Virus record (IMG/VR): IMGVR_UViG_3300014497_000023 | Location: 1-29,750 of that record | DNA length: 29,750 bases | Source of the DNA: a virus | Strand: one strand, 5' to 3' | Program-made: the position numbers and the translations under genes | The notes under the pieces: generated by a model | Seen by the model: the letters and a program-made list of their open reading frames with translations, nothing else | What the model was told of the DNA's origin: nothing | The model's database searches: none | In this document: positions 1 to 29,750 of the stretch, piece after piece | Position numbering within the stretch: the first letter of the stretch is position 1 | Layout of the letters: every line of letters starts with the position of its first letter

Positions 1-99
1 GTTTTTGGTTTTCAGACCAGAAACGGAGGCCTCAACGGCAGTCGCGATAGCGGCCTTGATTGCCGGATTGTCCAGGTCGATTTCGTTTTCTTCTGCCAC
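1..99 (-). CDS. N-terminus of a scaffold-like phage protein (cut by window edge)
   Basis: This is an open frame of 33 codons running off the left edge. It starts at a GTG (99-97) with an AAGGGG ribosome site 9 bases upstream on the minus strand. The visible N-terminus (MAEENEIDLDNP, then an Ala-rich helix ending GLKTKN) resembles the start of phage scaffolding or capsid-assembly proteins, which lie just downstream of the portal and minor head genes. A terminator separates it from the minor head gene, so it may have a separate transcript or depend on antitermination. The function is inferred from position and a short N-terminal pattern only. Confidence 0.5.
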   Translation of the reverse strand, partial: MAEENEIDLDNPAIKAAIATAVEASVSGLKTKN

Positions 100-143
100 G
101 TTGATGCACCCCTTGGGTATGTGTTGCCCGCTTTGCAGGCAAT

Positions 144-163
144 AAAAAACCGCCAGAAGGCGG
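144..163 (-). terminator. Rho-independent terminator after the minor head gene
   Basis: On the minus strand the perfect stem CCGCC/GGCGG (150-163, loop TTCT) is followed by a run of six T. It lies 19 bases past the stop of the minor head gene and before the scaffold-like gene, so late transcription probably needs to read through it. Confidence 0.7.
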
Positions 164-181
164 TTGATTGAGTTTGTTGCG

Positions 182-1267
182 TCAAATGCCGGCGCGCTCG
201 AATGCCAGAGGTTCCAGCGCCTTCATTTGGGCGAGGGTCAGCGGCGCGAAATTGCGATCGAGCTGCAGCTCTGCGAAGCGCTCGACACTCAGGCCGCCCT
301 CGCGGAACAGCTTTGCTCGGACCGGCCCGATTGCCACGTCTTGGAATGACGCTGGCTGCTGCTGAAGCCAGTGGTAATAATCGAGGCTCGCATTGACCTG
401 CCGCGCTCCTCCTGCGCCCACCGCAGCTCGCGTAGCGCCCTTGGCGAACATCTCGCTGAGCTTGGTCAGCAGGACGAACGTAGTGCGGCAATTCGGGTGA
501 AACGGTGGGCGCAGCCCGGAATCGACCGGGAATCGTCGCTTATCCATCGACCGACACTGCTGGCTGGTCTTGCTGTCCAGCGTGGCGACCATCTCGACTT
601 CGGACACGATGTCCGTGTTGGCCTTGGCCACCTCCATGCGCGCCTGAGACGACACATGCTGTATCGCGGTGTGCACGACCGTGCTGGCATTACGGTTGGT
701 GGTGGCGAGAACCCCGTCCTTGTATCCAGCTGCCTTGGTGCCGCGAATGTTGCGGATGATCCGGAAGTTCGTTTGACCTTCGAAGAATCCCTGCCGTATC
801 GTGCCGGTGACACGCTCACGCTCGGCACTGGTCCAGCCCTTGATGAACGACTTCAGCAGCTTGCCGCCGCCGGTGCCGCGCACACTGAGCGGATTGGTCA
901 GCACAGCCGTGCGGATAGCCGCTGCCGTCGGCGCAACCACATCCAACGAGACACCAACCGGCGCAGACCGGGCCAGGCTCGACGCTTCAAACTCAGCCTC
1001 GTAGTTGGCGATGTCGATAAGGTCGAGGTTCAGTTGCGCGTTGTAGCGGTCGAAGATGCCCAGCAGCAGACTGTCGACCTCTTTCAGCAGCGCCTCCAGA
1101 CGCTTCACGTTGTACTCGGTCAGATCCGACTGAGTCAGCCTGTCGCGGATCGAGCGGTCGATCTCTTTGAGGAAGGGAGCGAACTTGCCAACCTCCCCGG
1201 CCTTAAGTTTTTCAAGGAAGACCGCGTGCCGGATCGTGGCGTCAAGGATTGCTTGGTTTGCTGCCAT
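182..1267 (-). CDS. Minor head / head morphogenesis protein (SPP1 gp7, MuF-like)
   Basis: This 361-aa protein would act in procapsid assembly at the portal vertex. The C-terminal half carries the usual MuF signature: a T-x-D segment (ATLDSKTSQQC), then a Cys and the motif PPFHPNCRT at about residues 257-265. The N-terminal half is mostly helical and charged. The start ATG has GAGG nine bases upstream and overlaps the portal gene end by 26 bases, so the two are probably translationally coupled. Order terminase-portal-minor head is standard for tailed phages. Length is within the family's normal range and no frame breaks are seen. Confidence 0.87.
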   Translation of the reverse strand: MAANQAILDATIRHAVFLEKLKAGEVGKFAPFLKEIDRSIRDRLTQSDLTEYNVKRLEALLKEVDSLLLGIFDRYNAQLNLDLIDIANYEAEFEASSLARSAPVGVSLDVVAPTAAAIRTAVLTNPLSVRGTGGGKLLKSFIKGWTSAERERVTGTIRQGFFEGQTNFRIIRNIRGTKAAGYKDGVLATTNRNASTVVHTAIQHVSSQARMEVAKANTDIVSEVEMVATLDSKTSQQCRSMDKRRFPVDSGLRPPFHPNCRTTFVLLTKLSEMFAKGATRAAVGAGGARQVNASLDYYHWLQQQPASFQDVAIGPVRAKLFREGGLSVERFAELQLDRNFAPLTLAQMKALEPLAFERAGI

Positions 1268-2660
1268 CGATTACGCCCTCATCGTCCAGGCCCAAGCCGT
1301 CGCCCTGCTCTGCCAGCTCACCGTCGATTTGCTGGTCGGTGCGCTCTGGCGCGATCAGGCCCAACTTACGCAGGTACGCTCGAAGATCTGCTTTGGCGAA
1401 TCCACCGTTCTGCCAGAGGCCGACCAGCGCGGTGATCATTTGCGGATCAGCCGTCAGTTCCACGAACTCTTGGTTGATCTGATAAGCAACCTTCGCGTCG
1501 TCGACGCCCATGTAGGTGCAGCACCACATGATCGCCCTGGTATACGCCTCGCTTACGTTCGCCACACACCCGGCAAGCACCGAAGTCGATGCAGACTGAT
1601 CACCACGGGCTTCGGTCGCCGTCTTGGACGAGAGAGAAGCCACGACCATTCGTGCGCCCAACTCGATCATCATCTGGTTCTTGTCGGCCATGGCCTCCTT
1701 CACCAGCGTGTTCGGCAGAGGCTGGGCATAACCGAAGGCGCCACCTGATGGCAGCATCATCGGCGCACGGGAACCAACGTAAACGCCGTTTTTCTCCATC
1801 CAGTCGCGCCACTGTTCATCCAGACCGGAGATCCATGGCTGTGCCTGGCCACACCAGAAGACGCTGTCCTCGTAGTCGGCGCTGTTCCGATAGTGGCCCA
1901 AGTTGATCATGGCGATATCGTAAAGCGGTGACTCGTCGATACTCGGGTCGTTGTTCTGCGCGCCGACAAAGGTGAATGGAATCTCCTTCAAGCGGCCGAC
2001 GGCGCCGGTGGGCTTGAACTCCTCAACAACGGCCAGCGGCCCGCCGCCTTTCGGCCCGGAGCGACGCCAAACGCGGCAGACAAAGCCATCATCCTCGAGA
2101 GCCAGTTCCCGGTACTGCTCGATCACCTTGAAGCCGAAGCCGTCTTCGATTTCCGGCGATTCGCGCAGCACCACCAGGGTCAGCACGCAGTGTCCGTTCA
2201 CCATGCCTGTGCGCCAGTTGATGATATCTTCGGCGCAGTACGACAGGATCACCGAGTGCCCACCGGTGCCGCTGTCTTGGTGATAGTCGACGTACAGACC
2301 ATGCCGTCCAGCTTCAAGCACCTTTTCCAGCGTGCCCTGCGAGTGCTGGTAAATGCTCACCCCGGAGCCGTTGGCGTTGTCCTGCAGGTATTCCATCTTC
2401 TTGGCGACGGTCAGCGTCGGGTCTTTGTGAAACGCCAAACCGAGCAAGCCATTGCGCGTGTGACCGGTGGCGTTCTTGAACACCGCCCGTTCGCGATAGG
2501 CCTTGTTTCGGTCTACGTTCTCAGGCGACTTGTCGTGAGCATTGATGTACGGCAGTCGGTCAACAACCCTGTGCTGACCGGCGCAAACATCGCGCACGGT
2601 TGCCCAGCGATTCAGCACTTCGATGTAGTCCGCCCGCTTGAAGGAGACGTCGTTGCTCAT
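1242..2660 (-). CDS. Portal protein (DUF4055-type)
   Basis: This 472-aa protein would form the dodecameric portal ring through which DNA is packaged and to which the tail attaches. The sequence resembles DUF4055 portal-like proteins: an N-terminal segment with YRERAVFKNATGHT, a central WRTGMVNGHCVLTLVV strand region, and a helical C-terminal half with SSKTATEARGDQSA. The frame is open further upstream, but the ATG at 2660 is preferred because it overlaps the terminase stop by four bases (ATGA), and upstream codons read as terminase shadow. It ends with an acidic tail. Confidence 0.88.
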   Translation of the reverse strand: MSNDVSFKRADYIEVLNRWATVRDVCAGQHRVVDRLPYINAHDKSPENVDRNKAYRERAVFKNATGHTRNGLLGLAFHKDPTLTVAKKMEYLQDNANGSGVSIYQHSQGTLEKVLEAGRHGLYVDYHQDSGTGGHSVILSYCAEDIINWRTGMVNGHCVLTLVVLRESPEIEDGFGFKVIEQYRELALEDDGFVCRVWRRSGPKGGGPLAVVEEFKPTGAVGRLKEIPFTFVGAQNNDPSIDESPLYDIAMINLGHYRNSADYEDSVFWCGQAQPWISGLDEQWRDWMEKNGVYVGSRAPMMLPSGGAFGYAQPLPNTLVKEAMADKNQMMIELGARMVVASLSSKTATEARGDQSASTSVLAGCVANVSEAYTRAIMWCCTYMGVDDAKVAYQINQEFVELTADPQMITALVGLWQNGGFAKADLRAYLRKLGLIAPERTDQQIDGELAEQGDGLGLDDEGVIDGSKPSNP

Positions 2661-3958
2661 CGGGCGTATCCCATTTTGATGGCGGTGACCGGTTTGATGA
2701 TCGGGTACTCGCGGTGAATGAAGTAACCGCCGCCGTCGTTGGCGTGGTCGTTGCCTTGGCTCTTGTCCGGTTCGCCATTGGGCGCCCAAATCTGCTGTTC
2801 GAGGCCATCGGCGTAGGTCGGGCATGTGAACGGGTTCACCAGGTAACGTCGCTCGCCCTGCGCGTTGCAGAACATGGCGTTCATGGCGTTGATCCGGTCC
2901 TTCACTGGCGGATTGGCCGCCGGCGCGATGACCGTGAAGCCCGCCTGCTTGAGCATGGCGATATCGGTGACGCTGGCATTGACCGATTTGCGCGAATCGC
3001 CGGAGGCGTCCGGGTAGATCCGGATCTCGCAGGTCTTCTTGTAGTCGTTGCCGGTGTGTTCCCAGTACCGCTCTTTGATCCGACGGATCATATCCGGTGT
3101 GTCATAGCCATCCATCAACTCGTCCACGGCGCGCGGCAGGCCCTGATCACGTTTGACATGGGTGATCGCCGCCATCTTGCCGACGTTGAAGTCCATGCCG
3201 ATGAACAGCGGCTCACCGGGCTGCACAGTGTCGAAGCACTGGTTCAGCTTGCGGTCGTAGGCGTGGTAGATCGATCCGGACGTCAGGTTGACGAACTGGC
3301 CGTTCAGGTACGCACGGATCAACTGCTCGGGGTACGACTCCATCAGCGAGGCGATGTAGTCGTCAGGTAGGTTCAGTTCGTTGTCGAAGGTACTGGCTTG
3401 GATCAGCCCATACATTTCCTTCAGCGCCGGCTTGTCGCGCAGCTGCTTCACGAACTGGAAAAAGACGAACTTGAAGCCTTCCGGCGTTGTGGTCACGTCC
3501 ACGCCGTTCTTCAGCCCGAGGATGTTGTAGCGCATCCGGGCAATGATCTTGCGCCAAGCCTGCTGCGCCTTGATCGACGTCAGCACGTCCAGCTCGTCGA
3601 CAAGAGCGTGACCGATCTTGAAGCCGACGATGGTTTGCGGCTTCTCCATCGACCGGCAGATCACAGTGCCGCGATACTGCCGGCCGCTGTAGATGTGAAC
3701 CTCATGGTTCGCCTGGTTGATCTTGGTCTTCAGCCCCCAGTCGTAAGCCACCTCCTCCATCGTGGGATAGAAGATGTCGCGGATCTGCGGGTAAGTCGGT
3801 GCGAAGTAACCAGCGTTGACGCCGGGCCACTCCATGAAATGCTTGCTGAGCGCCGAGCATCCGACCCAAGTCTTCCCGGAGCCGAAGCCAGCAACGAAAG
3901 CGCGAAACTTGTGGGGCAATAAGAGGAACTGCGACTGCGGAACGTTAAGGCTCGGCAT
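2657..3958 (-). CDS. terL: Terminase large subunit
   Basis: This 433-aa DNA-packaging motor has an N-terminal ATPase and a C-terminal nuclease. Walker A is GFGSGKT (residues 24-30) and Walker B is HALVDELDVL with Asp121-Glu122. The nuclease part shows FIGMDFNVGK and a downstream YPDASGDSRKS acidic motif, as in RNase H-fold terminase nucleases. I chose the ATG at 3958 (MPSLNVPQ), which has GAGGAAG four bases upstream, over the ATG at 3973, which has no ribosome site. It overlaps the small subunit gene at its 5' end and the portal gene at its 3' end. Confidence 0.93.
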   Translation of the reverse strand: MPSLNVPQSQFLLLPHKFRAFVAGFGSGKTWVGCSALSKHFMEWPGVNAGYFAPTYPQIRDIFYPTMEEVAYDWGLKTKINQANHEVHIYSGRQYRGTVICRSMEKPQTIVGFKIGHALVDELDVLTSIKAQQAWRKIIARMRYNILGLKNGVDVTTTPEGFKFVFFQFVKQLRDKPALKEMYGLIQASTFDNELNLPDDYIASLMESYPEQLIRAYLNGQFVNLTSGSIYHAYDRKLNQCFDTVQPGEPLFIGMDFNVGKMAAITHVKRDQGLPRAVDELMDGYDTPDMIRRIKERYWEHTGNDYKKTCEIRIYPDASGDSRKSVNASVTDIAMLKQAGFTVIAPAANPPVKDRINAMNAMFCNAQGERRYLVNPFTCPTYADGLEQQIWAPNGEPDKSQGNDHANDGGGYFIHREYPIIKPVTAIKMGYAR

Positions 3959-4406
3959 TCGGCTTCCTCGCATCCACTACGTCGACCTGAATGCGCGTCG
4001 GGATTGCTGGTTCGTCGTCAGGCTCATCCTTCCGATGGCGATTGACGTAGACGTCGCCGACTTCCTTCGCGGCCTGCTCGAGGATCTGCATTGCCAGGCC
4101 GATGTTCTTCAGCGACTCGGCCCGCTCAACAAACCGGTTCATGGCGCGCAGGCGGTAGGCACGGTTCGCGATCGGGATCTCGGCAGTCTCCTCCCTGAAT
4201 CGGGCGCGCGTGTCTTCAAACAGCGTCTTCCACTTCTGGTTCAGGCTCCGCCCGACGTATTTTGTGGGGTCGTAAGCCTCGCACTGCTGGCGAGTGACAT
4301 CGATCCCAAAGGTTTCTTTGACTGAAGCCACCACTTGAGATGGCGTGTCAAAGCAGGCCAGCGCCTGTACAACAAAGGCTTTCACCTCGTCTCTGAGTGC
4401 GGCCAT
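3945..4406 (-). CDS. terS: Terminase small subunit (DUF2280 family)
   Basis: This 153-aa protein resembles DUF2280 phage proteins. The N-terminal helix-turn-helix region reads VKAFVVQALACFDTP, then a stretch ending VTRQQCEAYDPTK. It lies directly upstream of terL with a 14-base overlap, where the DNA-recognition subunit is expected. The middle (about residues 75-115) is helical with regular hydrophobic spacing, suitable for oligomerisation; the C-terminus is charged. No good ribosome site is visible before the ATG, only a GGATG nine bases upstream. Confidence 0.8.
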   Translation of the reverse strand: MAALRDEVKAFVVQALACFDTPSQVVASVKETFGIDVTRQQCEAYDPTKYVGRSLNQKWKTLFEDTRARFREETAEIPIANRAYRLRAMNRFVERAESLKNIGLAMQILEQAAKEVGDVYVNRHRKDEPDDEPAIPTRIQVDVVDARKPNAEP

Positions 4407-4436
4407 AAATGGGCATCCGTCAAAGTGCTGTCAAAG

Positions 4437-5060
4437 TCAGGCCGACTTGAGCAGACAGGTTCCGCAGGCCCTCGATATGTTCATTTTCCCCACCTCGGCA
4501 GGATTGTTTGCAGCGTCTACCAGCTCTTGCACCTGAGCGCTCGCCCCATAGCGACGCACCACACCGACGAACTCCTCAACGTCGTGTCCGCGCATCTCAA
4601 GTTTGGGTAAACCGTCTTGGGTGAATGCTGGCTGACCGTACTTATCGGTCGCTTGGGCTATGTGATACAGCTCGTGTTCGACCAGTGCGCAGAAGTCAGC
4701 ATCGGAACAGTCGGCGCAGTAGTCGGCAGCCAGAGTGATGATGTAAGCCGGCACTTCGCCGAACCAATCCAGCATCTGCTGTTCCATCCGGGCTTTCTGC
4801 CAACCGCCGGCGCGGAACGCTACCTGCTCAGCCTGGCCAACAACAGTGCGACCCTTCTTCGTGAAGGCAGAAGAGGCCCACATCACGCGAATGTTTGCAT
4901 CGATCAGGTGGGCATGGTCTTCGTTGTGAATGCATCCGGTGTCTGCGAGGATCTCTACTTGCAGCCATTCCCATACTTCAGGGGCAGCGATTAGTCGAAT
5001 GCCAAGATCGGATAGTTCGGACAACTCAATTAGCGACACTGGAGGGTATGGCCTGCCCAT
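4437..5060 (-). CDS. Putative phage metallopeptidase
   Basis: This 207-aa protein has the zinc-peptidase motif HELYH (His129, Glu130, His133) in the context CALVEHELYHIAQ, preceded by a Cys cluster (YCADCSDADFC). It resembles the 'putative phage metallopeptidase' proteins found beside terminase genes; their substrate is unknown to me. The ATG at 5060 has a strong GGGAGGTGAG ribosome site, so the 16 extra in-frame residues upstream, which would overlap a terminator, are discarded. An anti-restriction or host-protein-cleaving role is possible but is not shown by the sequence. Confidence 0.72.
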   Translation of the reverse strand: MGRPYPPVSLIELSELSDLGIRLIAAPEVWEWLQVEILADTGCIHNEDHAHLIDANIRVMWASSAFTKKGRTVVGQAEQVAFRAGGWQKARMEQQMLDWFGEVPAYIITLAADYCADCSDADFCALVEHELYHIAQATDKYGQPAFTQDGLPKLEMRGHDVEEFVGVVRRYGASAQVQELVDAANNPAEVGKMNISRACGTCLLKSA

Positions 5061-5079
5061 CTCACCTCCCTTTAAATGC

Positions 5080-5105
5080 AAAAAACCCAGCTTGATAGCT
5101 GGGTT
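5080..5105 (-). terminator. Rho-independent terminator
   Basis: A perfect nine-base stem AACCCAGCT/AGCTGGGTT (5084-5105, four-base loop) is followed on the minus strand by a T run. It lies between the 68-aa gene and the metallopeptidase gene. Confidence 0.8.
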
Positions 5106-5110
5106 CATTT

Positions 5111-5317
5111 CTACATGCCTGGACCAGAACTGAACTTGGGCCGTCGCTCCTCCTCCAGTTGCTCAAGATGAGCCGCGAAACCAAGCGCCTCGTCTTTTGA
5201 ATAGAAATACTTCATAACTGTACCATTCGCTACAACGGCGAATACCATCTTGACGTCAGGGCCTCGCATAGGTTCGGGGATGTCTCCACCAACGATAGGC
5301 TCCAAATATACAGACAT
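5111..5317 (-). CDS. Hypothetical small phage protein (68 aa)
   Basis: Not recognised. The ATG at 5317 (MSVYLEPIVGGD) has AAGGAG nine bases upstream; the open frame continues upstream without another ribosome site, so the short form is preferred. The protein has a beta-like N-terminal half (KMVFAVVANGTVMKYF) and a charged helical C-terminus rich in Glu and Arg. It ends just before a terminator and belongs to the block between holin and terminase. Confidence 0.65.
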   Translation of the reverse strand: MSVYLEPIVGGDIPEPMRGPDVKMVFAVVANGTVMKYFYSKDEALGFAAHLEQLEEERRPKFSSGPGM

Positions 5318-5385
5318 CGTTCTCTCCTTTTTACGCAGACGAAAGCGGACAATATCATAAGGCCATCCGCAATCGTCTCCGGCGC

Positions 5386-5574
5386 CTATTGCTCCACCAT
5401 CCCGAACCACTCTTCAATGATCCGGCGCAGAACCGGCTCGGTCAGGATGGTCGATGTCTTATCGCCTGCGATCACCGCACGCACCAGGTCACAAGGAATC
5501 ACGTGGACACCGTTAACCGCCGCTACTGTGAAGTGCGGGCGCTGATCAGCGATGTCGTGGATGTCTGCGGTCAT
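5386..5574 (-). CDS. Hypothetical small protein (62 aa)
   Basis: Not recognised. The ATG at 5574 is preceded by GGGAG seven bases upstream. The sequence begins MTADIHDIADQRPHF and ends EEWFGMVEQ, with a short hydrophobic strand (VAAVNGVHVIPCDLV). It follows the holin in the late operon, where lysis or DNA-packaging accessory genes are often placed. Its 5' leader contains the double-palindrome element at 5586-5628. Confidence 0.55.
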   Translation of the reverse strand: MTADIHDIADQRPHFTVAAVNGVHVIPCDLVRAVIAGDKTSTILTEPVLRRIIEEWFGMVEQ

Positions 5575-5585
5575 GCGCTGCTCCC

Positions 5586-5628
5586 GTGTCGCGACAGAAT
5601 TTGTGATTCGCGAAGCGTGTCGCGACTC
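5586..5628. repeat. Dispersed double-palindrome element, copy C
   Basis: Two copies of GTGTCGCGAC (5586-5595 and 5617-5626), each centred on the palindrome TGTCGCGACA or TGTCGCGACT, have centres 31 bp apart. The element occupies almost all of the gap between the holin stop and the next late gene. Related elements are at 12093-12132 and 23550-23589 with centres 32 bp apart. Confidence 0.6.
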
Positions 5629-5959
5629 ACTCGGCCTTCCGGCTCGGCAGCTTGAAGTCAGTCACCCGATCCGCAATATTCCGGATCTTCTCCACGCCCA
5701 GGAAGCCAACCCAGCCGCCGGCAAAGGTGGCCATGCTCTGTGGCAGGCCGAAGAAGTCCAGGCCGCTGATGATGGTCAGCGTCAGGCCGCCGCAGATGGC
5801 GCCTTCCACCAGCATCTGGCGACGAGTGCCGCCTCCGTAAGTGATCCGCAAAACGGCCATAGCGCAGGACAGCGCAGCCGCATAGAGGATCGGCGAATGC
5901 TGGCACAACCACGCAAGCGCTATCGCCCATGTGTCTGGTTTGTCTGGCATGTTTGGCAT
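5627..5959 (-). CDS. Holin, lambda family
   Basis: This 110-aa membrane protein matches the lambda-family holin pattern: an N-terminal DKPDTWAIALAWLCQH, then a segment starting YAAALSCAMAVLRITYGGG, a basic turn (GGGTRRQ), and further hydrophobic segments at about residues 52-68 and 75-92. Holins form inner-membrane lesions that time lysis. The ATG at 5959 has GGGGAGG in front. It is the first gene of the late minus-strand operon. No endolysin is visible in the window, so that gene must lie beyond the left edge. Confidence 0.85.
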   Translation of the reverse strand: MPNMPDKPDTWAIALAWLCQHSPILYAAALSCAMAVLRITYGGGTRRQMLVEGAICGGLTLTIISGLDFFGLPQSMATFAGGWVGFLGVEKIRNIADRVTDFKLPSRKAE

Positions 5960-6059
5960 CTCGGTTCCTCCCCGTCAGGGAGTGGCTATTCATTGTCAGG
6001 GTCTTCGCAAGGATCGCTCTGACTGTGGGAAATAAGTGAGCTAAATCAAAGAACTACGG

Positions 6060-6072
6060 ATTGTCCGACAAT
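6060..6072. promoter_or_regulatory. Operator-like palindrome in the divergent 5960-6128 gap
   Basis: The 13-mer ATTGTCCGACAAT is a perfect palindrome around a central C. It lies in the 169-bp gap between the divergent holin operon and the DUF6555 gene, which should hold the late promoter on the minus strand and a promoter for the plus-strand gene. No clear -35/-10 pair stands out for either. The regulatory role is inferred from position. Confidence 0.35.
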
Positions 6073-6128
6073 TCTTTGAATTTTCTTAAAGGCGCAAAAT
6101 CATTAGTTCATGAGCAATAGGAGGACTC

Positions 6129-6413
6129 ATGAAACAGGTCGATGTTTTCGTGGTTGATTACAAGCTTCATGGAGAACCTAAGTCGTTCGTCATTCGGACT
6201 AAGGTGATGAACAATGCAGAAGCCTGGCAATGGGCGAGCTGTGACGCGGGCATTGCTCCTATCCCAAGACCAGGCCGCCCTCCCATCAAGCGCTTCACCA
6301 AGCCTATGGCCGAGCGCTTCGGGGTCACCGATGTGCGATGGCGCGAGTCTTCCGCCATTGCCTGGGAAGAGGATCAAGCAAATGACAGAGAGCATTCTGG
6401 GCTTTTTCGATGA
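6129..6413 (+). CDS. DUF6555-like protein
   Basis: This 94-aa protein resembles a Pseudomonas family of unknown function (DUF6555): beta-rich start (VDVFVVDYKLHGEPKSFVIR), the motif MNNAEAWQWASCDAG, then PMAERFGVTDVRWRES. AGGAGG stands six bases before the ATG. It is oriented against the surrounding late genes and overlaps the next gene by 32 bases, so the pair forms a small separate unit. Possibly expressed in the lysogen; function unknown. Confidence 0.65.
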   Translation: MKQVDVFVVDYKLHGEPKSFVIRTKVMNNAEAWQWASCDAGIAPIPRPGRPPIKRFTKPMAERFGVTDVRWRESSAIAWEEDQANDREHSGLFR

Positions 6414-6624
6414 ACACTGTTGGGATGACGAAATTGCTTCCAATACCAAAATGTTTCGCGAGGCAGATCTACTCGATGACGCCGCTTATAAGATCATTCA
6501 AGCCGATCCGGAAAGCGCGGAGGCATGGTCCCGCTTTACGGAAATGAAAGCCGTAGCCGATGCAAAACGGACCGCTGCTTATCAGGACTGGATGCGCATC
6601 AGGCGTCAAATGAGGAAGAAATAG
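6382..6624 (+). CDS. Hypothetical acidic protein (80 aa)
   Basis: Not recognised. The ATG at 6382 (MTESILGFFDEHCWDDE) lies inside the end of the DUF6555 gene with an AGAGGA site eight bases upstream; the frame is open further upstream but that part is shadow of the neighbour. The N-terminal half is acidic and the C-terminal half basic (DWMRIRRQMRKK), giving a helical, bipolar small protein. Co-transcribed with the gene before it. Confidence 0.55.
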   Translation: MTESILGFFDEHCWDDEIASNTKMFREADLLDDAAYKIIQADPESAEAWSRFTEMKAVADAKRTAAYQDWMRIRRQMRKK

Positions 6625-6837
6625 TCGCTCGTCTTTCCGAGCTGTCTGCCAAAGACCTTCTCAACTTCGACGCCTCTATGCATCGATCTCGCTGATCCAG
6701 TCTCGCGCCACCCCGAAATCAAGTTTGAGGTCAGGGTGCGCGGGCTGCCGGTGTTGATTCCGTACGTCGCACTATCCGGCTATCGACGTCCAGGCTTCCC
6801 GAAGGCTGTCCTGGCTACAGGTAAATTCGAGGCATAA
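6606..6837 (+). pseudogene. Possible decayed small gene
   Basis: Two coding-like pieces lie in different frames. The first, out of frame with the 80-aa gene, reads VARLSELSAKDLLNFDAS and stops at TGA. The second, in frame with the 80-aa gene past its TAG, reads EVRVRGLPVLIPYVALSG then RRPGFPKAVLATGKFEA and ends at TAA (6835-6837). Joining them needs a one-base shift near 6680, and no start codon with a ribosome site fits either. It is best read as a frameshifted remnant, with moderate doubt. Confidence 0.35.
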
Positions 6838-6860
6838 AAAAACCCGCACTGGGCGGGCTT
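6836..6860 (-). terminator. Terminator (minus, possibly two-way)
   Basis: On the minus strand, stem CCCGC/GCGGG (6843-6857) is followed by seven T. It is placed just after the membrane-protein gene and tail-to-tail with the end of the plus-strand remnant. Confidence 0.75.
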
Positions 6861-6864
6861 TCTA

Positions 6865-7233
6865 CTACCTGACACGGCTTATTTTCCTGGCGGCTACCCG
6901 CGAAACCTTGAGTACTACCAGCGCAATTAGCGCACCGACAAGCCCGCCAAATAGTCCCATCTCAAATGCTGCTGATGGCTCCATCCAACACGGGCTCAAT
7001 GGCTTAAAAGGGTAGTAGAGGCATGGCTCAGGAAAGAGTGCCCGCCATACTGGTAACGCACCGCCGATGATCAGCAACCCTACCGTAAAGAGCAAAATAG
7101 CTATCCAGTGCGGTATGACGAGAAACCGCCTCCGAAGCACTGATAAGGCGATGACCAATACAAACGAAAAGAAACCAGGTAGGTAAAGTGTCACGAAGTA
7201 GATTTGGTCGAACTGGTGGCCGGCAGTATCCAT
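6865..7233 (-). CDS. Hypothetical membrane protein (122 aa)
   Basis: Not recognised. Three hydrophobic segments are visible: about residues 13-32 (VTLYLPGFFSFVLVIALSVL), 38-60 (VIPHWIAILLFTVGLLIIGG) and 90-108 (MGLFGGLVGALIALVVLKV). Basic residues (RRR near 33-36, ARKISRVR at the end) flank them. The ATG at 7233 has GAGGTGAT directly upstream. The gene stands between two terminators downstream of the Q-position gene, where phages often carry independently expressed cargo. A role in exclusion or lysis cannot be decided from sequence. Confidence 0.6.
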   Translation of the reverse strand: MDTAGHQFDQIYFVTLYLPGFFSFVLVIALSVLRRRFLVIPHWIAILLFTVGLLIIGGALPVWRALFPEPCLYYPFKPLSPCWMEPSAAFEMGLFGGLVGALIALVVLKVSRVAARKISRVR

Positions 7234-7244
7234 ATCACCTCAGC

Positions 7245-7268
7245 AAAAAACCCGGCGCTTGGCCGGGC
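7245..7268 (-). terminator. Rho-independent terminator after the Q-position gene
   Basis: Stem CCCGGC/GCCGGG with a five-base loop is followed on the minus strand by six T. It ends the long nin-type operon transcribed from PR. Confidence 0.8.
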
Positions 7269-7345
7269 TTGAATATCTATGTGCGTTTCGCGTTACTTGT
7301 GCACTATGGAAAAATTACCTCATAAACCCCAACATAGCAACACCT

Positions 7346-8023
7346 TTATGCCGCATCTTCAGAATTTTCATCAAATATGACCTGCCATACAGGCTGCAAG
7401 GCCTGAACATCCACTTCTGAAATAGCTTCACGCAGGAAATTCCACACATCCTTCCAGTCGCGGTCCCACACTTTCGGCTCGATGCGCACTCCGTACAGAT
7501 TGAGCATCCCCTCGGCGACGCGTGCCGGCCCCCACTGCTCCCCGCCATGAGCCTCAACTTTGTACGACTGCAGAGCGACGGTGATCATGCAATGAGCTTT
7601 CGCAGCCTTGGCATCTGTCAGCGCGGAGAAATCCACGTAATTCCAGATCAGTTTCTCGGCGTTGAGCACGTGAACCATCGTCATGCATGGGTGATACATG
7701 TAGTGCCCGAGCTGCTGCACCTGGAACGGTAGCGTATCGATCGCGCGGAGAACTTTGCCGATGGTTGCCAAGTGCGCAGCCCGAGCAGTCGATCGTCCAA
7801 CTGGCGTGCGACGCGTCTCGCTGATGCTGATCCGCTCGCGCACAACTTGAATACGCTCTTCCTTGTCTTCACCAAGTGCGGCGAATACCGCTTCATGCCG
7901 GCGCATACGGGCGCCCTTTTTCACCGGCGCAGACTCTGCCCGGTCAATGGCTGCAGCGCTGATCGACGCGTTCGATTCATGCTGAGCCTCAGTCCATACC
8001 TGCCTTGCGTTGATCAGCTTCAT
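7346..8023 (-). CDS. Unknown phage protein in the position of antiterminator Q
   Basis: This 225-aa protein is not recognised by motif. It is the last gene of the minus-strand early operon, sharing an ATGA overlap with ninG and followed by a terminator; in lambda-like phages this place is held by the late antiterminator Q. Residues 35-75 are strongly charged and helical, the middle (about 90-135) is hydrophobic with LPFQVQQLGHYMYHPC, and the C-terminal third carries WDRDWKDVWNFLREA. No zinc-finger Cys cluster of the lambda Q type is seen. The Q role is inferred only from gene order. Confidence 0.6.
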   Translation of the reverse strand: MKLINARQVWTEAQHESNASISAAAIDRAESAPVKKGARMRRHEAVFAALGEDKEERIQVVRERISISETRRTPVGRSTARAAHLATIGKVLRAIDTLPFQVQQLGHYMYHPCMTMVHVLNAEKLIWNYVDFSALTDAKAAKAHCMITVALQSYKVEAHGGEQWGPARVAEGMLNLYGVRIEPKVWDRDWKDVWNFLREAISEVDVQALQPVWQVIFDENSEDAA

Positions 8024-8625
8024 GCGGCTTCCCCTTTTTTCAGTTCGCGGGTCTTGGCCCGGTATTCAGTCTTGATGGTTTTGATTTCTTCGACGGTGTA
8101 CTTGCGGGGCTCATGAGGCCCCTCCAGCCAGGCCACGGTTTCGGCGCCGATGCGCTGTACCAACCGGATGCGGTACTCGACGGCATTACCGGACAGGTTG
8201 CGGTTGCACTTCACGCACTGACGATGGATGTTCAGTGGCTCGAAACGCAGTTCCGGGCAGGCACCCACGGATCGATAATGCCCAGCGTCCCAGCGGCTGC
8301 CGGTGATCAGGTCGCTGTCCTTCGGCATCGAGTCGCAGCTGATGCATGGCAGGTGCGCGTCACGCAGGCGGACGTACTTGTTCACCGCGGCTTGGGCTTC
8401 GCGTAGATGATCCGCCCTACTCTTTAGCTTCTCTTTGCGTACCTTGATCTCGCGACGCTCGATGCTGGCCAGCGACTTGCGCTTCTTCTCCTGCTTCTCC
8501 CGCGCGATGACAACGGCGCAGTCCGGCGAGCACCAAGACTGAAAGCTCACCTTCGGGACGAATGAGGCCCTGCAGGTTTTGACTGAGCATTTTTTCGGGC
8601 GCGGCTGCTTCCTTTCAATCGTCAT
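8020..8625 (-). CDS. ninG: NinG (Rap) recombination protein
   Basis: This 201-aa protein matches NinG/Rap, a structure-specific nuclease of lambdoid phages that resolves recombination intermediates. N-terminal Cys pairs (KKCSVKTC and WCSPDC), a long basic coiled helix (about 40-85), then CISCDSM and GSRWDAGHYRSVGACPELRF, followed by HRQCVKCNRNLSGN, give an HNH-like zinc fold. Start and stop overlap the neighbouring genes by four bases, so translation is coupled through ninB-ninG-Q position. Length is normal for the family. Confidence 0.92.
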   Translation of the reverse strand: MTIERKQPRPKKCSVKTCRASFVPKVSFQSWCSPDCAVVIAREKQEKKRKSLASIERREIKVRKEKLKSRADHLREAQAAVNKYVRLRDAHLPCISCDSMPKDSDLITGSRWDAGHYRSVGACPELRFEPLNIHRQCVKCNRNLSGNAVEYRIRLVQRIGAETVAWLEGPHEPRKYTVEEIKTIKTEYRAKTRELKKGEAA

Positions 8626-9092
8626 GCAGCCTCCTGGCTCAGAAGATCATCGAAGTACACACCCTGCGGTGCGAAGCGCGCGACAATGCGGTCGGTGTAC
8701 GCCACGCCTTGAGCTCGATTGAAAAGACTGGTCACCGGGAAACCGTCCGGGCCGAACAAATGGCAGCCCCCCATCATTTCCAGCTTTGTCGCGTACGGAA
8801 GATGGCGCATCACCCGGTACCACTCCGCCTGAAACCCGGCATCCTCGTTCAGCAGGATCTGCACGCCGATGTGCAACTTGCAGTACCGGCGGGCGTCAGC
8901 CTCATCGCCGATCTGCGTCATTTCAGCGATGCGCTTGTACATCGCGAACCACAGTCGGTTCTGGTCCAGCGTTCGGTCCTTGCCGGGGCGCAGCGAGACC
9001 ACGACGAACTTCTTGTCGCGGTACATGGCACTGATAGCGGTGATAGCCTCGGAAAGCTTGGCCTGGCAGTTCACGGAGATTTTGTCAGCCAT
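8622..9092 (-). CDS. ninB: NinB family recombination protein
   Basis: This 156-aa protein matches NinB (lambda Orf-like), which binds single-stranded DNA and SSB and assists phage recombination. Visible family features are the strand FVVVSLRPGKDRTLDQNRLW, the helix MYKRIAEMTQ and the end-region FNRAQGVAYTDRIVARFAPQGV. The ATG at 9092 follows a GGGGG site. It pairs with ninG downstream (ATGA overlap) and with the Bet and YqaJ genes on the other strand as the phage's recombination set. Confidence 0.85.
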   Translation of the reverse strand: MADKISVNCQAKLSEAITAISAMYRDKKFVVVSLRPGKDRTLDQNRLWFAMYKRIAEMTQIGDEADARRYCKLHIGVQILLNEDAGFQAEWYRVMRHLPYATKLEMMGGCHLFGPDGFPVTSLFNRAQGVAYTDRIVARFAPQGVYFDDLLSQEAA

Positions 9093-9564
9093 GGTCCACC
9101 CCCTTGATCACGCTTTTTTCGTTGCATAAACTCTGCTCACCAGCCTCATGCGCGCGCGAACCTTTCGGAAGTCTGAGCGAAAGCGAGAGGCTGGATTCTG
9201 TTCCTTCGCCGCCCGCTCGACTGCCAGCGGAATGCTCAAGCTCCCCAACCACTTCGCACGCTATGGCAAACGCCGGGTCGCCCAAGCGAGTCGACTGCAT
9301 GATGCGTGTCATGCCTTCGAGCAAAGCATCGTTTTTTTCCTGAAACTGGCCGGCACCGCGCTGCAGCGCTTGCACCTGTCCACGCAGCGCCGCGTTTTCC
9401 GCATTGACGTGGCTGAATTGAGTGGCGATGTGCTCTTCCAGCGAAACTAGGTCACGCTGCCAGTCGATCTCATCGTGGAAGTAGCCGAAGCGCTCGCAGA
9501 GGCTGCGGTGGAAGTTTTTGAAGCTGGCCTCAGCCTGCTTTTTCTGTTCAGTGGTATCGGTCAT
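9085..9564 (-). CDS. Hypothetical coiled-coil protein (159 aa)
   Basis: Not recognised. The N-terminal two thirds are helical, including a coiled-coil-like stretch (EEHIATQFSHVNAENAALRG). The C-terminal part is low in hydrophobics and contains SSLSLSLRLPKGSRAHEAGE, which looks disordered. It overlaps the genes on both sides (ATGA with the upstream gene, 8 bases with ninB), so it is a normal member of the operon. Confidence 0.6.
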   Translation of the reverse strand: MTDTTEQKKQAEASFKNFHRSLCERFGYFHDEIDWQRDLVSLEEHIATQFSHVNAENAALRGQVQALQRGAGQFQEKNDALLEGMTRIMQSTRLGDPAFAIACEVVGELEHSAGSRAGGEGTESSLSLSLRLPKGSRAHEAGEQSLCNEKSVIKGVDHG

Positions 9565-10358
9565 TGAGCCGCGCTCCCTGCTTTCAATTGTTCGGCCTGC
9601 CGAATCAGCAGCGCCCGGCGATCAGCCAGCTCGTTGGCTGCCAAAATTCGCAGTTCTGTTTTTTCCTCGTCCGAGGCTTTGCGCATCGCCAGCATCGAGT
9701 CCTTCACCGCGGCGAGCTTCTCGCGCAGTTTTGGGGAAGGCCGCGCGACCTCACCGGTGAGCAGCGCAACTACGGCCCTACCGTCTTCAGTGACCGGCGC
9801 GACACTCAAGTCGGCCAGGTACTGCTGAGCACGCTCCTGTCGGATACGCTGCATTTGCACGGCTTTGGTGATCGCCTGCGTGCGGCGGTTGGCGTCGAAG
9901 CCGACAGATACATGCCAGTTCACCTCCTTGCTGTCCTCCCGGGCTTGCCCCACCAGACGCTCGTAAGCGCTGTTGAACGCCATGCGCGCACCGACCTTGT
10001 CGCCGGCGTCGAGGACAGGTTTCGCCGCAGCCAGCGCGAGCTGGATTTCGTCGGTCAGCACCACGGTTTCAAATTCATCGTTGGTGGTCATGGCGATCGC
10101 CCATGCTTCGTCCTTGCCCGGGCGGCCGTCAGCGGCCTGCACTCGCTGGAGAATGTCGGCCATCGCCAGCTTGCCCTTCACCTCGAAGCGGCAGGCCTTC
10201 AGCGCAGCTTTCACGGCGGGCACCGAGTAAGCGCAAAGGTCTTCAGCCATCATCGCCGCAGTGCCTGGGTTCATTTCCTGACCCATGGCCTCGGCGGTGG
10301 CGCAGATCGCGGCGGCGAGGCCGGCAACCTGGTGATCGTTCATTTCAAAGGTACTCAT
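9561..10358 (-). CDS. Hypothetical protein after the replication gene (possible helicase-loading helper)
   Basis: This 265-aa protein is not firmly recognised. The N-terminal domain (about 1-85) has the pattern DHQVAGLAAAICATAEAMGQ, then a segment ending VKGKLAMADILQRVQ, similar to N-termini of replication-associated phage proteins. The rest is helical and charged. It starts 14 bases inside the end of the replication protein gene, with GGGGAG in front, where lambda keeps P, the helicase loader. No Walker motif is present, so an AAA-type loader is excluded; a P-like or helicase-binding adaptor role is inferred. Confidence 0.55.
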   Translation of the reverse strand: MSTFEMNDHQVAGLAAAICATAEAMGQEMNPGTAAMMAEDLCAYSVPAVKAALKACRFEVKGKLAMADILQRVQAADGRPGKDEAWAIAMTTNDEFETVVLTDEIQLALAAAKPVLDAGDKVGARMAFNSAYERLVGQAREDSKEVNWHVSVGFDANRRTQAITKAVQMQRIRQERAQQYLADLSVAPVTEDGRAVVALLTGEVARPSPKLREKLAAVKDSMLAMRKASDEEKTELRILAANELADRRALLIRQAEQLKAGSAAQ

Positions 10359-11316
10359 TGCGCTCCCCTGCTTTGCGCTTCGCCAAAACCATTTGCGCGG
10401 CCTGTTCGGCGGCGGAGACGTTCGCCTCAGTGCGTTCCATCTGGCGTGCGGTTGTCCCGTTGATGCGCTGACCGGTCACCCACTGGGTGTGGTAGCTCTC
10501 GGCATTTGCCAGCAGTTCGTTGAGGCTGTGGCACTTGCGCAGGACTGCGGCATCGCTGGTTTTCAGGTAGTGCGCGGCGACGTGATGAGCGACATCAGCG
10601 CCGAGGCGGTCGACCAGTTGGCCGAGCTGGCCACCGACCTTGGCGTTCCACACTGGCCAGGTGATGTAGCGCTTGCGGTAGGCCATGGCGTAGTTCGCCC
10701 AGACCTTGAAGGTTTTGCAGGACTGGTCTTTGGGGCCCGGCATGTCAGCGGGGATCTCAACCCGTGGCGTATCGGCGCGATCAACCACCAGCACCAGGTT
10801 GCGGGCCGGCTTGTCCGGGCTGCCTTGCAAGTCTTGACTGGTATCCTGATTGGTACCCTGATGATTGGTATCCTGATTTGTCGGAGATTTTTCCGACCCT
10901 GGCTCGGATTTATCTCCGACCTTGCTCGGATTTTTTTCCGAAGTAGATCGGATTTTTTTCCGACCTTCGATCTTCGGAGGGGTCGGATATTTTTCCGACC
11001 CATCCAGTTTCTGGTTCCACTCAATCGCCTTTTCGGTCAGGCGGAACAGCGTGATGTTCGAGGTGCTGGAAAGCTCAATCAACCCCGCCTCTTCCAGGGC
11101 CTTCAGCATGCGATAAGCAGTGTCTGGCTTGTCGGTGAGCAGCGGCAGCTCCTCGATGATCTTGGCCTTGCTCAGCGCGAAGAAGATCCCGTCGTCAGTC
11201 TTGATTGGCTTGGTCCAACTCGGGCAGCCGTAGACGAAGGCGAACAGCAGGGCTTGCTGAGAATTCAGCCCCCACTCCAACGCCTTCACCTGATTGATCG
11301 TGACGGTGAATTGCAT
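10345..11316 (-). CDS. Replication initiation protein, O-like, with the origin inside the gene
   Basis: This 323-aa protein has a winged-helix N-terminal domain (about 1-105: NQVKALEWGLNSQQALLFAF through SNITLFRLTEKAIEW). A low-complexity polar linker (about 110-170) is rich in SEKxP, KSEPGSEK and NQDT repeats. A C-terminal domain (about 185-300) includes FKVWANYAMAYRKRYITWPV and would contact the helicase or loader. The linker is exactly where the DNA carries the iterons at 10880-11000, as in lambda O. The ATG at 11316 follows the antirepressor stop at once (TGATATG) and has GGGAAGG upstream. Confidence 0.8.
   Translation of the reverse strand: MQFTVTINQVKALEWGLNSQQALLFAFVYGCPSWTKPIKTDDGIFFALSKAKIIEELPLLTDKPDTAYRMLKALEEAGLIELSSTSNITLFRLTEKAIEWNQKLDGSEKYPTPPKIEGRKKIRSTSEKNPSKVGDKSEPGSEKSPTNQDTNHQGTNQDTSQDLQGSPDKPARNLVLVVDRADTPRVEIPADMPGPKDQSCKTFKVWANYAMAYRKRYITWPVWNAKVGGQLGQLVDRLGADVAHHVAAHYLKTSDAAVLRKCHSLNELLANAESYHTQWVTGQRINGTTARQMERTEANVSAAEQAAQMVLAKRKAGERNEYL
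10839..10877. repeat. Three 12-bp direct repeats in the O-like gene
   Basis: The unit TGGTAtCCTGAT occurs at 10839-10850, 10851-10862 (one change) and 10866-10877. On the coding strand it encodes the NQDT/NQGT repeats. It directly abuts the iteron block and may be part of the origin. Confidence 0.7.
10880..11000. repeat. Iteron array, probable phage origin of replication
   Basis: Five 19-bp imperfect palindromes share the form xTCGGA, seven T-rich bases, CCGACC: 10880-10898, 10903-10921, 10925-10943, 10947-10965 and 10982-11000. The starts of copies 1-4 are 22-23 bp apart; the fifth is 35 bp from the fourth. The central bases are mostly T on the plus strand. The array lies in the linker part of the O-like gene, as the lambda origin lies within O. 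Confidence 0.82.
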
Positions 11317-11317
11317 A

Positions 11318-12169
11318 TCAGGCCTTCCCGACCAGTTTGACCAGCTCAAGGAAGCGATCCACGTACCAGTGAGGCTGGGTTTCGCGCGGGCATTGAGGGC
11401 TTGTGAGGTTCTTGCCGTAGGCCAGGCCCTTGTCGGTCACCGACCAGAAGTCGACTGTTTCCTGTTTGGAGTTCTTGCGCTGGAGCTGCTTGAGGAAGCC
11501 ATGGGCTTCAAGTGCAAGGTTGAATGCTCGCGTGGTGCAGGCGAAGCCGTTGTCTTTGATCAGTGAGGTTACGGCCTTAGTCGGCATCGAGCTGCCGCCA
11601 GTGGCATCTGGCGCGGCATCAATTGCGTAGCCCGGCAGGAAGCTCGACTCTAGACCGTTATTGTTGGCGATCTTCGCCAGCATCATCACTTGGCTTGAGG
11701 GTGACGGCTTCAGGAGGCGCGAATAGCACTCCATGAGTGCCAGTTCACCTACAACTTTTGAACTGCTCGGGCTGGCAGCTTCGAACTTTCCGGTTTTGCG
11801 AATGCTGGGCAGCACCTCACCCACTACCCATTCTTCGAAGCGTTCGGCGCCAACCAGCTTCGAGCGCATCACCAGTCGGTAGACATCGCGCTCAGGAATG
11901 ACGGTCATGAAACCACCACCCTGTTTCGGGGTAGTGGTCGCGGCCTTGCAGTGACGGGAGATCGCGTTCTCTGGCTTGGCATAACCGAGCGCATCGGCAA
12001 CATCACGGGCGACGAACCACGGGTCGCCGAGCTCGTCGGTTATGACGCGGATGGCGCCACCATCGAAGTCGAAAGGAATTACTGAGGTGGTACGCGACAC
12101 GTTTTGCGATTTATTAAAACGTGTCGCGACACTGTTGGGGGTATTGCTTGAAGTAGATTGGCTATGCAT
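11318..12169 (-). CDS. Bro-N domain antirepressor-like protein
   Basis: This 283-aa protein has a Bro-N domain at about residues 30-130: VIPFDFDGGAIRVITDELG, PWFVARDVADALGYAKPENA, then a stretch ending FEEWVVGEVLPSIRKTGKF. The C-terminal half is a second, helical DNA-binding-like domain ending with HWYVDRFLELVKLVG. Such proteins act as antirepressors in many temperate phages. The ATG at 12169 has GAGG six bases upstream. Residues about 14-30 are encoded by the double-palindrome element at 12093-12132. It lies between the CII-like regulator and the O-like gene. Confidence 0.78.
   Translation of the reverse strand: MHSQSTSSNTPNSVATRFNKSQNVSRTTSVIPFDFDGGAIRVITDELGDPWFVARDVADALGYAKPENAISRHCKAATTTPKQGGGFMTVIPERDVYRLVMRSKLVGAERFEEWVVGEVLPSIRKTGKFEAASPSSSKVVGELALMECYSRLLKPSPSSQVMMLAKIANNNGLESSFLPGYAIDAAPDATGGSSMPTKAVTSLIKDNGFACTTRAFNLALEAHGFLKQLQRKNSKQETVDFWSVTDKGLAYGKNLTSPQCPRETQPHWYVDRFLELVKLVGKA
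12093..12132. repeat. Dispersed double-palindrome element, copy A
   Basis: CGCGACACGTTTT, ten bases, then AAAACGTGTCGCG form a perfect 13-bp inverted repeat, and GTGTCGCGACAC (12121-12132) is itself a perfect 12-bp palindrome. It lies inside the antirepressor coding region. Copy B (23550-23589) has the same 40-bp geometry. Confidence 0.75.
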
Positions 12170-12196
12170 AATCGGCCTCATCAAGTTGTATGAATT

Positions 12197-12222
12197 AGCC
12201 GGGGCGCAATCCCGGCTTTTTT
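12197..12222 (+). terminator. Terminator oriented against the early operon
   Basis: Stem AGCCGGG/CCCGGCT (12197-12217) is followed by a T run on the plus strand. In the minus direction the stem is followed by AATTCATAC, which is poor. It lies between two minus-strand genes, so it would stop antisense transcripts heading towards cro and cI. Confidence 0.6.
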
Positions 12223-12233
12223 GTGCCTGCGAT

Positions 12234-12701
12234 TTATGTGCGGGCTTTATGCAGCTCGATTACCGCTCCAATAGCCTCAAGGCTCGCCGACATATACTTG
12301 GCGTGCAGGGCGCGGATCTTCTTTGCTTCGCTCGCGTCGATCTCGCCGTCCTCCAGCGCGGAAGCCACCATCTGGTCAAGTGCACCGCGCTGCGCGGATG
12401 CCGTGAGAGAGCGCTGGTACAGATCGACGTTGTCCAACTCCCCCGCCTCCGGGATCTTCACGAACACACCGCCGTACATGGCGCAGATGTAGTCCGGTAG
12501 ATGCTCGGTCCTCGTTTCGCTTTCCAGCACGAATATCTCGGCATCGCTCAACGGCTTGCACCCAGCGGTTTCGTAGATCTGGTTTTCCAGACGCTTGTCC
12601 TTGATGCCAAGGCGAGCAGCTGCGCAATCCATTCCGCCAGGGAAAGCGTTGGACACGGCTGCCATAACTTGGCGGCGGGTCTCTAGTACGGGCGTTTTCA
12701 T
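12234..12701 (-). CDS. YmfL family regulator (CII position)
   Basis: This 155-aa protein closely follows the YmfL-type pattern: ETRRQVMAAVSNAFPGGMDC, AAARLGIKDKRLENQIYETA, CKPLSDAEIFVLE, HLPDYICAMYGGVFVKIPE, then GELDNVDLYQRSL. Its N-terminal half is a helix-turn-helix of the phage CII-like regulatory type. It is the second gene after cro, where CII lies in lambda and P22. The role in setting lysogeny is inferred from family and place. The ATG at 12701 has AGGA immediately before it and AAGGA further upstream. Confidence 0.8.
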   Translation of the reverse strand: MKTPVLETRRQVMAAVSNAFPGGMDCAAARLGIKDKRLENQIYETAGCKPLSDAEIFVLESETRTEHLPDYICAMYGGVFVKIPEAGELDNVDLYQRSLTASAQRGALDQMVASALEDGEIDASEAKKIRALHAKYMSASLEAIGAVIELHKART

Positions 12702-12765
12702 GTCCTAGTTTTTCCTTGGGGCGGTTGCGGTCAAGATGGCTTCAATGAAACGGCGGACTGGGATG

Positions 12766-12945
12766 TCAGGCGGCTTGCGCCTTCTTTGCTGCCTTGAACT
12801 TTCCTTTGGAAAGAACCTGAATCTGGTACTGCCGGGATTCGGGGATGGTTTCCCCCCACATGGTTACAGCGCTCGGGCGAATACCCAGGGCTAGTGCCAG
12901 CTTTGTCTTGCTGCCGAAGAATTCGGCGACTTCATGCGTATTCAT
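12766..12945 (-). CDS. cro: Cro-like repressor
   Basis: This 59-aa protein, MNTHEVAEFFGSKTKLALAL then GIRPSAVTMWGETIPESRQY, is a single Cro/YdaS-type helix-turn-helix domain (recognition part about residues 14-32) with a basic C-terminal tail (KGKFKAAKKAQAA). GAGG stands eight bases before the ATG. It is the first gene from PR, divergent from cI across the operators, as in lambdoid phages. It would shut down the repressor promoter during lytic growth. The 64-base gap to the next gene contains nothing evident. Confidence 0.85.
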   Translation of the reverse strand: MNTHEVAEFFGSKTKLALALGIRPSAVTMWGETIPESRQYQIQVLSKGKFKAAKKAQAA

Positions 12946-12972
12946 TTCGCATCCTCGTTCGACTCTGACGCA

Positions 12973-13001
12973 ATTTCAGCATACTTAATTCTTCGCGTCA
13001 A
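12973..13001 (-). promoter_or_regulatory. PR-like promoter for cro
   Basis: On the minus strand TTGACG (13001-12996), a 17-bp spacer and TGAAAT (12978-12973) form a sigma-70 promoter. Operator OR-a (12975-12988) covers the -10 and part of the spacer. Confidence 0.7.
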
Positions 13002-13044
13002 CGGCGTTTTCGACCTACTGCATGCTTAAATTCAGTTAACTTAA
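12975..13044. promoter_or_regulatory. Right operators: three CI/Cro-like sites
   Basis: Three 14-mers fit the palindromic pattern TTCAGCATGCTTAA: 12975-12988 TTCAGCATACTTAA, 13016-13029 TACTGCATGCTTAA and 13031-13044 TTCAGTTAACTTAA. A -10-like TAATAT at 13042-13047 would start cI transcription at or near its ATG (13055), and no ribosome site precedes that ATG, so the cI message from here may be leaderless. Matching sites lie at 17923-17981. Confidence 0.78.
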
Positions 13045-13054
13045 TATTGGGTCC

Positions 13055-13714
13055 ATGGAAAGACACGAACGTATTGCCCGAGCTATACAGCTCAGCGGGA
13101 GAAAGAAGGGCGAAATTGCGGCGCTGTGCGGCGTCGCGAACTCTGCTGTCACTCAATGGATTACTGGCGAGAGCAAAAGCCTCCGGCCAGAGAATCTATA
13201 CGCCTTGGCAAAAGCGACTGGCTTCAGAGCCGAGTGGCTTGCTATTGGTGAGGGTGCGGAGCAGGAGGCGTCAGAGCCCAACGTCTCGACGACTGAGCAG
13301 CCTTCTCAGAGCTTCCGCTACCCAGTGATCAGTTGGGTTTCTGCCGGCTCTTGGGCGGAAGCCGTTGAGCCTTACCCCGCCGGGATTTCAGATCGCTACG
13401 AGTTTTCCGAATACAACTCGAAAGGCCCGGCGTTCTGGCTTGAAGTCAAAGGCGACTCGATGACATCGCCGGTTGGTACGAGCATCGCCCAAGGCTCACT
13501 GATCCTGGTGGATACCGAAGTAGAAGCGGCGCCGGGCAAGCTTGTGGTAGCCAAACTTCCAGACAGCAACGAGGCGACCTTCAAGAAGCTGGTCAGCGAT
13601 GGTGGAAAGCTCTATCTGAAGCCGCTCAACCCTGGATACCCGACCGAAGTCTTTGATGAAAACTGCCGGATAGTTGGCGTCGTAGTGCAAGCAACACAGA
13701 AGTTTCACTACTGA
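13055..13714 (+). CDS. cI: CI-like repressor, LexA/S24 self-cleaving type
   Basis: This 219-aa repressor has an N-terminal helix-turn-helix (about 5-65: KKGEIAALCGVANSAVTQWI) and a C-terminal S24 peptidase domain. The likely cleavage site is Ala97-Gly98 in SWVSAGSW, the catalytic Ser is Ser135 in VKGDSM, and the catalytic Lys is probably Lys177 in EATFKKL. It would hold the prophage silent at both operator sets and be cleaved with RecA help during SOS. The start ATG has no ribosome site; the N-terminus MERHERIARAIQLSG supports this start. It diverges from cro. Confidence 0.93.
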   Translation: MERHERIARAIQLSGRKKGEIAALCGVANSAVTQWITGESKSLRPENLYALAKATGFRAEWLAIGEGAEQEASEPNVSTTEQPSQSFRYPVISWVSAGSWAEAVEPYPAGISDRYEFSEYNSKGPAFWLEVKGDSMTSPVGTSIAQGSLILVDTEVEAAPGKLVVAKLPDSNEATFKKLVSDGGKLYLKPLNPGYPTEVFDENCRIVGVVVQATQKFHY

Positions 13715-13727
13715 ACCGGACTGCGCC

Positions 13728-13967
13728 ATGGCCCTCACTAAGCCCAACCAGCAGCTGCGCCGAGATCTAAAAGAGGCTGCTGCCCTGCTCAAGTGGTCAG
13801 GCGTCGATCTGATGCAGGCGGCAGTGAAGCTGTCAGAGGCCGGGCAAGAGGATGAGGCCAAAGAGCCGATGAGGATCGCGGCCGGCTTCCAGGAGGCCGA
13901 GGACAAGCTGGCGGGGTATGCGGAAGAAGTGAAGGCAGGAGTGATACTTCGGCGGAAGGCGGGATAA
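13728..13967 (+). CDS. Hypothetical helical protein next to cI (79 aa)
   Basis: Not recognised. It starts 13 bases after the cI stop with no clear ribosome site, so translation may be coupled to cI and expression in the lysogen is expected. The sequence is almost entirely alpha-helical (LRRDLKEAAALLKWSGVDLM, then a stretch ending EAEDKLAGYAEEVKA) with a basic end. Confidence 0.6.
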   Translation: MALTKPNQQLRRDLKEAAALLKWSGVDLMQAAVKLSEAGQEDEAKEPMRIAAGFQEAEDKLAGYAEEVKAGVILRRKAG

Positions 13968-14015
13968 GCATAAGTTGAAAATCTATAGTCGGATTTAAAA
14001 TTTCAAGGATACGAG

Positions 14016-14933
14016 ATGAGCGGTTTCGAGCTGAGTTTAGATGATGTCCCAGTCCTTCCAGATATTGAATCGATTGTCGGTCGAGCTAACTTTCAATCCC
14101 CCCTTTACTTTCTGCCAGATCACAAAGACCGAGACTTCGGCAGGATCATTGCCCCATACCACTTAAAAGGGAAGATGATAAAGTGCGGAATTGCCAATTG
14201 TGGAAAACCGCATCTCCATGGTTACGCTATAACCACGAGCGATTCACTAGAAACGAATATCGGCAAGGATTGCGGAACAAAGCATTTCAAGGCCAACTTT
14301 GCCGCTGAAATGAAGCGGCATGACGAGCTGTACAATCGGCGCCTTAAGATAAATCGAATACTAGAGCTGAAAGGCGTAGCTCCAGAGATGTTAACCGTTC
14401 TGCTTACAGCAAAAAACGATTACTCGGGGCTTAAGTCCTTGCGTTATGCGCTTCGCGCGGCTCTGTCGGCTACTGATAACGAGCGCATTGTCCACAAGTT
14501 AAAAACTGGAGATTCAAGTCTCTATCGCTATGAGTCAAGATCCCTTGCCGAGAGAGAGGCTTATTTTGAAACCAACCCAGCTGCAAAGAAATCTGGAGTT
14601 GTACCGCCAAAACAAATCAGGATTGGTGAAATCGCCGGCTTTGACTTCCTTAGCGCAACCCATAGAGACGAAGAGGTCTTTAACTTCGCCATGCCACTGA
14701 GGAGCGTTATTTCTGCATCCGCTGAGGACATATACTCCTGGAGGACTGGCGAAATAGATAAGGTTCATATTTGGATTGGAAGAGCTAATAAAGGGCTTGA
14801 TAGAATTAACCATCTAATAAGCTGCGGAAAGAAATTCTTTACAAAAGAAAATCTGTCTGGCCTCGGGGCCATAGGGCTCTCGGATGAAAGTGTGAAATCA
14901 GCTATCGCGATAGCTGGGAGCCTTAAAAACTAG
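14016..14933 (+). CDS. Unknown 305-aa protein in the exclusion-gene position
   Basis: Not recognised. An AAGGA ribosome site lies before the ATG, and the upstream 50 bases are AT-rich. A possible zinc-binding patch lies at about residues 56-90: KCGIANCGKPHLHGYA and NIGKDCGTKHF, with two Cys pairs and several His. The rest mixes helices with a beta-like segment (IYSWRTGEIDKVHIWIG). Base composition is visibly AT-richer than the phage core, which suggests separate acquisition. Genes directly downstream of cI, like lambda rexAB, are often expressed in the lysogen and exclude other phages; that role is only inferred here. Confidence 0.65.
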   Translation: MSGFELSLDDVPVLPDIESIVGRANFQSPLYFLPDHKDRDFGRIIAPYHLKGKMIKCGIANCGKPHLHGYAITTSDSLETNIGKDCGTKHFKANFAAEMKRHDELYNRRLKINRILELKGVAPEMLTVLLTAKNDYSGLKSLRYALRAALSATDNERIVHKLKTGDSSLYRYESRSLAEREAYFETNPAAKKSGVVPPKQIRIGEIAGFDFLSATHRDEEVFNFAMPLRSVISASAEDIYSWRTGEIDKVHIWIGRANKGLDRINHLISCGKKFFTKENLSGLGAIGLSDESVKSAIAIAGSLKN

Positions 14934-14934
14934 T

Positions 14935-15213
14935 CTAGGATGACTCCTCCACGACCAGTGCAGATTGAACAAGGCACTGCATATCGTCTACCGAGGGTAG
15001 CTCTACCCAAAATAAAGTCTGATCAGGATGCATCGCTTCGTAAGTTGCGAACAGATAAAAGCCTGGGGGGTCTTCATTCAGTTGCTTCCATGTGGCGATC
15101 ATAAACCCCTCGCAAGGACTGTAAACGAGGCACTCTTGATAATCTTCTGGCTGTATTTTTGAGGTTTGGTGAAAGCCCTGAGGCAACCTGAAATCAATCG
15201 ACGAATTACTCAC
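14935..15213 (-). CDS. Hypothetical protein (92 aa), convergent with the cI operon
   Basis: Not recognised. It starts at a GTG (15213) with AAGGAG nine bases upstream and ends one base past the stop of the 305-aa gene, so the two converge with no terminator between. The protein is acidic, with aromatic-rich strands (GFMIATWKQLNEDPPGFYLF). Base composition is AT-rich like its neighbour. Confidence 0.55.
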   Translation of the reverse strand: MSNSSIDFRLPQGFHQTSKIQPEDYQECLVYSPCEGFMIATWKQLNEDPPGFYLFATYEAMHPDQTLFWVELPSVDDMQCLVQSALVVEESS

Positions 15214-15256
15214 AGGAATAGCTCCTTAAAATTCAATTCCCCAAAAGAATACATCA

Positions 15257-15279
15257 AAGCCCGGCCCAGCGCCGGGCTT
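15257..15279. terminator. Hairpin with terminator form
   Basis: A nine-base stem AAGCCCGGC/GCCGGGCTT with loop CCAGC is followed on the plus strand by CTTGTTT, a broken T run. It lies upstream of the minus-strand 92-aa gene. Confidence 0.5.
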
Positions 15280-15352
15280 CTTGTTTCTGCCTTGTGACAT
15301 TTCGGATGTCTACTACACTGACTCTTGCTGAGGGGTCAGCTGCTAGCGTAAG

Positions 15353-15385
15353 AATACAAAGCCCGCCATGTGCGGGCTTTGTATT
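15353..15385. terminator. Two-way terminator, perfect 14-bp stem
   Basis: AATACAAAGCCCGC and GCGGGCTTTGTATT are perfect inverted repeats around CATGT. It sits 13 bases past the stop of the 97-aa minus-strand gene and can act in both directions. Confidence 0.7.
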
Positions 15386-15398
15386 TGGATTTCATACA

Positions 15399-15692
15399 TC
15401 AATGCAACGCCTTCGATGGAACAGCCTTTCTGACTCGAGAGGCTTTTGCCGAATTGACGACCGCAGCATTAACACTGCCCTCCTCGCCATCTTTCGCGGG
15501 AACAAGAGTCACACCCTCAACCGCTACGGTTAAGCCTGGCAGTCTTGTTCCTGCCGCGCCTTTGGGCGCAACGCTCGTACCTTTGGCACTGAAGTGCATT
15601 GTCAGCCCCCACCATCCGTTATGTATCTTCCGATCACGTAACAGGGCGACGATGAGCTCGGGGATTGAGAAGTTTTGATCCTGCTCCACCAT
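15399..15692 (-). CDS. Hypothetical protein (97 aa)
   Basis: Not recognised. The ATG at 15692 follows AAAGGA. The N-terminal half (FSIPELIVALLRDRKIHNGW, then WGLTMHFSAKGTSVAPKG) looks folded, with LTVAVEGVTLVPA as a strand; the C-terminus is basic and Ala-rich. It is a single gene with its own terminator among the lysogenic-conversion genes. Confidence 0.55.
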   Translation of the reverse strand: MVEQDQNFSIPELIVALLRDRKIHNGWWGLTMHFSAKGTSVAPKGAAGTRLPGLTVAVEGVTLVPAKDGEEGSVNAAVVNSAKASRVRKAVPSKALH

Positions 15693-15821
15693 GCTTCGAT
15701 CCTTTAATTACTTGAGTGCCGTCGGTAATCGTAGGCTTTCTTTTGAGCCTTGGTGGCAGTCGATCACTCGCAGGCAAAAATTTTCTCTTCGACTATCCTC
15801 ACAATTCCTCATGAACTTGAT

Positions 15822-15851
15822 AGCCCGCCTCCCCCTCGGCGGGCTTTTTTT
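15822..15851 (+). terminator. Strong rho-independent terminator without an upstream gene
   Basis: Stem AGCCCGCC/GGCGGGCT with an eight-base pyrimidine loop is followed by seven T. The nearest upstream plus-strand gene ends about 890 bases earlier and other terminators lie between. Confidence 0.8.
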
Positions 15852-15972
15852 GTCTGCGAAGAGCTGTCTTTTGCAAGAGGTAATTCAGCTATCCGTGCAG
15901 ACTGCATGCCGTCACCTCGCTACCACTCCGTTGAAATGGCTGAAATCATTAGAGTTTTTTGACGGTCGTTTT

Positions 15973-15987
15973 TGGCACAGAAGATGC
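15973..15987 (+). promoter_or_regulatory. Candidate sigma-54 type promoter for the hemerythrin gene
   Basis: TGGCAC then, with exactly ten bases between the GG and GC doublets, ATGC fits the -24/-12 pattern (TGGCAC-N5-TTGC) with one change in the -12 box. It lies about 75 bases before the ATG. A TTGACG just upstream (15959) could instead belong to a sigma-70 promoter, but no good -10 follows. Confidence 0.3.
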
Positions 15988-16060
15988 GATAGCTACTGGG
16001 AACGTGAGTTGCAGCCGAAGAGCTGCTGACGCTAACCAGTGATAGATGAGGCATACAAAA

Positions 16061-16537
16061 ATGAACGCAATTGACCTTCTCAAAGCCGACCACGAAAAAG
16101 TAAAAGGCATCCTGAGCCAGCTGAGCGAATCCACTGATCGCGCGCTGAAAAAGCGCGTCGAGCTTCTCGACAAACTCGAAATGGAAATCACCATCCACAC
16201 GCAGCTTGAGGAGCAAATTCTCTACCCCGCCTTCAAAGAAGCCGGCGGTAAGGAACAGGACGAGATGTATTACGAGGCCAAGGAAGAGCACCGCACAGTG
16301 GACTCCCTAGTGCTGCCAGACCTAAAAGGCACCGATCCGTCTACCCCGGAGTTCGCCGGCCGCGTAAAAGTCGTAAAAGAGCTGCTGGAACACCACATCG
16401 AGGAAGAGGAAACTGAAATGTTTCCTCAGGCGAAAAAGCTACTGGGCAAAGCGAAGCTCGATGAGTTGGGCGAGCAAATGGAAGTGATGAAAACTTCATT
16501 GAAGAAAAGCTTGAGCGCAGCACACATGGCTGCTTGA
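16061..16537 (+). CDS. Hemerythrin HHE-domain protein
   Basis: This 158-aa protein has the four-helix hemerythrin pattern with iron ligands in place: His11 (KADHEKV), His46 with Glu50 (IHTQLEEQILYP), His77 (EEHRTVD) and His111/112 with Glu115/116 (LEHHIEEEETEMFP). Such proteins bind a di-iron centre and sense or handle oxygen, nitric oxide or iron. The ATG at 16061 has GAGG nine bases upstream; an in-frame ATG at 16046 lacks one. It has its own terminator and is a typical independent cargo gene. It is host-like, not a known phage function. Confidence 0.88.
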   Translation: MNAIDLLKADHEKVKGILSQLSESTDRALKKRVELLDKLEMEITIHTQLEEQILYPAFKEAGGKEQDEMYYEAKEEHRTVDSLVLPDLKGTDPSTPEFAGRVKVVKELLEHHIEEEETEMFPQAKKLLGKAKLDELGEQMEVMKTSLKKSLSAAHMAA

Positions 16538-16565
16538 CGTCTCAGCTAAGGTAGCCGAATTACCG

Positions 16566-16590
16566 AGCCCGGCCCAGTGCCGGGCTTTTT
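16566..16590 (+). terminator. Terminator of the hemerythrin gene
   Basis: Stem AGCCCGGC/GCCGGGCT with loop CCAGT is followed by T residues, 28 bases past the stop. Confidence 0.85.
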
Positions 16591-16602
16591 GTACCTACTT
16601 TC

Positions 16603-16824
16603 CTACGTTCCGCCACCAAGCCCTGCAATTGCTTGCGCGAACTTCGCACCAGCCTCCCTCACTAGCTGGCGCCACTCACCGGCAGTAATAAGTCCCTCCT
16701 GCTCCATGGTGTCTGCCATTTTGAGCAGTTCATCGTACTGTTCTTCGGCGTCCATTCGGATATCAGGCACCTCGAATAGTCGGCGCCAAGCGGCAAGCGC
16801 CTGCTCCTTCCGATCATCGCTCAT
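16603..16824 (-). CDS. Hypothetical acidic helical protein (73 aa)
   Basis: Not recognised. MSDDRKEQALAAWRRLFEVP and YDELLKMADTMEQEGLITAG form a nearly all-helical small protein ending in GLGGGT. A modest AGGTG site precedes the ATG at 16824. It is convergent with the hemerythrin gene and divergent from the lipoprotein gene. Confidence 0.55.
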   Translation of the reverse strand: MSDDRKEQALAAWRRLFEVPDIRMDAEEQYDELLKMADTMEQEGLITAGEWRQLVREAGAKFAQAIAGLGGGT

Positions 16825-16962
16825 TGTGGGTCACCTAGTGAGTTGTGAATCGGTAGAGGTTGCCGACTTCCCAGTGTTCCATGGCGGCGACTGGCGGTGC
16901 TGCTGATGGTGGCGCAGGGCCACGGGATGGTAAAGTGCTGGCTCTATTACGGGAGGGATACC

Positions 16963-17475
16963 ATGCGTTTGAAAACCTGCACCCTGCTTGCTGCTTTGAC
17001 GATAGCCTTGGCTGGCTGCGCAGCACCGCAGAAAAGAAATTCAGTCGCGCCGACCGCTACAGCCCCTGCCAAAGCGCCACATGTTTTCAAGCCCATTGAT
17101 TTCAAATATGACCCAAATTCACCTGAGGCCGTCAACTTCTCTCGGCAGCTGGACCTCCCGGCATGGCAGTGTGATCTTGAAGCAACGACGGGTAACTTTG
17201 CGGTTCGTTACAGCAACCGTCCTTTGATCGCCGAATACAGCAACTCGCTGCTTGAATGTTTTAAGTATGCCAGGGCGCAGGGTGACGAAGCCGTGAATCG
17301 ACTGAAAGCCGCCAAGGTACCAGCGAAACAAGCAGAGCTGAGCAAGGACCTATATGCGAAATGGTCGGCTTATCTCACCACGATGAGCCCGTATCGCACT
17401 ACAGACCAGCAAGCCAAATCCGCGTACCAGGCCGCGAAAGAAGCCCTCGCGACTGAGGTGAAGTTTTCTAACTGA
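16963..17475 (+). CDS. Putative lipoprotein (170 aa)
   Basis: The N-terminus MRLKTCTLLAALTIALAGC is a lipoprotein signal peptide: basic start, hydrophobic core and lipobox LAGC with Cys19. The mature part has an Ala/Pro-rich linker (about 25-42) and then a helical domain with two Cys (AWQCDLEATTGNF and LLECFKYARAQGDE) that could pair. GGGAGG precedes the ATG at 16963; longer in-frame starts would bury the signal. It is expected to be anchored in the outer membrane, so it could alter phage receptors or the host surface. A terminator follows at 17494. Confidence 0.75.
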   Translation: MRLKTCTLLAALTIALAGCAAPQKRNSVAPTATAPAKAPHVFKPIDFKYDPNSPEAVNFSRQLDLPAWQCDLEATTGNFAVRYSNRPLIAEYSNSLLECFKYARAQGDEAVNRLKAAKVPAKQAELSKDLYAKWSAYLTTMSPYRTTDQQAKSAYQAAKEALATEVKFSN

Positions 17476-17493
17476 CCGTTACACACAGCACCC

Positions 17494-17518
17494 AAGCCCG
17501 CCAAACGCGGGCTTTTTT
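17494..17518 (+). terminator. Terminator of the lipoprotein gene
   Basis: Stem AAGCCCGC/GCGGGCTT with loop CAAAC is followed by a T run. Confidence 0.85.
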
Positions 17519-17595
17519 ACGCCTAAGAGACAGCCTCTCACAAAATATATGCACTAATGCATTACTGTGCTTGCCAATGCTGACCAACACAAATA

Positions 17596-17611
17596 CTGTA
17601 TATTAAAACAG
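17596..17611. promoter_or_regulatory. LexA (SOS) box
   Basis: CTGTATATTAAAACAG fits CTG-N10-CAG with an AT-only centre, and the flanks extend the symmetry to TACTG...CAGTA (17594-17613). It lies 19 bases before the GTG of the DUF1654 gene, so host LexA should repress that gene. Confidence 0.82.
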
Positions 17612-17630
17612 TATAAGTAAGGAGTTCCAC

Positions 17631-17882
17631 GTGCCCAGCCCAGCAGTTACCACATCGAAACCGTCCTCTTCCTATGAAACGGCAGGCCGCCGCCTGCAAG
17701 CCCTGATCGCCGCTCCAAGCGTTCAAAAGGTACAGGCAGTTACAGTGGCGAGGCTGGATCACGAATCACCAGAGGACTGGCAACGCCTACTGGATGAGAT
17801 CGGCGAGACCTCTGGCGTCCGGGTCGAGACCCTGGAGGGCGGCACTGTCAGGATCGGCTGGCGAGAATACTGCGACGCATAA
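17631..17882 (+). CDS. DUF1654 family protein under SOS control
   Basis: This 83-aa protein fits DUF1654 of Pseudomonas phages and prophages: SSYETAGRRLQALIAAPSVQ, then ESPEDWQRLLDEIGETSGVR and GGTVRIGW. The start is a GTG with AAGGAG six bases upstream. The LexA box covers the promoter region and a terminator follows, so it is an independent SOS-induced unit lying just before the left operators. The molecular role is not known to me; a part in prophage induction is possible by analogy with LexA-controlled antirepressors of other phages, but unproven. Confidence 0.75.
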   Translation: MPSPAVTTSKPSSSYETAGRRLQALIAAPSVQKVQAVTVARLDHESPEDWQRLLDEIGETSGVRVETLEGGTVRIGWREYCDA

Positions 17883-17885
17883 ATG

Positions 17886-17909
17886 AGCCCGCCACTGAGC
17901 GGGCTTTTT
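17886..17909 (+). terminator. Terminator of the DUF1654 gene
   Basis: Stem AGCCCGC/GCGGGCT with a six-base loop is followed by five T. It insulates this gene from PL. Confidence 0.85.
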
Positions 17910-17922
17910 ATCGCCTACAAAT

Positions 17923-17981
17923 TTCAGCATTCTGAATTTAATTATTCAGCATGCTTGACACCCATATTTCAGCTTGCTTAA
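17923..17981. promoter_or_regulatory. Left operators: three sites matching the cI-cro operators
   Basis: Three 14-mers of the same family as at 12975-13044: 17923-17936 TTCAGCATTCTGAA, 17945-17958 TTCAGCATGCTTGA and 17968-17981 TTCAGCTTGCTTAA. The second overlaps the -35 and the third the -10 of PL. Two sets of three, 4.9 kb apart, reproduce the lambda OR/OL layout and would allow repressor looping. Confidence 0.8.
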
Positions 17982-17983
17982 AT
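17955..17983 (+). promoter_or_regulatory. PL-like early promoter
   Basis: A consensus -35 TTGACA (17955-17960), a 17-bp spacer and TTAAAT (17978-17983) form a strong sigma-70 promoter for the rightward recombination operon, covered by two operators. Confidence 0.8.
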
Positions 17984-17989
17984 TCGTCT

Positions 17990-18315
17990 CAAGCCAGCAA
18001 TGAACATCGCCGGCCAGCAGCGTAAGCCGCGCCGCTCTTTCACAATTTGGAATCTTCGCGGATCGATCCCCGGAAACGGGCATAGCGCGAAACACAAACT
18101 TCGATCCCCATGCAGGCTCTGGAACCTGCCGGACTCCCCATATGGGAGGACGCCAAACCATGCAAGCCAGCCGGCGAAGAACACCGAACACGAAATGTGT
18201 GACACCGGCCAGGTGGGGAAACCGCGGCGCCGCGCATGGGGCGGATAGCAACACGGAATTTTTCACTGATGCACCTGGTGACGGGTGCATTGGGAAAACA
18301 ACCGAGGGCACGACG
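17990..18315 (+). other. Long structured leader of the PL transcript
   Basis: About 330 bases between PL and the first gene hold several stem-loops in a row. TTCGCG (18055-18060) pairs with CGCGAA (18086-18091) around CCCG-GAAA-CGGG (18069-18080). Then come GCAGG/CCTGC (18112-18129), CTCCC/GGGAG (18134-18148), the palindrome CGCGGCGCCGCG (18223-18234) and ATGCACC/GGTGCAT (18269-18290). No convincing gene is present; the one open frame (from 18000) has poor composition and no ribosome site. It may be a processive-antitermination RNA or nut-like region; no N-like gene was recognised. Confidence 0.5.
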
Positions 18316-18432
18316 ATGAGCGCACCAAAAATTAGCTTTGAAGACTGGCTGAAAAAGAACGGCGTCAAGTGGAGCCACCTGCGCGAACAGGAAAAGCGGG
18401 AAGCGGTGCTGAAGTGGAAATCTGAGGAGTGA
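18316..18432 (+). CDS. Small phage protein (38 aa)
   Basis: The sequence MSAPKISFEDWLKKNGVKWS and then HLREQEKREAVLKWKSEE is a compact charged helical protein. The ATG at 18316 has GAGGG eight bases upstream. It is the first gene of the PL operon, the place of kil/N-type genes in lambda, but shows no known motif. The frame upstream is leader RNA, not protein. Confidence 0.6.
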   Translation: MSAPKISFEDWLKKNGVKWSHLREQEKREAVLKWKSEE

Positions 18433-18433
18433 C

Positions 18434-18477
18434 GATTTCACTGGCAGGCCTTGACGACAGGGCCAGCCAGCGAAATC
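18434..18477 (+). other. Long imperfect hairpin after the first PL gene
   Basis: GATTTC, CTGGC and GGCC pair with GGCC, GCCAG and GAAATC with single mismatches between blocks, enclosing a ten-base loop. It begins one base after the stop and has no T run, so it is not a normal terminator; an RNA processing or antitermination signal is possible. Confidence 0.5.
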
Positions 18478-18575
18478 AACCAGAGACAGCAACATATTAC
18501 CGCCTCTGATGAACCAGCAAGAAACGCACTAGAAGGGAAAGGGGCAGATCAGCCCCGATCTCTCAGTGTATATCG

Positions 18576-18842
18576 TTACTTTTCGGGGTAAAGCTCGTCG
18601 GCAAGTTCGACTAATTTGCTCGCCATATGCCTCAAAAAATCGCCGTCTGAAGGGAGCTCAAACGTTGTATAAGACTTTTGAGCATCATCGCCAGCGTAAT
18701 TAAGCCACACGGTACTGTAGTCCCAAGTGACATACACGCCGGATGCTTCAACCTCGATCCTTTTGCCCTTTACGCTGTGGACTGATGCAGTGAAGTCCTC
18801 TGGAAGCTCAATAAATTTCCCTTTTTGAGTTTTGTAAGCCAC
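18576..18842 (-). CDS. Hypothetical protein (88 aa), reverse to the operon
   Basis: Not recognised. The GTG at 18842 has AAAGGAG six bases upstream, favoured over an upstream in-frame start that has none. Beta-rich first part (GKFIELPEDFTASVHSVKGK, then RIEVEASGVYVTWDYS) and a helical end (RHMASKLVELADELYPEK). AT-richer than its neighbours and inserted against the early operon, so it may be an independently expressed cargo gene. Confidence 0.6.
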   Translation of the reverse strand: MAYKTQKGKFIELPEDFTASVHSVKGKRIEVEASGVYVTWDYSTVWLNYAGDDAQKSYTTFELPSDGDFLRHMASKLVELADELYPEK

Positions 18843-18934
18843 ACCTATCTCCTTTGGGTTGAAACATAAAAAAGATGTCACTTTGATATCTTCCTATCCA
18901 GTTTCCTTCACACTCATCCCCAACACCACCGCGA

Positions 18935-18984
18935 ATGCACTCCCCTCCGCGCCCAACGGCAACCAGCGGAGCAAACGAGTGCAT
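18935..18984 (+). other. Hairpin before the 134-aa gene
   Basis: ATGCACTC (18935-18942) and CTCCGC (18945-18950) pair with GCGGAG (18966-18971) and GAGTGCAT (18977-18984). It lies 43 bases before the ATG of the next gene and repeats the ATGCAC...GTGCAT theme of the leader hairpin at 18269-18290. Confidence 0.5.
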
Positions 18985-19027
18985 CCGAGTTTTGTTGGAT
19001 CAACACCCCGTCACTCTGGAGACGACC

Positions 19028-19432
19028 ATGTCAGCTCTACGCAAGCCCATCCCGGAATACGACTTCCTCGATACGGAGGCAGGTCAGGAATGGCTGACCG
19101 AGTCGGTCGACGATCTGCTTTATCGACGCCACGTCGAGGCGCCAAATCCGGTAGGTCGCAGCAAGGTCCTGGTCAACGCTGACCACTTACCGGAGGCGCT
19201 GGCTGATCACATGGCCGCGAACCCAGATCCCGATCGGTACATCGAGAAAATCCTGATCGAACTGATCTGTCGCGGGGATGGCGGTGTACTGCACAAGTGG
19301 GCCATTGAAGCCGTCGGCGGTGATCCACAGATCGTCCGGCGGCTCGCCAGCGACCTGGTCGCGGTGCACGCCAACGAATACCGAGATGCCAAGCGCGAAA
19401 GCGATCGCGTAGAGCGGGAGTGTGGGTTTTGA
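19028..19432 (+). CDS. Hypothetical early phage protein (134 aa)
   Basis: Not recognised. The ATG follows TGGAGACGACC. The sequence is acidic with helices (EAGQEWLTESVDDLLYRRHV and IEKILIELICRGDGG). It leads a run of tightly overlapping small genes before the Bet gene, so it is probably part of the recombination operon. Confidence 0.6.
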   Translation: MSALRKPIPEYDFLDTEAGQEWLTESVDDLLYRRHVEAPNPVGRSKVLVNADHLPEALADHMAANPDPDRYIEKILIELICRGDGGVLHKWAIEAVGGDPQIVRRLASDLVAVHANEYRDAKRESDRVERECGF

Positions 19433-19620
19433 GCCCTCACATACTGATCGACCAAGCCCTTGATGGTGTGTCAGCGCCCGCCAGTGGAGACGACATCAGC
19501 CTGCTGGTTCAGGGGCTGATCACGCGGCTCTTCATCGACGGGGCAATCACCACCGACGAGTTCAACCACTACTGCAAGCGCCTGCGTGACACCTGTCAGC
19601 AGCGCAAGGAGGCAGCATGA
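19429..19620 (+). CDS. Hypothetical protein (63 aa)
   Basis: Not recognised. I take the TTG at 19429, which overlaps the previous stop (TTGA) and has GGGAG eight bases upstream; a GTG at 19420 in the same frame is the alternative. The sequence is helical: PHILIDQALDGVSAPASGDD, SLLVQGLITRLFIDGAIT, then DEFNHYCKRLRD. It overlaps the next gene by four bases. Confidence 0.55.
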   Translation: MSPHILIDQALDGVSAPASGDDISLLVQGLITRLFIDGAITTDEFNHYCKRLRDTCQQRKEAA

Positions 19621-19811
19621 GCACCGCACCGGTTAAATCGCTGATCGACGAGCAAGTCGACGACATCGAGCGAAAGCTCGCCCTGCTCGGATTCGGCCTG
19701 CCGTTCAACGAGGTGATCGGCCGGGGCCGCGAGGAGCTGGTCGCCAGCCTCCCGCAACGCCTGGCACCAACCATGAAGGGCGGGCGAATTGCGGTGAGGG
19801 TTCGGCCATGA
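19617..19811 (+). CDS. Hypothetical protein (64 aa)
   Basis: Not recognised. The ATG overlaps the previous stop (ATGA) with AAGGAGG upstream. Helical start (SLIDEQVDDIERKLALLGFG) and basic end (GGRIAVRVRP). The run of ATGA overlaps makes a coupled small-gene cluster. Confidence 0.55.
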   Translation: MSTAPVKSLIDEQVDDIERKLALLGFGLPFNEVIGRGREELVASLPQRLAPTMKGGRIAVRVRP

Positions 19812-19933
19812 AGCTCGCCTACTGAGCCCTGGCCACTGCACTTGTCGCCGTGATGGCTGCCTACACCGTGGCGCGCGACTCCTCTGGCGTCTGCCAGGTA
19901 CCGCACTCGATCACCTACCGGGTGTTCCGGTGA
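19808..19933 (+). pseudogene. Small membrane-protein gene with an in-frame TGA
   Basis: A 41-codon frame opens with ATG overlapping the previous stop, reads MKLAY, meets TGA at 19823-19825, then continues ALATALVAVMAAYTVARDSS to a proper TGA that overlaps the next gene by four bases. A TGG to TGA change would explain it. A 26-aa product from an internal ATG is possible. The preserved overlaps argue that the frame was recently functional. Confidence 0.55.
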
Positions 19934-20046
19934 CCGGTCGCCAGCTGGCCCGCCGGGTACTGATCCGGCGCGGATCATTCTCTGCCATCGGCGTTTACAC
20001 CTTCCTGATGTTGCTCAGCGCCCTCGCCGACCGCATCACTTCCTGA
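19930..20046 (+). CDS. Small membrane-type protein (38 aa)
   Basis: Starts at GTG overlapping the previous stop (GTGA). A basic N-terminus (TGRQLARRVLIRRG) is followed by one hydrophobic helix (FSAIGVYTFLMLLSAL), so a single-span membrane peptide is likely. No ribosome site is visible; coupling to the previous frame is needed. Function unknown. Confidence 0.45.
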   Translation: MTGRQLARRVLIRRGSFSAIGVYTFLMLLSALADRITS

Positions 20047-20089
20047 CTTTCAACTTCAAGCGCTGCGCACGTCGCGGCAAGGAACCGTC

Positions 20090-20905
20090 ATGTCCGCAGT
20101 AATGAAACAGGCCGAGCACCTGCCGGCCATCTCCGAGGACGCCCTCGTCGAGGTGTTGAGCGGCAGTCTGTACCCAGGCGCGGCGCACAACTCGGTGGTG
20201 ATGGTGCTGGCCTACTGCAAGGCGGCTCAGCTCGACCCGATGCTCAAGCCGGTGCACATCGTTCCCATCTACCAAAAAGGCCGCGGGATGGTCGACACGG
20301 TCATGCCTGGCATCGGCCTGTACCGCATTCAGGCCGCGCGCACTGGGCAATACGCTGGAATCAGCGACCCGGAGTACGGGCCATCGATGACAGCCACGCT
20401 TGGCGGTGTAGAAGTCACGTATCCCGAGTGGTGTCGAGTGACGGTAAAGCGCCAGATGTCGAACGGCCTTGTCGCAGAGTTCACCGCGAACGAGCGCTGG
20501 CTGGAGAACTATGCGACGGCGAGCAAAGACACCGCAGCCCCGAACTCGATGTGGAAGCGACGCGCTTTCGCACAGCTCGCTAAGTGCGCCGAGGCCCAGG
20601 CGCTGCGCAAGGCCTTCCCCGAAGTTGGATCAGCGCCGACCGCTGACGAGATGGAGGGAAAAATATTCGATGAAGCGCCGCGCGACGTAAGTCCACAGCG
20701 ACAGCAAGAGCCTGAACCAGAAGGCCTACCGCCCTACTCCGATGATCTTCTGAAAGAGAACATCGTCAAGTGGCAGCCGTTGGTTGATGCCAACCGCACC
20801 AGCCCGGAACACCTGATCGCGACCATCAGCAGCAAGTACACGCTGAGCCCGGAGCAGATCGAAAAAATCCAGAACCTGAAAGCCATCGACGGAGACGCAG
20901 CATGA
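20090..20905 (+). CDS. bet: Single-strand annealing recombinase, Bet/RecT family
   Basis: This 271-aa protein resembles lambda Bet and RecT-type annealing proteins. The region KAAQLDPMLKPVHIVPIY, the central MPGIGLYRIQAARTGQYAGI and the later NSMWKRRAFAQLAKCAEAQA match the family core in order; the C-terminal third is linker plus a small acidic domain (LPPYSDDLLKENIVKW) likely to bind SSB or the exonuclease. AAGGA lies before the ATG. It overlaps the YqaJ exonuclease gene by four bases; together they form a two-part recombination system acting on DNA ends. Confidence 0.9.
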   Translation: MSAVMKQAEHLPAISEDALVEVLSGSLYPGAAHNSVVMVLAYCKAAQLDPMLKPVHIVPIYQKGRGMVDTVMPGIGLYRIQAARTGQYAGISDPEYGPSMTATLGGVEVTYPEWCRVTVKRQMSNGLVAEFTANERWLENYATASKDTAAPNSMWKRRAFAQLAKCAEAQALRKAFPEVGSAPTADEMEGKIFDEAPRDVSPQRQQEPEPEGLPPYSDDLLKENIVKWQPLVDANRTSPEHLIATISSKYTLSPEQIEKIQNLKAIDGDAA

Positions 20906-22524
20906 AAATTCACAACGTAGCTCAAGGCTCCGCCGAGTGGCACGCATTGCGCGCTCAGCACTTCACCGCCTCCGAGGCGCCCGCAATGATGGGCGCCTCG
21001 AGGTACCAGACCCGCACCGACCTGCTGACTATGAAGAAAACCGGCATTGCACCGGAGGTCACGCAGGCGCAGCAGTACATCTTCGACAAAGGCCACGCTA
21101 CTGAAGCGCTGGCACGGCCGCTGGTTGAGGTCATGATTGGCGAAGAGCTGTATCCAGTCGTGGGCACCGACGGCAATCTGCTCGCCTCCATGGACGGCGC
21201 AACGATGCTCGGAGAGACGCTTTTCGAGCACAAGCTCTGGAACGAATCGCTCGTGGCCCAAGTGAAGGCTGGCGAACTGGACCCGCACTACTACTGGCAG
21301 CTTGAGCAGCAACTGCTGGTGAGCGGCGCCGAGCGTGTGATCTTTGTTTGCTCAGACGGCACCCCTGAAAACTTCGTGCACATGGAATACCGACCTGTCG
21401 CTGGCCGCGCCGCCCAGTTGGTGGAAGGCTGGAAACAGTTCGAGGCCGACCTGGCCAGCTATGAATTGGCCGAGGCGCCGTCGATTGTCGTCGGCAAGGC
21501 CCCGGACGAGCTGCCAGCGCTACGCATCGAACTGACAGGCATGGTCACCGCGAGCAACCTCAAGGTGTTCGAGGAATCGGCGCTGGCGGTCATCGACTCG
21601 GTGAAGACCACACTGGTTACAGACCAGGACTTTGCCGACGCAAAGAAGGCCGTGAAATGGTGCGGCGATGTCGAGCAGGCAGTCGACACCGCGAAGAAGC
21701 AGGCTCTGTCGCAGACCCAGAGCATCGACGAGCTTTTCTCTGCACTGAACAGGATCAGTGCTCACGCCCGGGACACTCGCCTGAAGGTCAATAAACTGGT
21801 GCAGGCTCAAGAGCTGATGGTGAAGACCAACATCAAGCAGAAAGCTGAGCAGTCGCTGGCAGAGCACATCGCCGCGATCAACCAGACGTTGGGCCGTGTC
21901 ACGCTGCCATCCGTCGCGGCAGACTTCGCCGGCGCCATGAAGAATAAACGCAGCATTGCAAGCCTGCAGGATGCCGTCGATACCGAGCTGGCACGGGCAA
22001 AAATTGCCGCGAGCCAAACGGCGGACGCGATCCGCATCAATTTGGCCAGCTTGGCCGAACTTGCGGTCGATCACGCCTTTCTGTTCAACGACGTTCAGCA
22101 GCTGGTGATGAAGGCAAATGACGATCTGGTCGCGCTGATCAAGGTGCGGATATCGGAACACCAGAAGGCGGAGGAGCAGCAAGCCGAAGCGCAGCGCGAA
22201 CAGATCCGTCAGCAGGAGCTGCAGCGCATTGCGGACGAGGCGAAAGCCAGCGCATCGGTCGAGCCTGCACCAGTCACCAGCCCAGTGCCGGTGAAAGCCG
22301 CCGCACCGGTTCAGTCTTCATCGAAACCAGCGACCACAACCGCAGCGCCGGTGAACCTGCAAGCTGAGGTGTTCGATCTTGAAGCGCTGATCCATGCCGT
22401 TGCTGGCGGTCACGCTCCAATCTCGGTTCTAACCGTGGAATGGGAGAAGCTCGACGCAATGGTCGCCGCCCAAGGCTCTAAATTCAGCATGGCTGGCGTG
22501 AGGCTGGTCAAGGTGGCGGCATGA
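20902..22524 (+). CDS. YqaJ-type exonuclease with a long C-terminal extension
   Basis: Residues 1-190 are a YqaJ/lambda-Exo nuclease: QGSAEWHALRAQHFTASEAP, Glu68 in GHATEALARPL, Asp98 in SMDG, Glu109-x-Lys111 in FEHKLW, and the Gln motif WQLEQQL. It would resect double-strand ends to give the substrate for Bet. The remaining 350 residues are mostly coiled-coil-like helices (about 200-440) and then an Ala/Pro/Val linker (450-490) with a small end domain. Total length (540 aa) is more than double that of lambda Exo, so the extension is a distinct module of unknown role. Confidence 0.88.
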   Translation: MKIHNVAQGSAEWHALRAQHFTASEAPAMMGASRYQTRTDLLTMKKTGIAPEVTQAQQYIFDKGHATEALARPLVEVMIGEELYPVVGTDGNLLASMDGATMLGETLFEHKLWNESLVAQVKAGELDPHYYWQLEQQLLVSGAERVIFVCSDGTPENFVHMEYRPVAGRAAQLVEGWKQFEADLASYELAEAPSIVVGKAPDELPALRIELTGMVTASNLKVFEESALAVIDSVKTTLVTDQDFADAKKAVKWCGDVEQAVDTAKKQALSQTQSIDELFSALNRISAHARDTRLKVNKLVQAQELMVKTNIKQKAEQSLAEHIAAINQTLGRVTLPSVAADFAGAMKNKRSIASLQDAVDTELARAKIAASQTADAIRINLASLAELAVDHAFLFNDVQQLVMKANDDLVALIKVRISEHQKAEEQQAEAQREQIRQQELQRIADEAKASASVEPAPVTSPVPVKAAAPVQSSSKPATTTAAPVNLQAEVFDLEALIHAVAGGHAPISVLTVEWEKLDAMVAAQGSKFSMAGVRLVKVAA

Positions 22525-22763
22525 TCAGCAACCACCTCAACCTGATCGAGCAACAGCGGCAGAACGCGGAAGCCATCAATGACCAGATCGCCCAGTTCCT
22601 GGCCGCCGGCGGGCGGATCGACAAGCTGAAAAGCCCGCCGCGCAATCCTCTGCCACCGCCCCGCTCCAACAAAATAGACCCTGAAACGGTCCTCAAGCGG
22701 CGCCCAAAGCCGATATCGGCCGCCGACCGAAAGGCGCTGCGCAAAATGGCGGACTCGCTATGA
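22521..22763 (+). CDS. Hypothetical protein (80 aa)
   Basis: Not recognised. ATGA overlap with the exonuclease gene. A helical first half (LIEQQRQNAEAINDQIAQFL) with AAGGRIDKL, then a Pro- and Lys-rich basic second half. The AAGGRIDKL pattern is common in small DNA-associated phage proteins but does not fix a function. Confidence 0.6.
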   Translation: MISNHLNLIEQQRQNAEAINDQIAQFLAAGGRIDKLKSPPRNPLPPPRSNKIDPETVLKRRPKPISAADRKALRKMADSL

Positions 22764-23224
22764 AGTCGAAACGAAAACCCAACAACGGTTTCGCCCGGGC
22801 TGAACGCAGTTGCCGGGCGCTGCTGCGCACCAACCACGTCGCGGTGGTGAACATCGACCCGAGCGGCAGCCAGATCATGGCGAACTGGAAGAGTTGCCGG
22901 CAGATCCGCAGTCTGGCGATCGCCAACGCGATCTTCGATTTCTCCTACCGCTGGACGATCTACATCGCCGCCATGTGTCGCGATGAGCGCGGCGCCGAGT
23001 ACATCAAGTCAGTCGAGATCTCGCCCGAGGGTATCTACAAGGTAGAGCGCCTGACCGATGCGATCGAGCATTACTACCTGGAGCTGCGCAACAGCGCGAA
23101 CCCGAACCATCTGGTGGCATCCGGCTGGATCGCCATCCCCGACGAAGTGTCGGTGGATGAAGCGCAAGCCGCGAAGTTGTTCTACGCCGCCGGCGCCTGG
23201 CATCAGGTGAAGGTTGCAGCGTGA
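22760..23224 (+). CDS. Hypothetical phage protein (154 aa)
   Basis: Not recognised. ATGA overlap with the previous gene. Basic N-terminus (KSKRKPNNGFARAERSCRAL), central WTIYIAAMCRDERGAEYIKS and an acidic C-terminal half (IPDEVSVDEAQAAKLFYAAG). Fully within the recombination operon and of normal phage codon character. Confidence 0.65.
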   Translation: MKSKRKPNNGFARAERSCRALLRTNHVAVVNIDPSGSQIMANWKSCRQIRSLAIANAIFDFSYRWTIYIAAMCRDERGAEYIKSVEISPEGIYKVERLTDAIEHYYLELRNSANPNHLVASGWIAIPDEVSVDEAQAAKLFYAAGAWHQVKVAA

Positions 23225-23412
23225 GACGAACCAACAATCGGGCGGCCACGCGCCGCCGACAGACCTGGCTGGACTTGCCGGCCAGCGGAATTGAAGAGGT
23301 AGGCCTTGGCCGAAGTATTGGAGCCGACGAAAGAAGCGATCAAGCAGAAGAAAAAGCGCGAGAAGGCTGCAGCAAAGGATGCTGCATTGGGCGTCGAGAG
23401 ATTTACGGTTGA
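23221..23412 (+). CDS. Possible small basic protein overlapping the next gene
   Basis: A GTG start overlaps the previous stop (GTGA). The first 28 residues (RRTNNRAATRRRQTWLDLPA and on) look coding and fill a gap that otherwise lacks a gene; the last 36 codons run through the next gene in another frame and end CSKGCCIGRREIYG, which looks like shadow. Either a genuine long overlap or a shortened gene. Confidence 0.35.
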   Translation: MRRTNNRAATRRRQTWLDLPASGIEEVGLGRSIGADERSDQAEEKAREGCSKGCCIGRREIYG

Positions 23413-23668
23413 GGTCGCCGGAGTGTTCAAGCCTGACCTGAAGGCAGTTATGAAGGCCCACGGCTTCAACAACCAGCAGGAGGTGTATCAGAACCTGCTG
23501 CGCAACCTGATAGCGGCTGACTTCGAAACCCAGGCCAAGATGCTGAAGTGTGTCACGACACCTTTTGTTCTTACTGAAAAGGTGTCGCGCATAATTCAGG
23601 CCGCCGGAATAAAGTCGCTCACGGACGATCCGCCAGAGCCTGACGACGAAATCGATATCCCGAAATAG
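23306..23668 (+). CDS. Hypothetical early protein (120 aa)
   Basis: Not recognised. The start is a TTG with GAGG seven bases upstream; no ATG or GTG fits better. A Lys-rich helix (KEAIKQKKKREKAAAKDAA) is followed by a folded core (VFKPDLKAVMKAHGFNNQQE, then YQNLLRNLIAADFE) and an acidic tail. The core recalls small phage DNA-binding proteins, without a firm match. Residues about 82-95 (VTTPFVLTEKVSR) are encoded by element copy B. It converges with the AbiC-like gene, eight bases apart. Confidence 0.6.
   Translation: MAEVLEPTKEAIKQKKKREKAAAKDAALGVERFTVEVAGVFKPDLKAVMKAHGFNNQQEVYQNLLRNLIAADFETQAKMLKCVTTPFVLTEKVSRIIQAAGIKSLTDDPPEPDDEIDIPK
23550..23589. repeat. Dispersed double-palindrome element, copy B
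   Basis: GTGTCACGACACC, TTTT, ten bases, AAAA and GGTGTCGCG reproduce copy A's layout at the same 40-bp length; the ten central bases differ. It lies inside the 120-aa gene, in the same reading frame relative to the element as copy A in the antirepressor gene. Confidence 0.75.
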
Positions 23669-23676
23669 AACTACTT

Positions 23677-24333
23677 CTAAGGCTCTCCGCTATCCAATAT
23701 TTCCAGCATTCGCGGAGCAAATTTCTCTTTTACCTCGCGAACATCCGAAAACTCAGCAACGGAAAGCTCGAGGGCTAGGATCTTAAAGGCTGCAACTTTT
23801 TTTCTCGCCTCATCACACTTATCTCGGTATTTGGCTTCTGCAGCTATGCCGTCAAGAATGGGCAAATGACCTGATGTAGCTCTCTCAGCTGCGGCGAACA
23901 TTTCATTTGCATCGAGTCTGAACTCGTTACTGTAGCTCTCTATCAAATTCAGGATAGAAGTCTGGTAGGCCAAAACCTTTGCCCTGTTAGCTTCAGACTT
24001 TGCAAGCGCCAGCTGTTCGTCTTGCTTGAGGGAATCGAGACGCTGAAACTTTAGTAATTCTTCAAATTCGTGCTTTTGAACATCTAGAAGTTCTCTTTGC
24101 ATATATACAGTTTTCAGTACTGCTAAAAGCGTTACAAAAGACACGAGTGGGCCAAAAACACCGCCGATGTATCCACCAAAGTTAGACCACTCCACTGAGT
24201 GAAAGGCCAAGGTTCCGCCAAACCTATATCGGTATGCTACGACCGCCGCGATGACCGCCAACATCAACGCAATTACCAAAAATAATAAAAACGATAAAAA
24301 CCGATCCTTCGCACGCTGCTGGCTCTGGGTCAT
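23677..24333 (-). CDS. Putative abortive-infection membrane protein (AbiC-like)
   Basis: This 218-aa protein has two membrane segments (about 13-33, FLLFLVIALMLAVIAAVVAY; and 54-73) joined by the motif WSNFGGYIGGVFGPLVSF, which is typical of putative phage abortive-infection (putAbiC) proteins. A long charged coiled-coil-like cytoplasmic part follows (MQRELLDVQKHEFEELLKFQ onward). AGAGAGG stands before the ATG. It is on the opposite strand to the operon and AT-richer, so it is probably lysogenically expressed cargo that blocks other phages. Family assignment rests on the membrane motif. Confidence 0.65.
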   Translation of the reverse strand: MTQSQQRAKDRFLSFLLFLVIALMLAVIAAVVAYRYRFGGTLAFHSVEWSNFGGYIGGVFGPLVSFVTLLAVLKTVYMQRELLDVQKHEFEELLKFQRLDSLKQDEQLALAKSEANRAKVLAYQTSILNLIESYSNEFRLDANEMFAAAERATSGHLPILDGIAAEAKYRDKCDEARKKVAAFKILALELSVAEFSDVREVKEKFAPRMLEILDSGEP

Positions 24334-24375
24334 GCCTCTCTGCCTCTGAATGCTCTCAAGGAGTTAGATCTTCCA

Positions 24376-24510
24376 TTACTTTATCACTTCACGCCAGCCG
24401 GCATGCTCGGCGCCGAACTGACGCGGTGGGGCAGGATGGCTCACCGCAGGTTGACGTCTTTTCATGGTTCGGAGGACTCGATCTAAGTTAATTTCCATCA
24501 CGAAGATCAC
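24376..24510 (-). CDS. Small protein (44 aa) between the two membrane-protein genes
   Basis: A frame from GTG (24510, with GAGGAA five bases upstream) reads MIFVMEINLDRVLRTMKRRQ then PAVSHPAPPRQFGAEHAGWR and EVIK before TAA. The composition is protein-like, basic and proline-containing, unlike random sequence. Start could also be the ATG at 24498. It may be the surviving C-terminus of a longer gene. Function unknown. Confidence 0.4.
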   Translation of the reverse strand: MIFVMEINLDRVLRTMKRRQPAVSHPAPPRQFGAEHAGWREVIK

Positions 24511-24521
24511 CGCTTCCTCTT

Positions 24522-25214
24522 TTACCGTTGTGAACTTAGGAATAAATCGATTCGGGGTATAGACAGAGTACTCAAAAAGGATTCGTAATCATCGATCCAA
24601 GCGGTGACTTCCGAATTCGTGATCGAGTGCTTAATCAATATCTCCCGCATTTCTGTTGGACTAGGCACTTCCCAAGCATCGATGTTCGCCGTGTCATGAA
24701 TTTCTTTCGAAGCCGCCAACTCATCATCACCAGCATCAGGATTTATTGTGGAGAATGACTTCCGCCCTTCGACACCCTGGCGTATCAGGCGGTAATACAT
24801 GATCGAAACACCTTTGACCCAGTTACCCTGAGCGCCTTGGATTTGTTCCTTGCTTGCCCCTAATGCGGTTAAACATTCAATAATTTTCCTATGAAGCTCG
24901 AATTTAGCTCTCACATCCATCCCGCCCATGAACTCGGTGGCGATGAGTAGCGATAGAGTCATGTTCGAAAGTTCAGCGCCTAACGTCCGAAGCTGCTCAA
25001 CCGTCGCATGCGCCTCGCTGATTGCCTCTCGAAGCTTCGCCTTTAAGGGGCCGACAGACAGTTCCTCCAGCAAATCAATTTTTGAAAAAAGCACCGAAAG
25101 TGTTCCAGATACAAAACAAAGAACCCCGAACTTCGCCGAGTCGAGAAAGACTGCAAGCGGCACGGGCGCGAAAACGGCAATCAATACACCCACCCAAAAC
25201 AGAAAATTTTTCAT
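24522..25214 (-). CDS. Hypothetical membrane-anchored protein (230 aa)
   Basis: Not recognised. Two hydrophobic segments at the N-terminus (about 4-24, FLFWVGVLIAVFAPVPLAVF; and 28-45) are followed by a helical stretch (PLKAKLREAISEAHATVEQL) and a mixed cytoplasmic domain of about 150 residues. The layout (two spans, coiled coil, cytoplasmic domain) resembles the AbiC-like neighbour. Both are AT-richer and reversed relative to the operon, so they may have arrived together as an exclusion pair. No ribosome site is obvious before the ATG. Confidence 0.6.
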   Translation of the reverse strand: MKNFLFWVGVLIAVFAPVPLAVFLDSAKFGVLCFVSGTLSVLFSKIDLLEELSVGPLKAKLREAISEAHATVEQLRTLGAELSNMTLSLLIATEFMGGMDVRAKFELHRKIIECLTALGASKEQIQGAQGNWVKGVSIMYYRLIRQGVEGRKSFSTINPDAGDDELAASKEIHDTANIDAWEVPSPTEMREILIKHSITNSEVTAWIDDYESFLSTLSIPRIDLFLSSQR

Positions 25215-25351
25215 CCATGTCCACCAAAGCCATTTAGTTACCGATCATAGCTGAACCGAGCAAATTAGGCGCTCGCTCTTGGCCCACTAGCTCGTCTCAA
25301 GTCCTCCCCGACCCCTCCACCGCCCGGGCATGCCCCGGCATAGGACGCCCC

Positions 25352-25939
25352 ATGCCCACAGAAAACAAACCGGCCGACCCGCTGCCGACATTGGCGACCG
25401 GCGCTTCGCTTGATGCGTCGACCTGGACTGACTTCGTCGAACGCCTCCGTTATCACTGCAACGGCGCCGGCGTTAATTGGCACCACACTGCGGCCGCGAT
25501 TTTCACCGTGCAGACCAAGCGATTCGATTACGGCTACGAAATCGACTACGCGGAAGGCCGAGTTGTCTGTCTGGAGGATCAGCGCTGGTTCAGTCCGAAA
25601 GAATACTGGGAAGACCTCGACGACGAGGAGCGCGCGGAAATCGACCAAGCCCTGATGGCTGATCGGGAATGCGGCTTCATGGATCTGGACGAGGACGACC
25701 AGTGGGAATATCTCGCCGAGTGCGATGACCACACCGTCACCGGCTGGAACAAGCGCTGGGAGATCGTGAACAGCCACTTCACCAGAGAGGCTGCGGAGGC
25801 TTTCATCAGACGCAAGCAGCACGACTACGGCGAAATGCGTGTCTACGTCGAATCGCAGTACTACGCCTGGGAGTTCGAAGCCATCAAGAAAGCGATCCTC
25901 GACGGCACGCTGACGTACACGCCGAAAGCAGAGTCGTAA
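25352..25939 (+). CDS. Hypothetical phage protein (195 aa)
   Basis: Not recognised. The ATG follows a GC-rich hairpin-like stretch (CCCGGGCATGCCCCGG) with no strong ribosome site. The protein is acidic and aromatic-rich: VERLRYHCNGAGVNWHHTAA, YGYEIDYAEGRVVC, DDEERAEIDQALMADRECGF, and YVESQYYAWEFEAIKKAILD. GC content returns to the phage norm here, so this resumes the early operon after the AT-rich insertion. Confidence 0.65.
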   Translation: MPTENKPADPLPTLATGASLDASTWTDFVERLRYHCNGAGVNWHHTAAAIFTVQTKRFDYGYEIDYAEGRVVCLEDQRWFSPKEYWEDLDDEERAEIDQALMADRECGFMDLDEDDQWEYLAECDDHTVTGWNKRWEIVNSHFTREAAEAFIRRKQHDYGEMRVYVESQYYAWEFEAIKKAILDGTLTYTPKAES

Positions 25940-25975
25940 CAGAGTTTCTTTCGGAGTTGCTATGACATCCGCCGA

Positions 25976-26221
25976 TCACTCGGATATTGAAGTTCCACTT
26001 TCGGTGGGACGGCCATCAAGCGCTGGCATAGGATCTATTTGAATGCCAGTAAGGATTGAGTTCCAAGCATCATAGGCCAGTCTATGGCGCGCTACTGCTT
26101 CATCCCAGCGACTGCCGGTGACTTCGCTTGCGACCACCAGCATCATCAGGTGATTGGTGGTTGCATCGAGATCAAGCAATCGGTGGTGGGCTTCAAAACG
26201 AAAATCATCAGATGTAGACAT
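25976..26221 (-). CDS. Hypothetical protein (81 aa), reverse strand
   Basis: Not recognised. Helical sequence with HHRLLDLDATTNHLMMLVVA and SRWDEAVARHRLAYDAWNSI, a pattern seen in small Pseudomonas phage proteins. The ATG at 26221 has no good ribosome site. It is reversed relative to the operon, next to another small reverse gene. Confidence 0.5.
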   Translation of the reverse strand: MSTSDDFRFEAHHRLLDLDATTNHLMMLVVASEVTGSRWDEAVARHRLAYDAWNSILTGIQIDPMPALDGRPTESGTSISE

Positions 26222-26330
26222 TTTTCATGGCCGAAATGGGCCGGCTCGGAACTACGGGCCGATACTCCAGTAGCATCAGTTTGCCATCAAACACCCAAAC
26301 TCTAAAATCGATCCGACGATTAACGCGTCT

Positions 26331-26573
26331 TTAGGGCATTTGCTGATCGATCCAATCTTCGGCCGCTTTGACCGCATCAGCGATAGCCTGCTGGTAGTCC
26401 TCCCAAGGTCCATTGAGTTCTACCGCGACTTTACCGAGTCCCTCTACCTGACCCTTTGCGACCACATGGGCAGCTATAGGCGCTTCATCGTTGGGCTTTT
26501 GCCAATCGAATTTCACGAAAACGTCTCTACCACGGTAGTGATGGGCAAGCGGTACATCCATCTGGTGTGACAC
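26331..26573 (-). CDS. Hypothetical protein (80 aa), reverse strand
   Basis: Not recognised. The start is a GTG at 26573 with a strong AGGAGG six bases upstream; an in-frame ATG four codons later is the alternative. Beta-like first half (GRDVFVKFDWQKPNDEAPIA), then VEGLGKVAVELNGPWEDYQQ and a helical end (ADAVKAAEDWIDQQMP). Confidence 0.6.
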   Translation of the reverse strand: MSHQMDVPLAHHYRGRDVFVKFDWQKPNDEAPIAAHVVAKGQVEGLGKVAVELNGPWEDYQQAIADAVKAAEDWIDQQMP

Positions 26574-26701
26574 GGCTCCTCCTACATAGGGTTGTGGGCT
26601 GAGAGTATTGTTTTAGATCTTCTTACCGGTTTTCGCCATCAAGGCGAAATGCCATTCCCTCCCCCTTCAAAGTCAGCTGCTATAGCGGCAAGGACGAAGT
26701 C

Positions 26702-27124
26702 ATGTCTGAAAAAAAGCAACAAACAGGGCCAGACCACTTTCGCTACGTCGACCACATCGGCCCGGAAGGCGTAACTATCGTCTGCCGAAAATTCGTTGTG
26801 ATCCGGGAAAGCGAGCATTGCTACTGGATCGTTCCCGAAGGCTCGGAAGGATGGGCGCGGGCGAGGCAGACGGCCACAGGCAAGACCTTCAAAGATGCGA
26901 AGCGGGTATCGAAGGATTCGTGGCGGCGATTCGCGTATCCAGAAAAAGAAAAAGCGCTCTCCTCCTACAAGGCACGCAAACGGCACCAGCTTGGGCACGC
27001 TGAACTTGCCCTTGAGCGTGCGAAAGCAGTTCTCGCCGAACTCAAAGAAATTGAGGCGATCAACGACGAGCATCTCTGCTCGGGTGGCGACTACATCAAA
27101 CAGCTCAACTGGACGGACTGCTGA
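26702..27124 (+). CDS. Hypothetical early protein (140 aa)
   Basis: Not recognised. AAGGA precedes the ATG. A beta-like N-terminal half with two Cys (GVTIVCRKFVVIRESEHCYW) and a long basic-to-acidic helix in the C-terminal half (YKARKRHQLGHAELALERAK, then VLAELKEIEAINDEH). It shares one base with the next gene (stop/start TGATG). Confidence 0.6.
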   Translation: MSEKKQQTGPDHFRYVDHIGPEGVTIVCRKFVVIRESEHCYWIVPEGSEGWARARQTATGKTFKDAKRVSKDSWRRFAYPEKEKALSSYKARKRHQLGHAELALERAKAVLAELKEIEAINDEHLCSGGDYIKQLNWTDC

Positions 27125-27756
27125 TGACTATTTCACCCCAACCGAAAGAACGGCCGATCCTGTTCTCGGCCCCGATGGTGCGCGCCATTCTGGATGGCAG
27201 GAAGACGGTCACGCGGCGGCCTGTGAAAACCGACTGGATTCAGTCGGATCGAGCGCCACTCAATACGGCGCCCGGCCTTTTCCACTTCTGGTGCAGTGGC
27301 GAACACGTCTGCCCTTATGGTGAACCAGGACAGCGGCTGTGGGTGCGCGAAACGTTCATGGATCTGCTGGGCACAGACGTTGAGCATCGGACTGATCCAA
27401 ATGGACCTCTTCAGCGCTACGCGTACCGCGCCGACTATCCGCCCGGATCGCACTCCGATGAGGCGCGAAAAGACTTTGGTCTCAAGTGGAAGCCAAGCAT
27501 CCATATGCCGCGCGCAGCCTGCCGCATCCTGCTGGAGATCACCGATGTCCGCGTCGAGCGGTTGCAGGACATCAGCCGCGCCGATATCCGGGCGGAAGGC
27601 CTGCAGTGTCCTCCGGAGCTGGCAAGTGATGACGTTTCACCGAATTACCGAGACTGGTACCCGGCCGCTTGGAGGCAGCTATGGGAGTCAACCGGTGGAG
27701 ACTGGGCCGCCAACCCGTGGGTCTGGGTCGTCGAGTTCAAGAGGGTTCAGCCATGA
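27124..27756 (+). CDS. ASCH/PUA-like phage protein
   Basis: This 210-aa protein resembles phage ASCH-domain proteins: ERPILFSAPMVRAILDGRKT then TRR at the start, GEPGQRLWVRETFM in the middle, and RILLEITDVRVERLQDISRA then DIRAEGL near the end, closing with NPWVWVVEFKRV. These are often annotated as phage morphogenetic or RNA-binding-like proteins; the true role is not established. It is in the operon just before the integrase block. Confidence 0.78.
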   Translation: MTISPQPKERPILFSAPMVRAILDGRKTVTRRPVKTDWIQSDRAPLNTAPGLFHFWCSGEHVCPYGEPGQRLWVRETFMDLLGTDVEHRTDPNGPLQRYAYRADYPPGSHSDEARKDFGLKWKPSIHMPRAACRILLEITDVRVERLQDISRADIRAEGLQCPPELASDDVSPNYRDWYPAAWRQLWESTGGDWAANPWVWVVEFKRVQP

Positions 27757-27809
27757 TCTTCGCCCCGCTCTACATGGCCTACCTGATCTACAGGGGGCCG
27801 TGGCGATGA
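27753..27809 (+). CDS. Very small peptide (18 aa)
   Basis: MIFAPLYMAYLIYRGPWR starts with an ATGA overlap on the ASCH-like gene. It is hydrophobic with a basic end and could be a short membrane peptide. Only the overlap and composition support it. Confidence 0.35.
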   Translation: MIFAPLYMAYLIYRGPWR

Positions 27810-27811
27810 AG

Positions 27812-27952
27812 TCAGGTTCTTTTTTTCGTAGCCAAGCCAGCAACCATCAGCACCAGCCCCGGAATCCAAAGACCCGGGGCAGTAATCGCAACGCCACAGA
27901 CGGTCAGCGGCAGACCGGATAAGAACAACGAGTTTTGAAATGCCTTTTTCAT
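27812..27952 (-). CDS. Small membrane protein (46 aa)
   Basis: The ATG at 27952 (MKKAFQNSLFLSG) has GGAGAGG five bases upstream, favoured over a longer in-frame start. Two hydrophobic segments (FLSGLPLTVCGVAITA and LWIPGLVLMVAGLA) end in a basic TKKRT. Reversed relative to the operon and next to another membrane protein gene; likely cargo. Confidence 0.5.
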   Translation of the reverse strand: MKKAFQNSLFLSGLPLTVCGVAITAPGLWIPGLVLMVAGLATKKRT

Positions 27953-28027
27953 AGATGCCTCTCCATAAGAAAACATCTCATTTAACCACAAAGCCTGCCG
28001 GCGTAAGGCCAAGCCGCGGTTAATCAC

Positions 28028-28327
28028 TCAAAACCAATTCAGGACTCGCAACACTCTCGCGAATGTTCGCTCGCCTGCCCCGCACGTCAGCAAGACAAGG
28101 CCGCTTCCAGCGACGACAAAAATAAAACCTCCAACTGCATCGACGGCGATCAGAAATATTCCCAGCGCCAGGAATGCGGCACCGAGCACAGCCAGCGCCG
28201 TCCGGCTTTGCTTTTGCTCCGGATACTTGTTGAACATTCGTTTACTCGGCATCAATTGCGCATCGATCAACTGTAGACCAAGCGCAACCATCCAATAGCA
28301 ACCAACTTCTGCCGCCACGCGCGGCAT
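28028..28327 (-). CDS. Hypothetical membrane protein (up to 99 aa)
   Basis: Two clear membrane segments (TALAVLGAAFLALGIFLIAV and GGFIFVVAGSGLVLLTCGAG) and a basic C-terminus. The long form starts at 28327; a shorter form from an internal ATG (28252, MPSKRMFNK) is equally likely because neither has a good ribosome site. It diverges from the DUF4224 gene. Function unknown. Confidence 0.45.
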   Translation of the reverse strand: MPRVAAEVGCYWMVALGLQLIDAQLMPSKRMFNKYPEQKQSRTALAVLGAAFLALGIFLIAVDAVGGFIFVVAGSGLVLLTCGAGERTFARVLRVLNWF

Positions 28328-28337
28328 GGAGCATCAC

Positions 28338-28544
28338 ATGACCATCCAGTTTCTATCACATGAGGAGGTTTGCGAGCTCACCGGCGCGCGGACCAAGGCA
28401 GGTCAGATCCTCAACCTGAAAAAAAATGGCGTTCGCCATACGATTAAAATGAACGGCTGGCCGAGTGTCACCGCGATGGCCGTCACCGCCGTCGGCACGT
28501 TTGAATCCGAAAAGCCCGTATGGAAATCACGTAAGGCCAGCTGA
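28338..28544 (+). CDS. DUF4224 family protein, excisionase position
   Basis: This 68-aa protein fits DUF4224: FLSHEEVCELTGARTKAGQI then LNLKKNGVRHTIKMNGWPSV, a winged-helix-like MerR/Xis-type fold. The ATG at 28338 has GGAG six bases upstream; an in-frame ATG at 28326 lacks one. It ends one base before the integrase ATG. Small proteins of this type next to integrases often act as recombination directionality factors; that role is inferred from place. Confidence 0.75.
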   Translation: MTIQFLSHEEVCELTGARTKAGQILNLKKNGVRHTIKMNGWPSVTAMAVTAVGTFESEKPVWKSRKAS

Positions 28545-28545
28545 C

Positions 28546-29577
28546 ATGGGAAGACGACCAAGCAAACCCGGCTCGATCGCCAGGCTGCGGGAACGCAAAA
28601 AAGCCAGCGGCCGGGTGTTTTACTACTACGACACGGGCGGCAAGGATCGCAAGGAAATACCGCTTGGCAGCGATTACGGCTTGGCAATCATGGAGTACGC
28701 GAAGCTTGAGCGTGATCGCACCGCGACCGACCTGGTCGCCAAGGTCATCACGTTCCGCTACGTCGCGGAAAAATACATGGTCGATATCGTCCCAACCAAG
28801 AGCACTGCCACTCAGGCTGACAACAAGCGCGAGCTGAAAAACCTGATCGCTTTCTTTGATGATCCGCCCGCACCGCTGGAAACGATAGAGCCATTGCACG
28901 TTCGCCAGTACCTCACTTGGCGCAAGTCCGCGCCGGTGCGGGCAAATCGCGAGAAGGCGCTGCTCAGCGCAATCTGGAATTACGCTCGGGATAAAGGCTA
29001 CACATCGCTTGCCAACCCATGCGCGGGAATCAAGGGCAACAAAGAGACCGGGCGGGACACATACGTCGAAGATGCGCTGTTCAAGCGCGTGCACGACAAG
29101 GCGGACGCGGGTCTACAAGACGCAATGGACCTCGCCTATCTGACCGGGCAAAGGGTGACCGACACCCGGCTGATGGACGAGCGCGACGTGCGCGACGGGC
29201 AGATTTGGGTTCTGCAAGGCAAGACAAAGGCAAAGCGTCGGATTGAAATTACAGGCGAACTGAAGGTTTTGATTGATCGAATCATGTCCCGGAAATCAGA
29301 ACACAAGGTCCGCTCGACGCGGTTGATCGTTACAGAGGATGGCACACCGATGACGGTGGCGATGTTGCGCAGGAGGTTTGATTTGGCCAGGGAAGCGGCC
29401 GGCGTGCCGAAAGCTGAGTTTCAGATGCGCGACTTGCGCGCTAAGGCAGGTACAGACAAGGCTGAATCCAGCGGTGACATCTTGCAAGCCAGAGATCAAC
29501 TTGGGCATACGACCGTGGTTATGACCGAGCAGTACATCCGCAATCGAAAGGGCAAAAAGGTCATGCCTACCAAGTGA
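28546..29577 (+). CDS. int: Phage integrase, tyrosine recombinase
   Basis: This 343-aa tyrosine recombinase would insert and excise the prophage at the adjacent tRNA gene. An N-terminal arm-binding part (about 1-65), a core-binding SAM-like domain (about 70-155) and a catalytic domain (170-343) can be seen. Catalytic residues: Arg203 (LTGQRVTDT), Lys225 or 227 (LQGKTK), Arg298 in RDLRAKAGT (with Arg295 in place of the usual His of HxxR), His321 (LGHTT) and Tyr330 (MTEQYIR). The ATG at 28546 has AAGG upstream and follows the DUF4224 stop. Confidence 0.94.
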   Translation: MGRRPSKPGSIARLRERKKASGRVFYYYDTGGKDRKEIPLGSDYGLAIMEYAKLERDRTATDLVAKVITFRYVAEKYMVDIVPTKSTATQADNKRELKNLIAFFDDPPAPLETIEPLHVRQYLTWRKSAPVRANREKALLSAIWNYARDKGYTSLANPCAGIKGNKETGRDTYVEDALFKRVHDKADAGLQDAMDLAYLTGQRVTDTRLMDERDVRDGQIWVLQGKTKAKRRIEITGELKVLIDRIMSRKSEHKVRSTRLIVTEDGTPMTVAMLRRRFDLAREAAGVPKAEFQMRDLRAKAGTDKAESSGDILQARDQLGHTTVVMTEQYIRNRKGKKVMPTK

Positions 29578-29606
29578 ATTGCGGACCAAGTCCAAAATTG
29601 CGGACC
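29577..29606. repeat. Direct repeats between int and the tRNA gene
   Basis: AATTGCGGACC occurs at 29577-29587 and 29596-29606, 19 bp apart. The place next to the attachment end suggests arm-type binding sites for the integrase. Confidence 0.6.
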
Positions 29607-29615
29607 GGAAACAAA

Positions 29616-29651
29616 CAAGGGTTTGCCTCAGCTTTCGCTCGCAAACCCTTG
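29616..29651 (-). terminator. Terminator of the tRNA gene
   Basis: CAAGGGTTTGC and GCAAACCCTTG form a perfect 11-bp stem, followed on the minus strand by TTTGTTT. It lies nine bases past the tRNA 3' end. Confidence 0.75.
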
Positions 29652-29659
29652 ATTTTAGA

Positions 29660-29746
29660 TGGTGCCCGAAGCCGGAATCGAACCGGCACGCCCTTACGAG
29701 CGGGGGATTTTAAGTCCCATGCGTCTACCAGTTTCGCCATTCGGGC
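29660..29746 (-). tRNA. tRNA-Leu (anticodon UAA)
   Basis: Read on the minus strand, GCCCGAA pairs with TTCGGGC before ACCA, the D arm has TGGTAGACGC, the anticodon loop is CTTAAAA giving UAA, a long variable arm (CGCTCGTAAGGGCG) marks the Leu class, and the T arm has GGTTCGATTCC. CCA is encoded. The first anticodon-stem pair is a T-C mismatch. The integrase gene points at its 3' end, so the gene very probably carries the attachment site, remade intact by the prophage end. Confidence 0.95.
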
Positions 29747-29750
29747 GGTA

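Follow-up and report, generated by a model that had tools for sequence, protein, structure and literature searches.

The early-left (PL) transcript of a Pseudomonas-type temperate phage opens with a structured RNA of about 210 nt, here called the boxA-pseudoknot leader RNA, at positions 18034-18245 of the window (the whole stretch of DNA analysed, a virus record of 29,750 bases). A boxA is followed by an RNA of about 200 nt whose parts are a pseudoknot of 7 bp, a hairpin that keeps the loop sequence CUCUGG, and a multibranched domain at the 3' end. Compensatory changes among relatives demonstrate, at the level of sequence, that this RNA structure, the pseudoknot included, is conserved. The element probably serves as a cis-acting processive antitermination RNA that would use host Nus factors through its boxA, with no recognisable N protein.

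Because the genes for RecT and YqaJ exonuclease lie within it and the CI gene adjoins it, the plus-strand operon that begins near 17990 is read as the early-left (PL) operon, a long operon containing recombination genes and the integrase. Its promoter combines a perfect -35 hexamer (TTGACA, 17955-17960), a spacing of 17 bp and the -10 hexamer TTAAAT (17978-17983), and boxA begins about 45 nt downstream. In relatives, the distance from the end of the -10 hexamer to boxA is mostly 44-63 nt, most often 50-52. The operators of these relatives are wholly unrelated in sequence, and the leader is nonetheless kept, so that the element is the first thing in the PL transcript irrespective of the operator. 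The features of the region are the following, with the basis of each in brackets.

13055-13714, plus strand: CI gene, phage repressor with an S24 peptidase domain (PHROG and Pfam searches)
17935-17954, no strand assigned: palindromic operator-like sequence CTGAATTTAATTATTCAG, CTGAAT-N6-ATTCAG, upstream of the promoter (read from the sequence)
17955-17983, plus strand: PL-type sigma-70 promoter, TTGACA-17-TTAAAT (sequence; 10/12 in a consensus scan)
17990-18033, plus strand: 5' hairpins ahead of boxA, including GC-GUAA-GC at 18020-18027 (folding in relatives)
18034-18044, plus strand: boxA in the window's version, GCTCTTTCACA (alignment with relatives; rrn comparison)
18055-18059/18087-18091, plus strand: P1 stem, TTCGC/GCGAA (double changes)
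18069-18072/18077-18080, plus strand: P1a, GNRA/UUCG hairpin inside P1 (double changes)
18060-18066/18101-18107, plus strand: P2 pseudoknot, which crosses P1 (covariation; found de novo by RNAalifold)
18112-18116/18125-18129, plus strand: P3 hairpin with the 8-nt loop CUCUGGAA (100% paired)
18130-18138/18144-18152, plus strand: P4 hairpin (covariation)
18158-18163/18234-18239, plus strand: P5, closing the multibranched domain (99.7% paired, double changes)
18170-18174/18205-18209, plus strand: P6 (96.7% paired, double changes)
18182-18184/18199-18201, plus strand: P7, inside the P5 domain
near 18212-18223, plus strand: P8, inside the P5 domain
18259-18298, plus strand: hairpin module, copy 1, TTTTTCACTG...GGGAAAA (repeat search; covariation)
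18316-18432, plus strand: first operon gene, 38 aa, of no family (no PHROG or Pfam match)
18434-18477, plus strand: hairpin module, copy 2, without a T run (z = -8.0; covariation)
20090-20905, plus strand: RecT gene (PHROG and Pfam searches)
20902-22524, plus strand: YqaJ exonuclease gene (PHROG and Pfam searches)

Several neighbouring features were recorded. A DUF1654 gene (17631-17882, plus strand) lies immediately upstream of PL. A gene of 101 aa without a known family (18576-18881, minus strand) is on the opposite strand within the PL operon, as are 23677-24333 and 24522-25214, which look like later insertions. On the late-gene strand, the Rfam Proteo-phage-1 RNA (76 bits, 6743-6820, minus strand) is a second structured RNA of this phage. 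At the end of the record, beside the integrase, there is a tRNA gene (29663-29746, minus strand) that is likely an attachment-site remnant.

The block CGCTCTTTAACA, as judged from its sequence a boxA, first came to light, with about 150 conserved bases behind it, when the window was aligned with psageK9, Leptolyngbya phage Lbo-JY16 and a metagenomic clone. The form GCTCTTTAACA is exact in 138 of 218 relatives and present with at most one mismatch in 177, the window's own version having one mismatch (TTTCACA) to the common 11-mer. Pseudomonas rrn leaders carry the same 11-mer 168 nt before the 16S gene; GCTCTTTAACAA was located in two Pseudomonas genomes, and all its occurrences are 168 nt upstream of 16S rRNA. 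Among 102 distinct relatives, the 42 nt preceding boxA have a mean folding z of -1.26 and usually form one or two hairpins, with differing sequences. Two marks of an rrn-type leader are present, a hairpin before boxA and a boxA identical to that of the host (exact in most relatives, with one mismatch in the window). Of the marks of a lambda-type nut site, a boxA in the early leader was found, and a boxB hairpin directly after it was not. The order of hairpin and then boxA is that of rrn, unlike lambda nut (PMC6614801). In 21 genome contexts, boxA-like 11-mers with at most one mismatch occurred on the PL strand in the element only (15 of 15), and the opposite strand had none at a conserved place.

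About 10 nt separate boxA from the P1/P2 pseudoknot. P1 and P1a are paired in 98.9% and 91.4% of cells, respectively, and P2 in 96.6%, with double changes at all seven of its pairs. The P2 subtypes are completely different in sequence and each is complementary, namely GATCGA/TCGATC, GCGGGG/CCCCGC and CATCGACTA/TAGTCGATG. The P3 stem likewise exists in several versions (CAGG/CCTG, CCAG/CTGG and CAGC/GCTG), and P4 is 91.7% paired, with double changes at six of six pairs. The 3' half, or P5 domain, is of other sequence in some relatives; in loci of the L124/L180, L138/L287, L178/L286 and L288/L292 types, boxA, the pseudoknot and P3 are kept and the remainder is replaced. This exchangeability of the 3' half points to boxA, P1/P2 and P3 as the functional heart of the element. 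An extra hairpin of about 30 nt is tolerated in the pseudoknot loop of L017, L048, L054, L145 and L163. In addition, the P3 loop CUCUGG (18117-18124) is complementary to the stretch following P6 (18208-18216), which reads CCAGAG in many copies. Complementarity of at least 5 bp occurs in 32 of 55 copies, against about 11 in shuffles, and is suggestive of a possible kissing interaction of the P3 loop with J6/8.

The evidence for these helices comes from an alignment of 55 distinct copies of the element (A2). Among them, 95.8% of cells are paired, and in 32 of the 43 pairs both partners have changed in a compensatory manner; doubly changed cells number 479, compared with 158 after shuffling (0 of 500), and slid-partner controls pair in 27-44%. 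The pairs with the highest mutual information in this alignment fall mostly on the helices, and unguided RNAalifold gave largely the same helices, choosing P2 over the crossing P1. A count on the tree inferred about 101 double changes, about 23 of them in the pseudoknot, these numbers being approximate owing to recombination between modules. The folding-energy signal is weak (z = -1.5 for the whole leader and -1.2 for the core), and covariation was used instead for this reason. An earlier note, made from the window's letters, had described a highly structured leader with at least five stem-loops and had suggested looking for compensatory changes in related prophages. The changes found are strong, and with P3, P4, P5-P8 and the hairpin at 18259-18298 there are well over five helices. 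The outer TTCGC/GCGAA stem and the GAAA-tetraloop hairpin that it had noticed (18069-18080) are real, while boxA and the pseudoknot were absent from its description.

The invariance of the P3 loop could in part have been an artefact of the query, as the first scan required the loop motif. Two exact-motif scans of IMG/VR yielded at least 119 and at least 99 contigs. A query with nothing but boxA and TCGATCC gave 110 loci; 106 of these retain GCTCTGGAAC, and three of the other four are cut at the contig end. Furthermore, in divergent members found without a motif query, by a model search of 199 genomes, CUCUGG is retained between variable flanks.

The leader is followed by a repeated hairpin module, a long hairpin of the form ATTTCAC..GGCC-loop-GGCC..GGGAAAT that is present in one or two copies per locus, borders the first small genes in 109 loci and covaries across 25 distinct copies. 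The long mismatched hairpin without a T run that the earlier note had placed after the first small gene is the second copy in the window, a very stable member of this family. One possibility is that these modules are RNA processing sites.

A covariance model from boxA to P4 (R1) matched the window with 128 bits. Its search of 50 whole viral records gave a single significant copy per record, at PL only; no second copy was present at PR in these records or in the 21 genome contexts. In one genome sample of the genus, 30 of 199 Pseudomonas species carry the element, whereas a class-wide sample of 274 genomes had it in one, the Pseudomonas genome used as its centre. Named hosts are Pseudomonas, Stutzerimonas and Azomonas, and Escherichia coli genomes and plasmids gave no match. 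The element is also found in phages said to infect the cyanobacterium Leptolyngbya (L003, 5001-5147), although it is of Pseudomonadaceae type; the stated host may need checking, since those phages carry a Pseudomonadaceae element. Rfam 15 had no match to the leader, either at the gathering threshold or with the E limit raised to 5, the best chance hits having E 0.13. A search of the open literature on boxA, nut, put and Pseudomonas phage antitermination, with subscription papers and preprints outside its scope, found no description. The RNA family appears to be undescribed and is missing from Rfam; about one in seven of the sampled Pseudomonas species carry it, as do at least 100 phage contigs.

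The earlier note had assumed that several terminators must be passed in the operons. A scan of the sense strand of the window's own PL operon gave no convincing intrinsic terminator, so the premise fails for the window, but it holds for 6 of 21 relatives, in which canonical sense-strand intrinsic terminators stand inside the PL operon between co-directional early genes (for example +961 in L259, +1115 in L257, +1276 in L248, +1313 in L244, and +1780 and +3196 in L258). In these six relatives, no good promoter lies within 250 bp after the terminators. A polymerase that started at PL could reach the later genes only by passing them. A loose rule gave 21 sense and 53 antisense terminators downstream and is uninformative. 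A strict rule gave 8 sense versus 6 antisense, and the presence of terminators, not their enrichment, is claimed for this reason.

Antitermination is the best inference because the terminators of the relatives would have to be passed and no conserved protein accompanies the RNA. A polymerase leaving PL would transcribe one or two small hairpins, boxA and the pseudoknotted domain. NusB-S10 of the host is expected to bind at boxA, and the other Nus factors, or the polymerase itself, are expected to be held by the pseudoknot, by the CUCUGG loop of P3 and by the 3' domain. The folded domain would stabilise a termination-resistant polymerase, the job of lambda N or HK022 putRNA, and the modified polymerase would read through the long early-left operon and its terminators, a dedicated phage protein being seemingly unneeded. 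A more far-reaching form of this proposal holds that the RNA represents a new, self-sufficient class of processive antiterminator, common in Pseudomonas temperate phages, in which the boxA-linked pseudoknot replaces N and directs the host machinery for rRNA antitermination to phage genes, and which acts on both intrinsic and Rho-dependent terminators; it has somewhat less than an even chance of being correct. Several observations count against antitermination: the window has no convincing terminator, its boxA has a mismatch, and the element is absent from PR, whereas lambda and HK022 carry signals on both early operons. A boxA may also work in the negative sense, as that of the suhB leader does (PMC5725501).

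A nut-like site, in which boxA would bind NusB-S10 and the domain would dock a small, fast-evolving phage antiterminator that was not recognised, is an unlikely alternative, though one to be taken seriously. N proteins, which are small, diverge so far that they can no longer be recognised, and an N-like protein of fast evolution, or a distant N, could have been missed by the search. The lambda boxA plus hairpin, moreover, works only with N on intrinsic terminators (PMC5725501, PMC6614801). Against this, the loci share no protein near the element: none is conserved within 2.2 kb downstream, where the most widespread is found in 25 of 133 loci, and the sole ORF that seemed to be shared in this survey arises, in one subtype, from translating the 3' half of the RNA itself. 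The first operon gene differs in nearly every relative while the RNA core and CUCUGG loop are constant; a docking site should have evolved together with its protein. Two candidate partners were rejected. The DUF1654 protein beside PL has relatives in only 15 of the 51 element-bearing phages, and the arginine-rich N-like proteins downstream are many unrelated chance ORFs, none of them shared.

It is rather improbable that the leader is solely of the rrn anti-Rho type, in which boxA and its flanking structure would recruit the Nus/SuhB complex and so keep Rho off a long leader that is little translated, intrinsic terminators being hardly affected. The host-identical boxA, the rrn-like order and the terminator scan of the window's operon are in keeping with such a role, which nevertheless leaves the retention of a 200-nt pseudoknotted domain unexplained and does not account for the intrinsic terminators in relatives' operons. 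The chances are slim that the RNA acts in trans or outside antitermination (as a processed small RNA, an attenuator or a Nus-dependent control of the first gene) and happens to lie in the PL leader. In its favour, the RNA is of large size and compact, the repeated hairpins that follow it are possible processing sites, and the boxA of the suhB leader acts negatively, as a repressing element (PMC5725501). Yet neither the first gene nor its ribosome-binding region is conserved, the element is tied to one promoter position and not to a target gene, and a T-run terminator is absent at its end. Scarcely credible, finally, is conservation of the leader as a small-protein gene (from the ATG at 18110, MQALEPAGLP..., or as an arginine-rich ORF at 18160, MQASRRR...), for although both ORFs are open in the window and many relatives have an ORF with the beginning MPALEL/MQALEP that stays open over 20-40 codons, the AUG before P3 is replaced by ACG, AAG or ATT in 24 of 215 copies (about 11%), an extra base in the P3 loop of divergent members shifts the frame with the stem still paired (CTCTGGATA), the C-termini of the MPALEL/MQALEP ORF are unrelated between subtypes, and changes in one arm are matched on the other even where both alter the peptide.

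Both coding readings, MPALEL and MQASRRR, were rejected on these lost start codons, shifted frames and compensatory changes. The earlier note had taken the stretch to be gene-free and had named a conserved leader protein as what would refute its reading; no conserved gene occupies the interval from about 17990 to the small gene at 18316-18432, and no conserved protein was found in or just after the element, where apparent ORFs lose start codon and frame. Spurious small proteins have been annotated over the RNA in psageK9 (L002, 4933-5292) and MR15 (L302, 3929-4282), one of them called HAMP domain-containing.

Most of what is known of antitermination by RNA alone comes from HK022 and its relatives. 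The passage of early terminators without N in Pseudomonas temperate phages is undescribed in the literature searched. As a probable antitermination RNA, the leader offers a compact link between phage early control and host rRNA antitermination factors, and it is a candidate tool for terminator readthrough in Pseudomonas.

The earlier note had proposed an RNA-based mechanism resembling the HK022 put sites. The general idea is borne out to the extent that the element, like put, is a structured non-coding RNA that opens the early operon in cis at PL, with folded hairpins and no recognised phage antiterminator; where it lies, and that it is a single RNA, suit a role in antitermination. HK022 put occurs as two copies of about 70 nt (putL and putR), with two stem-loops, at PL and PR, and binds the beta' zinc domain without a boxA (PMC9378689). 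The present element is not a put: it is a single copy of about 210 nt with boxA and a pseudoknot, R1 found nothing in the early regions of HK022 and lambda with filters off and E up to 10, and there is no boxA at HK022 PL. The lack of a conserved protein near the element is no more than compatible with put-like action independent of a phage protein. The presence of a boxA, in contrast to put, points to Nus factors.

With lambda nut (boxA-boxB) and N, the element shares a boxA in the PL leader between the promoter and the first gene. In contrast to nut, its boxA precedes a large pseudoknotted domain and not a 15-nt boxB, hairpins stand before boxA, no N was found and PR lacks the element. In its mode of action it would resemble HK022 put or lambda nut, yet on these features it is assigned to neither. 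The bacterial rrn leader (boxB-boxA-boxC) has the identical boxA 11-mer and the same order of hairpin and then boxA, and host factors are expected to be sufficient in both; it differs in having no counterpart of the pseudoknot/P3/P4/P5 domain in the stretch read, and the present element drives an mRNA. The EAR element and the LoaP leader RNAs are also large structured RNAs near the start of long operons; they act as processive antiterminators, the role proposed for the present element, and differ from it in their hosts and in lacking a boxA. By function, the leader is proposed to be a variant of RNA-based or Nus-based phage antitermination.

Follow-up and report, generated by a model that had tools for sequence, protein, structure and literature searches.

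Prophage moron, or lysogenic-conversion, loci with phage-exclusion genes include rexAB of lambda and sieA of P22. In moron loci such as the Z region of P2, variable accessory genes of deviating composition lie between conserved genes. A prophage-encoded defence may also consist of a single gene, as is the case for BstA, which is expressed in the lysogen (PMC8585504). As to the exchange of genes, recombination at short conserved boundary sequences was proposed for other phages (PMC3029335), and in cluster K mycobacteriophages start-associated sequences are conserved right at the gene starts (PMC3203893).

The locus analysed here, with two genes named A and B, belongs to an already known class, the prophage accessory hotspot. 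As in moron loci, its variable cargo of deviating composition lies between conserved phage genes. However, unlike loci of the P2 Z type, it consists of two adjacent slots bordered by start tags that are common to non-homologous genes, and phage exclusion is only predicted. It is the architecture of these borders that is of interest. Judging by their sequences, A and B represent two cargo families that have no described family in the libraries searched. BstA is their functional analogue only, as a prophage single-gene defence expressed in the lysogen (PMC8585504), whereas A and B are predicted membrane proteins and no BstA-like match was found.

The window, that is, the whole analysed stretch of 29,750 bases, is identical to the viral record IMGVR_UViG_3300014497_000023. 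The record has a tRNA-Leu gene at the prophage end, with an integrase adjoining. We infer a Pseudomonas-type prophage, and with it the host genus, from the early region, which is related to Pseudomonas phage DNA. The AT-rich reverse-strand island reported in the preliminary description is indeed present, with ORFs of 218 and 230 codons (A and B) and a GC content of 47.5%, against 60.7% in the left flank and 56.0% in the right one. Only about 1% of the 1538-bp windows of the record are as low in GC. The features of the locus are listed in Table 1.

Table 1. Features of the A-B locus and its surroundings (positions in the window)
Feature	Position	Strand	Comment
Genes of RecT-like single-strand annealing protein and RecE-like exonuclease	20090..22524	+	could mediate recombination at the short tags (presumed role)
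o120 (phrog_5439)	23306..23668	+	conserved; borders slot 1 on the left; convergent with gene A
Gene A, 218 aa	23677..24333	-	two predicted N-terminal membrane spans and long helical tail; slot-1 cargo
44-aa GTG frame, not a gene	24376..24510	-	antisense to the deletion scar; in no relative
Left half of start tag E1 (CACTTCACGCCAGCCGGC)	24384..24402	+	usual right border of slot 1, truncated by deletion
Methylase remnant, last 28 codons and stop (ARRRTDAVGQDGSPQVDVF...*)	24405..24491	+	corresponds by homology to the C-terminal end of the N6/N4 methylase (474 aa) in L002
Gene B, 230 aa	24522..25214	-	predicted N-terminal membrane hairpin and helical C-terminal domain; slot-2 cargo
Start tag E2 (CCACCGCCCGGGCATGCCCCGGCATAGGACGCCCC-ATG-CCCACAG)	25317..25361	+	right border of slot 2; ribosome-binding site, start and first codons of o195
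o195 (phrog_3205), forward early gene	25352..25939	+	start lies inside E2

By the pattern of substitutions, both A and B are real genes, each under purifying selection, since the differences from their relatives fall mostly on third codon positions and the dN/dS values are low (A, about 0.12-0.14; B, about 0.03-0.07, with dS of B saturated in the comparison with L003). Each protein has two predicted N-terminal spans, as had been proposed, at residues about 15-33 and 52-73 in A and 4-22 and 31-49 in B, the second span being barely over the threshold in both cases. As for the proposed coiled-coil parts, the AlphaFold model of A shows long helices beyond the membrane part, and most of the protein is long helix. 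The model of B shows no obvious coiled coil: its C-terminal half is a helical domain of moderate to good confidence, and its membrane half is poor. Thus the similar layout earlier ascribed to the two proteins comes down to two spans and a helical tail, and no relationship between the sequences of A and B was found. Neither protein matches the PADLOC-DB models. Sequence and fold searches against PDB produced no solved-structure match and no fold at E<=0.001, a result to be read with the mostly helical model of A and the low confidence of the membrane half of B in mind. No consensus sigma-70 promoter and no convincing terminator were found around either gene; the consensus may not fit Pseudomonas promoters.

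Relatives of A were found initially on nine viral contigs and then on 21, corresponding to about 20 other prophages. The claim that A has a putAbiC-type motif stands as far as the N-terminal membrane module is concerned. Residues 34-95 of A align with the N-terminal membrane module of the putAbiC protein of L087 (hhalign probability 95.4%, E 1.9e-8), and the two proteins have in common the two-span arrangement and the signature W-x-x-FG-x-Y-x-GG-xxx-P. This module falls outside the Pfam model PF16872, and membership in putAbiC was defined by a match to that domain above the cut-off (22 bits). The domain is matched in the L087 protein (residues 196-271), encoded directly after o120, and in a second protein (217-310) encoded within the same variable region in L073. 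A itself has no PF16872 match at E<=1, A and its nine relatives have none at E<=0.1, and the tail of A is a different long helix. A was therefore ruled out as a member of putAbiC. A weaker, distant match to its N-terminal part was observed in ORF1 of the Z region of P2-EC45, annotated as a putative lysogenic conversion protein.

One could suppose that A arose from a putAbiC protein by degeneration and is inactive, having retained the N-terminal module and lost the C-terminal domain together with its PF16872 match. This is very improbable, as the close relatives hold the same full-length tail, likewise lacking PF16872, and dN/dS is low. Both observations argue for a protein that is maintained and differs in its tail.

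B is rare. Its three viral relatives all come from short metagenome contigs, and one of these contigs ends inside B; searches of genome contigs and of phage records yielded none. A distant relative (32% identity) is encoded by the Burkholderia ambifaria plasmid pBMC401.

The position of the two genes was considered using o120 as an anchor. This gene was found in no fewer than 80 viral contigs, most of which differ in the genes downstream of it; 80 contigs were fetched, their gene order was compared, and the slot borders were read base by base. Slot 1 lies between o120 and E1, the start tag of the forward gene that follows, and slot 2 between that forward gene and the tag E2. In six close A-bearing relatives the E1 border reads CACTTCACGCCAGCCGGCGAGGATCCCCT-ATG-TCCGCACAACAG or a close variant, with L008 diverging past the ATG. 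B sits after the forward gene and before E2 in L002, L003 and L004, with an extra short stretch in L003. By this reading of the borders in the relatives, A is cargo of slot 1 and B of slot 2. The assignment to slot 1 is not strict for more distant A-like proteins, one of which lies directly before E2 in L089.

The position after o120 is highly variable. The first gene there is on the reverse strand in 43 cases, and these fall into 32 protein clusters; a membrane span is predicted in 21 of the 43 proteins, and the median GC content is 0.49. Among the 84 reverse-strand clusters of the variable region, two match putAbiC and single members match RiboL-PSP HEPN, NucC, PD-T7-4 and AbiP; DUF4145 is also among the matches of the slot proteins, and most clusters remain unmatched.

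Two other kinds of occupants were observed. A 335-aa NdpA-like nucleoid-associated protein is a recurrent slot occupant, encoded directly after the o120 homologue in L095 (Pseudomonas phage PseuP_224, where it is annotated as NdpA), L052, L083 and L084; the L024 member of this family matches PF04245. The first 3-4 kb after o120 contain a diversity-generating retroelement (DGR) in L027, L031, L051, L052, L056, L063, L072 and L086. It consists of variable-protein genes (mostly two) with ends of the WSSSQRSA...RPVR type, a reverse transcriptase (PF00078 in L027) and, in most cases, an Avd-like gene. The template and variable repeats, about 100 bp long, differ almost solely at template A (11 of 11 mismatches in L027). 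The location of a DGR in the early region, not in a tail gene, looks unusual.

In the window the border between the two slots is damaged. The sequence matches the A-bearing relatives up to exactly 24402 and the B-bearing L002 from 24405. The six A-bearing relatives run on into GAGGATCCCCT/TTCT-ATG, whereas the window does not. The short forward frame that follows the junction aligns with the C-terminus of the methylase located before B in L002, which carries PF01555, with a local alignment score of 47 (five shuffles gave 35 at most). The simplest reading of these sequences is that A was joined to B by loss of the intervening forward gene, apparently a DNA methylase, through deletion or unequal recombination.

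The same junction bears on the 44-aa frame between A and B, which had been proposed as a possible third part. It straddles 24402/24405 and is encoded by no relative in the fetched loci, and searches of phage records gave only weak matches, probably due to chance (best E 0.09). The motif AGAGGA upstream of its GTG codon does not outweigh this evidence. The 44-aa peptide was thus rejected as a third component, being a frame without relatives in antisense to the scar.

The preliminary description had further suggested that A and B, with or without this peptide, form a two- or three-part exclusion system. Such a unit would agree with the fact that both proteins are predicted to be membrane-anchored and helical and are encoded side by side on the same strand. 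However, co-occurrence, proposed as a check, was observed in no record tested other than the window: whole-record searches found B in all three B-bearing records, used as positive controls, and in none of the A-bearing ones, and A is absent from the three B-bearing contigs. Since one of these contigs is cut inside B, its far side is uninformative, and as all of them are short, absence of A there means absence in the vicinity of B. Moreover, the two genes originate from different slots and were apparently joined by a deletion, each is under purifying selection relative to relatives that do not have the other, and the 44-aa frame has no relatives. Hence the A-B unit is rejected, its residual probability being very low, and A and B are considered to be independent cargo genes from two neighbouring slots. 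The multi-part system is replaced by a simpler and testable picture of neighbouring slots that hold many different proteins, several known defence proteins among them.

The start tags, which are common to non-homologous genes, are of more interest than the A-B pair. At up to four mismatches, 22 sites of E1 and 17 sites of E2 were found in about 98 sequences, nearly all of them where a forward gene begins, and the reversed patterns produced no sites. Both tags contain a ribosome-binding site, the start codon and the first codons. A single tag may precede genes that are not homologous: those preceded by E1 encode C5-methylases and DUF2786/DUF7168 proteins and, at up to eight mismatches, also N6/N4 methylases, and those preceded by E2 are o195 and members of several other families. 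Just 5' of the ribosome-binding site E2 has a 10-bp perfect palindrome, GGGCATGCCC. The RNA structures predicted for the E2 and inter-gene regions were no better than those of shuffled sequences, and a role of E2 as a folded RNA is therefore unlikely.

Like the boundary sequences at mosaic junctions (PMC3029335), E1 and E2 are short, lie at gene borders and could direct homologous recombination; unlike them, they carry the first codons of the gene that follows, together with its ribosome-binding site and start codon. Conservation right at gene starts is shared with the start-associated sequences of cluster K mycobacteriophages (PMC3203893). However, the latter occur at many numbered sites per genome, whereas E2 is usually found once per whole record, before different genes in different genomes. 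Slot genes may be swapped by homologous recombination at these short tags, and the phage's own RecT/RecE pair possibly drives the process. A bolder version is that this pair exchanges both the non-homologous early genes and the adjacent reverse-strand exclusion genes via E1 and E2, and that A and B are undescribed single-gene membrane exclusion families spread in this way; we regard it as tentative and rather doubtful.

As for the function, our best guess, held with moderate confidence, is that A and B each provide single-gene superinfection exclusion or abortive infection. Such a role seems the most likely because some slot neighbours match defence families and A shares the membrane module of putAbiC. 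On balance, we favour as reasonably probable the reading in which A and B are independent lysogenic-conversion genes from two slots, joined by loss of the methylase, each of which blocks phages alone. Both genes would be expressed in the lysogen, in the orientation opposite to that of the early operon, and their products would sit in the inner membrane, where each would act on its own against other phages, A by analogy with the putAbiC proteins that have the same membrane module. Selection maintains each gene, whereas the content of the slots varies freely among relatives.

The lack of a defence-family match for most slot proteins counts against a defence role, and the slots may hold other genes of lysogen fitness. 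The main rival is accordingly that A and B are non-defence accessories of the lysogen, involved in membrane stress, host physiology or surface change, or else modulators of induction of their own prophage. This agrees with the absence of matches of A and B in the defence library and with the lack of a defence annotation for most slot proteins, but leaves aside the recognised defence proteins among the slot neighbours and the module that A has in common with a putAbiC protein; we consider it possible, but clearly less probable than exclusion. The slots with their borders (o120, E1, E2) offer a means of finding new phage-exclusion genes in Pseudomonas prophages, and a test case for the trade in such genes among temperate phages.

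Two observations concern other parts of the window. The region 6743-6820 on the reverse strand matches the Proteo-phage-1 RNA (RF03044) of Rfam with 76.4 bits. Near the integrase, two more short ORFs with hydrophobic stretches, of 71 and 99 aa, lie on the reverse strand at 27812-28327. The 99-aa ORF has a relative in L005 (79%), and the pair possibly marks another cargo position.
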